Part shown: positions 1 through 64,000 of the stretch, piece by piece
How positions within the stretch are numbered: position 1 is the first letter of the stretch
Layout: every line of letters starts with the position of its first letter
DNA from: Salinivirgaceae bacterium
Lineage (GTDB): Bacteria; Bacteroidota; Bacteroidia; Bacteroidales; SZUA-534
Reading direction: 5' to 3'
Assembly (NCBI GenBank): GCA_017557785.1
Contig: JAFYYA010000050.1
Location: forward strand, 78,587 to 142,586
DNA length: 64,000 nucleotides
Notes under the pieces: model-generated
What the model was told of the DNA's origin: nothing
Database searches by the model: none
What the model saw: the letters and a program-made list of their open reading frames with translations, nothing else
Position numbers and translations under genes: made by a program

Positions 1-81
1 ATCGCGAAAGCGGCTATTGATGGTGAAAAAAATGTTGTTTTTCTTTTGTCAACATCGGTATCGCAAAAAATTATATATTAG
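1..81 (+). CDS. Possible 3' end of a gene cut by the window edge
   Basis: Frame 1 is open from the first base and ends at a TAG at 79-81, giving 26 residues that end in KIIY. No family can be recognised from so short a tail. It lies 23 bases upstream of the next start, so it could be the last part of a gene in the same operon. It could equally be chance open frame in an intergenic region. Confidence 0.2.
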   Translation: MAKAAIDGEKNVVFLLSTSVSQKIIY

Positions 82-104
82 TGAGTTTTTAAAAAATTAC
101 AATT

Positions 105-377
105 ATGGCAAGTATTAGAGATTTAAAAAGCGACGTAAAGTATTTAGTTTCAGAAATAGTTTCTGATTGCAGCAATGTCATTGTTCTTCATCCGGAAAAG
201 AAGGACGACGTGGTGAGTCTGATTGAAAAGGCTCTCGACATTCTTGATTCGAGCCTGAACAAAATCAACGAAGGAAACGGCAAGGACAAGGCATATTTCA
301 ATGGTATCAAAAACGAAGCGATTGCCGCTGCCGACGACATCTACAACAAATTGCGTGAGATTGTGGGCGCAAAATAA
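105..377 (+). CDS. Small conserved hypothetical protein (90 aa)
   Basis: The product is a short, soluble, charged protein with no signal peptide and no membrane segment. The sequence looks almost wholly helical: a hydrophobic helix around residues 8-28, a second around 38-55 and a third around 65-88. It starts at ATG after an A/T-rich leader. It lies only 12 bases upstream of the purine nucleoside phosphorylase gene, so the two are probably co-transcribed. I recall small helical proteins of this kind near such genes in Bacteroidales, but no function is known to me. That it is a real gene is supported by coding-like codon use and the tight operon spacing. Confidence 0.75.
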   Translation: MASIRDLKSDVKYLVSEIVSDCSNVIVLHPEKKDDVVSLIEKALDILDSSLNKINEGNGKDKAYFNGIKNEAIAAADDIYNKLREIVGAK

Positions 378-389
378 ATGCGTTGAACG

Positions 390-1205
390 ATGATTGAAGA
401 TTTCAAAAGAACAGCCGAATTCGTCTTGCAGGGGCTTAATTACAAGCCGCAGGTGGGAATTGTGCTGGGTAGTGGTCTGGGCGGTTTGGGCGACAAAATA
501 AAAGTTGATAAATCAATTGCTTACAAAGACATTCCTGGCTTCCCGATTTCGACTGTCGATGGGCATAAGGGACAGTTGCTGCTGGGTTCGCTCGGCAACA
601 AGAAAGTGGTGGCAATGCAGGGGCGGTTCCATTACTACGAGAACTACGAGATGAACCAACTCACATTCCCCATCCGCGTGATGAAATTCCTGGGCATCGA
701 GATTCTGATTGTGTCGAACGCTTCGGGCGGAATCAACCCCACGTTCAAGGTTGGCGACATTATGGTCATCCGCGACCACATCAACAATTTCCCCGAAAAT
801 CCGCTGCGCGGCTACAACTATCACGAACTGGGCCCGCGTTTCCCCGATATGAGCAAGACCTACGACGGCGAACTCATTTCGCGCGCGCACAAAATTGCCG
901 AACGGCACGGAATCAAACTGCAAGAAGGCGTGTACATTGGCAGCCCTGGCCCGACGCTTGAGACGCCTGCCGAATACAAGATGTTCCGCATCTGGGGCGC
1001 CGACGCCACTGGAATGTCGACTGTGCCCGAAGTGATTGTGGCCCATCATATGGGAATCCGCGTTCTTGGCCTGTCGATAATCACCAACACCGACAAGCCC
1101 GCAACGCCCGATGGCGAGACCACGCACGACGAAGTTCAGGACGTGGCAGGCCGCGTTGAACCGCAAATGACAACAATAATCACAGAACTTATAAACGAAC
1201 TGTAA
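390..1205 (+). CDS. punA: Purine nucleoside phosphorylase, trimeric type I
   Basis: The enzyme cleaves inosine and guanosine with phosphate to the free base and ribose-1-phosphate, in cytoplasmic purine salvage. The 271-residue length is usual for the low-mass trimeric family. Visible motifs are the glycine-rich phosphate loop GIVLGSGLGGL at residues 23-33, the GRFHYYENY segment, the purine-site region TLETPAEY with its glutamate, the GMSTVPE signature, and the ITN asparagine near residue 243 that selects 6-oxopurines. It follows the 90-residue gene by 12 bases. The start at 390 gives an N-terminus that aligns well with the family. The family assignment is secure; substrate preference is taken from the family. 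Confidence 0.95.
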   Translation: MIEDFKRTAEFVLQGLNYKPQVGIVLGSGLGGLGDKIKVDKSIAYKDIPGFPISTVDGHKGQLLLGSLGNKKVVAMQGRFHYYENYEMNQLTFPIRVMKFLGIEILIVSNASGGINPTFKVGDIMVIRDHINNFPENPLRGYNYHELGPRFPDMSKTYDGELISRAHKIAERHGIKLQEGVYIGSPGPTLETPAEYKMFRIWGADATGMSTVPEVIVAHHMGIRVLGLSIITNTDKPATPDGETTHDEVQDVAGRVEPQMTTIITELINEL

Positions 1206-1247
1206 TCTGATACAGAGTTGATAATCTGCGATTTAAGTCGAGATAAA

Positions 1248-4091
1248 ATGAGAACAGCAATGAGCCATACAAAAATCAGGCGGTTGCTGTTCTTGTTTTT
1301 TGCGCTTTTCGCGATGTCGGCGCAAGGCCAATTCTACGATAGCGGTCAGGACCGTTTCCGCAGGCTATCTTACATCAGGACAGCGCATTTCGACGTGATT
1401 TTTCCGCAGAGCGAAACGGCGCTGGGGCAAATCTACGCCAACAATCTTGAGCAGGCTTACAAGTTCGGCGGCAAAACGCTCGACTGGCAGCCGCGAAGGG
1501 TTCCTGCCGTGCTGTTCACTTCGTCGGCGTACGCCAATGGCGAAGTGGCTTGGGCGCCGCGGCGGATGAACTTGCTCACAACGGCTTCGCCCGATAACTA
1601 CCAACACGTTTGGAATCAGCAACTTGTGCTGCACGAATTCCGCCACGTGGTGCAAACCGATATGCTGAATCAGGGCGCATCGCGGTTTTTCAGCATCTTG
1701 CTCGGCGAGCAGTACACAGGGCTTCTGCTCGGGCTGCACGTGCCTTACTGGTTTTTGGAAGGCGATGCTGTGGCGTACGAAACGGGCGCTTCAACATCGG
1801 GGCGCGGGCGCACGGGCGATTTCACCAACCGTCTGGCCGCACAGGTGGCGCAGAAGGGCGTTTTCAGTTATCAGAAAGCAATGTTCGGCTCGTTTGCCGA
1901 CAATGTGCCAACGCGCTATCATCTTGGCTATCAACTAATAAGTTATGGTCGGCAGCAATATGGCGCACAACTTTGGCCGAATGCGATGACACGAGTGGCG
2001 CGCCACCCGATTGCGCTGCGACCGTTTGGCCGAGGAATACGCGAAACCACTGGTTTAAAGGAAGTTGAGTTCTATCGTGCGGCACTTCAACCGCTTGCCA
2101 CGGGCCCGAAAAACGCCGCCCCCGACAATGCCCGACTGCTTACAAAGCCAACGCCGCGCGACTACACAAGTTATTTTGTGCCGCAGAAAAATGCACAGGG
2201 TGAGGTTGTGGCCTTACGCGAGCAACTGTCTGATATTCCGTCATTTGTAGTAATTGACACCACCAAACACCGCGTCAGAAAAATCACCCGACCTGGGCCG
2301 ATGAACATCAAGCATTTCTCAACATCGGGCAACTTGTTGGTTTGGAATCAGTTGCGCTACACTCGTTGGGAAAATGCCAACCACAGTCAGATTGTGACTT
2401 ACGACCTTGACCGTCAACGAAAACGCACTCTGGTTCGCCGTGGGCGGTACTACGGCTCAACGCTTTCGCACTCGGCAACTCAAATAGCGTCAATCAGTTA
2501 TAGCGATTCATCACAGTGGGCTGTCGAACTTCACAACCTTGACGGCAGTCGGGCGGCGCGGTTTCAAACGGGCAATTCCGTGCCTGTGCGCGTGGCTTGG
2601 TCCGACGATGATAAACGGCTGGCTTACATTGCGATAGAGCAGGATAGCAAGTCGGTTTCGGTGATTGATTTGGAACACCACACCATCGACACCGTGCTGC
2701 CACAAATCAACGATGACATCTCGAATCTACTGTTCTGCGGCAACAAACTCTATATGACTGGCAACCACAACGGCAACACCGCCTGGTATGCTTACAGCCT
2801 GACTGACAGTACTTTCGGCGTTGTGGCTGAAAGTCCGTTCGGGGTGGGCACAGGCAGCGTGAACGGCGACAGCCTGCTGTTCACTTACTACACCGCCGAT
2901 GGCTTTCAGATTGCTGAAAAACAGATTGATAGACTTACTAAAACTGAAATGCCGACGGCCATTGTAAACAGTCAGACGCAAGCGCTCGCCGAACAAGAGC
3001 AAAGGGTTGTTTTCGGCGGCGATAGCGTGTATAAAGTACAGCGTTACAGCCGTTTGGCGCATCTGCTCAACATTCACAGTTGGGGACCGCTCTCGGTGCG
3101 GATTGACGATTCGGAAGTTGGTCCTGGCTTGACCATAATGTCGCAAGACGCACTTTCCACATCGTTCCTAACGGCTGGTTATCAATGGCTTACCGCTGAA
3201 AGCAAAGACGATTATTTCCTTGAATACCGCTACAAGGGCTTTTTTCCGATAATCGGTGCGCGTGGCGACATCTATAAGTTTAAGGCACAGCAAGAAACGA
3301 ACAAAGGCAACATTACGATTGACGTTTTGCGGAAACGCGGTGTGGCGTTTTTACAAGTGCCTATGACGCTGAAAACTAGCGTTTTCACCACATCGCTTAC
3401 AGCGCAAGCATCATACCAATATCTAAACACAGAATTAAACTACGATGACTACGACCGCCGCGGCCGCCGCGTGAGCAACTCTCGCGACACCACCGACCAT
3501 ACACTGGGCTATTGCCTTTATTTTCAATCGTTAAGGCGGCTTGCACACCGCGATTTGCAGTCGCGATGGGGCATCGTTCTTCGCGGCGACTACCATCACT
3601 ACATCGACCAGCCCGAAAACCATCAAATTGCGGCGCAGGCGTGGCTCTATCTGCCAGGACCGTACCGCAACCAGGGCATTACGATTTATGGCGGCTGGCA
3701 GGAAAACAACCGTAACAATCTTGTATTCAATTCGTTGGTACTTTATCCGCGTGGTTACAAAGCGGTGCCGAACACTCGGCTCAAAACATTAATGATATCG
3801 TACTGTGGACCGCTTTTCTATCCCGATTTGAGTATCGGCAGTGCGCTGTATATCAAGCGAATAAAAGGTAAACTCTTTTGTGATTTCGCCGAAGCCGTCA
3901 ACGAAGGAAAAACCACATCAATGCGCTCAACAGGCTACGACCTGACGGTCGATTTCCACATCTATCGCTTTGCGGTGCCCATCTCGGCTGGTATGCGATA
4001 TGCCCACTGTTTGACGCTGAACGACAATTACTTCGGTTTGCTGCTTTCGATGAATTTCAGCGGATTGTTCGGCCAATCGCCACGTGAATAG
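1248..4091 (+). CDS. Secreted HExxH peptidase-like protein with beta-propeller and C-terminal barrel
   Basis: A signal peptide (RRLLFLFFALFAMSAQGQF) is followed by a peptidase-MA-like domain. The zinc motif HEFRH falls at about residues 129-133, and a downstream WFLEGDAVAYE segment supplies the likely third ligand, Glu171. The middle part, about residues 300-600, has repeated propeller-type strands of the TolB/WD40 kind. The last 250 residues alternate aromatic and polar residues like an outer-membrane beta-barrel and end in an amphipathic strand. The frame is open upstream to a TTG at 1218, but ATG 1248 or 1260 places the signal peptide correctly; I chose 1248. It follows punA closely. Substrate and exact role are unknown. 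The architecture points to a cell-surface protein of Bacteroidetes. Confidence 0.8.
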   Translation: MRTAMSHTKIRRLLFLFFALFAMSAQGQFYDSGQDRFRRLSYIRTAHFDVIFPQSETALGQIYANNLEQAYKFGGKTLDWQPRRVPAVLFTSSAYANGEVAWAPRRMNLLTTASPDNYQHVWNQQLVLHEFRHVVQTDMLNQGASRFFSILLGEQYTGLLLGLHVPYWFLEGDAVAYETGASTSGRGRTGDFTNRLAAQVAQKGVFSYQKAMFGSFADNVPTRYHLGYQLISYGRQQYGAQLWPNAMTRVARHPIALRPFGRGIRETTGLKEVEFYRAALQPLATGPKNAAPDNARLLTKPTPRDYTSYFVPQKNAQGEVVALREQLSDIPSFVVIDTTKHRVRKITRPGPMNIKHFSTSGNLLVWNQLRYTRWENANHSQIVTYDLDRQRKRTLVRRGRYYGSTLSHSATQIASISYSDSSQWAVELHNLDGSRAARFQTGNSVPVRVAWSDDDKRLAYIAIEQDSKSVSVIDLEHHTIDTVLPQINDDISNLLFCGNKLYMTGNHNGNTAWYAYSLTDSTFGVVAESPFGVGTGSVNGDSLLFTYYTADGFQIAEKQIDRLTKTEMPTAIVNSQTQALAEQEQRVVFGGDSVYKVQRYSRLAHLLNIHSWGPLSVRIDDSEVGPGLTIMSQDALSTSFLTAGYQWLTAESKDDYFLEYRYKGFFPIIGARGDIYKFKAQQETNKGNITIDVLRKRGVAFLQVPMTLKTSVFTTSLTAQASYQYLNTELNYDDYDRRGRRVSNSRDTTDHTLGYCLYFQSLRRLAHRDLQSRWGIVLRGDYHHYIDQPENHQIAAQAWLYLPGPYRNQGITIYGGWQENNRNNLVFNSLVLYPRGYKAVPNTRLKTLMISYCGPLFYPDLSIGSALYIKRIKGKLFCDFAEAVNEGKTTSMRSTGYDLTVDFHIYRFAVPISAGMRYAHCLTLNDNYFGLLLSMNFSGLFGQSPRE

Positions 4092-4123
4092 TAAGTGAAA
4101 AACGTACAATCTAACGGCTTTTC

Positions 4124-4153
4124 TTGCTCAAATCCTACATTTATCTACTTTTA
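4124..4153 (+). promoter_or_regulatory. Bacteroidetes-type promoter of the symporter operon
   Basis: TTG at 4124-4126, a 19-base spacer, then TACTTTTA at 4146-4153, one base from the TAnnTTTG consensus. Initiation near 4160 would leave a leader of about 30 bases before the small ORF at 4192. Confidence 0.45.
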
Positions 4154-4191
4154 TGGACTTTTTTAAACATCAATTTTAATACGATTTAGCA

Positions 4192-4314
4192 ATGTTTGGA
4201 ATTTCCGACCCTGGTATCTGGATTGTCTATCTGCTGTCGATTTTATGCGTGATAGGCTCGATAATTTTTGGCATAAAGTATTGGAACAAAGAAGACGATG
4301 CCGACAATCTTTAG
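4192..4314 (+). CDS. Symporter small accessory protein (40 aa, single TM)
   Basis: This 40-residue ORF begins MFGISDPGIW, has one hydrophobic helix (about residues 9-30), then a charged tail KYWNKEDDADNL. Small proteins with an F-G-x-x-D-P-W/G-I-W start followed by one transmembrane helix are known as accessory proteins encoded just upstream of sodium:solute symporters. The position fits: the symporter starts 23 bases downstream. The likely role is assembly or stability of the symporter in the inner membrane; this is family knowledge, not shown by the sequence. It is short enough to be missed by usual gene calling, but the codons look coding and the family pattern is recognisable. Confidence 0.85.
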   Translation: MFGISDPGIWIVYLLSILCVIGSIIFGIKYWNKEDDADNL

Positions 4315-4337
4315 TATTAACTATCAATAATTTATAG

Positions 4338-5936
4338 ATGGAAAATTTTTCGATGTATATGATTGTGATGGTCTACTTCCTGGCCATCGCGTTTTTGGGA
4401 TTTTTGGGCTATAAGAAGACGAAAAACTCAAAGGATTTCTTGATTGGCGGCGGCGAGATGAACCCCATCGTGATGTCGCTCTCGTATGGCGCAACGTTCA
4501 TATCTGCTTCAGCCATAGTGGGTTTCGGCGGTGTGGCCGCAACCTTCGGAATGGGCATTCAGTGGCTGATGTTCCTGAATATGTTTGTGGGCGTGGTCAT
4601 CGCGTTCATCATCTTCGGACGGCCAACGCGTCGCATCGGCGCGAAACTGCACGCCACATCGTTCGCCCACTTCCTTGGTGCTTACTACAACTCAAAGAGA
4701 ATCAGAGTTTTTGCAGCATCGGTCATCTTCCTTTGTATGCCACTCTACGCTGCGGCAGTGCTTCGCGGCGGCGTGTTCTGTATGCAGGAAGTGTTCGGAA
4801 TCAGTTTCGACCTTTCTTTGCTGATTTTCACCGTGATAGTTGCATCGTATGTGATGGCTGGCGGTATGAAGGGTGTGATGTACACCGATGCCCTGCAGGC
4901 CGTGATAATGTTCATATGTATGGGCGTGCTGGTTTTCGGCGTTTACAAGGCTCTGCATATGGGCTTCGGCGAAGCCAACCGTGCGCTCGAAGCAATGTCG
5001 GACCGCGTGCCCGAGAAACTTGCCGCTATCGGTCACCAGGGCTGGACGGCAATGCCGCGCTTCGGGTCGCAGCAATGGTTCACGCTTGTCACATCGATGA
5101 TTATGGGCGTGGGCATCGGCTGCCTTGCGCAACCGCAATTGGTTGTCCGCTTTATGACCGTCAACAGCACAAAGAAACTGAACCAAGGCGTTGCCATCGG
5201 CTGCGTGTTCCTGATTATCACCGTTGGCGTGATTTACCACGTTGGCGCACTCTCGAACCTTTATTTCCTGCAAAACGATGGCAAAATCGCCGCAGCAATG
5301 GTTGACGCATCCGACAAGATTATTCCGTATTTCATTGGCCGCGTGATGCCGACTTGGTTCGTGACCATCTTTATGCTCTGCATTCTGTCGGCAAGTATGT
5401 CGACGTTGAGCGCGCAGTTCCACACAATGGGCGCGTCGGCTGGCGGCGACATCTACGGCACTTACATCAATTCGGGCCGTCGCCTGAACCGCGAGCACAA
5501 AGACCGTATGACCATTATGATTCGTCTGGCGGTTTTGGTTTCGATACTCATCAGTTACGTAATTTGCTTTGTATTAGGCGAAAGCAGCGACTCGCCAGTC
5601 ATCGCCATCAGCACATCGCTCTTTATGGGCATCTGCGCTTCGGCGTTCCTGCCGTCGTACTTCTGCGCTCTCTACTGGAAACGTGTGACTAAGCAAGGCG
5701 CTTTCGCGAGTATGATTGTGGGCGTGGTGGTGACCATTCTGCTGCTGCTGTTCATCCACGCCAAAGAAGCCACGGCGCTTGGCGTCTGCAAGGCTCTGTT
5801 CGGCACCGATGTGCTCATCACTGATGGTATGATGAAATTCATTGACCCGATTATGTTCGCCTTCCCGCTCTCGTGCATCACCATTGTTGTGGTTAGTCTG
5901 CTGACGGGGAAGAAGAAAAAGAAGATTGCCGCATAA
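4338..5936 (+). CDS. Sodium:solute symporter (SSS family)
   Basis: A 532-residue integral membrane protein with about 13 hydrophobic helices, the size and pattern of the SSS/LeuT-fold family. The N-terminal GGGEMNPIVMSLSYGATFIS segment matches the SSS region where helix 1 and the sodium site lie. A conserved glycine-rich run with GGMKGVMYTDALQAVIM also fits. The C-terminus is a basic GKKKKKIAA tail. The solute cannot be read from the sequence; organic acids, sugars or pantothenate-like compounds are all carried by this family. It is preceded by the 40-residue accessory gene and followed by a strong terminator, so these two genes probably form one operon. Confidence 0.92.
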   Translation: MENFSMYMIVMVYFLAIAFLGFLGYKKTKNSKDFLIGGGEMNPIVMSLSYGATFISASAIVGFGGVAATFGMGIQWLMFLNMFVGVVIAFIIFGRPTRRIGAKLHATSFAHFLGAYYNSKRIRVFAASVIFLCMPLYAAAVLRGGVFCMQEVFGISFDLSLLIFTVIVASYVMAGGMKGVMYTDALQAVIMFICMGVLVFGVYKALHMGFGEANRALEAMSDRVPEKLAAIGHQGWTAMPRFGSQQWFTLVTSMIMGVGIGCLAQPQLVVRFMTVNSTKKLNQGVAIGCVFLIITVGVIYHVGALSNLYFLQNDGKIAAAMVDASDKIIPYFIGRVMPTWFVTIFMLCILSASMSTLSAQFHTMGASAGGDIYGTYINSGRRLNREHKDRMTIMIRLAVLVSILISYVICFVLGESSDSPVIAISTSLFMGICASAFLPSYFCALYWKRVTKQGAFASMIVGVVVTILLLLFIHAKEATALGVCKALFGTDVLITDGMMKFIDPIMFAFPLSCITIVVVSLLTGKKKKKIAA

Positions 5937-5971
5937 TAAACTAGCAGTCAATCTGCAGTTTACAAATCATT

Positions 5972-6008
5972 CCAGCAATTCCGAAATTCGGGGTTGCTGG
6001 ATTTTTTT
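5972..6008 (+). terminator. Rho-independent terminator after the symporter gene
   Basis: Arms CCAGCAA and TTGCTGG enclose a smaller CCGAA/TTCGG hairpin and are followed by a run of T. Confidence 0.8.
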
Positions 6009-6102
6009 GTGGAAAAACTCAAATTACAAGCCAATTACAGAATAAATGTTATCTTGCTTTGCTGTGCGATTTGAATTTAATGCATAGCGAAACCGATTGT
6101 CG

Positions 6103-7860
6103 ATGAGTAAATTATATAAATCGATTCCTTACGTTGCTGTGGCGCTTGCCGTGTACGCCTTTTACGCTTTCGCTTATGGCGCGACGTTGCAGTACGGCGA
6201 GCAATACCAACTTTTTCAGTCCACAACAGGCTATTTTCTCGGCCTGCTTGCCCGTCCAGGCGGATTGGCAATGTATGTCGGTCGGTTTCTGACGCAGTTT
6301 TTCATAATCCCGCTAGTGGGGGCCATATTTATTTCGATGCTGTCGACTGGGATATTTGCTTGCGTGCTGCGTCTTTCAAAATCAAGCAAATACGGTTGTC
6401 AGATGGCGGTTCTGGTGGCCTTGTTGTCGGCTTGCATTTTGCTCGATAGGCAGACGCTGCTCAACGGGCTGGTTTGTATTTCGATAGGATGCTTTATTTT
6501 GCTATTAATCAACTCGATAAAAAACGATAGGTTAGTTGCCGCACTGCTTCCGATAATTGTTTTTGCCACATATTGGATTGCTGACGGAATTCCCGCGGCG
6601 ATTGTTGCGGGATACGTGCTTTGCAATTATTTCGTGGCGCAAAAAGATAAATCACTATTGGTCAGTGCTTTAATCTCGCTGCTGATAGTTGTTGCGTCAC
6701 CATTTATGGCGCGTCAACTGTTTGGTGTTCAACTAAATGCAACGCGCGCCTTCTTAGGGGCCGATTATTCGCGATATGTGATTTTTCTGCCGACGCTGCC
6801 AATCGTCATTGGCTGTCTTTTGGCCTTTCTACCGATAATCGACAAATTGTTGAACAGCAACTTTTTGCAAAAGTTTGACAAGCCTTCTCGTCATTTTTCT
6901 ATTTCATCAGTAACCGTCTGGATATTAGCGTTTTCAGTTGTAAGTGCAGTTTTTGCTAGCAATGTTGATTTCAATACCAATCGCAAGTGCGCCATTGAAT
7001 ATAATGTGCGGACGCAGAATTGGAAGAAGGCTGTCGAAATTGCTGACAATGAGCAAGAAATTGATGCCTTGACAATGTCGTATATCAATCTGGCTCTGGC
7101 CAAAACCAATCGGCTGGGCGAAAAGATGTTCGCTTACAAGCAGATTGGCTCATTGGGGTTGATTCCTGATTTCGAGACAGATAGCGACGTGTCAATGGCT
7201 TTGAGCGAGATTTATTACCATTTGGGATTCATCAATTTTGCCGAGCGTTTTGCTTTTGAAGCCGCCAAAGCCAGCCCCGACTACCAGGAAAGCGTTCGTG
7301 CGGTCAAGCGGCTTGCCGAGACGAACATCATCAAAAAGAACTATCCGCTGGCTCGCAAGTATCTTGCAATGCTCGAAAACACAACGTTTTACGCCAAATG
7401 GGCACAAAAATGTCGTCGCGCCATCGACAGCAATCGCACCGATGAAAATGCCGAATGGGCGCAACTGAGAAGTTTTCGGAATGCCAGCGACTATTATTAC
7501 ACTGAAAGAGAGAAAGATGCAATGCTGTTTGATAAATTCTCGATGAACCAGAATAATCGGTTGGCCTACGAGTATCTGATGACTTTCTATCTGTTAAACA
7601 AAGATATAGAGCACTTTATGCAATATGCCGAGTATGGCGGGCGTTTCTATGGCATTGCGTTCCCGCGGGCGTTCCGCGAAGCGGCCATTTTCCATCTGCG
7701 AATGACGAACCCCGAAGCGGTGAAGGATTTCGGCACGGCCGACCGCCTGATGCTCGACAAATTCTACGAGTTCGGCAAAATTTACAACGCCAACCATCAC
7801 GATTCGCGTCTGGCCGCACGTTTTGGCGACACCTATTGGTTTTATCTGTTTAACGAATGA
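6103..7860 (+). CDS. DUF6057-type membrane protein with C-terminal helical repeats
   Basis: The N-terminal half (about residues 1-290) has roughly ten hydrophobic helices. The C-terminal half, starting near the sequence NTNRKCAIEYNVRTQNWKKA, is a soluble array of helix pairs like TPR repeats, ending FGDTYWFYLFNE. This matches the architecture I associate with DUF6057 of Bacteroidales. An in-frame TTG lies at 6097, but ATG 6103 is the better start. The stop codon overlaps the ATGA start of the next gene, so the two are translationally coupled and probably work together. Function is unknown. The helical repeats most likely face the periplasm, given the partner is a lipoprotein. Confidence 0.75.
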   Translation: MSKLYKSIPYVAVALAVYAFYAFAYGATLQYGEQYQLFQSTTGYFLGLLARPGGLAMYVGRFLTQFFIIPLVGAIFISMLSTGIFACVLRLSKSSKYGCQMAVLVALLSACILLDRQTLLNGLVCISIGCFILLLINSIKNDRLVAALLPIIVFATYWIADGIPAAIVAGYVLCNYFVAQKDKSLLVSALISLLIVVASPFMARQLFGVQLNATRAFLGADYSRYVIFLPTLPIVIGCLLAFLPIIDKLLNSNFLQKFDKPSRHFSISSVTVWILAFSVVSAVFASNVDFNTNRKCAIEYNVRTQNWKKAVEIADNEQEIDALTMSYINLALAKTNRLGEKMFAYKQIGSLGLIPDFETDSDVSMALSEIYYHLGFINFAERFAFEAAKASPDYQESVRAVKRLAETNIIKKNYPLARKYLAMLENTTFYAKWAQKCRRAIDSNRTDENAEWAQLRSFRNASDYYYTEREKDAMLFDKFSMNQNNRLAYEYLMTFYLLNKDIEHFMQYAEYGGRFYGIAFPRAFREAAIFHLRMTNPEAVKDFGTADRLMLDKFYEFGKIYNANHHDSRLAARFGDTYWFYLFNE

Positions 7861-9326
7861 TGGCAATGAGAATAAATATTATAATCGTTTTATTGTCAAT
7901 GTTTTGTGCAGCGTGCAACGAACGAGTTGACCTTTCGGCAACTTCCGATGCGCTGCCGCCCGTAACGCCCGATTATGCGTCGGTGACAGTGCCTGTAAAC
8001 ATTGCCCCGCTTAACATTATGGCTGACGGCAAGGCCGAAAAAATCGACGTGACTATTTGTTCGTCAGACGGGAAAGCGGTTCTTCACTCGCAATCGGCAC
8101 AAGCCACAAGTTTCAACATTGCCGAATGGCATCGTCTGCTTGCCGAAAATATCGGTAAATCAATCGTTTACAAAGTAGCGATAAAAAAGAATGGCAAATG
8201 GACGCAATACAAACCTTTTGATATTTTTGTCAGCCCCGACAGTATCGATTACGGATTGGTTTACAGGCTGATAGCGCCTGGTTACGAGACATTTGCAAGT
8301 ATGGGCATCTATGAGCGCAATCTCTCAAACTTCGAGCAACGCACGATTGTTGAGAACAACTTGCTGCAGAACAACTGCGTCAACTGCCACTCGTTTTGCC
8401 AATGGAAAACCGACAAGATGAGCCTGCACGTCCGCGGTTCGCACGGCTGCACAATAATTCTGACGGACAATCAGTTGCAAGTTTATAACACCCGAACCGA
8501 CAGCACTCGCGGCAACTGCGTTTATCCGTCGTGGCACCCTGACGGCCGCCATATTGCCTATTCGGTGAACGAAACCCGACAGATTTTCCACGCCGCCAAT
8601 CCTAAGCGCATCGAAGTCATCGACCGCTGGTCGGATGTGGTTGTGCTTGATACCAAGACAAATACGCTCTCGAGTTCGCCGCTTTTGATGTCGAAAGACA
8701 AATTTGAGACGTTCCCTTATTTTTCACCCGACGGCAAATGGCTCTATTTCTGCAGCGCAAAAGCCGTTGATATGGACACCGCGCCCCAAAGCGTGCATTA
8801 CGACCTTTGCCGCATTGCTTTCGATAGCGAATTGGGTACGTTGGGCAATCAGGTAGATACGATTGTAAACGCTTCATCCATCGGCAAAAGCGTTTCGTTT
8901 CCGCGTCCGTCGCCCGATGGCAGGTTTGTGGCCTACACGCTTTCCGATTACGGGCAATTCTCAATCTGGCATCCCGAGTCTGACGTTTGGCTGCTCAATC
9001 TTTCCGATGGCACAACCCGCCGTCTCGACAACCTGAACAGCAATGATGTCGACAGTTATCATAGTTGGTCGTCTAACGGACGATGGATGGTGGTTTCGAG
9101 CCGCCGCGAGAACGGGTTGTTTACGCAGCCGTATTTTGCCCATATCGACACCTGCGGCAATGCAACAAAGGCTTTCCGTCTGCCGCTTCGTTCGCCCGCC
9201 GACTTCGACGAGATGTTCTACTCATTCAACGTTCCTGAATTTATTGCCGAGCCCATTCGGTTGAATGTCAGAGAATTGGAAAAGAAGGTTGAACGGCATG
9301 ATTTGAAGAAATTCACGTTTAAATAA
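7857..9326 (+). CDS. TolB-like beta-propeller lipoprotein with a CxxCH motif
   Basis: A lipoprotein signal (IVLLSMFCAAC, acylated Cys20) is followed by an Ig-like stretch and then a WD40/PD40 six-bladed propeller with repeated SPDGKW and HPDGRH motifs. At residues 174-178 lies CVNCH, the covalent haem c attachment motif, just before the propeller. The start overlaps the DUF6057 stop by ATGA. It is not the TolB of the Tol-Pal system: it lacks the TolB N-domain and is membrane anchored. Haem binding is possible but unproven; CxxCH can occur by chance or bind other metals. The DUF6057-propeller pair recurs in Bacteroidales in my recollection. Confidence 0.8.
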   Translation: MMAMRINIIIVLLSMFCAACNERVDLSATSDALPPVTPDYASVTVPVNIAPLNIMADGKAEKIDVTICSSDGKAVLHSQSAQATSFNIAEWHRLLAENIGKSIVYKVAIKKNGKWTQYKPFDIFVSPDSIDYGLVYRLIAPGYETFASMGIYERNLSNFEQRTIVENNLLQNNCVNCHSFCQWKTDKMSLHVRGSHGCTIILTDNQLQVYNTRTDSTRGNCVYPSWHPDGRHIAYSVNETRQIFHAANPKRIEVIDRWSDVVVLDTKTNTLSSSPLLMSKDKFETFPYFSPDGKWLYFCSAKAVDMDTAPQSVHYDLCRIAFDSELGTLGNQVDTIVNASSIGKSVSFPRPSPDGRFVAYTLSDYGQFSIWHPESDVWLLNLSDGTTRRLDNLNSNDVDSYHSWSSNGRWMVVSSRRENGLFTQPYFAHIDTCGNATKAFRLPLRSPADFDEMFYSFNVPEFIAEPIRLNVRELEKKVERHDLKKFTFK

Positions 9327-9329
9327 AAC

Positions 9330-9358
9330 GGGCGTAGTGCATTGAATCAACTTCGCCC
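9330..9358. terminator. Possible bidirectional terminator between convergent genes
   Basis: GGGCG at 9330-9334 pairs with CGCCC at 9354-9358, extended by AGT/ACT across a mismatch, with A-rich and T-rich flanks. It lies between the converging lipoprotein gene and the TRIC gene and overlaps the TRIC stop codon. Confidence 0.4.
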
Positions 9359-9988
9359 TTTCAGTGCTTCGTCTTCTTCTGCGGTGTCGTCTTTCATCAG
9401 CGGCAGACTGGCACTTTTGCGGACGGCCCAGATGCGAATCAGAATCACTGACGATGCGCTCAAAATCTCGCACATGGCATTGCCGATGCCAATTTTTTGG
9501 CAAATATAAAAGATGAAACCGCCTAATATGCAGGCAGTTGCGTATACGTCTTTGCGGAAGATGAGCGGCACTTCGTTGATGAGCGTGTCGCGCAGAATGC
9601 CGCCCGCCGCGCCCGTCAGCGTGCCCATGATGATGTTCACCCAAATAGGAAATCCCGCTGCAAGGCTTTTCTCGAATCCCACAACAGTGAACAGACCAAG
9701 CCCGATGGCATCGAACAGGAACATTGTGGTGTTCATTCGAACCAGTTGCTTGCCGAGAATTATCACCAGCAGAAGTGCAAAACCTGTGACAATCAGATAA
9801 GAAGGCTGTAGCATCCAAAAAGGTGTGACGCCGAGCAGAAGGTCGCGGATGGTGCCGCCGCCCACAGCCGTCACCAAACCGACAACGTAGGCGCCAAACC
9901 AGTCGAATTTCTTCGCTGCCGCCATGCGGATTCCGCTTATCGCGAAAGCGAAAGTTCCGATGTAGTCGAGTATGATGGTGAAAGTCAT
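9347..9988 (-). CDS. TRIC-type cation channel family protein (UPF0126)
   Basis: A 213-residue, seven-helix inner-membrane protein with the two inverted-repeat signatures of the prokaryotic TRIC family, GGGTIRDLL in the first half and GGILRDTL in the second. Characterised bacterial members form potassium-permeable trimers, each subunit with its own pore. The C-terminus (DDTAEEDEALKGRS) is acidic. It lies downstream of murB on the same strand with an 82-base gap and no separate promoter that I can see, so it may be read from the murB promoter. The family is clear; physiological role in bacteria is poorly known. Confidence 0.9.
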   Translation of the reverse strand: MTFTIILDYIGTFAFAISGIRMAAAKKFDWFGAYVVGLVTAVGGGTIRDLLLGVTPFWMLQPSYLIVTGFALLLVIILGKQLVRMNTTMFLFDAIGLGLFTVVGFEKSLAAGFPIWVNIIMGTLTGAAGGILRDTLINEVPLIFRKDVYATACILGGFIFYICQKIGIGNAMCEILSASSVILIRIWAVRKSASLPLMKDDTAEEDEALKGRS

Positions 9989-10070
9989 GGAAGTTAGGTG
10001 TTGGGGGGTAGGTGTTAGTTAATTACGAATTTTGAATTACGAATTACGACCATTGTCCGTTGTCTGTAGT
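9989..10070. repeat. Degenerate intergenic repeat tract
   Basis: Stuttering low-complexity words: TTAGGTGTT / TAGGTGTTAG, then ATTACGAATT written three times with variation, then GTCCGTTGTCTG. Similar words occur in other intergenic gaps of this window. No coding or RNA signal is seen. Confidence 0.6.
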
Positions 10071-11093
10071 CTAAATAACAATTGCTTCTGGTTCTATTTT
10101 TACACCAAAATTTTCAAACACAGCGTTTTGAACGTGGTGAGCCACATCAATGATGTCGCGGCCAGTGGCGCCGCCCAGATTGACGAGCACCAACGCCTGC
10201 TGTGTGTGTACACCTGCCGTTTTTGCCGCATTGGTATAGCCTTTCAGTCCGCAGCGGTCAATCATCCAGCCGGCGGCAACCTTCACGCGGCCTTCGCCCG
10301 CAGGGTAGGTAACCATGTCCGGAAACTTGGCCAAGAGTTTTTCGGCCACAACAGCATCAACCGTCGGGTTTTTGAAGAAACTGCCCACATTGCCCAGCAC
10401 TTTCGGGTCGGGCAGTTTGCTGTTGCGAATGTTGATAATTGCCTGTCGGATAGTACGCAGCGATGGTCCACCCAGTTTTTCAATCTCGCCGCTCAAACTG
10501 CCGTAATGAGTCACAAACTGCGGCTTTTTCGATAGTCGATATACCACAGAGTCAACCAGATACTTGTCTTTCAACTCGTGCTTGAACGCGCTGTCGCGAT
10601 AGCCGAAACGGCATTCGGCATTGGTCAGAGTGGTGGTTGAGCCATCGGTCAGGCTGACAATGTTCACACTTTCAATAGCGTCTTTGGCTTCACGGCCGTA
10701 TGCACCAATGTTCTGTACAGGTGATGCGCCAACAGTTCCCGGAATAAGCGACAGATTCTCGATTCCGCCCAAATTGCGCTCAACGGCCCATTCCACAAGC
10801 GTGTCCCACACGGTTCCCGCGCCAGCCTTCACAAGGCAGTAATCGTCGGTTTCGCTCTCAATGCTGATGCCCGAATTGTCAGGATGGATTATAATGCCAT
10901 CGAAATTATTGACAAACAAGATGTTGCATCCGCCGCCGAGAATCAGAATCCGCTTGTCGGTCAACGCACCAATCTGGCTGATGAGTTGACGTATGTCGTC
11001 GGGTGAGTGGTAGATGCAAAGTCGTTTGGTCGTCACATCTAACCCAAACGAATTCAATTCTTTAAGCCGAGCGTTTTCAACAATCTGTGGCAT
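10071..11093 (-). CDS. murB: UDP-N-acetylenolpyruvoylglucosamine reductase (MurB, type I)
   Basis: FAD enzyme that reduces UDP-GlcNAc-enolpyruvate to UDP-MurNAc in peptidoglycan precursor synthesis. The product from ATG 11093 is 340 residues, the usual type I length. Visible are the FAD loop ILGGGCNILF, the TVGASPVQNIGAYG motif, the proton-donor serine in GNVGSFFKNP, and AGWMIDRCGLKG near the C-terminus. The frame is open further upstream to 11144, but the -7 promoter box at 11109-11116 lies inside that extension, and the family begins at MPQIVENARLKELNSFG, so 11093 is the start. A short leader of about 10 bases is implied. Confidence 0.95.
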   Translation of the reverse strand: MPQIVENARLKELNSFGLDVTTKRLCIYHSPDDIRQLISQIGALTDKRILILGGGCNILFVNNFDGIIIHPDNSGISIESETDDYCLVKAGAGTVWDTLVEWAVERNLGGIENLSLIPGTVGASPVQNIGAYGREAKDAIESVNIVSLTDGSTTTLTNAECRFGYRDSAFKHELKDKYLVDSVVYRLSKKPQFVTHYGSLSGEIEKLGGPSLRTIRQAIINIRNSKLPDPKVLGNVGSFFKNPTVDAVVAEKLLAKFPDMVTYPAGEGRVKVAAGWMIDRCGLKGYTNAAKTAGVHTQQALVLVNLGGATGRDIIDVAHHVQNAVFENFGVKIEPEAIVI

Positions 11094-11108
11094 ATCTGTT
11101 GTTTTTGG

Positions 11109-11116
11109 CAAAGGTA
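11109..11116 (-). promoter_or_regulatory. -7 box (TACCTTTG) of murB
   Basis: Perfect match to TAnnTTTG on the minus strand 16 bases before the murB ATG. The -33 element is weak: the nearest TTG is 25 bases upstream instead of 19-21. It helps decide the murB start. Confidence 0.5.
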
Positions 11117-11263
11117 ATCGGCGCACGTTGATTGCCGACAGCAATTTATCAACAGTTAGAGTTGATAGGTTAGGGGCGTATAGGTTTCACAATGAATAAA
11201 CGAATCGTTGAAAACTTGCTTTTAAGTCGGCTGGTTTAAGTTTTCAGTTTGCGTTTACGTTTT

Positions 11264-11271
11264 TATATTTG
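11264..11271 (+). promoter_or_regulatory. -7 box (TATATTTG) of the peptide transporter gene
   Basis: Perfect TAnnTTTG match 21 bases before the ATG at 11292. The -33 region is T-rich (TTTT at 11241-11244) without a clear TTG. Confidence 0.5.
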
Positions 11272-11291
11272 CCTGATAAAACAATACATCA

Positions 11292-12848
11292 ATGTTCAAA
11301 AATCATCCAAAAGGGCTTTTGGCGGCAGCCTTGAGTAATATGGGCGAGCGGTTTGGCTACTATATTATGAATGCCGTTCTGGTGCTGTTTCTTTGCTCAA
11401 AATTCGGTTTGTCCGAAGAGAAGGCGACAGCCATCTATTCAGTGTTTTATATGGGAATCTACATTCTGAGCCTTGTGGGTGGCATTATTGCCGACCGCAC
11501 TCAGAACTACAAGGCCACCATCCAGTCGGGTTTGTTGGTTATGGCCACGGGCTATGTCATTCTGGCGGTGCCTATTCTGGCCACTGCTGGCAACATTGGG
11601 TGGCTTCTGCCGCTCACTTGCGTGGCACTATTCCTGATTGCTTTCGGCAACGGTCTGTTCAAGGGCAACTTGCAGGCCATTGTGGGTCAGATGTATGACA
11701 ATTTCGAAGCCGAAGCCGCCAAGCAGGGCGAAGAAGCGCTGGCTATTGCCAAAAGCCGCCGTGACCCTGGTTTCCAGATTTTCTATATGTTCATCAATGT
11801 AGGCGGACTGATTGCGCCGTTTGTAGCACCTGTTCTGCGTGGTTGGTGGTTGGGTGTCAACGATTTGGCCTACAACGCCGACCTTCCGGCACTCTGCCAT
11901 CAGTATATTGCTGCTGGTGCGGCTATGGCGCCTGATGCTCTTGCAAAACTCAACGACCTGATTCCGGCAGTGGCTGCTGCAGTTCCTGCCGATTTGGGCG
12001 CGTTCTGCCGCAACTATCTCGATGTGTTCAACACCGGCGTTCACTATTCATTTATCGCTTCGGTGGTGGCAATGCTCATTTCGCTCACCATTTTTGTGAC
12101 AACCAAACGCCAACTGCCTACACCGGCAAAACGTACGGCTCAGGCAAGTGTTGAGTACACAGCGGAAGAAAAGGCTGCAATGGCCACCGAAATCCGCCAG
12201 CGCATCTATGCTCTTTTTGCAGTGCTGGTGATTGCAGTGTTCTTCTGGTGGTCGTTCCATCAGAATGGCACGTCGATGTCGCTCTTTGCACGCGATTTTG
12301 TCATCACATCGGCCATTCCGCCAGAGATTTGGCAGGCCGTCAATCCATTCTTTGTCATTGTGCTCACATTCCCGATAATGTGGCTTTTCGGCACTCGCTG
12401 GGGGCGTACATTCTCGACGCCGCGTAAGATTGGCATCGGTATGGGCATTGCCGGATTGGCTTATATCATTATGACTGTGTTCTGTGCAACTAAAGGCTAT
12501 CCTTCGGCAACCGCATTCCGTGAACTTGATGCTGCAACAGCCGGCACACTTAAATCGGGTCCGGTGATACTGATAATTTATTATTTCTTCATGACTGTGG
12601 CCGAGTTGTTCATCAGTCCGCTTGGCCTGAGTTTCGTGTCGAAGGTGGCACCTAAAAACCTGCTCGGTCTGTGCCAGGGACTTTGGCTTGGCGCAACGGC
12701 CGTGGGCAACGGATTCCTTTGGATTGGACCGCTCATGTATAATAAAATTCCTATCTGGCAATGCTGGGCTGTGTTCTTTGCTGTCTGCTTCATCTCAATG
12801 GCCGTAATGTTCGGAATGGTCAAGTGGCTTGAGAAGGTGACGAAGTAA
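11292..12848 (+). CDS. Proton-dependent oligopeptide transporter (POT/PTR family)
   Basis: A 518-residue major-facilitator membrane protein that imports di- and tripeptides with protons. The POT signature ExxERFxYY is present as SNMGERFGYYIM in helix 1. The conserved FYMGIYILSLVGGIIAD segment follows in helix 2, and LFISPLGLSFVSKVAP near the C-terminus matches the PTR pattern in helix 10. About 12-14 hydrophobic helices are visible, with a soluble insertion (residues 140-175 and 195-245) that is longer than in classic members. Bacteroidetes POT proteins often have such insertions. The DUF4924 gene starts 12 bases downstream, so the two are probably co-transcribed. Confidence 0.92.
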   Translation: MFKNHPKGLLAAALSNMGERFGYYIMNAVLVLFLCSKFGLSEEKATAIYSVFYMGIYILSLVGGIIADRTQNYKATIQSGLLVMATGYVILAVPILATAGNIGWLLPLTCVALFLIAFGNGLFKGNLQAIVGQMYDNFEAEAAKQGEEALAIAKSRRDPGFQIFYMFINVGGLIAPFVAPVLRGWWLGVNDLAYNADLPALCHQYIAAGAAMAPDALAKLNDLIPAVAAAVPADLGAFCRNYLDVFNTGVHYSFIASVVAMLISLTIFVTTKRQLPTPAKRTAQASVEYTAEEKAAMATEIRQRIYALFAVLVIAVFFWWSFHQNGTSMSLFARDFVITSAIPPEIWQAVNPFFVIVLTFPIMWLFGTRWGRTFSTPRKIGIGMGIAGLAYIIMTVFCATKGYPSATAFRELDAATAGTLKSGPVILIIYYFFMTVAELFISPLGLSFVSKVAPKNLLGLCQGLWLGATAVGNGFLWIGPLMYNKIPIWQCWAVFFAVCFISMAVMFGMVKWLEKVTK

Positions 12849-12859
12849 ACAACACGCTT

Positions 12860-13411
12860 ATGTACGTAGCATATCAGAAAAAGAGAGAGAATATCTGCGA
12901 GTATTTTCTCTATATGTTTCAGATAGAAGACATTATCAGGGCTTGCGGACTTAACCGGCAGACGATTGAGCAAACCGTTATGCCACGATACTCGCACGAG
13001 CCTGCTGTTCAGGCCGAAGTGAGCCAATGGTATTTCGGTCTTGCCGACCAAATGGAAGAAGAGCGCATTCAAGCGCACGGGCATCTGGTATCGCTGGCTA
13101 ACAAAATCAACGAAGTGCTTGATTTTCATCTCTACCTGATGAATAATCCAAAGGAAGTGGCTTATCAGATGCAGTTTGCAAAAGTTGAGCCAATCATTGG
13201 CGAACTGCGTCAGAAACAGCCGTCAGCCGATACGCTTAGCGACTTGCATCTGGCGCTCAACGCTGTATATGGCTTCACCATTCTGCGGCTGAAAGGCACA
13301 CAGGTGTCGAAAGAAACGGCTGCTGCCATCTCATCGCTGGTGGTATGGCTCAACGCTCTGTCAGCCAAATTCAAAGATTACGAAACGGGTGAGTTGAAAC
13401 TTGATTTGTAA
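12860..13411 (+). CDS. DUF4924 family protein
   Basis: A 183-residue soluble, helical protein. The N-terminus YVAYQKKRENICEYFLYMFQ and the block AEVSQWYFGLADQM match DUF4924 of Bacteroidales as I recall it. It has no signal peptide or membrane segment, so it is cytoplasmic. It follows the POT gene by 12 bases. Its TAA stop directly abuts the stop codon of the convergent phosphatase gene, with no spacer. Function is unknown. Confidence 0.8.
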   Translation: MYVAYQKKRENICEYFLYMFQIEDIIRACGLNRQTIEQTVMPRYSHEPAVQAEVSQWYFGLADQMEEERIQAHGHLVSLANKINEVLDFHLYLMNNPKEVAYQMQFAKVEPIIGELRQKQPSADTLSDLHLALNAVYGFTILRLKGTQVSKETAAAISSLVVWLNALSAKFKDYETGELKLDL

Positions 13412-15994
13412 TCAAAGGTCCTGAGAGTTGTAGCGGATTCCGATTACAAGAATGTCATCAACCTGGTCGTAGCGGCCGCGCCATTCGTCGTGAGCCTTTA
13501 TAATCAGGTTTTTCTGCTCTTTCATTGGCAGGTCTTTGATTTCGTCGAGCAGGTCCTTGAATCGTTTTGTAAGGTATTTCTTGCCATCGCCGCCGCCAAA
13601 CTGGTCGATAATACCGTCAGAGAAGATGTAGAACTGGTCGCCTGGTTTGAACGTGTGCTCGTGGTTAGTGTAGTTGCTGTTTACCGCTGTGCCCGAAATG
13701 TTGCTCGTAATAGGAATCTTGTCGCCTTTCAACTCAACAAACTCGTTACCACTGTAAAGGTACATCGGGCGTAGGGCACCGGCATATTCAATCAGGTGAT
13801 TCTCTTTGTCGATGACAGCAACGGCAATGTCCATTCCGTCATTGTTCTGATCAAGCATTCCTTCGCTTTTCAGCGATATTTTGATTTTCCGGTTCAGGTG
13901 CTTGAGAATGTCGGCAGGGCGGTATATGGCATTGTGAATCACAATCGAATTCAGCAGATAACTTCCAATGATTGAAAGGAATGCGCCAGGAACGCCATGT
14001 CCGGTGCAGTCGACAGCGGCAATAAAATACTTGTTGTCGATGCGGTGATACCAGTAGAAGTCGCCGCTGACAATGTCTTTCGGCATGAAGAGCACGAAAC
14101 TGTCGCTGAAGTCGCGTTGTATCTGCTTGATTTTTGGCATCATGGCTGTCTGTATGCGCTTTGCGTAGCGTATGCTGCCGAAAATCTCGTTCTGCTTGGC
14201 TTCAATCTCGTCTTTTTGCAGCAAGGCAAGGTTGCGCTGCTTTTCGGCTTCAGCCTTCTGTTGCTCGACTTTCTTCTCGTACAGTTTCAGTTGGGTGATG
14301 TCGGCATCCACAGCGATAATGAGTGTCACATTCTCTTGAGCGTCTAGAATAGGGGTAAGGGTTGTCTGCATCCAGATGCTCTCGTCGTCGTCAGATTTTT
14401 CTTCCGACTCGTACGAAGCGACCACTTTCTGGTTCAGGCAGGTAGAGAGTGCGTCCTGCAGGCTCTCTGGGGTTGCGCTGACATCGACAATGTTGATATG
14501 CGGTCCAGCCTTGTATTCTTCAAGGGTTTTGTTGATGAGTTTGCCAAACGCGGCGTTGAACCAGTCGATCTCGCCGTTGGGTTGGAATATCGAGATGCGG
14601 TTGTTCGACAGATTTGTCACCTGCGATATTTTGTTCAACTCATTGTTTTTCAGTTGCAACAGTTCTTTTTGTGCCCGCAACTCTTCGCGTTGGTCTTGAA
14701 GTGCGTTTTTCTGTTGAATCAGTTCTTCACGTTGTGAGTTCAACTCTTCGTTCTGCTGGTTAATCAGTTCGGTGCGCTTGCTAATGCTTTTTTCCAGATT
14801 CTGGTTCATTTCGTAATATTCGGTACGCGATTTGACAAATTTCCGTCCGAAATGAAGCAGCGATAGTGCAGCCAAAGCCATCAGTGCAATCTTCACGTAA
14901 TGCTCGTTGGTATAGACAAGCATGCCGTGTTCTTTGTCGATAATATTCCTATAAATGAGCGAAATAAGAATTGTGGCCGATATCAAAACGTGCAGGATGA
15001 ATACGGGTGAGCGTTTTTGCCAGTTCGATGCCACACTATAGAAGAAATATGCAAATGTGAGTGTGATCAATATCTTCAGCATTATTACCCTTGACAGGGA
15101 ATCGAACGATACTAATGATATGATTGTGGTTATAGCACCCAGCAAAATCATCATGTTCGATAAATCGTAACGCAGTTTTTTGATTGGTCGCGGCGGCATA
15201 TTGTATTTCTGATAGTAGATGAACGCCGTGATCGCCAGCGGTTTCATCAATTTGCCAAACAAAATGTTGGTCGATGGTGAGTTCGGAACAAGATATCGGA
15301 AAAGAGTAAGGTCGTAATGCAGCAGCAGAAACAATAGGCAGAGCATCAGATTCAGACTGGCGACGTAAACTTTCTGATGTTCTGAAATGTACAGCAACAG
15401 CATTGCTAGAATGGTCAGCAGGGCGAGCGCGTACACCAGTCCGTTCATTGTTTGGTCGAAGGTGCCTTCGTCGAAGAACTGCTTGCCGGGTTTCATCTCT
15501 ATTGGGATTTGCACCACGTGGGGCTGTGCCGAGAATTTTATGCAATAAGTTGCTGTGGTCAAAGGCATTATTGTCACCACAAAATTATAGAACTTTGAGT
15601 CGCTGGGGCGCTGTGAGAATGGGTAGTTCAAGCCTGTATTAAAGAATGTTGAGTCGTTGACTGAGTGAAAGACCAGTTCGTAAATCGTTGGGTTTTTCAG
15701 GCTTAAAAAGAACGATTGCCGGCGTTTGGTGTTGTTAGTCACGCTGAAGAGCACCCATGTGTCGTTTTTGTTGCCGCCGATGGTTATCACATTGCCGGGC
15801 AGTTGGTTGTAGTTGCGGAAGAATTTTTCCGATGTGGCGGTTTCGAATGTCATTCCGCCTGTTGGGTCTTCATAGTAGAAGATGTTTTCCGAAAGGTCGA
15901 GTTGCTTGTCAACGTTGGCATCAGTCAACACAATGGCTGCCTGACACAAAAAGGTCAGATTCAGCAAAATCGCTATAATAGAGAGTCTCTTCAT
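13412..15994 (-). CDS. Membrane-bound SpoIIE-type serine phosphatase with 7TM-DISM and PAS domains
   Basis: Domain order in 860 residues: signal peptide (1-19), periplasmic 7TMR-DISMED2-like sensor (about 30-170), seven transmembrane helices (about 185-390), a long Gln/Glu-rich coiled coil (about 395-455), a PAS domain (about 460-570), a second coiled coil, and a SpoIIE/PPM phosphatase domain (about 635-855). The metal-site motifs of the phosphatase are present: AAVDCTGHGVPGAF, FSDGIIDQFGG and DDILVIG. The protein probably senses a periplasmic ligand and dephosphorylates an anti-sigma-factor antagonist or similar partner, but no partner-switch genes lie nearby. It is convergent with DUF4924 with zero spacing. 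Confidence 0.9.
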   Translation of the reverse strand: MKRLSIIAILLNLTFLCQAAIVLTDANVDKQLDLSENIFYYEDPTGGMTFETATSEKFFRNYNQLPGNVITIGGNKNDTWVLFSVTNNTKRRQSFFLSLKNPTIYELVFHSVNDSTFFNTGLNYPFSQRPSDSKFYNFVVTIMPLTTATYCIKFSAQPHVVQIPIEMKPGKQFFDEGTFDQTMNGLVYALALLTILAMLLLYISEHQKVYVASLNLMLCLLFLLLHYDLTLFRYLVPNSPSTNILFGKLMKPLAITAFIYYQKYNMPPRPIKKLRYDLSNMMILLGAITTIISLVSFDSLSRVIMLKILITLTFAYFFYSVASNWQKRSPVFILHVLISATILISLIYRNIIDKEHGMLVYTNEHYVKIALMALAALSLLHFGRKFVKSRTEYYEMNQNLEKSISKRTELINQQNEELNSQREELIQQKNALQDQREELRAQKELLQLKNNELNKISQVTNLSNNRISIFQPNGEIDWFNAAFGKLINKTLEEYKAGPHINIVDVSATPESLQDALSTCLNQKVVASYESEEKSDDDESIWMQTTLTPILDAQENVTLIIAVDADITQLKLYEKKVEQQKAEAEKQRNLALLQKDEIEAKQNEIFGSIRYAKRIQTAMMPKIKQIQRDFSDSFVLFMPKDIVSGDFYWYHRIDNKYFIAAVDCTGHGVPGAFLSIIGSYLLNSIVIHNAIYRPADILKHLNRKIKISLKSEGMLDQNNDGMDIAVAVIDKENHLIEYAGALRPMYLYSGNEFVELKGDKIPITSNISGTAVNSNYTNHEHTFKPGDQFYIFSDGIIDQFGGGDGKKYLTKRFKDLLDEIKDLPMKEQKNLIIKAHDEWRGRYDQVDDILVIGIRYNSQDL

Positions 15995-16014
15995 TGCCCT
16001 TCACCAACGAGCCC

Positions 16015-16046
16015 TAAATATAGCAAATAATATTCTAGAATTGAAA
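16015..16046 (-). promoter_or_regulatory. Candidate promoter of the phosphatase gene
   Basis: On the minus strand TTTC (16043-16046), 20 bases, then TATATTTA (16015-16022), one mismatch each from TTTG and TAnnTTTG. It would start transcription about 14 bases before the ATG. Confidence 0.3.
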
Positions 16047-16047
16047 T

Positions 16048-18054
16048 CTATTTCTTTTCGTCGAATTTCTCGATTCCCTTGTCCAGAAATTCAACAAACT
16101 CGCTGACGTTCAGGTTGTAACCCATCGGGTCGGCAAGCAGGTTGCCGTCGGTGTCGAGCAGGCAGTAGTAGGGTTGGGCGTTGATTTTAAAGCGGCTAAT
16201 TTGAAAATCGGCGTTCACTTTGCCAATGCTTTTCTTCACTTTCCCGTCGTATTCCGATGTTACCCATTCGCTTTCGGGCAACACGGTCTTGTCATCGACA
16301 TAGAGCGCCACCACAATGTAGTCGTTGCGCAGCCGATCGAGTACTTCGGCATCGGCCCAGACGCGGGCTTCCATCTCGCGGCAGTTAACACATCCGTGAC
16401 CGGTAAAGTCGATAAACAGCGGTTTGTCTTGCTCTTTGGCGCATTCAAGTGCCTGGTTATAATCGAAATAGCCTTGTAGGCCGTGCGGCAGATGCAGTAG
16501 GTCGGCATATTTGGGCGTTTCGCATAATGATAATTCATAGTCGTCTGCGGCAACAGTGGCTTTCGCTGAAAGGTCAAAATCGATGGTGGTTTGCGGCGGC
16601 AGATATCCCGAAAGGGCCTTCAGTGGCGCGCCCCACATTCCGGGAATCAGGTAGATAGTAAACGCCGTTGTGAGCAGTCCGAGCAGCAACCGAAACACTT
16701 TCGGCGGGTTGTTTTGTGTTTCGCCAATCTGCAGTTTTCCAAGCAAAAACAGGCTCAAAAGGGCGAAAACGGCAATCCAGATGGCAAGATAGACTTCGCG
16801 GTCCAGAATGCCCCAGTGGTAGGTTTGGTCGGCTACGCTCAGGAATTTCAAGCCGAGTGCAATCTCAATAAAGCCCAGCGTAACCTTCACGGTATTGAGC
16901 CAACTGCCTGATTTGGGCAGTTTTGTGAGCCACGACGGAAAAAACGCCAGCAGAGTGAACGGCAGCGCGAAAGCCGCCGAGAAGGCCAGCATTGTGACAA
17001 TCGGTTCCCAGATGTCGCCTTGCGTCGATTTGACAAGGATTGTGCCCACTATGGGACCGGTGCACGAGAATGACACCAGAACCAGCGTCAGCGCCATAAA
17101 AAGCACGCCAACCAGTCCGCCACGGTTCGATTTTGAGTCGGCTTTGTTGATTAGCGAGCTTGGCAGAACAATCTCGAACGCGCCCAGAAACGATGCGGCA
17201 AACACCATAAAAATGATGAAAAACAGCACGTTAGGCAACCAATGTGTCGACAGCCAGTTAAAAATATCGGCGGTAACCGATTGTCCGCCAATCAGATATG
17301 TGGCAACAATAATTATTGCGATTGGAATGGTGTAGAGCGCCACAATTGCAAGTCCGAATGCCGACGCCATTGTGCGCGAGCGGCCTTTGTTCTGTTCGTT
17401 TTTCAGAAAGAACGACACGGTCATCGGAACCATGGGGAAGACGCACGGCGTGAGCAACGCGGCAAAGCCCCAAAGAATGGCCTCGAGAATCACCTTCCAG
17501 ATTGAGTTTGAGTTGGCGGTGTGCACAACGGGCTCACTTTCAGTTAATTTTGCACCGTCCGATGGCTCGGCAGGGGCAGGAACAGAACTTTGTCCGCCGT
17601 CCAGAATCGACAGGCTGAACTCTTTGTCGCCCATTACGCACATCTCGTCGGAACAAGTCTGATACTCAATTTTGCCACTCACTGTGGGGGCAGGGCCAAT
17701 CACTTTTACAGTTTGCGCAAAAATGGCTTCGTTGCAGAAATAGCGCACGACGGCGCCTGCTATCTCATCTTTCTCTTCAGTCACTTTCGACAATTCGCGC
17801 ACAGTGTCAACGCGCTCAACATCAGTCAGTTGCTCAAACGAGAAACTTGTCGGCAACGAGTAGTTGCCTTTGGGCAGATACTGCGCAAAGATGTGCCAGC
17901 CTGCGTCAATCTTGGCTTTGAAGTTGATTTGATACTCGTTTTCGCCTGTCTTTTGGCTGCTGATATCCCATTTTACAGGGTTTTGAATCTGCGCGGTAGC
18001 CGAGCAAACCACAAACGTGGCAATTGCTAAAAGGCTTTGTTTCAAGAATTTCAT
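16048..18054 (-). CDS. dsbD: Thiol:disulfide interchange protein DsbD
   Basis: Carries reducing power from cytoplasmic thioredoxin across the inner membrane to periplasmic partners. Domain order: signal peptide (MKFLKQSLLAIATFVVCS), DsbD-alpha-like N-domain with the cysteine pair in QTCSDEMCVMG, a membrane domain of eight helices with the redox cysteines in LTPCVFPMVP and SCTGPIVGT, and a C-terminal thioredoxin-like domain with GHGCVNCREME. The open frame extends to 18099, but ATG 18054 gives the signal peptide and a promoter sits upstream. All three cysteine pairs are present, so the relay should work. Its targets may include c-type cytochrome maturation or disulfide isomerases; neither is shown here. 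Confidence 0.93.
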   Translation of the reverse strand: MKFLKQSLLAIATFVVCSATAQIQNPVKWDISSQKTGENEYQINFKAKIDAGWHIFAQYLPKGNYSLPTSFSFEQLTDVERVDTVRELSKVTEEKDEIAGAVVRYFCNEAIFAQTVKVIGPAPTVSGKIEYQTCSDEMCVMGDKEFSLSILDGGQSSVPAPAEPSDGAKLTESEPVVHTANSNSIWKVILEAILWGFAALLTPCVFPMVPMTVSFFLKNEQNKGRSRTMASAFGLAIVALYTIPIAIIIVATYLIGGQSVTADIFNWLSTHWLPNVLFFIIFMVFAASFLGAFEIVLPSSLINKADSKSNRGGLVGVLFMALTLVLVSFSCTGPIVGTILVKSTQGDIWEPIVTMLAFSAAFALPFTLLAFFPSWLTKLPKSGSWLNTVKVTLGFIEIALGLKFLSVADQTYHWGILDREVYLAIWIAVFALLSLFLLGKLQIGETQNNPPKVFRLLLGLLTTAFTIYLIPGMWGAPLKALSGYLPPQTTIDFDLSAKATVAADDYELSLCETPKYADLLHLPHGLQGYFDYNQALECAKEQDKPLFIDFTGHGCVNCREMEARVWADAEVLDRLRNDYIVVALYVDDKTVLPESEWVTSEYDGKVKKSIGKVNADFQISRFKINAQPYYCLLDTDGNLLADPMGYNLNVSEFVEFLDKGIEKFDEKK

Positions 18055-18108
18055 AGTTCTTTTGCTTAGATTGTTTTGTGTGATAAAAATTGTTACCAAT
18101 CAATAGTT

Positions 18109-18140
18109 CAAAAATAACTATGCGTTTGATTGTATTCCAA
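18109..18140 (-). promoter_or_regulatory. Promoter of dsbD
   Basis: On the minus strand TTG (18138-18140), 21 bases, then TATTTTTG (18109-18116), a perfect TAnnTTTG. It predicts a leader of about 48 bases and supports the start at 18054. Confidence 0.5.
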
Positions 18141-18166
18141 TTTTTCGGTGAGATTTTTGCGCCGAT

Positions 18167-18889
18167 TCAGTTTTTTGTCAGCAACGGCAGTGCATCAAGC
18201 AGTTGTAACATATTGTCGAACACAATGTTGGCACCGGCTGCCGTAAGGTCCGATTTGGCGAGAATTCCTGTGTTGACGCCAACAGTGAACACGCCTGCAG
18301 CCACACCTGCCATAATGCCTAGCGGTGCATTCTCAACCACCAGTGCTTCGTTGGGGGCCACGCCGAGTTTTTGCAACCCCATCAGGTACGGTTCAGGGTA
18401 AGGCTTGCCGTGCGTCACATCGAGAGCGGTAACCATCAGTTCGCGGCTGAACCGGCCGTTGAAAAGGCTCTCAACACGCTCGAGAGTAGTGCTCTCGCCA
18501 GAGCCGGTGACAATGGTTCTTGCAATATTGTTTTCGGCCAGATAGTCAACCACATCGGTAATGTTGCTGATGAGTTCGGGGGCGGGCATCTGACGGAAAA
18601 ATCCGCTCTTGATGCGGTAGATTTCACGTTGCTCGTCGGGTGTGCTGTGACGGCCAAAGGCTTTCTGAAACTCTTCGTCGATGGTTGACGCGCCAGTGCG
18701 GCCTTCGTTAAGATAGACTTGATACTCAGAGAATTGAACCCCGCATTCGGCGAAAGCCTTAACCCACGCTTTGGCGTGCAGGGGCATGCTGTTGAAGATG
18801 ACGCCGTCCATATCGAACATAACAGCCTTGATATTCAGCGCTGTATGTCCTGTAGCCGACAGATAGTTACGTATGGCGGTTTGTATCAT
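18167..18889 (-). CDS. HAD-superfamily phosphatase/phosphomutase (beta-PGM-like)
   Basis: HAD hydrolase with a cap inserted after motif I. Motif I is MFDMDGVIFNSMPLH with both aspartates; motif II is IVTGSGE; the motif III lysine is in HGKPYPEPYL; motif IV reads VVENAPLGIMAG, with Asn where the usual second acidic residue stands. That EN variant occurs in a known subset of the family, so it does not imply a dead enzyme. The frame is open to 19069, but a strong promoter at 18909-18938 lies within that extension, so ATG 18889 is the start (240 residues). Substrate is unknown; sugar phosphates are likely for this subfamily. Confidence 0.88.
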   Translation of the reverse strand: MIQTAIRNYLSATGHTALNIKAVMFDMDGVIFNSMPLHAKAWVKAFAECGVQFSEYQVYLNEGRTGASTIDEEFQKAFGRHSTPDEQREIYRIKSGFFRQMPAPELISNITDVVDYLAENNIARTIVTGSGESTTLERVESLFNGRFSRELMVTALDVTHGKPYPEPYLMGLQKLGVAPNEALVVENAPLGIMAGVAAGVFTVGVNTGILAKSDLTAAGANIVFDNMLQLLDALPLLTKN

Positions 18890-18908
18890 CTCTCTCAAAT
18901 TGCGGCCG

Positions 18909-18938
18909 CAAAAGTAAACGAAAATCGCACTCGGGCAA
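18909..18938 (-). promoter_or_regulatory. Promoter of the HAD phosphatase gene
   Basis: TTG (18936-18938), exactly 19 bases, then TACTTTTG (18909-18916): a full match to the Bacteroidetes promoter. It sits within the longest open frame and so fixes the true start at 18889. Confidence 0.65.
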
Positions 18939-19125
18939 TGGTGAAGCCGTAAGCGGCAAGCCGCGTCATAATTCGTGATTTGTTCATAACCTTCCGAAAT
19001 CTTTTGTTTTGCACGCATTGCGCCGACATGGATTGTTAGTTTTATGTGCACTAAAAAAGATATTTGCAATGCGTTTTTATGTATCTTGAGCCCACTTTTT
19101 TGAATCGAAATAAAAGATAATACCG

Positions 19126-20520
19126 ATGAACAAAAAATTTGTCAAATTACTCGGAATCTTGTGCGCATGTCCGGCACTTCTGGTCGCGCAAGAAGTTGAA
19201 GATGAGACCAATATGGTGTTCAATCCGAGTTTCGAACAGTATGAGAAGTGCCCTGAAGGCTACATTTACAACGACAAGTCACACAGGCTGATTCCGCACT
19301 GGACCTACCCGTCGTACACTACGCCCGACTATTTCAACAAATGCAGCACAGGCGATGTAAAGGTGCCCGACAATTTTGCCGGCTACAGCCAGCCGCACAG
19401 CGGAAAAGGCTATATGGGCGCAATCCTGACAGGTTCTGACCGCGATTACCGTGAGTACATTCAAGGCGAACTGAAAACCCCGATGAAGTCAGGGCAGGTT
19501 TACTGCGTGTCGTTCTGGTACAAACTGGCCAATGGCTCAATGTTCGCTGTCGACCAATTGAGTATATACTTCTCGCAAGAGAAGATTGAAAACGCCAACA
19601 CCACCTATCTGAATTACAACGGACAATTGAACAACGAGTCGGGACTTTTCCTTGACAACACCGAAGAGTGGAAGCACTATTGCATGCTCTACACCGCTTC
19701 AGGCAATGAGATGTTCTTTACTGTCGGCAATTTCAAGAACTATGAGAACACCAACTACGTAGTCACAGGCAAGGACGTGCAGAACAAGAAAGGCAAGAAG
19801 TACGCATATTATTTCTTCGACGATTTCGAAATCCGTCCGCTAACCGACTGCGATGTGTGCGCTTGCGTGCCTAAAGGTCTTGAGACTGTGATTGTTGATT
19901 CGATTTACACCGGCGGTCTTGACCCTGTGACGGGTAAAATCCAGCGCATTGTTGACGATGGTGTCATTAGCCTGGGTATTTCGGGCGGAACACCGCCATA
20001 CGATGTCAAATGGTCGAATGGCGCGACAGGGCAGAAACTTACCAATCTGCCGGCCGGCACTTATACATATAAAGTGACAGACAAAAACAACTGCCGCAAC
20101 AGTGGCAAGGTGGTTTTTGTTCAGCCGGAAATCCCCGAAGACCCGTTCACCGACGGTTTGCGCAATATAGAAGAAGGCTCGGCGCTCATTCTGAACAACA
20201 TCTTCTTCGAGACAGGCAAAAGCACGCTTCTGCCGCAGTCGAACGCCGAACTCGACAAGATAGCGGCATTCTTGGCCGAAGGCACTGTAAGTCAGATAGA
20301 AATCAGCGGCCACACCGATAATGTGGGTTCCGACGAAGTGAACCAGAAACTGAGTCAGGCACGTGCTCAAGCAGTTGTCAACTATCTGGTATCGAAGGGA
20401 ATAAGTCCGAATATGCTGCAAGCAAAGGGCTACGGCAAAACTCGCCCCATCGACACCAACCTGACTGAGCAGGGTAAGAGCAATAACCGCAGAGTTGAAT
20501 TTTTTGTTTTAAAGAAGTAA
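19126..20520 (+). CDS. OmpA-family outer-membrane protein with SprB-type repeat
   Basis: Domain order in 464 residues: signal peptide (1-21), a jelly-roll, carbohydrate-binding-like domain (about 25-235) that opens with NMVFNPSFEQYEKCPEG, a small Cys-rich link (CDVCACVPKG), one SprB-type repeat (GGTPPYDVKWSNGATG onward, about 285-325), and a C-terminal OmpA peptidoglycan-binding domain (about 345-462). The OmpA domain keeps the diaminopimelate-binding Asp and Arg in GHTDNVGS and LSQARAQAV. SprB repeats belong to gliding and T9SS proteins of Bacteroidetes, so a structural role linking the cell wall to surface machinery is plausible. The TPR/propeller gene follows after 11 bases. Confidence 0.88.
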   Translation: MNKKFVKLLGILCACPALLVAQEVEDETNMVFNPSFEQYEKCPEGYIYNDKSHRLIPHWTYPSYTTPDYFNKCSTGDVKVPDNFAGYSQPHSGKGYMGAILTGSDRDYREYIQGELKTPMKSGQVYCVSFWYKLANGSMFAVDQLSIYFSQEKIENANTTYLNYNGQLNNESGLFLDNTEEWKHYCMLYTASGNEMFFTVGNFKNYENTNYVVTGKDVQNKKGKKYAYYFFDDFEIRPLTDCDVCACVPKGLETVIVDSIYTGGLDPVTGKIQRIVDDGVISLGISGGTPPYDVKWSNGATGQKLTNLPAGTYTYKVTDKNNCRNSGKVVFVQPEIPEDPFTDGLRNIEEGSALILNNIFFETGKSTLLPQSNAELDKIAAFLAEGTVSQIEISGHTDNVGSDEVNQKLSQARAQAVVNYLVSKGISPNMLQAKGYGKTRPIDTNLTEQGKSNNRRVEFFVLKK

Positions 20521-20531
20521 TCTAACCGACT

Positions 20532-22538
20532 ATGAACAAGCGTTTTATATTTGCAATATTACTGTCGGCGGCTGTTGCTCTGCCGGCATTGGCACAAAAG
20601 CCCGACAAGGCTTTCGAAGACATTGTTGCCGGTGTGAAGGCTAAAGACCGTCAGCCCGATGTCGACAACAACATGAACAAGGCGCGCGCCACACTTGAGA
20701 AGATTCTGGCAAAAGACGCCAGCAACGCCATGGCCAACATGGGAATGGCCATTGTCCTGTCGTACGACGCTTACTCGCAGAAAGACTATTTCCGCGGTTG
20801 GCACTATTTTAAGAAAGCCGATGCGGGAATGTCGACATTCACGCCCGATGACAAAAAAGTGCTCGACACGTATTTCACAGCACAGAAACTTGAACGTCGT
20901 GGAAAACCAGTCGACAAGAATATGGAAATTGAGCGTAAAGCAGTGGAAGAGAAGTTGATAAAGTTTGTCCGCGAAGAGAATAATCTGCAATACGCTGAGA
21001 AATTCCTTGAAGAGTTCCCCGACTCGAAGTACTATGCCAATGTGGTTCACATCCGCAACTACATTGAGTTCCGCAAGGCTGAGAATGCCGGTTCGGTTGA
21101 CGCATTCAACTATTTCCTGAACAAGTACCCCGACGCAGCACAAGTGAAAATTGCCACCGACGAGCGTAACGAACTGGCTTACAAACAGACACAGGAAGCC
21201 AATACGTTTGCGGCTTATAAGAACTTTGTCGATAATTATCCCGATGCGGTTCAATATGAAGAAGCCAAGAAGAAATTGGGCATTCTGGCGTTCGACGAAG
21301 CCGCCAAAAAGCACACTCTCGAAGCCATCGAGCAGTTTATGGAACAGTATCCGAACTCGCCCAAAATGCCCGATGCCAAGGTAATGAAGCGCCAACTGCT
21401 GTTTGAGTGGGCAAAATCGGTCAACAGCATCGAAGCATATAACAAATTCGTGTCGCAATATCCTGAAGGTGAGATGTTTATCGATATCTTCAACCTTAAG
21501 TCGGCCGCTTTAGGACAGTCCATTGCTGCCGACCTGCCGATGGAAAACTACAAGGTAATCCGCGGGTTCGACAACAAGCAGGCACGCGACTATGGTGGCG
21601 CAATTGCAACCTACACTGACGGCTCTCTGCTGGTCATTGCAAACACACCATCGCTCAACGATGATATGGACGATGTGTGGATGATTAAACTCGATGCCAC
21701 AGGCAAGATGATTAAGAACGATATTCTTGGCAACGATTTTGACGACCGTGTGAACGCCGCCTACATTGACAAAGCAGGCGCTCTGTTTGCTGCCGGACTC
21801 ACCAACGCCATCAAAAACAATGTGCCTGGCCAGTCGTGGTTCTTCAAGATGAATGCGCAAGGCAAGAATGTATGCAACGCCAAATTTGAAGGCAACGAAG
21901 TGCTGTCGATGGTTGTATACGAAGACGGTCGCTCGCTGCTTGGTGGTTATCTGCAAGCATCTGACACTGCTCTGCCGACACCGCTCATCACCAAACTCAA
22001 CGCTCAGGGCCGCAAACTCTGGACGCGCACCTATGCGCCGGGCAACAAGGTTACATCGCTTGCATCGGACGGCCACGTGTGCAGCATTGCCTTCAACGGC
22101 AGTTGGGTGATGCAGATTGATGAACTTGGCTACATCAAGTGGGATGCAATGGCCGATGAAGGTACCAAACTTTCGGCTGCCGCAATCGCCAACGGAAAGA
22201 CTGTATACACCGGAATCAAAGGCGGGCAGGGCTGTGCCATTGGTTTCGACGGCGCCGGCAAGAAACTCTGGGAAACTGGTTTCGCATTGCCAGCCGACGG
22301 CAGTTTCACTCAAAGTTGCACCATGCCCGACGGCTCTGTTGTGAGCGGCGGAACATTCGGCAACGCTATGGTTCTTGTTAAGATTGACGCCAGCGGCAAA
22401 GTGGTCTTCACAAAAATTTTCGATGGTTCGAAGCAGGTGGCATTCAACGGCTTAGCCGCATCTGCCGCCGACAACTCGGTTTGGGTAAGTGCCACCTACG
22501 CCGATTCCGACATTGTGGTGTTCAAACTGGGACTGTAA
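20532..22538 (+). CDS. Secreted TPR and beta-propeller protein
   Basis: The signal peptide MNKRFIFAILLSAAVALPAL is followed by a mature protein from AQKPDKAF. Residues about 30-330 form helical repeats like TPR/YfiO units, with recurrent blocks of the form F..YP.(A/S)......A. The second half (about 335-668) is a propeller with recurring kinetic blocks such as WMIKLDATGKMI, WFFKMNAQGKNV and LITKLNAQGRKLW, as in PQQ/WD-like propellers. It lies 11 bases after the OmpA/SprB gene and ends at a strong terminator, so these two genes are one unit and may act together at the outer membrane. No enzymatic motif is visible. The specific role is unknown. Confidence 0.8.
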   Translation: MNKRFIFAILLSAAVALPALAQKPDKAFEDIVAGVKAKDRQPDVDNNMNKARATLEKILAKDASNAMANMGMAIVLSYDAYSQKDYFRGWHYFKKADAGMSTFTPDDKKVLDTYFTAQKLERRGKPVDKNMEIERKAVEEKLIKFVREENNLQYAEKFLEEFPDSKYYANVVHIRNYIEFRKAENAGSVDAFNYFLNKYPDAAQVKIATDERNELAYKQTQEANTFAAYKNFVDNYPDAVQYEEAKKKLGILAFDEAAKKHTLEAIEQFMEQYPNSPKMPDAKVMKRQLLFEWAKSVNSIEAYNKFVSQYPEGEMFIDIFNLKSAALGQSIAADLPMENYKVIRGFDNKQARDYGGAIATYTDGSLLVIANTPSLNDDMDDVWMIKLDATGKMIKNDILGNDFDDRVNAAYIDKAGALFAAGLTNAIKNNVPGQSWFFKMNAQGKNVCNAKFEGNEVLSMVVYEDGRSLLGGYLQASDTALPTPLITKLNAQGRKLWTRTYAPGNKVTSLASDGHVCSIAFNGSWVMQIDELGYIKWDAMADEGTKLSAAAIANGKTVYTGIKGGQGCAIGFDGAGKKLWETGFALPADGSFTQSCTMPDGSVVSGGTFGNAMVLVKIDASGKVVFTKIFDGSKQVAFNGLAASAADNSVWVSATYADSDIVVFKLGL

Positions 22539-22573
22539 ATTTTGTTTTCACATAAAATGCGTCTTAGCGCATT

Positions 22574-22606
22574 AAAGGGCTGCCCTTACGAGGGTAGCCT
22601 TTTTTT
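22574..22606 (+). terminator. Rho-independent terminator
   Basis: GGCTGCCCT and AGGGTAGCC form a nine-pair stem with one G-T pair and a four-base loop, followed by seven T. It closes the OmpA-propeller unit. Confidence 0.85.
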
Positions 22607-22648
22607 GTTGTTGCACAAAAAAGGATTTTCAAATTCGCCAAACATTTC

Positions 22649-22656
22649 TACCTTTG
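22649..22656 (+). promoter_or_regulatory. -7 box (TACCTTTG) of the LRR adhesin operon
   Basis: Perfect TAnnTTTG with TTTT 19 bases upstream. Transcription from about 22663 would give a leader of about 100 bases that contains a degenerate palindromic element. Confidence 0.45.
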
Positions 22657-22686
22657 AAAGATTTTGAAAAAAATAACGTACACATT

Positions 22687-22714
22687 GTAGAAACGCGCCC
22701 TGGCACGTCTTTTA
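22687..22714. repeat. Degenerate copy of the GTAGAGACG palindromic element
   Basis: Begins GTAGAAACGCGCC, ends GGCACGTCTTTTA: same outer words as the perfect copy at 29831-29858, with decayed arms. It lies in the leader of the first LRR gene. Confidence 0.5.
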
Positions 22715-22761
22715 TCATGAGCAATTAATAAAACATTAATATTCAACAAAATAATTTTAAT

Positions 22762-24393
22762 ATGAAACGCATTTTGGTTTTATGTTTCGCAGCAATGCTT
22801 GCCATACAGGCATGGGCACAAACAACTTTTGAAATTGATGGTTTGAAATACACAGTAACAAATGAAACAAAACATTATGTTTCAGTTGCCAAAGGCTCAA
22901 CTGAACCAACATGTGATTTAGAAATTCCTAAAACAGTAAGGAGGAATATAATAACATATACAGTTACATGCATTAGTGAATATGCGTTCAAGGACTGCAG
23001 CGGCCTTACTTCGGTAACCATTCCAAAATCGGTTACAAGTATTGGTGAAGGTGCATTTAGCGGTTGTTCATCGTTGGAGTCAATATCATTGCCCTTTGTA
23101 GGTGACAAGCCTCACGAACCAACTGATAATTACCAATATCCATTTGGCTATATATTTGGCACAGAAAGTTATGATGGTGGTACGAAAACAACGCAATATT
23201 ATTATAATTACGACACAAATAGCCCAACGGAAATTGAATATTATATTCCATCATCGCTAAGAGCAGTGACATTAACTGGCGGCAGTTTTATTCCATATCG
23301 TGCATTTTTTTGTTGCCAAGAATTGACATCAGTAACCATTCCAGATGGCACTACAAGTATAGGAGATGGTGCATTCGCAAGTTGCGGTGAATTGGCATCC
23401 GTAAACCTCCCTGTTGGTGTCACAAGCATTGGGGAAGATGCATTCCGGGGGTGTTTTAAAGTATCTGTAACCATTCCCAATGGTGTTGTTAGCATCGGCA
23501 GAAGTGCGTTTTCTTATTGCAATAATTTGACCACCGTAATCATTCCTAATTCTGTTACTAATCTTGGTAAAGGGGTGTTTAGTTATTGCGGAGGATTGAC
23601 TTCGGTAACATTTCCCGATGGAATCACAAGTATTCCTAATGGCACATTTGAAAGATGTGACAATCTCTCATCATTTAACATTCCCAATTCTGTTACCAGC
23701 ATTGGCAATCATGCATTCTATAGAAGTGGTCTGACATCAATAACAATTCCAAGTTCTGTCAATAGCATTGGAAGTGAGACATTTGCATTGTGCTTTTCGT
23801 TGACAGAAATAAATGTTGAGAACGACAATACAAATTTTGCATCAGAAGACGGCGTCTTGTTCAACAAGGATAAAACAATATTGATATGTTGTCCGGCAAG
23901 CAGAACCGGTGCGTATACCGTTCCTAATTCTGTAACTAATATTGGTGAACAAGCATTCGATTGCTGTAATCTTACATCGGTAACTATTTCAGAAAATGTT
24001 AAAACTATCGGTAATTCTGCATTTAATTGGTGTCGCAACCTTACATTGATAACCATTCCTGATGGAGTTACAAACATTGGAGAATTAGCGTTCTATTTGT
24101 GTGAAAACCTTACATCAATAACAATTCCTAATTCTGTTACAAGTATTGGTGGAAATGCATTCGAAGGTTGCGATTTATTAACATTTAATAAATACGATAA
24201 TGCATTATACCTAGGCAATGCTAATAATCCATATCACGCGTTGATAAAAGCAAACAATGAATCCATAACAATATGTGAAATTAATAACAATTGTAAAGTC
24301 ATTGCTGGTGGTTCGTTCTCTGGTTGCGGCAGACTGACTTCAATAACTATTCCTAATTTGGTTAGAAGCATAGGTGAATTTGCATTCGATTGA
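22762..24393 (+). CDS. BspA-like leucine-rich-repeat adhesin, 5' part of an interrupted gene
   Basis: A signal peptide (MKRILVLCFAAMLAIQAWA) is followed by about twenty LRR_5 (Treponema pallidum/BspA type) repeats of about 23 residues with the pattern [17 protein letters not shown] non-LRR block with SEDGVLFNKDKTILICCP is typical of the family. Such proteins are surface adhesins. The frame meets a TGA at 24391-24393 in the middle of a repeat (AFD-stop-CSSLTSV), and the same frame continues open to 26037. Without a sorting domain this 543-residue part could be exported to the periplasm but not attached at the surface. The defect may be a real mutation, a strain-level off state or a sequence error. 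Confidence 0.8.
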   Translation: MKRILVLCFAAMLAIQAWAQTTFEIDGLKYTVTNETKHYVSVAKGSTEPTCDLEIPKTVRRNIITYTVTCISEYAFKDCSGLTSVTIPKSVTSIGEGAFSGCSSLESISLPFVGDKPHEPTDNYQYPFGYIFGTESYDGGTKTTQYYYNYDTNSPTEIEYYIPSSLRAVTLTGGSFIPYRAFFCCQELTSVTIPDGTTSIGDGAFASCGELASVNLPVGVTSIGEDAFRGCFKVSVTIPNGVVSIGRSAFSYCNNLTTVIIPNSVTNLGKGVFSYCGGLTSVTFPDGITSIPNGTFERCDNLSSFNIPNSVTSIGNHAFYRSGLTSITIPSSVNSIGSETFALCFSLTEINVENDNTNFASEDGVLFNKDKTILICCPASRTGAYTVPNSVTNIGEQAFDCCNLTSVTISENVKTIGNSAFNWCRNLTLITIPDGVTNIGELAFYLCENLTSITIPNSVTSIGGNAFEGCDLLTFNKYDNALYLGNANNPYHALIKANNESITICEINNNCKVIAGGSFSGCGRLTSITIPNLVRSIGEFAFD

Positions 24394-26037
24394 TGCAGCA
24401 GTCTAACTTCAGTAACCATCCCTAATTCGGTAACAAGCATTGGCGACTATGCATTTTATGAATGTGGCAGTCTAACTTCAGTAACCATTCCTAATTCGGT
24501 TACAAGCATTGGCAACTTTACGTTCTCTGATTGCAGCAACCTGACTTTTGTGACTATTCCTAATTCAGTTACAGACATTAGCCATGACGCGTTTATACAA
24601 TGCAGCAATGCAACTTTTTATTGTGAAGCGGAATCAAAACCGGAAAACTGGGTGTCAGGTTGGACAAATAGAAATGAAAACTATATAAAATGGGGGTGTA
24701 AGGTGTTGAATTTGGATGTTAATAATACAGAGCACGGTTCAGCAACTGCTGCAGGCTATACGGTTCAAGCAGCAGACGGCTCAATGTGGTACTTAAACAA
24801 TGCACAAGTAACCATGACTGCCACGCCAAACGAAGGTTGCCATGTAATATGGGAAGACAACAGCACTGATAATGTTAGATCTTTCACAGCAACAGAGAGT
24901 AAAACTTATACTGCAACATTTGAAGCACACGTAGAAGAGATTGACGCTGCATATGTTGCAGCAACTTGCACAGAAACAGGCTTAACCGAAGGTAAACGTT
25001 GCTCCGAATGCGGTGCGATTTTAGTGGCTCAAGAAGAAATTCCTGCTTTAGGCCACAACTACGGCACACCAACATACGAGTGGGGTGAAGGCAACTCAAC
25101 ATGCACTGCTACAAAAGTTTGTGCTAATGATAATGAACATGTTGTTACAGAGACAGTTGATGCAACTTCATCTGTAACTGTAGCCGCTACTTGTGAAGCC
25201 GTTGGAACAAGAACCTTCACGGCAGAGTTTACGGATGAAGGTTTTGCTACACAGCAGAAAACTGAAGATATCGCTGCCACTGGCCACACCGCAGGTGAAG
25301 CCGTTGCAGAGAACAACGTTGCGCCAACCTGCACTGTGGCAGGTTCAGTAGATTCAGTGGTTTACTGCACAGTTTGTGAAAGCGAGATAAGCCGTAAGCC
25401 AATAGAAATCCCCGCCACAGGCCACAAAGAAGCAGTGGATGCCGCTGTGGCAGCAACTTGCACCGCAGCAGGCAAAACTGAAGGCAAGCATTGTTCGGTT
25501 TGCTATGCGGAACTTGTTGCACAGGAAGAAATTGCCGCCACCGGCCACAAAGAAGTTGTGGATGCCGCTGTGGCAGCAACCTGTACTGCAGCTGGCAAAA
25601 CCGAAGGCAAGCACTGTGAAGTTTGTAATGCTGTTTTGGTGGCACAAGAAGATATTCCTGCTTTAGGGCATGATTTCAAAACCTACACATTCGACAACAA
25701 CGCCACCACCGAAGCCGATGGCACCGAGACGGCACTGTGTGAGCACGGTTGCGGCACAACCGACACACGTACTGCCGCCGGCACTAAGATTGCCACAACA
25801 CCCGAGAAAGGCACCGCCGTCGCCGAGTCTGCTGCCAACGCCGTTAGCATCTATACACAGAATAATATAATTGTGGTTGAAAACGCCACCGCAGAAATCC
25901 GCATTTATGATGCAATGGGACGTTTGATTGTAGAGACGCCACATTGTGACGTCTCTACGGAAATCCGCATCAACACCGCCGGCGTTTACATTGTAAGGGT
26001 AGGGAATGTGGCAAAACGAGTGATGATAAATAATTAA
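24394..26037 (+). pseudogene. 3' part of the interrupted LRR adhesin, with Cys/His repeats and T9SS sorting domain
   Basis: Same frame as the preceding part, with no further stop. Contents: about four more LRR units; a short beta domain ([20 protein letters not shown]); a series of 38-45-residue modules, each with an ATCTxxG motif, a CxxC pair and a closing GH; and a C-terminal T9SS type A sorting domain ([11 protein letters not shown] ... [19 protein letters not shown]). An internal GTG at 24550 could start a fragment, but that fragment would lack a signal peptide and so not reach the T9SS. The intact ancestor would be about 1091 residues, close in architecture to the next gene. Confidence 0.75.
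25930..25958. repeat. Palindromic element within the first T9SS sorting domain
   Basis: 29 bases: GTAGAGACG at 25930-25938 and CGTCTCTAC at 25950-25958 pair, with CACA/TGTG continuing the stem past one mismatch. Read as protein it gives [10 protein letters not shown] between two strands of the sorting domain. Confidence 0.75.
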
Positions 26038-26059
26038 TAATGAATTAAATATAATTTCT

Positions 26060-29000
26060 ATGAAACGCATTTTAGTATTATGCTTCGCTGCAATGCTTGC
26101 CACACAGGCATGGGCACAAACAACTTTTGAAGTTGGTAACCTGAAATACACTGTTATTGAAGGCACAACCAATGTTTCAGTTACCCAAGGCTCAACAAAG
26201 CCTACCGGTGCTCTCGATATCCCGGACAAAGTAACCAATCCCGACAATAGTGTGGAATATACAGTTACAAGCATTGGCGGCAATGCGTTCAGCAGTTGCA
26301 GCGAACTTACTTCGATAACTATCCCTAACTCTATTAAAAAGATTGGAGAGTCTGCGTTTAATAATTGCAATAGTCTGGCGAAAGTCGAATTTGCTAGCAT
26401 AGAAAGCATATGTGGAATAGAATTTCCAGTATGGGGTAACCCATTATATATAACTCATCATTTATTCATTGATGGAGTGGAAATTACAGAATTGATTATT
26501 CCAAATACTGTAACAACTATTTCAAACTATGCATTTATGGGGTGCAGTGAAATAACATCGGTAAAAATTTCAAATTCTGTAAAAAACATTGGTCAATATG
26601 CTTTTAGGTATTGCGAAAAGTTAGCGACAGTATCCCTTGGCAATGGTGTTACAAGTGTTGATGCGACAGCGTTCGATGAGTGCAGCAACTTGACAAATAT
26701 AAATGTTGATAGCGGTAATTTAGAATTCACATCGGAAGATGGTGTCTTATTTAACTATAATAAAACAAAATTGATATGCTATCCTGCAGGCAAGTCCGGA
26801 AACTATACCACACCTAATTCTGTAACAAGCATCGACGATTTTGCATTCAATCTTTGTAGAAATCTTACAGAAATTAATATTTCCAACTCTGTAATTAGTA
26901 TTGGTTATGAAGCATTTCGTGGTTGTAACGGCTTAACTACATTATCTATTCCTAATTCTGTAACAAGAATTAGTAGTTATGCATTTTTAGGTTGCACAGA
27001 ATTATCATCTATAACAATTCCTAATTCTGTTAAAAGTATAGGTGAACGAGCATTCGAAAACTGTAAAAAATTGGCGAAAGCCGAATTTGCAAGCATAGAA
27101 AGTTTGTGCAGAATATCTTTTGGCGGCTATAATGCAAACCCCTTATCCTATGCCCACAATCTATACATTAATGGAGAAATTGTTACGAGCTTAGCAATTC
27201 CCGAATCTATTACAAGCATTAACAACTACGCATTCTTTGGTTGCAGCGGCCTGACTTCGGTTACCATTCCTAATACCGTTACAACCATTGGCTACTCTGC
27301 ATTCGAAGGTTGCAGCGGACTGACTTCGGTTACCATTCCCGAATCTATTACAAGCATTAACAACTACGCATTCTTTGGTTGCAGCGGACTGACTTCGGTA
27401 ACCATCCCTAATTCGGTTACTAGCATTGGCTACTATGCGTTCGAAGGTTGCAGCGGACTGACTTCGGTTACCATTCCTAATTCGGTTACTAGCATTGGCA
27501 ACTCTGCGTTCGCAGGTTGCACGGGACTAACAAAAGCCGACTTTGCTAGCGTTGAAAGTTTGTGCAGAATAACTTTTAGCAGTGAAGTTGCAAATCCTTT
27601 ATACTATGCTCATAACCTATTCATTAATGGAGAAAATGTTACGAACTTAGCTATTCCCGAATCAGTTACAAGCATCGGTAACTACGCATTCTCTGGTTGC
27701 AGCGGCCTGACTTCGGTTTCCATTCCTAATTCGGTTACAAGCATTGGCAGCAATGCGTTCGATGATTGCACCGGTCTAACTTCGGTAACGATTCCCAATT
27801 CAGTTACAAGCATCGGTGATTATGCGTTCCATGGTTGCATCGGTCTAACTTCGGTAACCATTCCCAATTCGGTTATAAGGATTGGTCGTTTATCGTTTTT
27901 TAATGTAAAAAACATAATATATTCAGGACGAGCTAGAGGAAACCCCTGGGGAGCATTAACTGTCAACGGAATAATTGATGAAGATTTTGTATACATCGAT
28001 GTTGCAAAGACTAGACTTACAGCATATATAGGAGTTGGCGGAGATGTTAATATTCCTGAATCGGTTAAAAGCATTGGCAGCTCTGCATTCAAGGGGTGCA
28101 GCGGCCTGTCTTCAGTTACAATTCCTAATTCTGTCACAAGTATAGGCAACTCTACGTTCTCTGGTTGCAGCGGCCTGACTATGGTTATCATTGGCAATTC
28201 TGTCACAAGCATCGGCGACTACGCGTTCGAAAAATGCAACAGCCTGACAAACATAAATGTGGAAAACGAAAATACATATTACTCTTCAGAAGACGGGGTT
28301 TTATTCAACTATAATAAAACAACACTAATATGTTATCCTGCAGGCAAAACAATGTCTTCTTATAACATTCCTAATTCTGTTACAAGCATTGGTGGCTATG
28401 CGTTCAATGGTTGCAGCGGTCTGATTTCGGTTTCCATCCCTAATTCGGTTACAAATATTGGCGACTATGCGTTCCAGAGTTGCATCGGTCTGACTTCGGT
28501 TTCCATCCCTAATTCGGTTACAAGAATTGGTTCCTATGCGTTTAATGGTTGCAGCGGTCTTACTTTGGTTACCATTCCAAATTCTGTTACAAGCATTGGC
28601 GGCTATGCGTTCTCTGGTTGCAGATGCCTGACTTCTATTACCATTCCAAATTCCATTACCACCATTGGCGGCTATGCGTTCTCTGGTTGCAGCGGCCTTA
28701 TTTCGGTAACCATTCCAAATTCGGTTAAATATATTAACGAATATGCGTTCGCTGATTGCAACAGCTTGACTACGGTAACCATCCCTAATTCAGTTACAAG
28801 CATTAATAGATATGCGTTCTCTGGTTGCGGAAACTTGAATGCTATAGCCTTCGATGGAACAAGCGAACCCACTATAGGAACGGATGCTTTTAAAAATGTT
28901 AGTAGTTTAGTTAAAGTATGTGTTCCGGAAAATTATAGTTCAGATTCTTTTGGTGGATTTAGTGTATATAAAGGACATAATAAAGTAACAGACCAGGCTG

Positions 29001-29824
29001 TTCCACCAACCTGCACAGAAACAGGCTTAACCGAAGGTGTACATTGTGCTAATTGCGGTAGAGTATTTGTCGCACAAGAAGAAGCGGCTGCAGCTTTAGG
29101 CCATAACTACAGCACACCAACATACGAGTGGGGTGAAGGCAACTCAACCTGCACTGCCACAAAAGTTTGTGCAAATGATAATGAGCACGTTGTTACAGAG
29201 ACTGCTGATGCAACTTCAGCGGTAACTGTAGCAGCTACTTGCGAAGCTGTGGGCACAAAAACTTTCACCGCAGAGTTTGCGGATGAAGATTTTGCAACAC
29301 AGCAGACAACTGAAGAGATTGCCGCCACCGGCCACAAAGAAGTAGTTGATGCCGCTGTGGCGGCAACCTGCACCGCAGCAGGCAAAACCGAAGGCAAGCA
29401 CTGTGAAGTTTGCAATGCGGTTTTGGTGGCACAAGCAGAAATACCTGCTTTAGGGCACGATTTCAAAACCTACAAGTTCGACAACAACGCCACCACCGAA
29501 GCCGATGGCACAGAGACGGCATTGTGTGAGCACGGCTGCGGCACAACCGACACCCGCACGGCTGCCGGCACCAAGATTGCCACAACACCCGAAAAAGGCA
29601 CCGCCGTTGCCGAATCGACCGCCAACGCCGTCAGCATCTACACAAGCAACAATATAATTGTGGTTGAGAACGCCACCACAGAAATCCGCGTTTATGATGC
29701 AATGGGCAGAATGATTTGTAGGGACGCGATTAATCGCGTCCGTACGGAAATCCCCGCCAACACCCCCGGCCTTTACATTGTAAGGGTAGGGAACGTGGCA
29801 AAACGGGTGATGATTAATGAATGA
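26060..29824 (+). CDS. BspA-like leucine-rich-repeat adhesin with T9SS sorting domain
   Basis: Intact paralogue (1254 residues) of the interrupted gene, 22 bases downstream and with an almost identical signal peptide. It carries roughly thirty-five LRR_5 units. Three copies of a non-LRR block (A.FASVESLCRITF.., then NGE.VT.LAIPES) and two copies of SEDGVLFNYNKT.LICYPAGK interrupt the LRR array. Towards the end are Cys/His modules ([16 protein letters not shown] and related) and a T9SS type A sorting domain ending [11 protein letters not shown]. The protein should cross the inner membrane by Sec and the outer membrane by T9SS and be fixed to the surface. BspA relatives bind host proteins or other bacteria. 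The ligand here is unknown. Confidence 0.9.
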   Translation: MKRILVLCFAAMLATQAWAQTTFEVGNLKYTVIEGTTNVSVTQGSTKPTGALDIPDKVTNPDNSVEYTVTSIGGNAFSSCSELTSITIPNSIKKIGESAFNNCNSLAKVEFASIESICGIEFPVWGNPLYITHHLFIDGVEITELIIPNTVTTISNYAFMGCSEITSVKISNSVKNIGQYAFRYCEKLATVSLGNGVTSVDATAFDECSNLTNINVDSGNLEFTSEDGVLFNYNKTKLICYPAGKSGNYTTPNSVTSIDDFAFNLCRNLTEINISNSVISIGYEAFRGCNGLTTLSIPNSVTRISSYAFLGCTELSSITIPNSVKSIGERAFENCKKLAKAEFASIESLCRISFGGYNANPLSYAHNLYINGEIVTSLAIPESITSINNYAFFGCSGLTSVTIPNTVTTIGYSAFEGCSGLTSVTIPESITSINNYAFFGCSGLTSVTIPNSVTSIGYYAFEGCSGLTSVTIPNSVTSIGNSAFAGCTGLTKADFASVESLCRITFSSEVANPLYYAHNLFINGENVTNLAIPESVTSIGNYAFSGCSGLTSVSIPNSVTSIGSNAFDDCTGLTSVTIPNSVTSIGDYAFHGCIGLTSVTIPNSVIRIGRLSFFNVKNIIYSGRARGNPWGALTVNGIIDEDFVYIDVAKTRLTAYIGVGGDVNIPESVKSIGSSAFKGCSGLSSVTIPNSVTSIGNSTFSGCSGLTMVIIGNSVTSIGDYAFEKCNSLTNINVENENTYYSSEDGVLFNYNKTTLICYPAGKTMSSYNIPNSVTSIGGYAFNGCSGLISVSIPNSVTNIGDYAFQSCIGLTSVSIPNSVTRIGSYAFNGCSGLTLVTIPNSVTSIGGYAFSGCRCLTSITIPNSITTIGGYAFSGCSGLISVTIPNSVKYINEYAFADCNSLTTVTIPNSVTSINRYAFSGCGNLNAIAFDGTSEPTIGTDAFKNVSSLVKVCVPENYSSDSFGGFSVYKGHNKVTDQAVPPTCTETGLTEGVHCANCGRVFVAQEEAAAALGHNYSTPTYEWGEGNSTCTATKVCANDNEHVVTETADATSAVTVAATCEAVGTKTFTAEFADEDFATQQTTEEIAATGHKEVVDAAVAATCTAAGKTEGKHCEVCNAVLVAQAEIPALGHDFKTYKFDNNATTEADGTETALCEHGCGTTDTRTAAGTKIATTPEKGTAVAESTANAVSIYTSNNIIVVENATTEIRVYDAMGRMICRDAINRVRTEIPANTPGLYIVRVGNVAKRVMINE
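27197..27412 (+). repeat. 138-base near-perfect internal duplication in the LRR array
   Basis: A 78-base block at 27197-27274 recurs at 27335-27412 with only a few changes. The period of 138 bases equals two LRR units, so this is a recent two-unit duplication. Adjacent units are also close copies at DNA level. Confidence 0.75.
29718..29745. repeat. Palindromic element within the second T9SS sorting domain
   Basis: 28 bases starting GTAGGGACGCGATT and ending AATCGCGTCCGTAC, arms pairing over 13 of 14 positions. It occupies the same place as the copy at 25930-25958 in the paralogue but has a different core and is read in a different frame (CRDAINRVRT). Confidence 0.75.
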
Positions 29825-29830
29825 TATCAT

Positions 29831-29858
29831 GTAGAGACGCAATGCATTGCGTCTCTAC
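29831..29858. repeat. Perfect copy of the palindromic element
   Basis: 28-base perfect palindrome with outer arms GTAGAGACG and CGTCTCTAC and centre AATGCATT, seven bases after the stop of the LRR adhesin. Confidence 0.8.
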
Positions 29859-29881
29859 AAAAAATGAATAAAAAATTGCTT

Positions 29882-29908
29882 GGGGTGAAGAAATATTCAC
29901 CCCTTTGC
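29882..29908 (+). terminator. Rho-independent terminator of the LRR operon
   Basis: GGGGTGAA (29882-29889) and TTCACCCC (29896-29903) form a perfect eight-pair stem with a six-base loop and a T-rich tail. Confidence 0.8.
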
Positions 29909-30175
29909 TTTTATATGCGCCACCGTGCAAAACACATTACGTAATCTACGCATGCCTTGTGCAAACGTTAAACTATACTATTGGGGCGGTTTTGCAACTG
30001 ACAATTATCAGTTTCCGAAAATTGATTTTCTGTAACCGCTTTAGCAAATAAATACGTAACTTTGCGCAACTTTTCTGGGAAAAGTGTGTAATACTTTTAA
30101 GGTAAAAACTTAATTCTTTAAAGTGTTAGAAACGAGATTCAACGAAATAATTGTAATTCTATAAAAAATAAAACG
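29909..30175 (+). promoter_or_regulatory. Control region of the glycogen operon
   Basis: This gene-free stretch holds a perfect -7 box TAACTTTG at 30057-30064 without a good -33 element at the usual distance. A hairpin follows just downstream: ACTTTTC, loop TGG, GAAAAGT (30069-30085). After it comes an A/T-rich leader of about 90 bases up to the ATG at 30176. The hairpin would lie at the 5' end of the transcript and could stabilise the message. No known riboswitch is recognised, and nothing else stands out between 29909 and 30050. Confidence 0.45.
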
Positions 30176-32494
30176 ATGGGATATTTAGAGTTTGACAAAA
30201 CAGAACTTGTAAATCTTGAGAATTCCTTGACCAAAGAAGTGTTGCGGACCAACCGTGCGGGTGCGTACTCGCTTACAACCCTGATTGGCTGCAACAACCG
30301 TAAGTATCACGGAATGTTGGTGTGCCCGCTGCCGCAGGTCGATGGTGGCCGCCACGTGTTGCTTTCTTCGCTCGACGAGACTATTATTCAGCACGAACGC
30401 GAGTTCAATCTGGCTTTGCATAAATATGAGGGTGACAACTATGAGCCGAAAGGTCACAAGTATGTTACCGAATTCTATACCAACCCGATACCGACACTCA
30501 TTTACGGTGTTGGCGGCGTTGTTCTGAAAAAAGAGAAAATCCTTGTCAAGAGTGAGCCGCGAATCCTTGTCCGCTACACTCTGCTCGACGCTCACAGCGA
30601 GACTAAAATCCGCTTCAAACCGTTCCTTGCTTTCCGCAACATTCACGCTTTGAGCAAGGCCAACCTTGATGCCAACACCAAGGTGAAGATGGTTGACAAC
30701 GGCATTTCGTCGTGTATGTATCAGGGCTATCCCGACCTTTATATCCAAACTTCGAAGAAGTGCGAGTTTGTTTCGGCACCCGACTGGTACTACAACATTG
30801 AGTACATTCTGGAGCAGAAGCGTGGCTACGATTTCAAAGAGGATTTGTTCGTGCCCGGATATTTCGAGGCGCCAATCAAGAAGGGCGAGAGCATTATTGT
30901 TTCGGCCGGATTGAGCGAGATTAAGCCTAACACGCTGAAGAAGAAATTCGACGACGAGGTTAGCGACCGCACACCGCGCAACAGTTTCGAGAACTGCCTG
31001 ATAAACGGTGCAGCGCAGTTGTTCCTGAACGAGGGCAAGGAAACCCGCATTCTGGCTGGTTTCCCGTGGTATCCGGCTCGCACACGCGACGCGCTTATCG
31101 CCCTGCCGAACCTGCTCTACAAGAACGAGACCCCGATGATTTACAAGAGCGTTCTCTCAACGCTCATTAGTCAGATAATCAACACCTTGACAAGCGGAAG
31201 CACCAATCTTGACGATTATGCCGACTGCCGTTCCGACGTTCCGATGTGGCTTGTTTGGTGCATTCAGCAAATCGACAAGCAATATCCGCAATATGACGTC
31301 TGGAAGGAATACGGAAAAGACGTTAAAAAGGTGATGAACAGCTATTTGGAGCACAAAATCAGTTTCCGTATCGACGAGAACGGAATGGTTTACAACACTT
31401 CGGATGCTGTGGCCAACACTTGGATGAACTCAACCATTCACGGCCGTCCGGTTCTGCCGCGCAACGGTTATGCTGTCGAGACTAACGCATTGTGGTACAA
31501 CGCAATAATGTACGTTCTCGAGAAGAGCAAAGGCGACAAGACCTTTGGTAAGAAATGGGTTGAGTTGGCCGAAAAACTGAAAAATAGTTTCGTTGCCACA
31601 TTCTGGAACGATGAGCGCGGCTATCTGGCTGACTATGTTACTTATGACTATGCAAACACGCAAGTTCGTCCGAACCAATTGCTGGCTTGCGCAGTTGACT
31701 ATACAATGCTCGACAAGCACCAAATCAAAGCCGTGTTGCGTGTGGTTGAGGAGCAACTGATGACCGCTTACGGTATCCGTTCGCTTTCACCCGATGATCC
31801 GCGCTATGTATCGCACTACCGTGGCACCGAAGAACAGCGTGAGAACGCAGCCTTCAACGGCTCGGTTTGGCCGTGGCTTTACGCTGCATATATCGACGCT
31901 TTGGCGAAAATCCAACCGCGTATGGTTGAATCGTCGGTCAACAAGTTCCTTGAGACCTTCGAGCCTGAAATGAGAACTGCCGGTATCAGTTGCTTGTCGG
32001 AGATGTACCACGGCGACCCACCGTATCACGGAAAGGGTGCCATTTCGTTCGCATTGAGTTTTGCAGCATTGCTTTATATGACTAGACTGTCGAAATCTTT
32101 TGCTGGCGAGACAGAGGTTGAGGCCAAAGCCGTGAAGAAATCGGTGAAAGCCACCGCAAAAGCCGACAAGAAAGAACCGAAAAAGGCAGAAGCAAAGAAG
32201 GAAGTGAAGAAGGCAGAGCCGAAGAAAGCCACTGCAAAGAAGGAAGTGAAGAAAGCAGAACCGAAGAAGGCTACTGCAACGAAAGAAGTGAAGAAGGCTG
32301 AACCGAAGAAAGCCGCAGCAAAGAAGGAAGTGAAGAAGGCAGAGCCGAAGAAAGCCGCTGCAAAGAAAGAAGTGAAGAAGGCAGAACCGAAAAAGGCTGC
32401 AGCAAAGAAGGAAGTGAAGAAAGCGGAGCCGAAAAAGGCGGCACCAAAAGCAGCGGCAAAGAAACCGGCCAAAGCGGCAACGAAAAAGAAATAA
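30176..32494 (+). CDS. Glycogen debranching enzyme (GH133-type) with Lys/Ala/Pro repeat tail
   Basis: Bacterial-type amylo-alpha-1,6-glucosidase. The N-terminal domain (about residues 15-235) begins with TNRAGAYSLTTLIGCNNRKYHGML, a hallmark of the GDE N-domain. The C-terminal (alpha/alpha)6 catalytic domain spans about 270-645, with GFPWYPARTRDALIALP, VETNALWYNA and RPNQLLA segments. It removes alpha-1,6 branches from glycogen or dextrins. Homologues normally end near here. Residues about 650-772 form an added low-complexity tail with six tandem copies of KKEVKKAEPKKATA, resembling histone H1-type tails. The tail is strongly basic and probably disordered. This is the first gene of a four-gene operon with spacers of 19-22 bases. 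Confidence 0.92.
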   Translation: MGYLEFDKTELVNLENSLTKEVLRTNRAGAYSLTTLIGCNNRKYHGMLVCPLPQVDGGRHVLLSSLDETIIQHEREFNLALHKYEGDNYEPKGHKYVTEFYTNPIPTLIYGVGGVVLKKEKILVKSEPRILVRYTLLDAHSETKIRFKPFLAFRNIHALSKANLDANTKVKMVDNGISSCMYQGYPDLYIQTSKKCEFVSAPDWYYNIEYILEQKRGYDFKEDLFVPGYFEAPIKKGESIIVSAGLSEIKPNTLKKKFDDEVSDRTPRNSFENCLINGAAQLFLNEGKETRILAGFPWYPARTRDALIALPNLLYKNETPMIYKSVLSTLISQIINTLTSGSTNLDDYADCRSDVPMWLVWCIQQIDKQYPQYDVWKEYGKDVKKVMNSYLEHKISFRIDENGMVYNTSDAVANTWMNSTIHGRPVLPRNGYAVETNALWYNAIMYVLEKSKGDKTFGKKWVELAEKLKNSFVATFWNDERGYLADYVTYDYANTQVRPNQLLACAVDYTMLDKHQIKAVLRVVEEQLMTAYGIRSLSPDDPRYVSHYRGTEEQRENAAFNGSVWPWLYAAYIDALAKIQPRMVESSVNKFLETFEPEMRTAGISCLSEMYHGDPPYHGKGAISFALSFAALLYMTRLSKSFAGETEVEAKAVKKSVKATAKADKKEPKKAEAKKEVKKAEPKKATAKKEVKKAEPKKATATKEVKKAEPKKAAAKKEVKKAEPKKAAAKKEVKKAEPKKAAAKKEVKKAEPKKAAPKAAAKKPAKAATKKK
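32195..32446 (+). repeat. Six tandem 42-base repeats encoding a 14-residue basic unit
   Basis: Six units of 42 bases, each encoding KKEVKKAEPKKA plus two small residues (residues 674-757 of the debranching enzyme). Copies differ mainly at AAA/AAG and GCA/GCT wobble positions, so the protein unit is better conserved than the DNA. Confidence 0.85.
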
Positions 32495-32516
32495 AGAACA
32501 ATAAAAATAACTGATA

Positions 32517-33806
32517 ATGAAAGTCTTAATGTTTGGGTGGGAGTTTCCGCCGCACATATCCGGAGGTTTGGGCACCGCTTGCTACGGCCTGACTAAAGGA
32601 ATGTCGAAGATTGAGGACCTTGAGGTAACTTTCGTTGTGCCAAAGGCTTACGGCGATGAGGATCAAGAGGCTATCAAACTTGTGGGTGCGGGAAACATAC
32701 CATTGCGATTCACAAAATCGGAGAGTTTCTCGGGTCAAATCAAGAATCTTCAGTACATTGAGGTAGGTTCGAATCTGGTTCCGTACTCAACGCCCGAAGA
32801 ATTCTACTCGCTGAAGAACGACCGTCGGTACAGTGGCAAGCACATTGTTGAAGTGGGAGAGTCGGGCTGTATTCCGTTCACCGGAAAATACGGCGACAAT
32901 CTGTTCACCGAAATCTACTATTACAGCCTGATTGCGGAGCAGATTGCCACAATGTACGATTTCGACATTATCCACGCACACGACTGGCTGGCTTACCCGG
33001 CTGGAATGGCGGCCAAACGCGTATCGGGCAAACCGCTTGTTGTGCACGTTCACGCCACCGATTTCGACCGTAGCGGCGGCAGCGTGAATCCGGCAGTCTA
33101 CAATATCGAAAAGGCCGGTCTCGACGCAGCCGACAAGGCAATCACCGTGAGCAACCTGACCCGCGATATCGTTATCAACAAATATGGTCAGTCGCCTGAC
33201 AAGGTTGAGACCGTTTACAACGCCGTTGAGCCTAACCTGAAGGCAGTCGACCGTCAGAAGAAAGGTTTCGACGAGAAGGTTGTGACGTTCCTTGGCCGTA
33301 TCACAATGCAGAAGGGTCCTGAATTCTTTATTGAGGCCGCCTACAAGGTTCTCAAGAAGATGGACAACGTGCGCTTTGTGATGGCCGGCAGCGGCGATAT
33401 GATGAACAAGATGATTGAACGTGCTGCAAGTCTGGGAATTATGGACAAGTTCCACTTCACAGGCTTCCTTCGCGGCGACGCTGTGTTCCGTATGTTCAAC
33501 TACAGCGACGTTTACATAATGCCTTCAGTATCAGAGCCTTTCGGTATCTCGCCACTTGAGGCTATGCAATCGGGCGTGCCTGTAATCATTTCGAAGCAGT
33601 CGGGTGTGAGCGAGATTCTGAAACACGCCATCAAGATTGACTTCTGGGACATCGACAAAATGGCAAACGCAATTTACGCGCTGCTCAACTATCCGTCGCT
33701 TGCGAAAACAATCGGCGAAAACGGCTTGAAAGAGGCCAACAGCCTGCGCTGGGAGGAATCGGCAAAGCACGTTTACAATATCTATAAATCAGTATTAAAT
33801 AAGTAA
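32517..33806 (+). CDS. GT4-family glycosyltransferase of the glycogen operon
   Basis: A GT-B fold retaining glycosyltransferase of 429 residues. The N-terminal domain starts KVLMFGWEFPPHISGGLGTA, the glycine loop that binds the acceptor/nucleotide. The C-terminal domain has VTFLGRITMQKGPEFFIEA and the E-x7-E sugar-nucleotide motif in SEPFGISPLEAMQ. Homologues sit beside GH57 enzymes in many Bacteroidetes and other bacteria and take part in alpha-glucan synthesis. Whether this one uses ADP- or UDP-glucose cannot be read from sequence. It lies 22 bases after the debranching gene and 19 bases before the GH57 gene. Confidence 0.9.
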   Translation: MKVLMFGWEFPPHISGGLGTACYGLTKGMSKIEDLEVTFVVPKAYGDEDQEAIKLVGAGNIPLRFTKSESFSGQIKNLQYIEVGSNLVPYSTPEEFYSLKNDRRYSGKHIVEVGESGCIPFTGKYGDNLFTEIYYYSLIAEQIATMYDFDIIHAHDWLAYPAGMAAKRVSGKPLVVHVHATDFDRSGGSVNPAVYNIEKAGLDAADKAITVSNLTRDIVINKYGQSPDKVETVYNAVEPNLKAVDRQKKGFDEKVVTFLGRITMQKGPEFFIEAAYKVLKKMDNVRFVMAGSGDMMNKMIERAASLGIMDKFHFTGFLRGDAVFRMFNYSDVYIMPSVSEPFGISPLEAMQSGVPVIISKQSGVSEILKHAIKIDFWDIDKMANAIYALLNYPSLAKTIGENGLKEANSLRWEESAKHVYNIYKSVLNK

Positions 33807-33825
33807 CCTTATAAAATTTGGAACT

Positions 33826-35106
33826 ATGAAGCATTTATGTCTTTATTTTCAGGTTCATCAACCATTCCGCTTCCGCAAATACTCGTTCTTCGATATCGGC
33901 AGCGACCATTATTACTATGACGACTATCTTAATGAGTCGATTCTGCAAAAGGTGGCACGCAACTGCTATCTGCCAACTAACGAATTGCTGCTCAAACTGA
34001 TAGAGAAGCACGGACGCAACTTTAAGGTTACTTTCTCAATCACAGGCATCGCGCTCGACCAATTTGAGTTGTATGCACCGGAGGTGATTGAGAGTTTCCA
34101 ACGCCTGGCTAAAACCGGTCAGGTTGAGTTCCTTGCCGAAACTTACTCGCACTCGCTGGCTTCGCAGGCCAACCTTGACGTTATGAAGAAGCAGGTTAAG
34201 GAGCACTCGGCAAAGATTGAGAAACTGTTCGGTCAGAAGCCGAAAGTGTTCCGCAACACAGAGTTGATTTACTCTGACGAGGTTGGTGCAGCCGTTTACA
34301 AAATGGGTTACAAGGGAATGCTCACAGAGGGAGCAAAACATATCTTGGGCTGGAAATCGCCTAACTTCTTGTACTACAACGCTAAAGAGCCGCAGTTGAA
34401 GTTGCTGCTTCGCAACTATACGTTGAGCGACGACATCTCGTTCCGCTTCTGCGCAAAGCATTGGACTGCTGACTCTTATGCCGCAAAACTGAACGAAATT
34501 CCTGACAAGGAGGAAGTTGTGAATCTGTTTATGGATTACGAGACGTTTGGCGAGCATCAGGAGAAGGAGACAGGCATCTTCCAATTCCTTGAGCATCTGC
34601 CTGACGCAATTCTGAATCAGACCGATTTCCGCTTTGCAACACCGTCGTCGATAATCAAGAACGTGCAGCCGGTGGCCGCCATCAATGTTCCTTACCCGAT
34701 TTCGTGGGCCGACGAGGAGCGCGACATCACCGCCTGGCTGGGTAACAATATGCAGAACGAGGCGTTCAGCAAACTCTACGCCCTGACCGACAAGATTGCG
34801 CTGGTGAAAGACTCGCAGGTTCTTCAGGACTGGGAGTATCTGCAGACGAGCGACCATTTCTACTATATGTCGACAAAATGGTTCAGCGACGGCGAGGTTC
34901 ACGCATATTTCAACCCCTACAAGACACCGTACGACGCGTTCATCAACTATATGAACGTGCTGACTGACTTTACGTTGCGTGTGAACAAGGCTCTGCCTGA
35001 CTCTGAAATCAGAACCTGCCGCGACGTTGAGAAACTGCAGGATATGGTGATTGAGCAGAAGGCTGAAATCAAGAAACTTAAATCGAAAAAATCGAAAACT
35101 GAATAA
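33826..35106 (+). CDS. GH57 family alpha-glucan-active enzyme
   Basis: A 426-residue GH57 protein. The N-terminal YFQVHQPFRFRKYSFFDIGS matches the first conserved region of the family. The predicted nucleophile is Glu146 in FRNTELIYSD and the acid/base lies in MDYETFGEHQ, Asp237. GH57 enzymes include alpha-amylases, 4-alpha-glucanotransferases and branching enzymes; this short form is usually annotated as an alpha-amylase. The last 30 residues are a Lys-rich coiled coil (QKAEIKKLKSKKSK). In this operon it may remodel or branch glycogen, because no GlgB is seen in the window. No signal peptide, so cytoplasmic. Confidence 0.9.
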   Translation: MKHLCLYFQVHQPFRFRKYSFFDIGSDHYYYDDYLNESILQKVARNCYLPTNELLLKLIEKHGRNFKVTFSITGIALDQFELYAPEVIESFQRLAKTGQVEFLAETYSHSLASQANLDVMKKQVKEHSAKIEKLFGQKPKVFRNTELIYSDEVGAAVYKMGYKGMLTEGAKHILGWKSPNFLYYNAKEPQLKLLLRNYTLSDDISFRFCAKHWTADSYAAKLNEIPDKEEVVNLFMDYETFGEHQEKETGIFQFLEHLPDAILNQTDFRFATPSSIIKNVQPVAAINVPYPISWADEERDITAWLGNNMQNEAFSKLYALTDKIALVKDSQVLQDWEYLQTSDHFYYMSTKWFSDGEVHAYFNPYKTPYDAFINYMNVLTDFTLRVNKALPDSEIRTCRDVEKLQDMVIEQKAEIKKLKSKKSKTE

Positions 35107-35127
35107 TCCTTGTTTAATTTGAAGTAA

Positions 35128-38100
35128 ATGAGTGATTTAATTAAACCTGCGTTTCTTTTCGAGACAAGTTGGGAAGTTTGCAACAAGGTGGGCGGTATCC
35201 ACACTGTGATAACTTCGAAAATGCCGAATGAGTATGCCGCTTATGGCGACAACATCATATTCATCGGCCCCGATTTGGTACGGGAGGACGGCAATCCGGA
35301 GTTCATCGAGGATAAAAGCCTGAAACCCGAATGGAAGGAAGTCGCTGAAAAAGAAGGCCTTCGCCTGAAAATAGGCCGTTGGAACGTGGCTCACAAACCA
35401 ATGGCGGTGCTGGTCGATTACACCGTATTCATCCCGTTGAAGGACAAATTGTTCGCTTCGTGGTGGGAGACCTACAAACTCGATTCGATTACGGGCGAGT
35501 GGGAGTATATTGAGTCGGTGCTGTTCGGCTATGCGGCCGGAAAGGTTGTTGAGAGTTACAAGAATTTCTATCTGCCCGATTCGCCGGTTGTGGCGCAGTT
35601 CCACGAGTGGCAGACGGGTTCGGGTGTGCTTTATCTCGACAGAGCCTGCCCGAAGGTGGCAACCGTGTTCACCACACACGCCACAGTGCTCGGCCGCTCG
35701 GTGGCTGGCAACGGATTCCCGCTCTACAAGAGTCTGGGCTCGTTCGACCCCGATATCCGCGCACGCGAACTTGGCGTAATGGCCAAACACTCGCTCGAGA
35801 AAACCGCCGCTCAAGTGGCTTCGGTTTACACAACAGTGAGTCAGGTTACGGCCAACGAGTGCAAGGTGCTGCTCAACAATGAGCCCGACGCCGTTACACC
35901 TAACGGATTCGCACTCAACCATCTGCCGAAAATGGACGCCGACGTGGCCAAAAACGCCCGCAAGAAACTTGCGGAGGTTACAGAGGCTCTGACAGGCAAC
36001 AAATGCGACGACGAGACACTATTTGTGGCAATCTCGGGACGCTATGAGTTCAAAAACAAAGGCATCGACATCTTTATCGACGCTCTTGGAAAACTCAACA
36101 CCCGCAGCGAATACAAGCACAATGTTGTGGGCTTCATTCTGGTGCCGAACTTCAACTACGGCCCGCGCAAGTGTGTTGCCGACCGTCTGGCCGACAGCAA
36201 CGTCCGCATACCCGACGAGCGCATCACAACGCACTCGCTCAATCCTGACTACTACGACCCGGTAATGGATAAAACCAATCAGTTGCAACTGACTAACAAT
36301 CAGGGGCAGCAGGTGAACGTGGTTCTGGTGCCGGTTTATCTGAACGGCAACGACGGCATTTTCAATATGCCTTACTACGAACTTTTGAGCGGTTTCGACT
36401 TGACAGCCTTCCCGTCGTACTACGAGCCGTGGGGCTACACGCCGCTTGAGAGCATTGCAGTTGGAGTGCCCACAGTAACAACGAGTATGGCCGGATTCGG
36501 ACAGTGGATGCAGAAGCGCACAAGCGGCATTGCCGACGGAATTGAGGTTCTGAACCGCACCGAAGACAACTACTGGGAAGTGGTTGACGATTTGGCGGGC
36601 ATCATCACGAAAGTGTACAAAATGCCGGCTGCCGACCGCCAAAAACTTCGCCAAAAGGCAAAAGAACAGGCGCAGGAAATCAGTTGGGACAATCTGTTCC
36701 ACTATTACACCGAAGCCTACAGCAAGGCTCTGACACTGTCGCTGGCACGTGCCGAAGACCAAACAACGCATATAAACAACAATTTTAATAATAGTCAAAA
36801 ACTTATGAGTAACGAACCAATTTGGAAGAAAATGGTTATCCACTCGGACCTTCCCGAAAGGCTGAAAAACCTGGATAATCTTGCAAATAACCTTTGGTGG
36901 TGCTGGAACTACGAGGCAATCGAAATGTTCAAGTACATCGACCCCGAACTGTGGGCGAAAGTGGAGAAGAACCCGATAGCATTGCTGAAGGTTGTCTCGA
37001 CGGCGCGTCTGGCCGAACTTGAGAAAGACACCGCCTTCCTGGCAAAATTCGACCGCGTGTCGAAGACGTTTGCCGAATATATGAGCGCATCGCCGCGTAA
37101 GGATATGCCGCTTGTGGGCTACTTCAGTATGGAGTACGGCCTGACCGACAACCTGAAGATTTTCTCGGGTGGTCTGGGTATTCTGGCCGGTGACTATCTG
37201 AAAGAGGCGAGCGATTCGAATATGCCTATGGTGGGCATCGGATTCCTTTACAAATACGGATATTTCACACAGGAACTGACGGTTTCGGGCGAGCAGCAGG
37301 CTAGCCTGGTTCCGCAGAATATGGATAATCTGCCGATTTCGGCTGTTCTTGACGAGTTCAAACGTCAACTGACAATATCGCTCAATCTGCCGGGTCGTAT
37401 GGTTAAAGCCCGCATTTGGAAGGTTCAGGTTGGCCGTATTCCTTTGTATCTGCTCGACACCGAACATCCTGACAACAGTCCGGAGGATCGCGCTATCACA
37501 CAACAGTTGTATGGTGGCGACTGGGAGAACCGTCTGAAACAGGAAATGTTGCTCGGTATGGGCGGTATCAGGGCTCTGAAGGCTATGAACATCAAGCCGA
37601 ATGTGTTCCACTGCAACGAGGGACACGCCGCAATGATCAACGTTGAGCGTCTGTCGGACTATGTTCAGCACGAGAATCTGACCTTCAACGAGGCTCTTGA
37701 GGCTGTTCGCGCTTCGTCGCTGTTCACCACACACACACCGGTTCCGGCTGGTCACGACGCCTTCGACCAAAACTTGATTCGCACCTATCTGCGTCCTGTT
37801 CCGGAGCGTCTGAAGATTGATTGGGACACATTTATGAACCTTGGCCTGGCACCCGACGGCAAGTTCTCTATGAGCGTTCTTGCCACCCGCACATCGCAGG
37901 AAATGAACGGCGTTAGTATGTTGCACGGCGAGGTTACAAAAGATATGTTCAAGTATATGTGGCCGGGTTTCTCGACCAACGAGTTGTATATCAACTATGT
38001 AACCAACGGTGTTCATATGCCGACCTGGGCAGCCAAAGAGTGGCGCCGTCTGTATGAGAGCACCTTCGGCGACGGCTTTATGCAAGACCAATCGAACACC

Positions 38101-39330
38101 AAATACTGGGAGAAGATTTTCGACGTTCAGGACAGCGTTATCTGGGATTTGCGTAACCAACTGCGTAAGAAGTTGATTGACTATGTGAAGGCACGTTTCG
38201 AGAAGAGTTCGATTATGCGTCACGAGAGCCCGAAATATGTTGTTGAGACTTTGAGCAGACTCAACGAGCACACTCTGACAATCGGCTTCGCACGCCGCTT
38301 TGCTACTTACAAGCGCGCTCACTTGCTCTTCAGCGACATCGACCGTCTGGCAAAGATTGTCAACAATCCTTCTTGCCCGGTACAGTTCCTGTTTGCTGGT
38401 AAGGCTCACCCGCACGATAAGGCTGGTCAGGACTTGATTAAGAATATTGTTGAGATTTCGCGCCGTCCGGAGTTCGTGGGCAAGATTCTGTTCCTTGAGA
38501 ACTACGATATGGACCTTGCAAAACGCTTGGTTCGCGGTGTCGACGTTTGGTTGAACAACCCGACTCGTCCGTTGGAGGCTAGTGGTACTAGCGGTCAGAA
38601 GGCTGAAATGAACGGCGTTCTGAACTTCAGCGTGCTCGACGGCTGGTGGGTTGAGGGCTACAAAGAGAAGGCCGGCTGGGCTCTTCCGCAGGAGCAGACC
38701 TATCAGAACAATCAGTTCCAAAACGAGTTGGACGCTGCCACAATCTACAGCATCCTGGAGAACGAGATTATCCCGTTGTTCTATCAGCGTAACAACTTCG
38801 GCATCCCGACAGAGTGGGTTCAGTACATCAAACGTTCGATTGCAGGCATCGCACCGCACTTCACAACAAAGCGTATGCTCGACGACTACATCAACAAGTA
38901 CTACTCGCCGTTGTATGCCCGCAGCAGCAAGGTTATTGCCGACAACTTCAAGTTGGCTCGCGAACTGTCGCGCTGGAAGAACAAGATTTACGAGAACTGG
39001 GATAAGGTAGAGGTTGTGTCGGTTGACTTCCCGAGCACACTGAAAACCGAATTCAAGGCTGGTCAGAACTATCACGGCGAAGTGATTGTCGATATCAAAG
39101 ACCTTGACATCAACGACATAGGCGTGGAAATGGTTATTATGGACCAAAACTGCACCAAACTGCTCGAGTGCAAAGAGTTGAAACTCAACAAGCACGTCGA
39201 TTCAATGGCGTTCTTTGAAATCGACTTCAAACTCAACCACCCGGGTTCGTACGACTACGGTGTTCGTCTGTTCGCAAAGAATACCGAACTGCCGCACCGT
39301 CAGGATGTTCCACTGCTGCGTTGGGTATAA
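35128..39330 (+). CDS. Fusion of GT3-type glycogen synthase and GT35 alpha-glucan phosphorylase
   Basis: One unbroken 1400-residue frame. Residues 1-545 are a glycogen synthase of the GT3-like type: KVGG loop at 20-23 and E-x7-E at Glu433 and Glu441 in YEPWGYTPLES. Residues about 575-1400 are a GlgP-type alpha-glucan phosphorylase that opens with the N-terminal helical domain (LPERLKNLDNLANNLWWCWN). The pyridoxal-phosphate lysine is at 1158 in ASGTSGQKAEMNG. The linker (about 546-560) is Asn-rich, NNNFNNSQKLMSNEP, and has an internal ATG at 36805 that would be a natural phosphorylase start. The two halves catalyse opposing steps, chain extension and phosphorolysis. Last gene of the operon. 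Confidence 0.9.
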   Translation: MSDLIKPAFLFETSWEVCNKVGGIHTVITSKMPNEYAAYGDNIIFIGPDLVREDGNPEFIEDKSLKPEWKEVAEKEGLRLKIGRWNVAHKPMAVLVDYTVFIPLKDKLFASWWETYKLDSITGEWEYIESVLFGYAAGKVVESYKNFYLPDSPVVAQFHEWQTGSGVLYLDRACPKVATVFTTHATVLGRSVAGNGFPLYKSLGSFDPDIRARELGVMAKHSLEKTAAQVASVYTTVSQVTANECKVLLNNEPDAVTPNGFALNHLPKMDADVAKNARKKLAEVTEALTGNKCDDETLFVAISGRYEFKNKGIDIFIDALGKLNTRSEYKHNVVGFILVPNFNYGPRKCVADRLADSNVRIPDERITTHSLNPDYYDPVMDKTNQLQLTNNQGQQVNVVLVPVYLNGNDGIFNMPYYELLSGFDLTAFPSYYEPWGYTPLESIAVGVPTVTTSMAGFGQWMQKRTSGIADGIEVLNRTEDNYWEVVDDLAGIITKVYKMPAADRQKLRQKAKEQAQEISWDNLFHYYTEAYSKALTLSLARAEDQTTHINNNFNNSQKLMSNEPIWKKMVIHSDLPERLKNLDNLANNLWWCWNYEAIEMFKYIDPELWAKVEKNPIALLKVVSTARLAELEKDTAFLAKFDRVSKTFAEYMSASPRKDMPLVGYFSMEYGLTDNLKIFSGGLGILAGDYLKEASDSNMPMVGIGFLYKYGYFTQELTVSGEQQASLVPQNMDNLPISAVLDEFKRQLTISLNLPGRMVKARIWKVQVGRIPLYLLDTEHPDNSPEDRAITQQLYGGDWENRLKQEMLLGMGGIRALKAMNIKPNVFHCNEGHAAMINVERLSDYVQHENLTFNEALEAVRASSLFTTHTPVPAGHDAFDQNLIRTYLRPVPERLKIDWDTFMNLGLAPDGKFSMSVLATRTSQEMNGVSMLHGEVTKDMFKYMWPGFSTNELYINYVTNGVHMPTWAAKEWRRLYESTFGDGFMQDQSNTKYWEKIFDVQDSVIWDLRNQLRKKLIDYVKARFEKSSIMRHESPKYVVETLSRLNEHTLTIGFARRFATYKRAHLLFSDIDRLAKIVNNPSCPVQFLFAGKAHPHDKAGQDLIKNIVEISRRPEFVGKILFLENYDMDLAKRLVRGVDVWLNNPTRPLEASGTSGQKAEMNGVLNFSVLDGWWVEGYKEKAGWALPQEQTYQNNQFQNELDAATIYSILENEIIPLFYQRNNFGIPTEWVQYIKRSIAGIAPHFTTKRMLDDYINKYYSPLYARSSKVIADNFKLARELSRWKNKIYENWDKVEVVSVDFPSTLKTEFKAGQNYHGEVIVDIKDLDINDIGVEMVIMDQNCTKLLECKELKLNKHVDSMAFFEIDFKLNHPGSYDYGVRLFAKNTELPHRQDVPLLRWV

Positions 39331-39358
39331 TCAATGATTGATTAATTGAATTCAATAG

Positions 39359-39392
39359 AAAACCCCGAAAGGCTGAAGCTTTTCGGGGTTTT
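39359..39392. terminator. Strong bidirectional terminator after the glycogen operon
   Basis: AACCCCGAAAGGC... pairs with ...GCTTTTCGGGGTT around a short loop, followed by T and preceded by A. It lies between convergent units (glycogen operon and clpC). Confidence 0.85.
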
Positions 39393-39432
39393 AGTTTATC
39401 GTTCCGGAATTGGAACGGTTTGTTGCGGTGTT

Positions 39433-42000
39433 TTATTCCGTTTTGTCGGTTCCTTCCGTATCGCTTTCCTTGTCTTTGCTGCCGACTTTGAACTCAAGCT
39501 TGTCGTTCTTCTTGTCGAAAGAGCAGGTGATGGTGTCGCCGTTGGCCACTTCAGCCTTCAGAATCACTTCAGCCATCTCGTCTTCAATGTATTTCTGAAT
39601 GGCGCGTTTCAGCGGACGGGCGCCGTATTGTGCGTCATAGCCCTTGTCGGCCAACCAATCTTTCGCTTTCGGCGTGATTTTCAGAGTGTAACCCATTTGA
39701 GCCACACGCTCGAACAAGCCTTTCAACTCAATGTCGATAATCTTGTGGATGTCGTCTTTTGTGAGTTGGTTGAACATTATCACATCATCGATACGGTTCA
39801 GGAATTCGGGTGCGAAGGCGTTCTTCAAAGCCTTCTCTATCACACCTTTAGCCAACTCGTCCGATGAGTTCTGCCTTGCTGTTGTTGAGAATCCGACGCC
39901 TGTGCCGAAATCTTTGAGTTGGCGCGAACCAATGTTCGATGTCATAATGATGATGGTGTTGCGGAAATCGACGCGACGGCCAAGACTGTCGGTCAGGCGG
40001 CCTTCGTCGAGCACCTGCAGCAGAATGTGGAACACATCAGGGTGAGCCTTCTCAATCTCGTCCAAAAGAACGACAGAGTAGGGCTTACGGCGCACTTTTT
40101 CAGTCAGTTGGCCGCCTTCTTCGTAGCCCACATATCCCGGAGGCGCACCCACAAGGCGCGACACGCTGAATTTTTCCATATACTCGCTCATATCGATGCG
40201 GATAAGCGCATCGTTGCTGTCGAACAGGTATTTCGACAGAACCTTTGCCAATTGCGTTTTTCCCACGCCTGTCGGGCCAAGGAAGATGAACGTGCCGATT
40301 GGCTTGTTCGGGTCTTTCAGTCCGGCGCGGTTGCGCTGTATCGATTTGACAATCTTCGAAATGGCTTCGTCCTGACCAATCACGCTGCCCTTCAGTTCTT
40401 CGCCCATTTTCAGCAGGCGGTTGCCTTCGGTCTGTGCGATTCGCTGAACCGGCACGCCGGTCATCATTGCCACCACTTCGGCCACGTTTTCAGCCGTAAC
40501 CACTTCGCGGTGCTTAATCAGGTCGTCTTCCCACTTTTTCTTCTCATTCTCAAGTTGTTCGATAGTCTTTTTCTCGCTGTCGCGATAGTTGGCCGCTTCT
40601 TCGAACTTCTGCTGACGAACCGACTCGATTTTCTTTCCGCGAATCTCTTCGATTGCTTTTTCGAGATCGGTTATCTTTTTGGGAACGTGGATGTTCGATA
40701 TGTGAACGCGCGAGCCTGCTTCGTCAAGAGCGTCGATGGCCTTGTCGGGCAGGTGACGGTCCGATATGTAGCGGGTTGTGAGTTTCACGCAGGCGTCAAG
40801 GGCTTCGTCGGAGTAGGTCACGTTGTGGTGCTCTTCGTAGCGGGCCTTGATGTTGTTCAGAATCTCGCGTGTCTCTTCGGCCGATGTCGGTTCAACCATA
40901 ACCTTTTGGAAACGGCGTTCGAGCGCACCGTCCTTCTCAATATATTGGCGATACTCGTCGAGCGTTGTGGCACCGATGCACTGAATCTCGCCGCGAGCGA
41001 GAGCAGGTTTTAGCATATTGGCTGCATCGAGAGAGCCGCTTGCACCGCCAGCGCCCACAATGGTGTGAATCTCGTCGATGAACAGAATCACGTTCGGGTT
41101 GCGCTGTAACTCGTTCAGAATGGCCTTCATACGCTCTTCAAATTGTCCGCGGTATTTGGTTCCCGCAACAATCGACGCAAGGTCGAGTGTGATGATGCGC
41201 TTGCCGAACAGAATCCTTGAAACGCGCTTCTGCACAATGCGGATGGCCATTCCTTCGGCAATAGCCGATTTTCCAACGCCAGGTTCGCCAATCAGCACGG
41301 GATTGTTCTTTTTGCGGCGGCTCAAAATCTGCGCAAGTCGCTCAATTTCAGTTTCGCGGCCCACAATCGGGTCCAGGCGGTTCTCTTCGGCGGCCTTTGT
41401 CAGGTCGATGCCAAAGTTGTCGAGCACAGGCGTGTCAGAGTTCGATTTTGGTTGTCCGCCGTCTTTCGGCTGGTTTTTCTTGTGGATGTTCTCGTAAACA
41501 TCGTCATCATCGTCGTCGTCATCGTCGAAGATATCCTGCGGCTGCTGGTGAGCTTTGTGTGGCTCTTCGGCAGGACTTGCGATTATCGATTTGATTAACT
41601 GGTAGTTAATATCTTGCTCATTGAGAATGGTGGTTGCCAGACTGCTCTCATCGCGCAGGATTGACAACAGCAGGTGACCAGTGTTTATGGTGTCGCTTTT
41701 CATCGAGCGCGCTTCAAGATAGACGATTGTCAGCGCGTTTTCGGCGGCCTTGAGCAGTGGAATGGCATCGTTGGGTTGTATGGTACTTTGCGGTTGCCGC
41801 AACTTGTCTTCAAGTTCGTGCTTGAGAGCGGGAATGTCAGCGCCAGCGCGGTTCAGCGCGTCGATGGCAATTCCGTCGCCGTCGCGCAGAATGCCCAAAA
41901 GCAGATGTTCGGTCCCGATGCAGTCGTTGTTCAGCCGTACGGCTTCTTCCTTGCTGTAAATCAGAATCTTGTTGATTTTCGGAGAAAATTTCGAATTCAT
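39433..42000 (-). CDS. clpC: ATP-dependent Clp protease ATP-binding subunit ClpC
   Basis: Hsp100/AAA+ unfoldase of 855 residues that feeds proteins to ClpP or disaggregates them. Two N-terminal Clp-N repeats (HLLLGILRDGDGIAI and HLLLSILRDESSLAT) come first. Then a link with nine aspartates in a row, AAA module 1 with Walker A GEPGVGKSA, a UVR-type coiled coil (RQQKFEEAANYRDSEKKTIEQ), and AAA module 2 with Walker A GPTGVGKTQ and Walker B VVLLDEIEKA. The C-terminal D2-small domain ends in a charged tail. The acidic Asp run is longer than usual. The gene is transcribed away from gyrA. Confidence 0.95.
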   Translation of the reverse strand: MNSKFSPKINKILIYSKEEAVRLNNDCIGTEHLLLGILRDGDGIAIDALNRAGADIPALKHELEDKLRQPQSTIQPNDAIPLLKAAENALTIVYLEARSMKSDTINTGHLLLSILRDESSLATTILNEQDINYQLIKSIIASPAEEPHKAHQQPQDIFDDDDDDDDDVYENIHKKNQPKDGGQPKSNSDTPVLDNFGIDLTKAAEENRLDPIVGRETEIERLAQILSRRKKNNPVLIGEPGVGKSAIAEGMAIRIVQKRVSRILFGKRIITLDLASIVAGTKYRGQFEERMKAILNELQRNPNVILFIDEIHTIVGAGGASGSLDAANMLKPALARGEIQCIGATTLDEYRQYIEKDGALERRFQKVMVEPTSAEETREILNNIKARYEEHHNVTYSDEALDACVKLTTRYISDRHLPDKAIDALDEAGSRVHISNIHVPKKITDLEKAIEEIRGKKIESVRQQKFEEAANYRDSEKKTIEQLENEKKKWEDDLIKHREVVTAENVAEVVAMMTGVPVQRIAQTEGNRLLKMGEELKGSVIGQDEAISKIVKSIQRNRAGLKDPNKPIGTFIFLGPTGVGKTQLAKVLSKYLFDSNDALIRIDMSEYMEKFSVSRLVGAPPGYVGYEEGGQLTEKVRRKPYSVVLLDEIEKAHPDVFHILLQVLDEGRLTDSLGRRVDFRNTIIIMTSNIGSRQLKDFGTGVGFSTTARQNSSDELAKGVIEKALKNAFAPEFLNRIDDVIMFNQLTKDDIHKIIDIELKGLFERVAQMGYTLKITPKAKDWLADKGYDAQYGARPLKRAIQKYIEDEMAEVILKAEVANGDTITCSFDKKNDKLEFKVGSKDKESDTEGTDKTE

Positions 42001-42314
42001 ATATTCTAGAAATTTTTAACAAGGCGAATGTACGGAATTATACAAAAGAAAAGGGCAGAGGAAGGGATTTTTCTTTTCACGGCGGATGGTGAATTGTAAT
42101 GTTGTGATGGTTAGACGTTTAGGTTGCCTAAAACTGAACATCTGACACCTGATTATCAATACTTAAAACCTGAAACAAAAATATCAACAATCGCGCCGTT
42201 TTTCTGTTGATAAAACATCGTTTTTGAAGCGCGTTTAAGGCGGTTGGTTGGCTTGAAAATTGTACTTTTAGGCACTTGAAAAATTAGACGAAATTATCAA
42301 AATTGTTAATATAA
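42001..42314. other. Divergent intergenic region between clpC and gyrA
   Basis: No gene or RNA is seen in these 314 bases. An inverted repeat TATCAACA ... TGTTGATA lies at 42182-42212; its arms resemble, but do not match, DnaA boxes. Words such as TGACACCTGA and AAAACCTGAAAC around 42140-42175 belong to the degenerate repeat vocabulary of other gaps. TACTTTTA at 42263-42270 is a weak -7 candidate for gyrA without a matching -33. Promoters for both genes must be here, but I cannot place them firmly. Confidence 0.4.
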
Positions 42315-44831
42315 ATGATTGACGGACAAAGAATTATTAAAATCAATATCGAAGAGGAGATGAAATCTTCGTATATTGATTATTCAATGTCGGTGATTGT
42401 GGCACGTGCCCTTCCCGACGTGCGCGACGGACTCAAACCTGTTCACCGTAGGGTGCTCTTCGGTATGAACGGTTTGGGCAATACATCGAGTGCACCATAT
42501 AAAAAATCGGCCAGAATCGTAGGTGAGGTGATGGGTAAGTTCCACCCGCACGGCGATTCATCAATCTACGGCACGCTTGTGCGTATGGCGCAGAATTGGG
42601 CTATGCGATACACGCTGGTTGATGGCCAGGGCAACTTCGGCTCAATCGATGGTGACAACCCTGCAGCCATGCGTTACACCGAGGCGCGTATGACGAAGAT
42701 TTCGGAAGAGATTCTTGCTGATATCGACAAAGATACGGTGGATATGACGATGAACTTCGACGAGACTATTCCCGAGCCAACCGTCATGCCAACCAAAATT
42801 CCTAACCTGCTTGTCAACGGTGCGTCGGGTATTGCTGTGGGTATGGCCACTAACATGCCGACACACAACCTTGGCGAGGTGGTTGACGGCTTGTGCGCTA
42901 CTATCGACAATCCTGAAATCACAGTCGATGAGTTGCTGCACTTCATTAAAGGCCCCGATTTCCCGACAGGCGGCATAATCTATGGTTTCCAGGGAATACG
43001 CGACGCCTACGAGACTGGTCGCGGCCGCATTGTTCTGCGTGGCAAGGCCGAGATTGAGAGCGCCGAGAACGGAAAATCACGCATTGTGATTACTGAGATT
43101 CCGTACAACGTGAACAAGGCCGAAATGATTAAGCACACGGCCGATTTGGTTAAGGAAGGCAAGATAGATGGTATCACCAATCTGAACGATGAATCAGACC
43201 GCGAGGGTATGCGCATTGTTTACGATTTGCGTAAAGATGTTGTTCCGTCGGTGGTTCTCAATAAGTTATACAAATTCACCGAGTTGCAGTCGTCGTTCAG
43301 CGTGAACAACGTTGCATTGGTGGATGGGCGTCCTTACACGCTCACACTCAAAGAGTTGCTCTCTCACTTCATCGACCACCGCCACGACGTGGTTGTACGT
43401 CGCACGAAATTCGACCTTCGCAAGGCAGAGGAACGCGCCCATATACTTGAGGGATTGATAATTGCTGTTGATAATATCGATGAAGTTATTGCCATTATCC
43501 GTGCATCGAAAAATGCCGATGAAGCGCGTCAAAGCTTGATGAACAGATTCGGCTTGACCGAGATTCAGGCCAATGCCATTGTTGAAATGAGGTTGCGCCA
43601 ACTCACAGGACTGGAGCAAGAGAAGCTGCGTGCCGAGTACGAGAATATCTGCAAACTGATTGAGCACTTGAAAGCCTTGTTAGAGAGCCGCGAACTGCGT
43701 ATGCAACTCATCAAGGACGAACTCATCGAAATGAAGCAGAAATACGGCGACGCACGCCGCACCGAGATTGTTCCCGACGAGGGCGAGTTCAATCCAGAAG
43801 ATTTCTATGCCGACGAGGACGTGATTATCACCATATCGCACCTGGGCTACATCAAACGCACTGCTTTGAGCGAGTTCAAGACTCAAGGCCGCGGCGGCAT
43901 CGGCTCAAAGGGCAGCAACACCCGCGACGAGGATTTCATCGAACACATGTACAACGCCAATATGCACAGCACAATGCTCTTCTTCACACAGATGGGCCGC
44001 TGCTTCTGGCTCAAGGTCTATGAGATTCCCGAAGGCACACGCACATCGAAAGGCCGCGCCATTCAGAACCTTCTGCAAATCGACCCGAACGACCGTGTGA
44101 TGGCATATATTAATGTGAAGACGCTCACTGACGCCGAATACATCCAGAACCATTTCATCATGCTTATTTCGAAACAAGGCATTGTGAAGAAGACCAATCT
44201 GGAATCCTACTCGCGTCCGCGTCAGAACGGTGTGAACGCCATCAATATCCGTGAAGACGACCAACTGCTGGCCGCAGCGCTCACCGATGGCAAGAACGAG
44301 ATTATTCTTGGTGTGAAGAGCGGCAAGGCTGTACGCTTCAACGAGCAGGATGTCCGGCCGATGGGCCGCACAGCCACTGGCGTCAAGGGCGTAACGCTCG
44401 AAAACGGCGACGAGGTTGTGGGCGTTGTGAACGTGGGCGAGGAGAAGCAGGATATTCTGGTTGTATCGGAAAACGGCTTCGGCAAACGTTCCGACCTTGA
44501 CGACTACCGCATCACCAAACGTGGCGCGAAGGGCGTTAAGACTCTCAATATCACCGACAAGACTGGCGACATGGTAGCCATCATGGGTGTGGTTGACGAC
44601 GAGGACCTGATGATTATCACCAAAAACGGTCTGACTATCCGCCAGACGGTGGCCGAACTGCGTGTGATGGGCCGCGCCACACAGGGCGTCAAACTCATCA
44701 AACTGCGCGCCAACGACGCCATTGCAGCCGTTGAAGTGGTTCCGCACCAAGACGAGGAAGAAGCCCCCGCCGAAGGAGAGCAAACCGAAGGACAGACTGA
44801 CGGTCAAGCCGAAAACCAGGCCGACGAATAA
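42315..44831 (+). CDS. gyrA: DNA gyrase subunit A
   Basis: Type II topoisomerase subunit (838 residues) that cuts and rejoins DNA during negative supercoiling. The N-terminal [20 protein letters not shown] and the catalytic tyrosine, Tyr121 in [10 protein letters not shown], are present. The GyrA-box appears as [10 protein letters not shown] (variant of QRRGGKG), which argues for gyrase rather than topoisomerase IV ParC. The C-terminal domain has the six blades of the wrapping pinwheel, then an acidic tail rich in Glu/Gln/Asp (about 25 residues). In the quinolone region the residue matching E. coli Ser83 is Ser82 and the one matching Asp87 is Gly86. Confidence 0.96.
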
Positions 44832-44855
44832 CATCGCGAAAAGCATAAAAATGAG

Positions 44856-44884
44856 AACGGGTAGGGCGACTTACCCGTTTTTTT
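44856..44884 (+). terminator. Rho-independent terminator of gyrA
   Basis: AACGGGTA and TACCCGTT form an eight-pair stem with an eight-base loop and a run of T. Confidence 0.85.
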
Positions 44885-44918
44885 ATGGATAATATCGGAT
44901 TTTTGGTGAATAAAATGT

Positions 44919-44948
44919 TTCAACTATTAAAGTAAGGACTATATTTGT
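44919..44948 (+). promoter_or_regulatory. Promoter of the TPR protein gene
   Basis: TTT(C) at 44919-44921, 19 bases, then a perfect TATATTTG at 44941-44948. The ATG follows 29 bases later. Confidence 0.5.
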
Positions 44949-44977
44949 ACCATTAAGAACTAACAAAAACATAGTAT

Positions 44978-46153
44978 ATGAAACGTTTTGGATTAATGCT
45001 AACACTGGTTGCCTTCAGTGCTACAGCAATGGCACAGGGAGCCAAAGTAACAAGTGCATCCAGCAATGTCAAATACGGACAGTTGGATAAGGCAAAAGAA
45101 GCAATCGAAGAGGCAATTCTTCATGAGAAAACCAAAGGCCAGGCAAAAACTTGGATGGTTCGCGGTGATGTCTATAAGGCTATTGCCGAATCGAAGAACC
45201 CTGATATGAAGGCTTTGTCTGAGACACCAACTCGTATTGCACTCGATTCGTACAAAAAAGCCCTCGAGCTTGACACAAAAGGCAGTCTGCGCAAGCAAAT
45301 CAACAACCAACTTTCGCTGATGTCGTTCACGGTTGTCAATGCTGCTTATGAGTTCAATGACAAGAAGGATCTTGTCAACTCTCTCGACTGCTTCGAGCAA
45401 TCGCTTTCAATCGATAGTATAACAACTCCGGGCAAGATTGACTCTGCAATTGTATACAACGCCGGTTTGATTGCCGATCAATCTAAGAATTACGAAAAAG
45501 CACGTTTCTACTACAATCGCTGCATCGATATTCGCTACGGTGGTTCGCAAGTGTTTGGTTTGCTTGCTATTACCTATAGAAATCAAGGTGATACAGCAAC
45601 GTATATGGCAACTCTTGAGCGCGGCATGAAGGTTTACCCAGAAGATTGCAGCCCACTGCTTGTTGAACTTATCAACCATTACATTTCGCAAAACCAATCG
45701 GATTTGGCTCTTGAATATCTGGCAAAAGCCATTGAGCGTGAGTCAAATAACGCATCTTTTTATCAGGCACAAGGTGCATTGCTCGATAAGATTGGCAAGC
45801 CCGATGAAGCAAAAGTATCGTATGAAAAGGCTATCGAAATCAATCCTGAATTCTTCGATCCATGGTTGAACCTTGGCGTTCAAGTATACAACAAGGCTGT
45901 TGAGATGGCCAAAGCTGCCAATGACATTCCGACTAATAAGCCGAAAGAGTATGATGCTGCAATTGACGCTGCATATGATCAAATGAACAAGGCCATCCCG
46001 TATTTTGAGAAGGCTCTCAGCGTTAAACCTGATGATACCTATACAATGCAGGCTTTGAAGGAATGCTACTACAAACTGCGCAGCAAACATCCTGAGTATA
46101 ACGACAAATACAACGATATTAAGGCTAAACTTGATGCTGCAGATCAGAAATAA
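44978..46153 (+). CDS. Secreted tetratricopeptide-repeat protein
   Basis: The signal peptide MKRFGLMLTLVAFSATAMA is followed by a 370-residue array of TPR-type helix pairs. Clear units include SKNYEKARFYYNRCIDIRYG, a unit with NQSDLALEYLAKAIERES, and DEAKVSYEKAIEINPEFFDP. No enzymatic domain is visible, so the protein is probably a periplasmic scaffold or adaptor. It has its own promoter and terminator and stands alone as a single-gene unit. Related TPR lipoproteins and periplasmic proteins are common in Bacteroidales. No partner can be named. Confidence 0.85.
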   Translation: MKRFGLMLTLVAFSATAMAQGAKVTSASSNVKYGQLDKAKEAIEEAILHEKTKGQAKTWMVRGDVYKAIAESKNPDMKALSETPTRIALDSYKKALELDTKGSLRKQINNQLSLMSFTVVNAAYEFNDKKDLVNSLDCFEQSLSIDSITTPGKIDSAIVYNAGLIADQSKNYEKARFYYNRCIDIRYGGSQVFGLLAITYRNQGDTATYMATLERGMKVYPEDCSPLLVELINHYISQNQSDLALEYLAKAIERESNNASFYQAQGALLDKIGKPDEAKVSYEKAIEINPEFFDPWLNLGVQVYNKAVEMAKAANDIPTNKPKEYDAAIDAAYDQMNKAIPYFEKALSVKPDDTYTMQALKECYYKLRSKHPEYNDKYNDIKAKLDAADQK

Positions 46154-46176
46154 TGATCTGAATGTTAAAAACTAAA

Positions 46177-46212
46177 AACAACCGCATCTAATTGGTGCGG
46201 TTGTTTTTTTTA
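46177..46212 (+). terminator. Rho-independent terminator of the TPR gene
   Basis: AACAACCGCA and TGCGGTTGTT form a perfect ten-pair stem with a nine-base loop and at least six T after it. Confidence 0.9.
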
Positions 46213-46244
46213 TGCCAATTCTGCAATCATTTCTATAAAAACAA

Positions 46245-46273
46245 GCAGAGACGCCACAAAGTGACGTCCCCAC
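46245..46273. repeat. Degenerate copy of the palindromic element
   Basis: Starts GCAGAGACGCCAC, ends GTGACGTCCCCAC, with AAA between. Inner words are almost those of the copy at 25930-25958. It lies between the terminator and the 3' end of uxuA. Confidence 0.6.
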
Positions 46274-46301
46274 TACTTTAACCACCAATAAAACTAACTA
46301 A

Positions 46302-47525
46302 TTATTTCTTCTTCGTCATTTCATATTCAATTCCAGCCATAAGCCCCGAGATTTCTGCCAAGCCGCGCATACGGCCGCAGAGCGGGTAGCCGGCGTTGTA
46401 GATATTCTTATCGGGGTCAAGGTCGTTCAGGATGCGGATGCCGTGGTCGGGGCGGAAGGGCATACGAATGTCCTTGCGGCCCTCGCGGATGCGGCGCTGT
46501 TGCTCTTTGAGCAGAGCCTCCACAATGGCCGGCATATCAAGGCTGCCTTTCAGGTGGCCCGACTCGTAGAAACTGAAATCGTCCAAATGCTGCGTGTTGC
46601 GCAGGTGCACAAAGTGGATGGCGTCGGCAAAGCGTTCGGCAATGGCCACCAGGTCGTTGTCGGGGCGGCCCGACAGTGAGCCCGTGCAATAGGTAATGCC
46701 GTTCCGCAATGACGGATTGGCCTTGCGCAGCCACTCCAGGTCGTCCATACAGCCGATGATGCGCGGCATTCCCAAAACGGGGTACGGCGGGTCGTCGGGG
46801 TGGACGCACAGGTTCACGTTGTACTCCTCGCAGGTTGGAATCACGTCGTCAAGGAATCGTTTCATATTGGCGCGCAACTTCTCCTTGTCAATGTCTTTGT
46901 AAGTCGATATGTACTTCAGGAACAGCGCCTTCGGGTCTTTCACAGTGCCGTCAATTACACCATTTACAAAGCCTTGCGTCAGCACAATGATGATGTAGGT
47001 CAACTCCTCGCATTTCTCCTTGCTGAAGGTCTTGAACATTTCCTTCGCTTTCGCCACCACGTCGGCAGGATATTCGTTTTCGGCGTTCGGGCGGTTCAGA
47101 ATGTAGCAGTCCCAAGCCACAAAAGTGGTGTAGTCGAAATACAGACCTTCGCCACCGCCAAAATGCTTGTATGTCAGCGATGTGCGAGTCCAGTCGAGCA
47201 CGGGCATAAAGTTGTAGCAGACAGTGTCGATGCCGCACTCGCCAAGGTTGCGCAGCGATTTCTTGTAGTTCTCGATGTGCAGGTCGCGCTCCGCCGAGCA
47301 GGTTTTGATGGCCTCGCTCACGGGCAGACTCTCCACCACGCTCCAGCGCATTCCTTTCGCCTCGATGGCGTTCTTCACTTTCAGAATCTCGTCTTTCTCC
47401 CATACAACGCCGATGGGAAGGTGGTGCAAGGCCGTCACAACGCCTTCAACACCCATTTGTACTAAATTGTCGAGCGTGATTGGGTCGTTGAACCCAAACC
47501 AGCGCCAAGTTTTTTCTAGTGCCAT
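46302..47525 (-). CDS. uxuA: Mannonate dehydratase
   Basis: Converts D-mannonate to 2-keto-3-deoxy-D-gluconate in the glucuronate pathway. The 407-residue TIM-barrel protein begins LEKTWRWFGFNDPITLDNL and has GVEGVVTALHHLPIGVVW, both hallmark UxuA segments. The metal-binding His/Cys/Asp residues appear in NLCVHPDDPP, in TYCTGSLSG and in the C-terminal MPFRPDHGIRI. It is the last gene of the minus-strand glucuronate cluster, separated from uxuB by a four-helix-bundle gene. No separate promoter is visible in the repeat-filled gap upstream. Confidence 0.95.
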   Translation of the reverse strand: MALEKTWRWFGFNDPITLDNLVQMGVEGVVTALHHLPIGVVWEKDEILKVKNAIEAKGMRWSVVESLPVSEAIKTCSAERDLHIENYKKSLRNLGECGIDTVCYNFMPVLDWTRTSLTYKHFGGGEGLYFDYTTFVAWDCYILNRPNAENEYPADVVAKAKEMFKTFSKEKCEELTYIIIVLTQGFVNGVIDGTVKDPKALFLKYISTYKDIDKEKLRANMKRFLDDVIPTCEEYNVNLCVHPDDPPYPVLGMPRIIGCMDDLEWLRKANPSLRNGITYCTGSLSGRPDNDLVAIAERFADAIHFVHLRNTQHLDDFSFYESGHLKGSLDMPAIVEALLKEQQRRIREGRKDIRMPFRPDHGIRILNDLDPDKNIYNAGYPLCGRMRGLAEISGLMAGIEYEMTKKK

Positions 47526-47597
47526 TTATTGAATAATAGACTAATTGACTAATAGATTGATAGAATAATTGAGTAAAAGAATAACTGAATAAAAGAT
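47526..47597. repeat. AT-rich degenerate repeat tract
   Basis: Variants of the words GAATAATtGA, GACTAAT and AATAGATTGA are repeated through the gap between uxuA and the four-helix-bundle gene. Confidence 0.6.
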
Positions 47598-48002
47598 TTA
47601 TGATTCTTCTTGATTGTTTCCAGATTTGTTGGATTCGGGTTTGCTGTTCTTTTTGATTGTAGCCATTATTTTCACTATTTCTTCGTTTTCCTGATAGATT
47701 GAAGAAACGTTATCATTCGTTACGATTCCTGATTCGGTAAGCATTTCCAGCCAAAATAATGTTTCGTCGGCTTCTTCGACAACGATACATATTTTGCTAT
47801 AAAACTCATTGCCAGACCTTGCGCGGCAGGCGGCTCTATAGTTTGCGGCAACCGATGTGGCAGACCTAAGAAACTGATTTCCGATGATTCTGTTTTCACC
47901 AGTTGAAGGAAGTGACTGATAGAATTTTATGCAGGCCAAAGCAAACTGTTTAGTTCGATTTTTCAGACCCTCACGAAATTCATATTTATCCATATATTCC
48001 AT
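47598..48002 (-). CDS. Four-helix-bundle protein (TIGR02436 / S23-like family)
   Basis: A 134-residue helical protein. The blocks GNQFLRSATSVAANYRAACRARS and VVEEADETLFWLEML are typical of the four-helix-bundle proteins first described as products of 23S rRNA intervening sequences, and related in fold to the Avd proteins of diversity-generating retroelements. Free-standing copies of unknown function are very common in Bacteroidetes. A second ATG at 47993 gives a start three codons later. The C-terminus (SKPESNKSGNNQEES) is polar and likely disordered. It sits between uxuB and uxuA, bracketed by degenerate repeat tracts, so it looks like an insertion into the glucuronate cluster. Confidence 0.88.
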   Translation of the reverse strand: MEYMDKYEFREGLKNRTKQFALACIKFYQSLPSTGENRIIGNQFLRSATSVAANYRAACRARSGNEFYSKICIVVEEADETLFWLEMLTESGIVTNDNVSSIYQENEEIVKIMATIKKNSKPESNKSGNNQEES

Positions 48003-48138
48003 ATCGCAGATTTATTTGATTATCAATTATATGAAAAATATCGATTATTTAACCTTTAATTAATCATCATTTCAGTCAATCAGTTAATCAGTCAGTCCGT
48101 CAATCAATTATTCAGTTAATCAGTTAATCAGTAAATGT
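48003..48138. repeat. Degenerate repeat tract upstream of the four-helix-bundle gene
   Basis: From about 48055 the words TCAGTTAATCAG and TCAGTCAATC are repeated about nine times with variation. It faces a related AT-rich tract on the other side of the gene. Confidence 0.65.
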
Positions 48139-48966
48139 TTACACTCCGCTAAATGTGCTGAATCCACCGTCGATTGGCAGGTTGGCGCCAGTGATGAACG
48201 ATGCGGCGTCAGAGCACAGGAATTGGATGGCGCCGTTCAACTCGTTGATGTCGCCAAAGCGGCGCATTGGCGTGTTAGCTAGCACTTTGTGACTGCGTTC
48301 GGTGAGCGAGCCGTCGGGGTTCAAGAGCACGGCGCGGTTTTGATCGCCGATGAAGAATCCTGGTGCAACAGAGTTTACGCGGATGCCGTCGCCATATTTC
48401 AGCGCCATTTCCATTGCCATCCACTGCGTGAAGTTGGTCACAGCGGCTTTGGCGGCCGAGTAGCCGGGCACGTTGGTCATCGACTGCAGTGCGGCCATCG
48501 ATGATATGTTCACCATTGCGCCCTTCTTCTGTTTGGCCATAATCTCGCCAATCACAATCGACGGGTAAACTGTTCCGTTCATATTCAGGTTGGTAACCTT
48601 GTTCCAGTCTTCAATTTTCATATCGAAGATAGGTTGGTCGGGGCGGAGAGTGGCGCCAGGCATATTGCCGCCTGCAATGTTGATAAGGATGTCGATGCGG
48701 CCCCATTTCTCAACCACCTTGTTTGCCATTGCTTTGATTGAATCGATGTCCAAAACGTTGCAAATCAAGCCCATTGCCTCGCCGTTGCCGATGGCGTTCA
48801 GTTCCTCGATGCGTTTGTCGAGTTGTTCCTGACGGATGTCAAGAGCCACCACTTTCGCGCCAGCGCGCATAAAACTTTTGGCTACGCTGCCACCCAGAAC
48901 GCCACCTGCGCCCGTGATGATGGCAACCTTGCCCTCAATGCTGTACATTTGAGTGTTGTTGTCCAT
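48139..48966 (-). CDS. uxuB: SDR-type D-mannonate oxidoreductase (fructuronate reductase)
   Basis: A 275-residue short-chain dehydrogenase. The NAD(P)-binding motif is TGAGGVLGGS, the structural NIAGG motif follows, and the catalytic Ser, Tyr and Lys are in ISSMAAL and YSAAKAA. The sequence has the long substrate loop GGNMPGATLRPDQPIFDM seen in the SDR enzymes of glucuronate clusters (YjmF type). These reduce D-fructuronate to D-mannonate, the substrate of the adjacent UxuA. The assignment rests on context as well as sequence; a generic SDR is the alternative. It lies 113 bases downstream of the GH67 gene. Confidence 0.85.
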   Translation of the reverse strand: MDNNTQMYSIEGKVAIITGAGGVLGGSVAKSFMRAGAKVVALDIRQEQLDKRIEELNAIGNGEAMGLICNVLDIDSIKAMANKVVEKWGRIDILINIAGGNMPGATLRPDQPIFDMKIEDWNKVTNLNMNGTVYPSIVIGEIMAKQKKGAMVNISSMAALQSMTNVPGYSAAKAAVTNFTQWMAMEMALKYGDGIRVNSVAPGFFIGDQNRAVLLNPDGSLTERSHKVLANTPMRRFGDINELNGAIQFLCSDAASFITGANLPIDGGFSTFSGV

Positions 48967-49079
48967 AATACTTTGATTTTTAAATGTTTTTGATTCTATT
49001 TTTGGACTTCAGACCACAGACTTCAGACAACGGACTTTCGCCGTCTCTCAACTGCGCCTTCAGTCATAAAGTTTTCAAT

Positions 49080-51185
49080 TTACTTCAACTGATATTCAGG
49101 CAGTGTTTCAATCTTCGGATTCTCGTAGTTGGTGATTCCGATGCGGTACTTCATAAGTTTGTCGAGTTTCTGTTGGAACGGTTGGCAGCCGTCGGGCAGG
49201 CTCATTCCCGAGAATTGTTGGAAGTATTGGATTGTCGCGTCGCGCCACCAGATAGCGTCCTTCGCCTGGCGCTCAAGCCGAACTTTTACGTCGGCAAAAC
49301 GCTGATGGTCAACATATTGCTCAACCGAGTTCCAGATATCGACGAACGAGCGCGCGTCGTTGATACCCGACTGGAAGGTCAGGCACAACTCGTCCCAGAG
49401 CGTGCGTCCGCTCTTCATTTTGTAGTCCCACGGCAGGTGGTGGAACCACAGAATCAGGTTCTCGGGGCAGGTGGCCACGTTGTTGTAGAGCGATTGCAGC
49501 GGTTCGTGATACTGAGCCACGGCGCCCGAGCCCGTCATTGTGCGGTCGAAGCCAACGCCGTCGGCGGCAGCCTTGTGGTAGTAGGCAGGTTCCCAGTCGG
49601 GGCGGATTGAGCGGTCCCATGGGCCTGGTCCGTAGTGGTCGGGGCCTTTGAATGTGTGGTGCAAGCCGAGCGGCATTTCGTAGTGTACGCACGCTTCGCG
49701 CGATGCCAGCATTATCTTTTTCACAGGCTCAACAAAATCTTTCTCTTTCGAGAATGTCTGCATAATCCATTCATTAGCAATTTGTTCCGATGATAATTCG
49801 GGATTCCAGGCCATTCGTCCGTAGGCGTACCAGTTTGCTTGCGCGAAATGGTGTCCGCACCAGTTGCGGTCGTTGCCAACGTTGCTCACGCCCGCAATGG
49901 CCGTGTATTTATAAGGCATAACCTTGCCTTCGGTGATGGCGCCTACAGTTGAGCCTTCGCCACGCTCGTAAGTGTCTGAATCCAAGCACTCTTTCCACAT
50001 TGGGTGCAGGTAAACCAGATGGTTCGAGTGGCCCAGATATTCTTGCGTTATCTGCACTTCAACCATTGCCTGTGTCTTCTCAAACTGTCCGAAAAGCGGA
50101 CTGAACGGCTCACGCGGTTGGAAATCCACAGGTCCGTTCTTTATCTGAATCAGCACATTATCAGCAAATTGACCGTCCAACGGCATAAACTCTTCAACCG
50201 CTTGTTTGGCGCGGTCGGGACTTTTGGCGTCGTAGACGAAGGCGCGCCACATTACAATTCCGCCAAATGGCTCGAGCGCTTTAGCAATCATATTGGCGCC
50301 GTCGGCGTGCGTGCGGCCATAGTCCTGCGGTCCCGATTGTCCTTCAGAGTTGGCTTTCACCAGAAAACCGCCAAAATCGGGAATCAGTTTGTAGATTTCG
50401 GCCACCTTCGCGTTCCACCACGCAACCACTTCATTATCAAGCGGGTCCGATGTGTTCAAATTTGCCAGATGCTTCGGTGCCGCAAAGTTCAGCGACAGAT
50501 AGACCTTCAGTCCGTATGGGCGGAAAATTTCGGCTAAAGCCTTCACTTTCAGCAGATAATCTTCGGTCAAGATGTCGGCGTTGGCGTTCACGTTGTTCAG
50601 CACCGTGCCGTTGATGCCCACCGACGCGTTGGCGCGGGCGTATTCAGCGTAGATGTTGCTGTTGGCGGCCACGTCGTTGGCGTTGATTTCGTCCCATTTC
50701 CAAAGCGAATGTCCCGCAAAACCGCGCTCAACAGTGCCGTCAAGGTTGTCCCAGTGGTTGAGCACGCGGCGCTCGAAGGCGGGAACGCTCGTCAGTTTGC
50801 CGTTTTGGGCGGCCAGCCCGTCAGTTTCCTGAAGGCGCAGAAGTTCGTACGAAGCGTAGAGCAGACCAACTTCGCTATTGGCTGATATACAGATATTTGC
50901 ACCCGAAAAATCGATTTCGAAGCCTTCCTTTCCAAGTTCGGCCACAGCCTCGCTGTTCAGTTTTAGTTCAACCTTGCTATCTGATTTCCAATATTTTGCG
51001 ATATTGTCTTGTGCGATTTGCAGCGTTTTTGTGCCGTAAGGCGCAGGCGCTTCCATTTGTAACGAGTTGAACCACAGCAGGTGGCCGTCGTTGCCGATTT
51101 CCGAACTTTTCTTGTTGCTTGAGCACGATGCCAAAGCCATTAGTCCAGCCACGCACGCAATCGTTGATAATGTTCTGATATTCAT
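49080..51185 (-). CDS. aguA: GH67 alpha-glucuronidase, lipoprotein
   Basis: Releases (4-O-methyl)glucuronic acid from the non-reducing end of xylo-oligosaccharides. The N-terminus is a lipoprotein signal, VAGLMALASCSS, with acylated Cys22, so the enzyme is anchored to a membrane facing the periplasm or surface. The 701-residue length and domain order (beta N-domain, TIM barrel, helical C-domain) fit GH67. The probable acid/base is Glu281 in KANSEGQSGP; the inverting base pair should lie in the later barrel segments, around MEAP-type loops I cannot assign with certainty. FHHLPWDYKM is also a family block. It is between lacI and uxuB on one strand. Confidence 0.93.
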   Translation of the reverse strand: MNIRTLSTIACVAGLMALASCSSNKKSSEIGNDGHLLWFNSLQMEAPAPYGTKTLQIAQDNIAKYWKSDSKVELKLNSEAVAELGKEGFEIDFSGANICISANSEVGLLYASYELLRLQETDGLAAQNGKLTSVPAFERRVLNHWDNLDGTVERGFAGHSLWKWDEINANDVAANSNIYAEYARANASVGINGTVLNNVNANADILTEDYLLKVKALAEIFRPYGLKVYLSLNFAAPKHLANLNTSDPLDNEVVAWWNAKVAEIYKLIPDFGGFLVKANSEGQSGPQDYGRTHADGANMIAKALEPFGGIVMWRAFVYDAKSPDRAKQAVEEFMPLDGQFADNVLIQIKNGPVDFQPREPFSPLFGQFEKTQAMVEVQITQEYLGHSNHLVYLHPMWKECLDSDTYERGEGSTVGAITEGKVMPYKYTAIAGVSNVGNDRNWCGHHFAQANWYAYGRMAWNPELSSEQIANEWIMQTFSKEKDFVEPVKKIMLASREACVHYEMPLGLHHTFKGPDHYGPGPWDRSIRPDWEPAYYHKAAADGVGFDRTMTGSGAVAQYHEPLQSLYNNVATCPENLILWFHHLPWDYKMKSGRTLWDELCLTFQSGINDARSFVDIWNSVEQYVDHQRFADVKVRLERQAKDAIWWRDATIQYFQQFSGMSLPDGCQPFQQKLDKLMKYRIGITNYENPKIETLPEYQLK

Positions 51186-51269
51186 ATCTTTAATGTTTTG
51201 GTGTTTTGCAAGTTGAAAAATCGTAATTCATAATTCGTAATTCGTAAATCCACCCTAATGCCTAGTGCC
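51186..51269. repeat. Degenerate repeat tract between lacI and aguA
   Basis: Tandem CGTAATTCATAATT-like words, then CCTAATGCCTAGTGCC-like words. The vocabulary recurs at 9989-10070. TTTTGCAAGTTG near 51205 is a poor relative of the LacI operator. Confidence 0.5.
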
Positions 51270-52292
51270 TTATGCCTGATGCCTTATCGATGACTCTCTC
51301 ACAATCAAATCCGATTTCAGCACCACTTGATTGGTAACATACAGATTGTTAACGCCTTGCAGGTGGTCGATGATGTGGTTTGTCGCCATTGTTCCGAGTT
51401 CGTTGGCAGGGTAGTTGATGGTTGTCAGGTTCGGTTTCACAATTCGGCTTGTGATGTCGTTGTTGAATCCCACAACTGCCACGTCGTCAGGCACTTTCAT
51501 ACCCAAATCCTGCACGCCAGTGATGAATCCCGCAGCCGACATATCGTTGCTGAAAAACGCACCGTCGGGCATTTGTCCGTTGGCTTTCAGCGAGTTGGCC
51601 AAATCCTTACCCGACTCAAAATCGATGTTCGGCATTAGTAGCGTGCGGTGCCTGATTCCGAGCCTGTCGAGCGTCTCATTGAATCCGCGCTCGCGCTCGC
51701 GATACACCATTGAAGTTGATTCGATGGTGGCGTGCACAATGTCGCGGCAGCCTTGCTCGGCAAGGTGTGTGGCCACTTTGCAGGCCGCCGAGTAGTTGTC
51801 AATCGAGAAACTTGCGCAGTCAAGGTTCGGGATGATGCGGTCGAAGAATACGAGCGGAATTCCGAAGTTGTTGAACGGCTTGAAGTGCGCTACCGAGTCG
51901 CTGTTTTTGGCCACAGCCACCAGCAGTCCGTCAACGCGCTTCTCGAGCATTGTTTTGGCATTTGCAATCTCTTTGTTTGAGTCTTCAAATGATTGAACTA
52001 TAATTAGTTGGTATCCGCGCGAAGCCGCCGCCTTTTCCGCCCCGCTCAAGAAAGCCGAGATGAAAAGGCTGTCCAGCCTGTGCACAATCACGCCGATGGT
52101 GTTGGTTGTACCCTTGCGCAGGTTTGCCGCAAACGGGTTGTTGCGGTAGCCGAGCCGCTCGGCGCAGTCGGCCACTTCCTGCCGCGTTTTCTGGCTCACG
52201 CTTGCGTTGTTGTTCAGCGCGCGGCTCACGGTCGAAGCCGATATGCCTAACTCTTTGGCAATGTCGTAGATGGTTATTTCGCTTTTATCCAT
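51270..52292 (-). CDS. LacI-family transcription regulator
   Basis: A 340-residue regulator. The N-terminal helix-turn-helix reads TIYDIAKELGISASTVSRAL, followed by the hinge helix in NNPFAANLRKG, and then a periplasmic-binding-protein-like sensor domain. The frame is open to 52343, but ATG 52292 places the HTH at residues 5-25 as in all family members, and a promoter lies between the two. Its position at the head of the glucuronate cluster suggests it represses aguA, uxuB and uxuA until a uronate or its metabolite binds. A palindrome overlaps its own promoter, so autoregulation is likely. The inducer is inferred only. Confidence 0.92.
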   Translation of the reverse strand: MDKSEITIYDIAKELGISASTVSRALNNNASVSQKTRQEVADCAERLGYRNNPFAANLRKGTTNTIGVIVHRLDSLFISAFLSGAEKAAASRGYQLIIVQSFEDSNKEIANAKTMLEKRVDGLLVAVAKNSDSVAHFKPFNNFGIPLVFFDRIIPNLDCASFSIDNYSAACKVATHLAEQGCRDIVHATIESTSMVYRERERGFNETLDRLGIRHRTLLMPNIDFESGKDLANSLKANGQMPDGAFFSNDMSAAGFITGVQDLGMKVPDDVAVVGFNNDITSRIVKPNLTTINYPANELGTMATNHIIDHLQGVNNLYVTNQVVLKSDLIVRESSIRHQA

Positions 52293-52311
52293 TTCCTGAA
52301 TGTTTGTCTGG

Positions 52312-52353
52312 CAAATATACAACTTTCGCAACAAGTTTTGCAATCGGTTGCAA
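52312..52353 (-). promoter_or_regulatory. lacI promoter with overlapping operator palindrome
   Basis: On the minus strand TTG (52341-52343), 21 bases, TATATTTG (52312-52319). The sequence TTGCAATCGGTTGCAA (52338-52353), two TTGCAA half-sites spaced by four bases, covers the -33 element and has the form of a LacI-family operator. Confidence 0.6.
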
Positions 52354-52500
52354 AATATTTTTTATTATCGTTAAAACACGACTATATTATATGTGAAGAT
52401 TCAAAAAAATGAGTATTAGTAATGATGTGCAAAAGAATCTCTACAAGAAACCGTGTGTCTTGTCATTTTTTCTGCTTTATTTTGCGAAAAATCATTCGGT

Positions 52501-53301
52501 ATGAACCTGCTTTACATTCATTGGCATCCGTCGCCTGAAATCTTCAGCATTGGCGCCTTCGGGCCGCGTTGGTATGGTGTGCTATTTGCCATAGCGTTCG
52601 TGGTGGGCTACTATCTTATGAAGCACATTTTCAAGCGCGAGGGCGTCAAACTCGACTACATCGACAATCTGTTGCTGTATTTCTTTATAGGAACTATTGT
52701 GGGCGCACGGTTGGGGCACTGCTTGTTCTACGAGCCGGAAATCTACCTGCGTCACCCGCTGCAGATTCTGAAAATATGGGAGGGAGGCCTGGCAAGTCAC
52801 GGCGCAGGAATCGGACTGTTCATCGCTTTGGGGCTTTTTGTCCATAAATACAAGGTCGATACGCTCTGGCTTTTCGACCGTCTAGCCATAATGATTGCCC
52901 TTTCGGGATTCTTTATCAGGATGGGAAACCTGATGAACTCAGAGATTGTTGGCTGCCCGACAACGCTGCCGTGGGGCTTCATCTTCGAGAACAACGGCGA
53001 GGATTTTCCGCGCCATCCGTCGCAACTCTATGAGGCGCTGGGCTACCTTACAATGGGGCTTACGCTGCTCTGGATGTATTTCAAAACCGATGCCCCGAAG
53101 CGCAAGGGACTGATTTTCGGCCTGACAATGGCTCTCATCTTCTCGTTCCGATTCTTCATCGAGTTCACCAAAGAGACGCAGGTGGAGTTTGAGAAGTCGA
53201 TGACTCTTGATATGGGGCAGTGGCTGAGCATCCCGTTCGTGATTTTGGGCTTGACATTCATTGTGTTATCAATAATTCGAAATAAAAATGCAAAAGTTTA
53301 A
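52501..53301 (+). CDS. lgt: Prolipoprotein diacylglyceryl transferase
   Basis: Inner-membrane enzyme that transfers diacylglycerol from phosphatidylglycerol to the lipobox cysteine of prolipoproteins. From ATG 52501 the product is 266 residues. Seven helices are visible, with FGPRWYGVLFA, the Lgt motif GARLGHCLFYEP, RMGNLMNSEIVG and HPSQLYEALGY. A GTG at 52453 extends the frame by 16 residues but the family starts near MNLLYIHW. Its 3' end overlaps the start of the next gene, a lipoprotein and so a probable Lgt substrate, by 14 bases. Confidence 0.95.
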   Translation: MNLLYIHWHPSPEIFSIGAFGPRWYGVLFAIAFVVGYYLMKHIFKREGVKLDYIDNLLLYFFIGTIVGARLGHCLFYEPEIYLRHPLQILKIWEGGLASHGAGIGLFIALGLFVHKYKVDTLWLFDRLAIMIALSGFFIRMGNLMNSEIVGCPTTLPWGFIFENNGEDFPRHPSQLYEALGYLTMGLTLLWMYFKTDAPKRKGLIFGLTMALIFSFRFFIEFTKETQVEFEKSMTLDMGQWLSIPFVILGLTFIVLSIIRNKNAKV

Positions 53302-53875
53302 ATCAGCACTCATTGCTGCTGCCGGATTGGCTGTTTTGGCGGCTTGCGGCGATGGCAACGACCCGAAATACATCACCCCCGAGGCCTATCTGCCGGCATA
53401 TCCGGGTTCTTATTGGGACTACACCGATGGCACCCGCGTGCGCGCCACAGCCTACGAGTTGCACAGTTACCGTCCGTCAACCACATCGACCGACTACACC
53501 GACGAGTGCTACGTGCCCATTTGGGACGGCCATTATCTTTATAAGTACAGCATCTACCAATCGTCACCGCTCTATCCGATGAAGGAACTGCTTCGCGCCA
53601 AAGGCAGTGCGGTGTGGATTGTGGATGAGAGCAACGGCGACAAACTGAAGCGCACTGAAGTTCTTATCGATTCACTGGCCGTGGGCGACTCGCTTTACAA
53701 GAGTGTCTATTGCGTTACCGAATTTCTTGAAAGTCTTGACAATATCGACCATTGGAACACTCGCGAGTATTATGCCAAGAATGTCGGTCTTGTCAAGGTT
53801 GAAGTGAACAACCCGCACGACTCAGCCGACTTTGTTGTGCAGAAAGAGTTGCGCAGTTACTTTATTAACAAATAA
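53288..53875 (+). CDS. Lipoprotein of unknown function (195 aa)
   Basis: The signal LIAAAGLAVLAACGDG has a clear lipobox, with acylated Cys20. The mature part is a single beta-rich domain that begins AYLPAYPGSYWDYTDG. That opening resembles a beta-sandwich found in other Bacteroidales lipoproteins in which a P-G-S-Y-W motif starts the domain. No catalytic motif is seen. The start overlaps lgt by 14 bases and the stop abuts the next ATG, so the three genes are one unit. Function unknown. Confidence 0.8.
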   Translation: MQKFKSALIAAAGLAVLAACGDGNDPKYITPEAYLPAYPGSYWDYTDGTRVRATAYELHSYRPSTTSTDYTDECYVPIWDGHYLYKYSIYQSSPLYPMKELLRAKGSAVWIVDESNGDKLKRTEVLIDSLAVGDSLYKSVYCVTEFLESLDNIDHWNTREYYAKNVGLVKVEVNNPHDSADFVVQKELRSYFINK

Positions 53876-54472
53876 ATGCCTTCCCGTCCGCCATTCTGGT
53901 ATTCTGACAGCGTTGAATTTTACAATTCAGCCGACCTTCAGTTGCCTGATGCTGCGGATGCGGTAGGTGAGACTTTGAATCTGAAAATCGAAGGTAATCA
54001 GCAATTTATTCACGACTGGCATCGATTGTTCCTTGTACCGACGCCCGTCAGCATCAGCGTGCGCACCGAGCCATCGAAGGCGGTTGTGAGTTATGGTTTC
54101 AGCCTGAAAAACGCGCTTTTTCTGACGGCGATGATAGCCATTGCGGCCGCTGTGGTTGGTATGAACAACTTTAAAACAGCCACCTATCTGCTTTTGGTGG
54201 CCGCTGTGGCTGTTGGTTTTCTAACGGCATCGATTCAGAACTCATTCATTCGCAAGGCGATAGCCGACATTATTTGTCTTCCAACTTTCGAAGGCGAAGC
54301 GCAAGTGCAACATAATCAAATGGTTTGGATGTCGAATCCGGGCATTTGTCCGGCGTGCGGCACACCACGGACTACGGATTCCACTGAAATTTGTCAAAAT
54401 TGTGGAATAAAATTGCCGCCGTTGAATCCAACGAAAGAGCGAAATAATAAATTTACGCCTGAAAAAATTTAA
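53876..54472 (+). CDS. Membrane protein with C-terminal zinc ribbon (198 aa)
   Basis: An N-terminal soluble part (about 1-75) with a beta-strand character is followed by two hydrophobic helices (about 78-118) and then a cytoplasmic tail. The tail holds two CxxC knuckles, CPACG and CQNCG, a typical zinc ribbon. The gene starts at the base after the stop of the lipoprotein gene. I do not recognise the family. The pattern is similar to small PH-like membrane proteins with a zinc ribbon, which is only a structural comparison. Confidence 0.7.
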   Translation: MPSRPPFWYSDSVEFYNSADLQLPDAADAVGETLNLKIEGNQQFIHDWHRLFLVPTPVSISVRTEPSKAVVSYGFSLKNALFLTAMIAIAAAVVGMNNFKTATYLLLVAAVAVGFLTASIQNSFIRKAIADIICLPTFEGEAQVQHNQMVWMSNPGICPACGTPRTTDSTEICQNCGIKLPPLNPTKERNNKFTPEKI

Positions 54473-54499
54473 CAAACTATTGCATTTATCAGCAACAAT

Positions 54500-55000
54500 A
54501 TGAGAAAGATAGCAGCAAACGTGGTTTATCCGTGCATCGAAAAACCAATCAAATTCGGACATTTAGTGGTTGACGACGACGGAACAATTCTCGACATTGT
54601 CGATACAGGCGGCAAACTGATTGAAGAAGAAGGACTTGAGTATCACAACGGTGTTCTGGTTCCGGGCTTCATCATCAACTCAACCAAAGCCGATATGACC
54701 GAAAAAGGTGTGCGTATTCGCTTGCTTTCTGGTGTTCAAATCGATGTTACCGACCCGAACCAACTGCCGTTTAATGCTAAAGAACCGGTTGTAAACCAAA
54801 TGTTTGGCTTGCAAACTGATGGTGCATCTTTTGACGACGCTTTGGCAAACGCCACAATAGCCGCAGCGCACGCTTTGGGAATCGACAACGAATATGGCTG
54901 CTTCAAAAAAGGCATCAAGCCTGGTGTAGTTTTGCTCTATCCGTTCGATTTCGTCAACAACAAAATGCGTCACGACACACTGTCTAAACGTCTTGTTTAA
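54500..55000 (+). CDS. Amidohydrolase-like protein without the catalytic barrel (166 aa)
   Basis: The N-terminal part (residues 1-60, RKIAANVVYPC..., then EYHNGVLVPGFI) resembles the first beta-sandwich segment of Bacteroidales amidohydrolases, where it leads into the metal motif NxHxHxE. Here that position reads INSTKADM, with no histidine. The C-terminal part (about 112-166: ATIAAAHALGIDNEYGCF, KKGIKPGVVLL, SKRLV) resembles the last segment of the same family. About 200 residues of TIM barrel between them are missing, and the frame is intact. The product cannot be a metal-dependent hydrolase of the usual type. It may be a domain with a new use or the product of an old internal deletion. Confidence 0.7.
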   Translation: MRKIAANVVYPCIEKPIKFGHLVVDDDGTILDIVDTGGKLIEEEGLEYHNGVLVPGFIINSTKADMTEKGVRIRLLSGVQIDVTDPNQLPFNAKEPVVNQMFGLQTDGASFDDALANATIAAAHALGIDNEYGCFKKGIKPGVVLLYPFDFVNNKMRHDTLSKRLV

Positions 55001-55050
55001 GGTGTCGGGTATTGGGTTTTAGGTGTTAGTGTTTTGCTAATCAGCATTTT
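55001..55050. repeat. Degenerate repeat tract, left of the 67-aa gene
   Basis: Words GGTGTCGGGTATTGGG and TTAGGTGTTAGTG, whose reverse complements recur at 55262-55307 on the other side of the small gene. Confidence 0.5.
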
Positions 55051-55254
55051 ATGTCGAATAAGGACCATACCATCTCAAATAATCGCATTTTCTTGTATTA
55101 TGGTTTATTGGTTTTGTGTATTGTCTTTTTGATTTATGATATTTATGGCTATTTGCATGGCGATAACAAAGAATTATATGGTGGTTTAGCCGCGCTTTTA
55201 GGCATAGCAAGCATGGTAATATTGATAGTTAAATGCAGAAAAACATCTGAATAA
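55051..55254 (+). CDS. Small two-helix membrane protein (67 aa)
   Basis: Two hydrophobic helices (about residues 12-31 and 42-59) joined by YGYLHGDNKELYGG, with polar ends. No family is recognised. It is flanked by inverted degenerate repeat tracts and has a more A/T-rich composition than its neighbours, so it may be a recent insertion. It could alternatively be a non-conserved ORF, but the helices and the start after a short leader argue for a real gene. Confidence 0.6.
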   Translation: MSNKDHTISNNRIFLYYGLLVLCIVFLIYDIYGYLHGDNKELYGGLAALLGIASMVILIVKCRKTSE

Positions 55255-55261
55255 TAATATC

Positions 55262-55307
55262 TTATACCGATTCCGCCCAATACCTAACCACCGACACCCA
55301 ACACCAC
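55262..55307. repeat. Degenerate repeat tract, right of the 67-aa gene
   Basis: CCCAATACCTAACCACCGACACC and following words, the inverse of those at 55001-55030. Confidence 0.5.
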
Positions 55308-55312
55308 AAAAT

Positions 55313-56245
55313 ATGACTCTCATCGCGCCACTCGATTGGGGATTAGGTCACGCAACACGTTGTGTGCCAATAATAAACGAGTGCTTGGCAAAAGGAGAGA
55401 AGGTTATAATCGCTGCCGACGGAGCAGCAGCAGCATTTCTGAAAAGCGAGTTCCCCAACCTTACACACATCCGGCTTAAAGGATGGCGGATGCGCTATTT
55501 TTGGCCGTTGCCGCTTGCCATTTTTCTGCAACTGCCGTTTTTCGGTATCAGCATCTTGTTTGAGCATTGGCGTTTGCAACGTATTATCAGGCAAAACGGT
55601 ATCAGCCGTGTAATTTCCGACAACCGTTACGGTCTTTGGAGCCGCAATGCCGACTGCACCATCATTACACACCAATTATACATTCAGTTGCCGCATTGGC
55701 TGAAGCCCTTCGAGAAGCCGCTGTACGCATTTACAGCCCGTCTGCTGCGCCGTTTCAGCCATATATGGGTACCAGACTATGCCGATGCCGAAAAGTCGCT
55801 CTCGGGCGCGTTATCGCACGGCGGAGCGCTCGATGCCGAGGTTGAATATTTTGGCCCGCTGTCGCGTTTCACGGCCGATTGTATGAACGAGCCGGCGCTG
55901 CCAGTGCCAACTGTTTTGGTTGTGCTGTCGGGGCCGGGACGGCAGAAACAGCGTTTTGCAAAGCGCGTTCTGAAGCACTTGAAAGGCACTGCAAAACGTA
56001 TTTTGGTGGTAGGAGCGGAACCTAATCTAAAATATCAAGTAACCGATGGCAACACGCTTATAGTCAACCATCTGCCAACAGCCGAGCTGAACGCCTTGCT
56101 CAAACTTGCGCCGCACGTCATTGCACGCTCGGGATACACCACAATAATGGATTTGCATCAGGTTGGCCGCCGCGCAATTCTATTCCCAACCAAAGGCCAG
56201 TGGGAGCAGGAGTATCTTGCAAAGCGGTGGCGCAACGGGCAATAA
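55313..56245 (+). CDS. MurG-like glycosyltransferase (GT28 type), short
   Basis: GT-B glycosyltransferase of the MurG-like kind. The N-terminus IAPLDWGLGHATRCVPII carries the glycine/histidine loop typical of the family. The C-terminal half has LVVLSGPGRQKQRFAKR and ARSGYTTIMDLHQVGR, where family members bind the nucleotide sugar. The end, FPTKGQWEQEYLAKRWRNGQ, stops soon after the motif QxEQEYLA, whereas relatives run on for another 30-50 residues. The protein is thus probably short at the C-terminus, by mutation or as a natural variant. The acceptor is unknown; a lipid or polysaccharide is likely. Confidence 0.82.
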   Translation: MTLIAPLDWGLGHATRCVPIINECLAKGEKVIIAADGAAAAFLKSEFPNLTHIRLKGWRMRYFWPLPLAIFLQLPFFGISILFEHWRLQRIIRQNGISRVISDNRYGLWSRNADCTIITHQLYIQLPHWLKPFEKPLYAFTARLLRRFSHIWVPDYADAEKSLSGALSHGGALDAEVEYFGPLSRFTADCMNEPALPVPTVLVVLSGPGRQKQRFAKRVLKHLKGTAKRILVVGAEPNLKYQVTDGNTLIVNHLPTAELNALLKLAPHVIARSGYTTIMDLHQVGRRAILFPTKGQWEQEYLAKRWRNGQ

Positions 56246-56405
56246 TTGTAAAAAGCACCGTTATTCGCACTTTGTTTTTCTGTTTCATAATCAGTGTATT
56301 ACTTATTTTTTTGCATTGTTTAGTAAATGGTGCAAAAACATAGCGCCAGATGGCAACTTCCTAACACTTTTTTGCATTAATTTGTCACAAACTAATTGAA
56401 CTTAT
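56246..56405. other. Intergenic region before the acyltransferase gene
   Basis: 160 A/T-rich bases with no gene or RNA seen; the words TTTTTTGCATT occur twice (about 56308 and 56371). No TAnnTTTG box found. Confidence 0.3.
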
Positions 56406-57752
56406 ATGCAGAAACCAATACAAGACTTTTCGATTGGCTACACATTGCTGAAGCACTATTCGAGGTTCTACGTCCGCAAATTCTTCAAGACGACAACCAT
56501 TGTCGGGCTCGACAACATTCCGAAAGACCGGCCGGTGATTATCACGCCCAACCATCAGGACACGCTGATGGACGCACTTTGCATCATCTACAACGTGCAC
56601 GGACGCGCTGTTTTTATGGCTCGCGCCGATATTTTCGGTAAATCGAAGCTGATTGCCAACACTTTGCGCTTCCTGAAGATTCTTCCGCTTTACCGTATTC
56701 GCGATGGCGTGAAAGAATTGAAAAACAACGATGCGTCATTTGAGGAAGCAGTGGGAGTATTGGAAGCACGTCAGAAGTTGGTTGTTCTGCCCGAAGGCAG
56801 TCACGTTGGCGAGCGCCGTCTGCGACAGTTGAAGAAAGGCGTGGCGCGCATTGCCTTTATGGCCGAGGAGCGCAACAATTTCGAGTTGGGAATTCAGATT
56901 GTGCCCGCAGGACTCGACTACACGCACTATATCAACGTTGGCGCACGGTTTATGGTTCAGTACGGCAAGCCAATACCTGTGGCCAAATACAAGGATTTGT
57001 ACCAAGAGAATCCGCAGAAGGCAATGGCTGCAATGATGGACGACATCCGCGCCGGAATGCTGCCGCTGATGCTCAATCTCGACAACGAAGCTGAGTACAA
57101 AACGCTTGAAACGCTCGACGATATCTATATCAACGACCTGTACAAAGGCCACCAGAGCCGTCGTCGCGTGAAGCACACCGAGATACTTGCCAAGAAACAG
57201 CAGATGGGCGAGAAACTTCTTGCTTTCGCACAGTCGCAATCGGCTGAATATGAGAATACAAAACAGTTGACCACCGAGTTCCGCACATTGTTGGAGAAAC
57301 TTAATCTGCGCCTGTGGACGGTTGCCAAAGACAGCTATTCAGTGCTTGGAATCTTCTTCAACCGACTGCTGCAATTGCTCTTTTTGCCAGTTTTCCTGCT
57401 CGGCTTTATCCCGAACATTCTGCCGTTCTATCTGCCTGTGCGTCTTACTCGCGGCATTAAAGACCCGCAGTTCCTGAGTTCGGTGCGGTTTGTGATTGCA
57501 GTGGTGGTCTTCACTCTGTTCTATCTTATCTACCTGATACCGTTGATGATATTCCTTCCGAAATGGTGGATGGCGATTCTGTTGGAGGTGGCGTTGCTGT
57601 ATCTTGCCGAATTGGCAGTCCGCTACACCACTTGGTTCCGCAAGACAACGGCCCGTGCGCGCATCAATCGCTACCGTCGCCGCAAAAATGCTGATTGGCT
57701 GCGCCTGACCGAGTGCCGCGATGGCATACTTAACGTACTGAAAGGTTTGTAG
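56406..57752 (+). CDS. PlsC-type acyltransferase with C-terminal membrane helices
   Basis: A 448-residue acyltransferase of the 1-acylglycerol-3-phosphate type. The catalytic motif is NHQDTLMDAL, a variant HxxxxxD seen in this subfamily instead of the usual HxxxxD. The second block is FPEGSH-like (LPEGSHVGERRLRQLKKG). After the domain (about 25-250) comes a helical region, then three hydrophobic helices (about 320-400), and a basic tail. The product probably acylates a glycerolipid or another membrane lipid in the inner membrane. The long C-terminal extension is usual for the Bacteroidetes version. The exact substrate is not readable. Confidence 0.85.
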   Translation: MQKPIQDFSIGYTLLKHYSRFYVRKFFKTTTIVGLDNIPKDRPVIITPNHQDTLMDALCIIYNVHGRAVFMARADIFGKSKLIANTLRFLKILPLYRIRDGVKELKNNDASFEEAVGVLEARQKLVVLPEGSHVGERRLRQLKKGVARIAFMAEERNNFELGIQIVPAGLDYTHYINVGARFMVQYGKPIPVAKYKDLYQENPQKAMAAMMDDIRAGMLPLMLNLDNEAEYKTLETLDDIYINDLYKGHQSRRRVKHTEILAKKQQMGEKLLAFAQSQSAEYENTKQLTTEFRTLLEKLNLRLWTVAKDSYSVLGIFFNRLLQLLFLPVFLLGFIPNILPFYLPVRLTRGIKDPQFLSSVRFVIAVVVFTLFYLIYLIPLMIFLPKWWMAILLEVALLYLAELAVRYTTWFRKTTARARINRYRRRKNADWLRLTECRDGILNVLKGL

Positions 57753-57821
57753 TTAGCGATGCGCTTTGAGTATAACAATGATAGTTTTCGTTATCGTTAG
57801 TCGTTTTCGTTAGATATTATG

Positions 57822-57829
57822 TACTTTTG
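57822..57829 (+). promoter_or_regulatory. -7 box (TACTTTTG) directly before an ATG
   Basis: Perfect TAnnTTTG that ends one base before ATG 57830. If real, transcription starts near 57836 and translation must begin at ATG 57845 or 57851. No clear TTG at -33. Confidence 0.35.
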
Positions 57830-59917
57830 ATGCGGAAATTTGCTATGGTGATGAGTGCGAATAAATCGGTTATAATTATTGCGGCAGTTTTTATGCTGTT
57901 CGCGCAAATGGCTGTTGGTCAGGACGAAACCACCAAGATTGCAAACAACAAGGTGAGCCTTAACGGCAAGGAATACTACCTTCACATTGTGCGTAAGGGC
58001 GAGACTCTGAGCGCAATCAGCCGCGCCTACGAAGTGCCTGTCGACTCAATAATCGCCGACAATCCGCAACTGACCTACCAAATTCATCCCGACCAATACA
58101 TCAAAATTCGTGTCAAGAAGGAAGAAAAACTGCCTGAGAATTATAGTTATCACCTTATCACTAAGGGTGATACACCATACAACATTGCCAAGCGCTATGG
58201 CATCAGCATCGATGAACTCTACAAGAACAATCCGGGCGCAGAACTTGGCATTAAAATCGGCGACAGACTGAAAATCAAGGCTGCACCGAAGGACGAGCCT
58301 GTAGCCGATGAGCAGCAGACCGCCGACACCACGTTTATGTTCCACAAGGTAGGAAAGCAGGAGACGCTGTTCGGCATTGCACGTCAATATCAGACTACGC
58401 CGGCCGAAATCGAGAAGATGAATCCCGAGATTGTAGGGCGCTCAATTCAGATTGACGAGATGCTGAAAGTGCCTATTCAAAAGGCTGTGGCCGAAGAAGT
58501 TATCGAAGGCGATTTCGACTTTCATAAGGTTGAGAAGCAGGAGACGCTTTACGGAATTGCCCGCTCATACGGATTGAACGACAAGGCTTTGCTGAAAATC
58601 AATCCAAGTCTGAAAAAGCGCGGTTTGCAGGAAGGTGAGTTAATCCGCATCCCGAAAGGGGCTCAAAAAGTAAACCAACCGCAAGTGGTTGAGACTAAAG
58701 CGCCTGAGCCCAAAGAACCGGTGATTACCGAAGCCGAGCGTGAGCGCATTGAAGTCTACGAAGCCGACAACCGCAAGATGCACACCGTGCAGAACGCCCA
58801 ACTCGACAAGTCGAAGACCTACAAAGTGGCTTTCTTCCTGCCGTTCTACCTGAATATGAACGACACAACAGGGTGGGGCGAGCACAACGGAAAAATCTAC
58901 GCTAGGTCGAAAAGTTTTATTGAATTTTACGCCGGTGCAATGTTGGCTCTCAATGAGTTGCGCAAGCAAGGCGTGTCGTTCGACGTAAAGGTTATCGACA
59001 CCAAGGGCGACAGCGTTTACATCACCAACTATATGCGTACCCACGACCTTTCGGACTACAATATGTTCATCGGGCCGGCGCTCAACAGCGAACTGCAGGT
59101 GGTTGGCGACTATGCCTGGGAGCATCAGATAAACATTGTGTCGCCGCTGTCGGTCAAGAGTTCGTTCATCGACCACAATCCCTACGCATTTCAGGTTTGC
59201 CCGACTCTCGACATTCAGATGAAGTATATGGCCGAATTCTTGAATCAGATTGATACAAAGAACTTTATCGTCATCCACAACGGCGACGCGCAGGAGCAGG
59301 ATTTCATCTCGGAGTTCAAGCGCCAACTCTACGCGTCAATCAAGAACGACAACTTCGACCAAGTGCGTTACAACGAGTATTACTACTACACGAGCGGCGA
59401 CATCCTGAGCAGCGCGTTCATCAAGGGAAAGGAGAACATCGTCATCATCCCGTCGACCGACCGCGCTTTTGTGACTGACGTCATTGGAAAACTCAACGGC
59501 TACTCGTATGAGTACAACGTTACACTGTTCGGTCAGCCGCGTTGGGAGCGTTTCGAGAGCATCGATATCGACAATTTCCACAACACCAACACGCACTATC
59601 TGTCGAACTCGTACATCGACTACAAGAAGCCCGAAATCATTGATTTTGTGCGCAACTACCGCAACATTATGAACGTTGAGCCTGACCGTATGGCATTTCA
59701 AGGCTACGACATCACAATGTTTTTCTGCTCGGCGCTGAACAAGTTCGGCCACGACTTCCGCCACTACATTATGTTCCATCAGGCGCCATTGCTGCAAACC
59801 GAGTTCAACTTTGTGCCGTATTCCGACCAGGGCGGCTACCAGAACACTTCAATCTACATTCTCGATTACGCGAAAGACTACACTATCAAAAAGGTGGGGA
59901 CTTATCCGGAGAAATAG
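57830..59917 (+). CDS. LysM protein with periplasmic-binding-protein domain
   Basis: A signal peptide around SVIIIAAVFMLFAQMAVGQ is followed by four LysM repeats (about 45-90, 105-155, 170-215, 230-275; cores HIVRKGETLSAISRAY, HLITKGDTPYNIAKRY, HKVGKQETLFGIARQY, HKVEKQETLYGIARSY). A type 1 periplasmic-binding domain (about 325-690) follows, starting KTYKVAFFLPFYLNMND. LysM domains bind peptidoglycan; the second part looks like an ABC-type amino-acid receptor, but no transporter is nearby. Start choice is open: ATG 57830 is the first, but the -7 box suggests 57845 or 57851. A role in envelope sensing or cell-wall recycling is possible. Confidence 0.88.
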   Translation: MRKFAMVMSANKSVIIIAAVFMLFAQMAVGQDETTKIANNKVSLNGKEYYLHIVRKGETLSAISRAYEVPVDSIIADNPQLTYQIHPDQYIKIRVKKEEKLPENYSYHLITKGDTPYNIAKRYGISIDELYKNNPGAELGIKIGDRLKIKAAPKDEPVADEQQTADTTFMFHKVGKQETLFGIARQYQTTPAEIEKMNPEIVGRSIQIDEMLKVPIQKAVAEEVIEGDFDFHKVEKQETLYGIARSYGLNDKALLKINPSLKKRGLQEGELIRIPKGAQKVNQPQVVETKAPEPKEPVITEAERERIEVYEADNRKMHTVQNAQLDKSKTYKVAFFLPFYLNMNDTTGWGEHNGKIYARSKSFIEFYAGAMLALNELRKQGVSFDVKVIDTKGDSVYITNYMRTHDLSDYNMFIGPALNSELQVVGDYAWEHQINIVSPLSVKSSFIDHNPYAFQVCPTLDIQMKYMAEFLNQIDTKNFIVIHNGDAQEQDFISEFKRQLYASIKNDNFDQVRYNEYYYYTSGDILSSAFIKGKENIVIIPSTDRAFVTDVIGKLNGYSYEYNVTLFGQPRWERFESIDIDNFHNTNTHYLSNSYIDYKKPEIIDFVRNYRNIMNVEPDRMAFQGYDITMFFCSALNKFGHDFRHYIMFHQAPLLQTEFNFVPYSDQGGYQNTSIYILDYAKDYTIKKVGTYPEK

Positions 59918-59988
59918 AAGGGAAACGTTAGTGTCGGGTAATTATCTTTCAAATCGCAAGCTTCTATAAATTCTTAATTCACAACATA

Positions 59989-60024
59989 AAAAAGCCCAAC
60001 AGCACTGTGCTGTTGGGCTTTTTA
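59989..60024 (+). terminator. Rho-independent terminator after the LysM gene
   Basis: AAAGCCCAACAGCAC and GTGCTGTTGGGCTTT are fully complementary around a single T, then more T. It can act in both directions for the convergent genes. Confidence 0.9.
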
Positions 60025-60030
60025 TTGGTC

Positions 60031-60080
60031 GGACACACACGGTGTGTCCCAATGTTGGACGTGGCAAGCCGAGTCCCTAC
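60031..60080. repeat. Two adjacent palindromic elements at the 3' end of the esterase gene
   Basis: GGACACAC/GTGTGTCC (60031-60049), then, read on the minus strand, a GTAGGGACTCGGC...CCACGTCC element (60057-60080). The second overlaps the stop codon of the esterase gene: its first bases GTAG supply the TAG. Confidence 0.6.
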
Positions 60081-62395
60081 TTGAATAACTCTTTAGCGGT
60101 CAGTTCAAGGTAGTCGCGGCAGTTCATCCAGGTGTGGCCGCCGCCAGGATTGTAGAATGTGTGTTTCAGGTTCTGGTCGGTAAGATATTTGTCGATGCCG
60201 CGCGAAGCCTGAATCAGGAAATCTTCGGTGCCAGTGCCCAGGAACATAAATTTCAGTTTCTTCTGAAGGTCGGCAATGGGGGCGTAGGTGCCGTTCTGGA
60301 AGTTGGTCTCATACTCGTTGCCGAAGATAGCTGGGGCAAAAGCGGCCACATAGTGGAACTTGTCGGGATTGCCGAAGCCTGCAGCCAATGTCTGGCGTCC
60401 GCCGAGTGAGAAGCCCGCAATGGCGCGGTTGTCGGCATCGGTAAGCACATTGTAGTTAGCTTCGATAAACGGCACCACTTCGTCAATGAACTCGCTGGTA
60501 GTCAGTTTGGTATCCATTGCGTTATAGGCCTGCGCCTTGCCTTGGGCAATCATCTCGGGGTAAGGATTGGCGTATGGCATCACAACTATCATTCGTTTGG
60601 CTTCGCCTTTGGCAATCAGATTGTCGAGAATATTGTTCATCTGGCCAACTTTAAACCAAGTCTCGTAGGTGTCGGTCATACCATGGATAAGGTAGAGAAC
60701 GGGCAGTTTTTCCTTGCCGTTAGGCTCGTAACCTGCTGGTGTGTAAACGCATAGCGGGCGCTCGATGCCGCATGTTTTTGAGTTGTAGTAGCGATACGAA
60801 ACCTTACCGTGCGGCACATCCTGAATGTCCTGCACTGAAGGTGCTTCGCCGCGAACATCGACAAGGCTGTATTTGAAGCCTTCATTGGGGAACATATGCA
60901 TATTGTTGGGGTCGGCAACTTGTGTGCCATCGATTTGGAATGCATACGGATAAATGTCTGGTACATCGGGGTTTACTGTGATTGACCAAACACCCTTATC
61001 GTTCTTTTCCATCGGTTTTGTGCCGTTGAACATCTGGCATTCCAACTCAACTTTTTCGGCGTTCGGGGCCAGGCAGCGGAACGTTACGGTGCCGTCGGGG
61101 TTGTACTCAGGCGACTTGACGCCAGCAGGGAACAGATTTGCCATCAGAGCGGGGGTAAGGCGTGATTCTTCACCGCCAGCGGCCGAAGCCTGACGCACTT
61201 TCTCGGCTTCTTCTAGGCTCATACCTTTCTCTGCATCAATCACTTTCTGGTCTTGGAACAACAGACGGAACGACTTGTCGAGCCAGTAGCGGGCATTCAT
61301 CCAGGTGTGTCCGAACTTGTCGTAAGTGAATTCCTTTATGTTCTTAATACCGTTTTTGTCGAGCAGATTCATCAGGTCTTTCGAGTTTCCGTAAAGGAAG
61401 TCATCAGTACCGATTCCCGACCAAAAAAGGTGAATTTTGGCGTTTACAGCGTCAGCATCGTCGAATTGGCCCGGACGAATCTGAGTGAACGAGCTGTAAG
61501 AGCACAGATAAGAGAATTTGTCGAGATTGGCCAAACCGATTGACAGGCCTTGGTTTCCGCCGCGTGAGAATCCGCCAATTCCGCGATGGTCTGCATCGTT
61601 GATGGTGCGGTAGTTCTTCTCGATAAACGGCATCAGCACTTCAACAAAATCCTTGTTGAAATTGTAGCCGCCCATCATTCCGAAGCCGCCCATGCCCATT
61701 CCGCCGCCTTGTGGTGCCGGCTGACGCTCGGTCTTGAGCAGTGTCGGGTTGCCGTAGGGCAGAACCAGAATCATCTCTTTGGCCTTGCCTTCTGCAATCA
61801 GATTGTCGAGAATGAGATTCATCTTGCCAACCTTGAAATATACTTCCTCTGTGTCTGTTGTACCGCTAATAAGGTACATCACAGGGTACGATTTGTTAGG
61901 ATTCTTGTCGTAAAACGGCGGTGTATAGACGATTACAGGAATGTACATTCCCAAATCGGGCGACCAGTAGTTGAGATAGTCAACGCTGCCGTGCGGAACG
62001 TCCTTGAGAGCGTGAATAAGGTTGCCGTCGCCGCGCATATCGAGCAGGCTGTTTTTGAAAGTCTCGTTAGGGAACCAGTCGGCGCACTGCGGGTCCATTA
62101 CACTGATACCGTCAACGGTGAAGTGGTAGGGGTAGATGTCGGGGGCGGCAGGACCAACGGTAACGGTCCATACACCATTCTCGCCTTTGGTCATCTCTTT
62201 GTCGCCACTGAACTGTGTCCATACTTTAACTTCTTTGGCGTTCTGGTTACGATAGTTGAATGTTACGGTGTTGTCAGCATTGACAACTAGCGATTTTACC
62301 TGCCGGAACATTCCACCACCAGGCTGCGCCGAAATTTGCAATGCCATTGCGCATATCGCAGCCAGCATTGCCGATTTTTTAAAAATGTGAGTCAT
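60077..62395 (-). CDS. Tandem CE1-type esterase with two E-set/esterase modules
   Basis: Internal duplication: each half has an E-set (CBM48-like) domain, then an alpha/beta-hydrolase of carbohydrate esterase family 1. A signal peptide (IFKKSAMLAAICAMALQISA) precedes. Module 1: E-set about 30-125, esterase about 140-385, Ser277 in GGFSRGG and His363 in GHTWMN. Module 2: E-set about 425-520, esterase about 530-770, Ser663 in GFSLGG and His754 in GHTWMN. Both sites look intact. Enzymes of this kind remove feruloyl or acetyl groups from xylan. Module 1 has a Gly/Met-rich insert (GGGMGMGGFGMMGG) near 230. Its relation to the GH67 cluster is inference. Confidence 0.9.
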   Translation of the reverse strand: MTHIFKKSAMLAAICAMALQISAQPGGGMFRQVKSLVVNADNTVTFNYRNQNAKEVKVWTQFSGDKEMTKGENGVWTVTVGPAAPDIYPYHFTVDGISVMDPQCADWFPNETFKNSLLDMRGDGNLIHALKDVPHGSVDYLNYWSPDLGMYIPVIVYTPPFYDKNPNKSYPVMYLISGTTDTEEVYFKVGKMNLILDNLIAEGKAKEMILVLPYGNPTLLKTERQPAPQGGGMGMGGFGMMGGYNFNKDFVEVLMPFIEKNYRTINDADHRGIGGFSRGGNQGLSIGLANLDKFSYLCSYSSFTQIRPGQFDDADAVNAKIHLFWSGIGTDDFLYGNSKDLMNLLDKNGIKNIKEFTYDKFGHTWMNARYWLDKSFRLLFQDQKVIDAEKGMSLEEAEKVRQASAAGGEESRLTPALMANLFPAGVKSPEYNPDGTVTFRCLAPNAEKVELECQMFNGTKPMEKNDKGVWSITVNPDVPDIYPYAFQIDGTQVADPNNMHMFPNEGFKYSLVDVRGEAPSVQDIQDVPHGKVSYRYYNSKTCGIERPLCVYTPAGYEPNGKEKLPVLYLIHGMTDTYETWFKVGQMNNILDNLIAKGEAKRMIVVMPYANPYPEMIAQGKAQAYNAMDTKLTTSEFIDEVVPFIEANYNVLTDADNRAIAGFSLGGRQTLAAGFGNPDKFHYVAAFAPAIFGNEYETNFQNGTYAPIADLQKKLKFMFLGTGTEDFLIQASRGIDKYLTDQNLKHTFYNPGGGHTWMNCRDYLELTAKELFK

Positions 62396-62451
62396 AATAA
62401 ATTGTAGTTTAGTGTATTATGTGATTTAAAAATACTCGCTTCAATTTGTTT

Positions 62452-62459
62452 CAAATGTA
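62452..62459 (-). promoter_or_regulatory. -7 box (TACATTTG) of the esterase gene
   Basis: Perfect TAnnTTTG on the minus strand immediately after the stop codon of the DUF5700 gene, giving a leader of about 50 bases. No good -33 at 19-21 bases. Confidence 0.4.
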
Positions 62460-62461
62460 TT

Positions 62462-63565
62462 CTAATTTTTTGAGTATAGTTCCTCAATGTACGACATAAA
62501 TCGGTCGCTGAACACGTGCATTTCCTCGCTTTCGGCTATGCTGTTGTAGAGTTTCACAAATTCAATGGGGTTGTAGAAACTGTCTAGCATTTTTGCTTTC
62601 AAACCGTTTTTTACCAAAAGTTGTGAAATGTGGTACCCAACAGGATGCGCGTTGCTACTAATCAAATTGTAAATCTGTTTTTTGTATGTATCGTATGACA
62701 CAGCTCCATCTAGATGGGCCAAAGTTAGCGAGTCGAGCCGGGAAATCCAATCAGAACAGTTGGCAACGGACTCAAGATACCTTTTTTCAAGGTCGATGGG
62801 GAATCCCAGTTCAGTAAGTAATTTTGCAGAGTATTCGCTTCCTTTTTTATTGATCAGGTCAGCAATGCCTTCATCTTGGATACGGTCGAGCACATCAAGC
62901 AGCGCATTGCTATAAATGTTTTTTGTGTCGAGGAAATGATGCCTATATGCGTGGAATATTTCGTGAGCTAACGTGCCAGTAATCCGTTGCGGGTTCCGAT
63001 AGAAAAAGTTGAAATCCAGCATAATGGAATTTCCTATAGCATAGCAGTCGGGATCGAAGAAGTAGAAATAAATGTTAGGAACAGATAACACAGAATCGTT
63101 CACACCAGGCATAAAATCGTGGAACTGACGAATAGCTTGCGCTTTAAGTTCTTCAAAATCATACGATTGACGGACGTTTTTTACATCATCATAGTTTTTT
63201 GCCAAATTGACACAATTCCGTAGCAGCAACTTAAGATAATAATCATCATCGTTTGTTGAATATGGCGCTGTTAAAAGACTGTCACACAAAGCTTTGTTTT
63301 TCGACAAAAAAGTCAGTTCCATCGCTTCTCGTATATCTTTACAATCACTTTGGTTTATTTTTAGCTTTTGGTAAGCAGCGGTCTTGTACAACTTTTTCCA
63401 ATCTGACTTTTTAACATTTTTGTTTTGTGATAATTTGTCCGCAATCTTGAAGAACGTGTCAATCGATTTGAAATCAACCGTTTGTGCCGAGATACTTATT
63501 GATGTAAAAATGCATAATAAGGTCACGGCAGCGACAGCCGTTGTTTTGAAACAGTTTGTATTCAT
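62462..63565 (-). CDS. DUF5700-type putative zinc-dependent protease
   Basis: A secreted 367-residue protein with a signal peptide (MNTNCFKTTAVAAVTLLCIF) and the zinc motif AHEIFHAYRHHF (HExxH). The downstream block RIQDEGIADL, with its glutamate, is the likely third ligand. The pattern matches the DUF5700 group of presumed metalloproteases. The rest is helical, with no other domains recognised. Substrate and site (periplasm or outside) are unknown. It is a single gene, separated from the carboxylesterase by a 110-base gap filled with degenerate repeats. Confidence 0.8.
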   Translation of the reverse strand: MNTNCFKTTAVAAVTLLCIFTSISISAQTVDFKSIDTFFKIADKLSQNKNVKKSDWKKLYKTAAYQKLKINQSDCKDIREAMELTFLSKNKALCDSLLTAPYSTNDDDYYLKLLLRNCVNLAKNYDDVKNVRQSYDFEELKAQAIRQFHDFMPGVNDSVLSVPNIYFYFFDPDCYAIGNSIMLDFNFFYRNPQRITGTLAHEIFHAYRHHFLDTKNIYSNALLDVLDRIQDEGIADLINKKGSEYSAKLLTELGFPIDLEKRYLESVANCSDWISRLDSLTLAHLDGAVSYDTYKKQIYNLISSNAHPVGYHISQLLVKNGLKAKMLDSFYNPIEFVKLYNSIAESEEMHVFSDRFMSYIEELYSKN

Positions 63566-63675
63566 AATGGTGTTTGTTTGTTAAAAGTTTAGGTTTTAAT
63601 GTTTAGAAGGTTGAGGAAGTTGAGAAGGTTTAGAAACTAAACTTACTAAACCCTCTCAACATTATTCATATCCAA
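63566..63675. repeat. Degenerate repeat tract
   Basis: Words of the type GTTTAGAAGGTTGAG and GAAGTTGAGAAGG recur with variation around 63600-63660, with CTAAAC/GTTTAG inversions. No promoter is clearly seen. Confidence 0.45.
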
Positions 63676-64000
63676 TCATTTAGCCCATTCTTTGCCCTCG
63701 TCGGTGCGGCGCCAGGTGAAATACTGGTCGAGCACTTTAAGCGCGTTTTCTGACGGAACTGGTCCCACAAAAGGCTTTGGCCCGGTCAGATACATTGCCT
63801 GCGGGTTGCTTTCGGTGAATTCGGGCCAAACGGCTAAATTGGACCCCGGTGCGTTTGGTGTGCCGTATTTGGCAAAGTTGGTCCAGTATTCGCCCATAGC
63901 CTTCGACAGCGCAACGTCAGATTCCGACGAGTTGTTGCCGTCCAAGTGCTGGAACACAAAGCCCACGTCTTGTCCGTGCGGCGAGCCCGCGTCGGGGTTC
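63676..64000 (-). CDS. Type B carboxylesterase, C-terminal part (cut by the window edge)
   Basis: The frame is open from the right edge to the TGA at 63676-63678 (about 107 residues seen). The segment AGSPHGQDVGFVFQHL contains the catalytic His of the family pattern GA-x-H-x-x-E-x-x-YVF. The following ALSKAMGEYWTNFAKYGTPN and VWPEF blocks are the usual C-terminal signature of carboxylesterases of the PnbA type. The nucleophile serine and the rest lie outside the window. The substrate cannot be read; relatives act on aryl and short-chain esters. Confidence 0.88.
   Translation of the reverse strand, partial: NPDAGSPHGQDVGFVFQHLDGNNSSESDVALSKAMGEYWTNFAKYGTPNAPGSNLAVWPEFTESNPQAMYLTGPKPFVGPVPSENALKVLDQYFTWRRTDEGKEWAK

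Follow-up and report, generated by a model that had tools for sequence, protein, structure and literature searches.

Two adhesin genes and three palindromic elements

The window, the whole stretch of 64,000 nucleotides of Salinivirgaceae DNA that was analysed, carries two adhesin loci on the forward strand. The original prediction of two tandem adhesins is accurate for the second, an intact gene (26060..29824, +) encoding a BspA-type LRR adhesin of 1254 aa (PF13306, 1.6e-211). The first is not one open frame: a TAG at 24391-24393 divides the LRR part (22762..24393, +), an open frame ending at this in-frame stop, from the C-terminal part including the sorting domain (24550..26037, +), which continues in the same frame. 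The TAG is either a real mutation or an assembly error.

Both adhesins end in T9SS type A sorting domains. The domain of adhesin 1 (25792..26031, +) matched PF18962 at E 0.0065 only, below the cut-off of this profile, and the domain of adhesin 2 (29579..29821, +) matched TIGR04183 (1.9e-05) and was modelled as a seven-strand Ig-like fold, with no Pfam sorting-domain match among the matches listed. TIGR04183 matched 23/23 rows of our sorting-domain profile at E<=0.01, and the seven-strand model, made for the first of these rows, matched 5ag8 at rmsd 1.8. The T9SS matches found in a separate search were 7pq4, 5hfs, 5ag9, and 5ag8; the top-scoring matches, repeat proteins, were set aside.

Each sorting domain contains a translated palindromic element. 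Element 1 (25930..25958, +; 29 nt, GTAGAGACG-CCACATTGTGA-CGTCTCTAC) is a double-foot REP with the 11-nt core CCACATTGTGA, translated as 10 residues, and element 2 (29718..29745, +; 28 nt, GTAGGGACG-CGATTAATCG-CGTCCGTAC) is a GTAGGGACG-type REP with the 10-nt core CGATTAATCG, encoding the residues CRDAINRVRT in ..RMI-CRDAINRVRT-EIPA... One extra T precedes element 2 immediately 5', and its right arm shows a single-base departure from the perfect palindrome. The elements occupy the same site of the two domains, with the reading register offset by one base and the downstream frame kept, and the window sequence thus agrees with the predicted palindrome translated in two frames. The third copy expected after the second gene was found as element 3 (29831..29858, +), a perfect double-foot REP with the core CAATGCATTG, located 6 bases 3' of the adhesin 2 stop codon. 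The window palindromes are above chance, with 0 element matches when the window was dinucleotide-shuffled 100 times. The Rfam scan of 22000-33000 returned nothing at gathering scores.

The elements belong to a dispersed REP family

REPs are usually treated as extragenic. The outer words of the window palindromes recur beyond chance, as proposed: we detected 42 perfect palindromes genome-wide against 0 for the reversed-pattern control, and copies in 10/10 congeners, which are uncultured rumen bacteria. The looser pattern gave 58+63 matches genome-wide against 0 for the control, and another looser-pattern count gave 78 copies in the own-genome loci examined. Among 251 unique elements of the loci covered, the A-type left arm is paired with the TC tail in 118/136 and the G-type arm with the CG tail in 108/115. 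The GT[AG]G foot with its 3' reverse complement is present in the A-type, and the G-type (115 elements) is single-footed.

The element length of 28-29 nt falls within the 20-40 nt range of short dispersed palindromes. The same DNA element is also found in intergenic and other non-coding positions, in RAYT genes, and in MmeI-like genes, and the copies outside the C-terminal sorting domains (CTDs) show weak flanking-sequence preferences. By these sequence features, the window palindromes are double-foot REPs, dispersed non-autonomous hairpins rather than private inserts.

A fixed site in the sorting domains

Scored by a fuzzy arm match, a palindrome score being too strict for G-type elements, the element lies at the s4-s5 hairpin in 147/172 sampled type A sorting domains, an occupancy that is overestimated since the sample consists of the top-ranked profile matches (the best 149 of 321 congener matches) and 17/23 profile rows contain the element. 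In 141 of these it lies exactly at the site seen in the window, starting 10 nt (127) or 9 nt (14) after a Gly codon, with 6 starting elsewhere. Such occupation of one nucleotide across a family argues against the separate, special insertions suggested initially. The core length sets the reading frame, with one frame for all 130/130 10-nt cores and one for all 14/14 11-nt cores. Seven core types cover 108/147 elements, and 13 decayed copies are still present.

The element usually adds no loop length. The domain span is 31 residues in 108/147 occupied and 10/12 empty domains, and occupied loops mostly do not exceed empty ones in length, which contradicts the earlier description of the element as an added insert; a minority (11 occupied domains with a span of 39 residues) looks to have retained an old loop behind the element. 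The empty domains are equally long and frequently have the R..RTE residues on either side, and lack the core residues. The claim of a palindrome-encoded segment therefore survives, qualified by the shared length and ends. The proposed position in a loop between strands is right for the core, which is predicted to encode the turn; the arms, according to the structural model, would encode portions of strands s4 and s5.

RAYT genes of the genus

The PF01797 profile search of the own genome gave zero matches, first suggesting the absence of a RAYT. RAYT genes were recognised from the reading frames around non-CTD element copies: two copies in the own genome (C38 and C10) have the HuH and Y motifs with the element in frame between them, the C38 copy matching NF047646 at E 7.5e-14, below the cut-off of that profile. 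By eye, the HuH motifs are NHIH/NHVH/NHLH, with NHTH in L365-367 and L383 (published NH[IFV]H), and the Y motifs are YIEHNP, YIEQNP, and YIANNP, also YIENNV, YIETNV, and YIEGNV (published YIxNNP).

The element is inside the RAYT gene in 13/15 genus loci and in 0/13 Y---Q--HH RAYT loci (Fisher p 2.8e-6, with close relatives among the loci); the genus count leaves out three weak loci (L375, L388, L390) and those matches that had no locus, and the two loci without the exact element are L362 and L370. Outside the genus, 2 of 10 C38-type RAYT loci contain the element, 3 more have it within 300 bp, and 5 have neither. The genomes G006 (82% complete) and G009 contain elements but gave no match to this RAYT type at E<=0.001, and G001 has weak matches only. 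The PF01797 loci of congeners were considered as cognate RAYTs and rejected; in the 13 of 16 matches inspected the element was absent from about 0.3-1.6 kb on each side.

Three of the 7 main CTD cores are identical to cores of RAYT loci, namely CGATTCATCG (L383), CGGCGCGCCA (L376 flank), and TTGCGCGCAA (L378 flank), while CGATTAATCG, TGGCGTGCCG, and CCACATTGTGA are similar to RAYT-locus cores and CAACGCCTTG has no counterpart there. The RAYT with the element inside its gene is likely the mobiliser of these REPs.

Cores differ between species at corresponding sites

In close cross-species pairs with an element on both sides, the cores differ in 10/20, representing about five independent groups. 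Among the exchanges are L194/L200 and L197/L249, and inverted 3' cores were detected in L031/L262 and L017/L055. At the orthologous place of element 3, congener G003 has the core TGCCATGGCG instead of CAATGCATTG. Most other non-CTD cross-genome pairs have an identical or almost identical core (same-locus pairs, which are overlaps of neighbouring elements, were left out of this comparison), and core class on the flank tree required 62 changes versus an average of 76 in shuffles, suggesting that it retains some inheritance. The predicted exchange of cores is thus seen in related loci of other species, and cores appear to have been exchanged in place.

The exchange could have come about simply by homologous gene conversion, or by duplication of domains, between paralogous sorting domains and their 3' ends, with the elements as passengers and the RAYT idle today, an explanation to which we give not quite an even chance. 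Paralogue flanks are mostly 65-85% alike, the flanking sequence at the 3' sites is common to many paralogues, and in L168/L250 a short difference tract extends from the element into the flank. For L046/L057 and L017/L055, identity is 67-77% over the 30 nt adjoining the element against 99% for the post-gene sequence, suggesting conversion tracts wider than the element; such spread into the flanks is as would be expected of paralogue gene conversion. Two exchanges, in contrast, appear confined to the element: window element 3 and L276 differ inside it, with the left 20 nt identical at 19/20 and the right 40 nt at 40/40, and L216/L222 is almost as clean (30-nt flanks identical at 30/30 and 27/30). 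Many cores, moreover, also occur within or next to RAYT genes and in intergenic DNA, which counts against this explanation.

Alternative explanations of the fixed site and the 3' copies

The palindrome could be kept for a nucleic-acid role, as a stabiliser, attenuator, or terminator hairpin towards the 3' end of the mRNA, in which core changes are tolerated since pairing stays. The hairpins are strong, with z of -3.9 to -7.3 across five folds (the element 2 fold used 29717-29744, one base early, with the stem unaffected). A copy is located within 150 nt of the stop in 42/172 sorting-domain genes, 30 of these at 20-29 nt, and TTTT follows within 12 nt in 28/42 of these 3' copies, directly in 6, suggesting that the 3' copies are partly terminator-like. 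For the 3' copies little counts against an RNA role, which is compatible with the REP reading. The coding copies, in contrast, draw on a limited core set (seven types in 108/147) instead of showing compensatory drift, and decayed copies persist among them. We regard this explanation as rather unlikely.

Independent RAYT insertions at one site of many sorting domains, by target-site preference rather than from a single ancestral insertion, are considered unlikely. The many different cores at one site would fit them, as would the filled (L095) and empty (L083) domains of the sister genus and the different REPs at about the same recB site of two Xanthomonas species, reported in PMC3733652. The exact nucleotide common to 141/147, the weak flanking preferences of the non-CTD copies, and the mostly equal length of filled and empty loops argue against them.

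Protein homology without any DNA element would explain the equal loop length and the shared R..RTE ends of the empty domains and is refuted by the non-coding copies of the same DNA, along with the two reading frames and the copies in RAYT and MmeI-like genes, leaving it practically no probability.

Relationship to known REP systems

Double-foot REPs are described for the TnpA_REP subclass 2.4 (RAYT group 4) of Quentin et al. 2018 (PMC6006769), in which REPs also lie in frame within the RAYT gene, between HuH and Y. The RAYTs of the genus resemble this subclass in their REP features: a hairpin with a GTAG foot on the 5' side and a CTAC foot on the 3' side, and frame-preserving REPs in the RAYT gene, within a range of Bacteroidetes and Cyanobacteria. 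Here, unlike in the subclass as outlined in the excerpts of that paper, a sorting-domain family is the chief coding host, with one fixed site and several core kinds interchanging.

GTAG- and CGTC-tagged REPs (Di Nocera et al. 2013, PMC3733652) are similar in being short palindromes with paired copies, copies behind stops, and in-frame intragenic copies; family-wide occupation of one protein domain is not mentioned in the sections of PMC3733652 available to us. The same sections describe the Rickettsia elements RPE-4 and RPE-6 as CGTC REPs with a terminal CGTC tag. The Rickettsia palindromic elements are translated in place inside host proteins, as here, whereas their hosts are many unrelated protein kinds, and in our elements CGTC lies within the stem and the termini are GTAG/CTAC. 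The comparison with Rickettsia in the original prediction is thus replaced by GTAG-footed REPs with a probable cognate RAYT.

The sorting domains share the seven strands and the TIGR04183 type A assignment with the RgpB CTD (5ag8; PMC4804311), and differ in that the s4-s5 hairpin here is REP-encoded. We found no title linking REPs with T9SS sorting domains in literature searches covering part of the matching papers.

Proposed history and significance

Taken together, the data suggest, with a probability of roughly 0.75, RAYT-served double-foot REPs that were fixed long ago at the s4-s5 hairpin and whose versions have since been replaced in place. Family identity, copy number, RAYT association, the fixed site, the frame rule, and the different or inverted cores at corresponding sites can be read from the sequences; from them we infer a single founding insertion and replacement via copying from other elements. 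In the rumen genus, one REP would have become fixed in a type A sorting domain, at its s4-s5 hairpin, and would have spread as the adhesin genes, sorting domains included, were duplicated. Versions carrying other cores, of which several equal or resemble those in or next to the RAYT genes of the genus, would then have replaced one another both at this fixed site and at another directly behind the stop codon. Selection would retain versions with an open frame and the correct hairpin length, the encoded peptide being a tolerated s4-turn-s5 hairpin, and the 3' copies may additionally act on the mRNA as hairpins.

Within sorting domains, replacement most probably reflects ordinary gene conversion among paralogues, since several swaps reach the flanks. 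For the two element-confined pairs, possible mechanisms are cleavage and joining at the feet by the RAYT, a template switch at the hairpin, and gene conversion over a very short tract. It is quite unlikely, though conceivable, that occupied REP sites are exchange cassettes, in which the RAYT cuts both feet of the single-stranded hairpin and joins another, so that rival RAYT lineages swap cores; if true, a swap would rewrite a surface-targeting hairpin in an export signal with frame and length unchanged.

A sorting domain needed for export has here become a standing REP home across the genus, with versions differing between species at corresponding sites. Such domains offer a readable record of REP turnover, a source of natural translated variants for probing how far the T9SS s4-s5 hairpin can change, and a system in which to ask if hairpins are exchanged in place by RAYTs.

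Results

All three palindromes named by the original prediction are present in the window, at 25930-25958, 29718-29745 and 29831-29858, and the palindrome pattern had no match in shuffled sequence. The coding copies in the T9SS type A sorting domains (CTDs) of the two tandem LRR adhesins begin 9 nt (adhesin 1) and 10 nt (adhesin 2, 26060..29824, plus strand) past the Gly codon of YDAMG. The 28-nt copy is preceded by one extra T and both coding copies thus occupy 29 nt before a common GAA-ATC reading, which bears out the predicted register shift with retention of the downstream frame; the adhesin 2 peptide is CRDAINRVRT. An in-frame TAG at 24391-24393 interrupts adhesin 1, leaving its LRR part and its sorting domain in two separate ORFs; the TAG may be either a mutation or an assembly error. 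The protein at 30176-32494 has a C-terminal tandem tail rich in Lys/Ala/Glu/Pro with KKAEPKKA repeats (about 32100-32490).

The element is a double-foot REP of 28-29 nt with GTAG feet and a variable core. Its outer words occur above chance: 42 perfect palindromes were detected in the genome holding the window (G000; 3.0 Mb, 153 contigs, 94% complete) versus 0 for a reversed-pattern control. The G000 loci collected hold 78 elements, 15 within sorting domains and 63 elsewhere, the latter 18 inside and 45 outside ORFs of at least 150 aa, counted on either strand and not all of them genuine genes. Two arm types were found, A-type (GTAGAGACG-core-CGTCTCTAC), palindromic throughout except in the core, and G-type (GTAGGGACG-core-CGTCCG), with a single foot. 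Left and right arms are linked in 118/136 A-type and 108/115 G-type elements (251 unique elements from the collected loci), and all 23 of the 78 G000 elements starting with GTAGGGACG have the CGTCCG right end. A looser pattern was detected in 10/10 congeners at 24-65 copies per strand (control, 0 or 1), and outside the genus in 12/29 genomes, mostly as a few copies each.

Two G000 copies outside sorting domains are translated, as VETRRATSLR in an MmeI-like restriction-modification protein (L129, G000:C79:6887; PF20473, 1.6e-87) and as VETQCNASLQ in a 567-584 aa frame without a Pfam match at E<=0.01 (L132, G000:C89:40654). A different palindrome whose foot is similar, GTAGGGGCGAAT...ATTCGCCCC, follows several adhesin genes, downstream of the sorting domain at L070, L207, L216, L222 and L230, and may represent an additional REP family with arms of its own.

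TIGR04183 matched 23/23 G000 sorting-domain rows at E<=0.01, and PF18962 gave only a weak match in adhesin 1 (E 0.0065, under cut-off). The congener search gave 321 matches, of which 150 were retrieved and 149 parsed, making 172 domains with the G000 rows. Counted with a tolerance of 2 mismatches across the 14 arm positions, the element is present in 147/172 domains, decayed (3-4 mismatches) in 13 and absent in 12, and in G000 it is present in 17/23, decayed in 0 and absent in 6; these shares are upper bounds, because the domains sampled were the top scorers of a search whose profile was itself rich in element-bearing domains. Outside the genus 1/27 parsed domains (L095) has the element at 2 mismatches, and two more reach 4 mismatches, which we take as chance matches. 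Among 27 named loci with related sorting domains, 20 are labelled as Salinivirgaceae MAGs, 5 as uncultured Bacteroidetes and one each as Bacteroidia and Bacteroidales; where stated, the Salinivirgaceae source is rumen, other forestomach or abomasum.

The site is fixed: among the 147 elements the start lies 10 nt past the Gly codon in 127, 9 nt in 14 and 13 or 19 nt in 6. The frame follows core length: all 130 elements whose core is 10 nt long share one frame and all 14 whose core is 11 nt long share the other, the remaining 3 having cores of different lengths, so the register shift reflects core parity; two of three frames are usable because the third, read directly from the sequence, contains TAG.

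The prediction of an insert in the loop is not supported as regards length, since the element usually adds none: the span from YD.MG to G.Y.V is 31 residues in 108/147 occupied and 10/12 empty domains. Between relatives with and without the element (e.g., L210 versus L214 or L263) a block is substituted. Eleven occupied domains have a 39-residue span, 8 of them reading VA(E/K)SG(I/V)R.E behind the element, which resembles VAAEAGRTEI of empty domains; this pattern fits insertion followed by trimming, in an order that we infer. A sister genus has the filled domain L095 and the empty domain L083, with similar sequence at the site edge. In G000 locus L039 (C39:4401-4547) the left half of a sorting domain breaks off at the palindrome, where the sequence is unrelated, as though a rearrangement had taken place at that point.

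In the predicted model of the adhesin 2 domain (mean pLDDT 83; strands at 45-49 and 53-59) the element covers residues 47-56. Placement in a loop between strands holds in part: in the model the core encodes the turn, and the arms encode parts of s4 and s5. Foldseek gave no match at E<=0.001. The first hit, a TCR-CD3 chain, fitted more poorly (rmsd 5.4) than the second, the RgpB CTD 5ag8 (E 5.8e-3, rmsd 1.8 over 67 columns), and other T9SS CTDs came further down. For RgpB, strong curvature of the s4-s5 loop is reported (PMC4804311).

Reading frames around non-CTD copies identified, on G000 contig C38, a 229-aa protein that has the HuH motif on one side of the translated element and the Y motif on the other. 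Its match to NF047646 (REP-associated tyrosine transposase, RAYT) scores 7.5e-14, under the curated cut-off, and its match to PF01797 is weak (E 0.0015). A second G000 RAYT of this type is at C10, and relatives occur in 15/19 genomes, including 8/10 congeners besides G000, although G001 has weak matches and G003 one weak match plus a fragment. Of 15 genus loci counted (weak L375, L388, L390 and matches without a locus excluded), 13 have an exact element within the RAYT gene, the exceptions being L362 and the fragment L370, versus 0/13 loci of the other genus RAYT type (Y---Q--HH motifs; 13 of 16 matches checked), with Fisher p 2.8e-6, a value whose true weight is less as several loci are orthologous. 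Among 10 non-genus RAYT loci the element lies inside 2, within 300 bp in 3 more and neither in 5. The Y---Q--HH RAYTs (L143-L152, L080-L082), with 1-2 matches per congener, lie amid quite different palindromes (AACCCCGAAGGGGT and others).

Cores in or beside RAYT genes are CGATTTATCG/CGATTCATCG, CGGCGTGCCA/TCGCGTGCGG, TCACATTGTGG, TTGCGTGCAA/TTGCGCGCAA, TGGCGCGCCG and TGCCATGGCG. Three of the seven main CTD cores (at least 10 copies each) equal one of these and three are similar; CAACGCCTTG has no counterpart among them. REP peptides within RAYTs (e.g., LDVARNVST) resemble those in sorting domains.

Discussion

Subclass 2.4 is described as having double-foot REPs and REPs within tnpA_REP between HuH and Y, and subclass 1.2 as having the Y---Q--HH motif (PMC6006769). 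Judged by motifs rather than a tree, the genus RAYTs match subclass 2.4 in part, and NHTH and YIENNV also occur. REPs inside RAYTs (PMC6006769) and intragenic REPs, including a single instance, in recB, of distinct REPs at roughly one position (PMC3733652), are already in print; in the part of the literature searched we found neither genus-wide occupation of a sorting domain nor core swaps at corresponding sites described.

The proposed exchange of cores is upheld, as corresponding sites of different species carry different cores. Two pairs are clean: in L216/L222 adjoining bases agree at 30/30 and 27/30, and the third window copy and G003 L276 have cores CAATGCATTG and TGCCATGGCG with 19/20 (left) and 40/40 (right) in agreement. 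L197/L249, whose downstream sequences are 89% identical over 372 nt, are orthologues with unlike arm types, cores and frames; the L194/L200 domains are close relatives with diverging downstream sequence and, on that pattern, may be paralogues. The cross-species filter (downstream identity at least 85% over at least 150 nt, left identity at least 80%) gave 23 pairs, 20 with an element on both sides and 3 involving empty domains. The 20 comprise 9 pairs with the same core, 1 near and 10 different, the last sharing members and amounting to about five independent groups; L216/L222 lies outside this filter. Among 3' copies, just after the stop codon, exact reverse complements occur across species in L031/L262 and L017/L055, and less clean differences in L238/L247, L032/L161 and L023/L188. 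Against exchange, the other cross-genome non-CTD pairs compared have cores that are identical or nearly so, bar the short match L026/L268. On the flank tree (138 domains) core class changes 62 times versus a shuffle mean of 76 (minimum 71), so core inheritance is present but weak, the alignment being short.

The data show REP identity, the association with RAYTs, the fixed site, the frame rule and the differences between cores; the shared core set suggests that cores were copied in from other elements. Gene conversion between paralogues can explain exchange in sorting domains, and wide exchanged tracts in some pairs favour it: in L046/L057 and L017/L055 the post-gene sequence is 99% identical and the 30 nt beside the element agree at just 20-23/30, so the tract there is wider than the element. 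A 1988 review, to judge by its title, proposed that REPs undergo gene conversion. The two clean pairs would be compatible with a process restricted to the element, for example RAYT cutting at the feet or hairpin template switching. TnpA_REP is described as cleaving in vitro at C|T adjoining REPs, and the 3' foot of the element contains CT.

An element lies within 150 nt past the stop in 42/172 sorting-domain genes (30 at 20-29 nt; 40 of A-type), and the surroundings of many of these copies are alike, yet 23 canonical cores occur among them. TTTT follows within 12 nt in 28/42, immediately in 6, and a role of these copies in transcript ends is thus quite possible.
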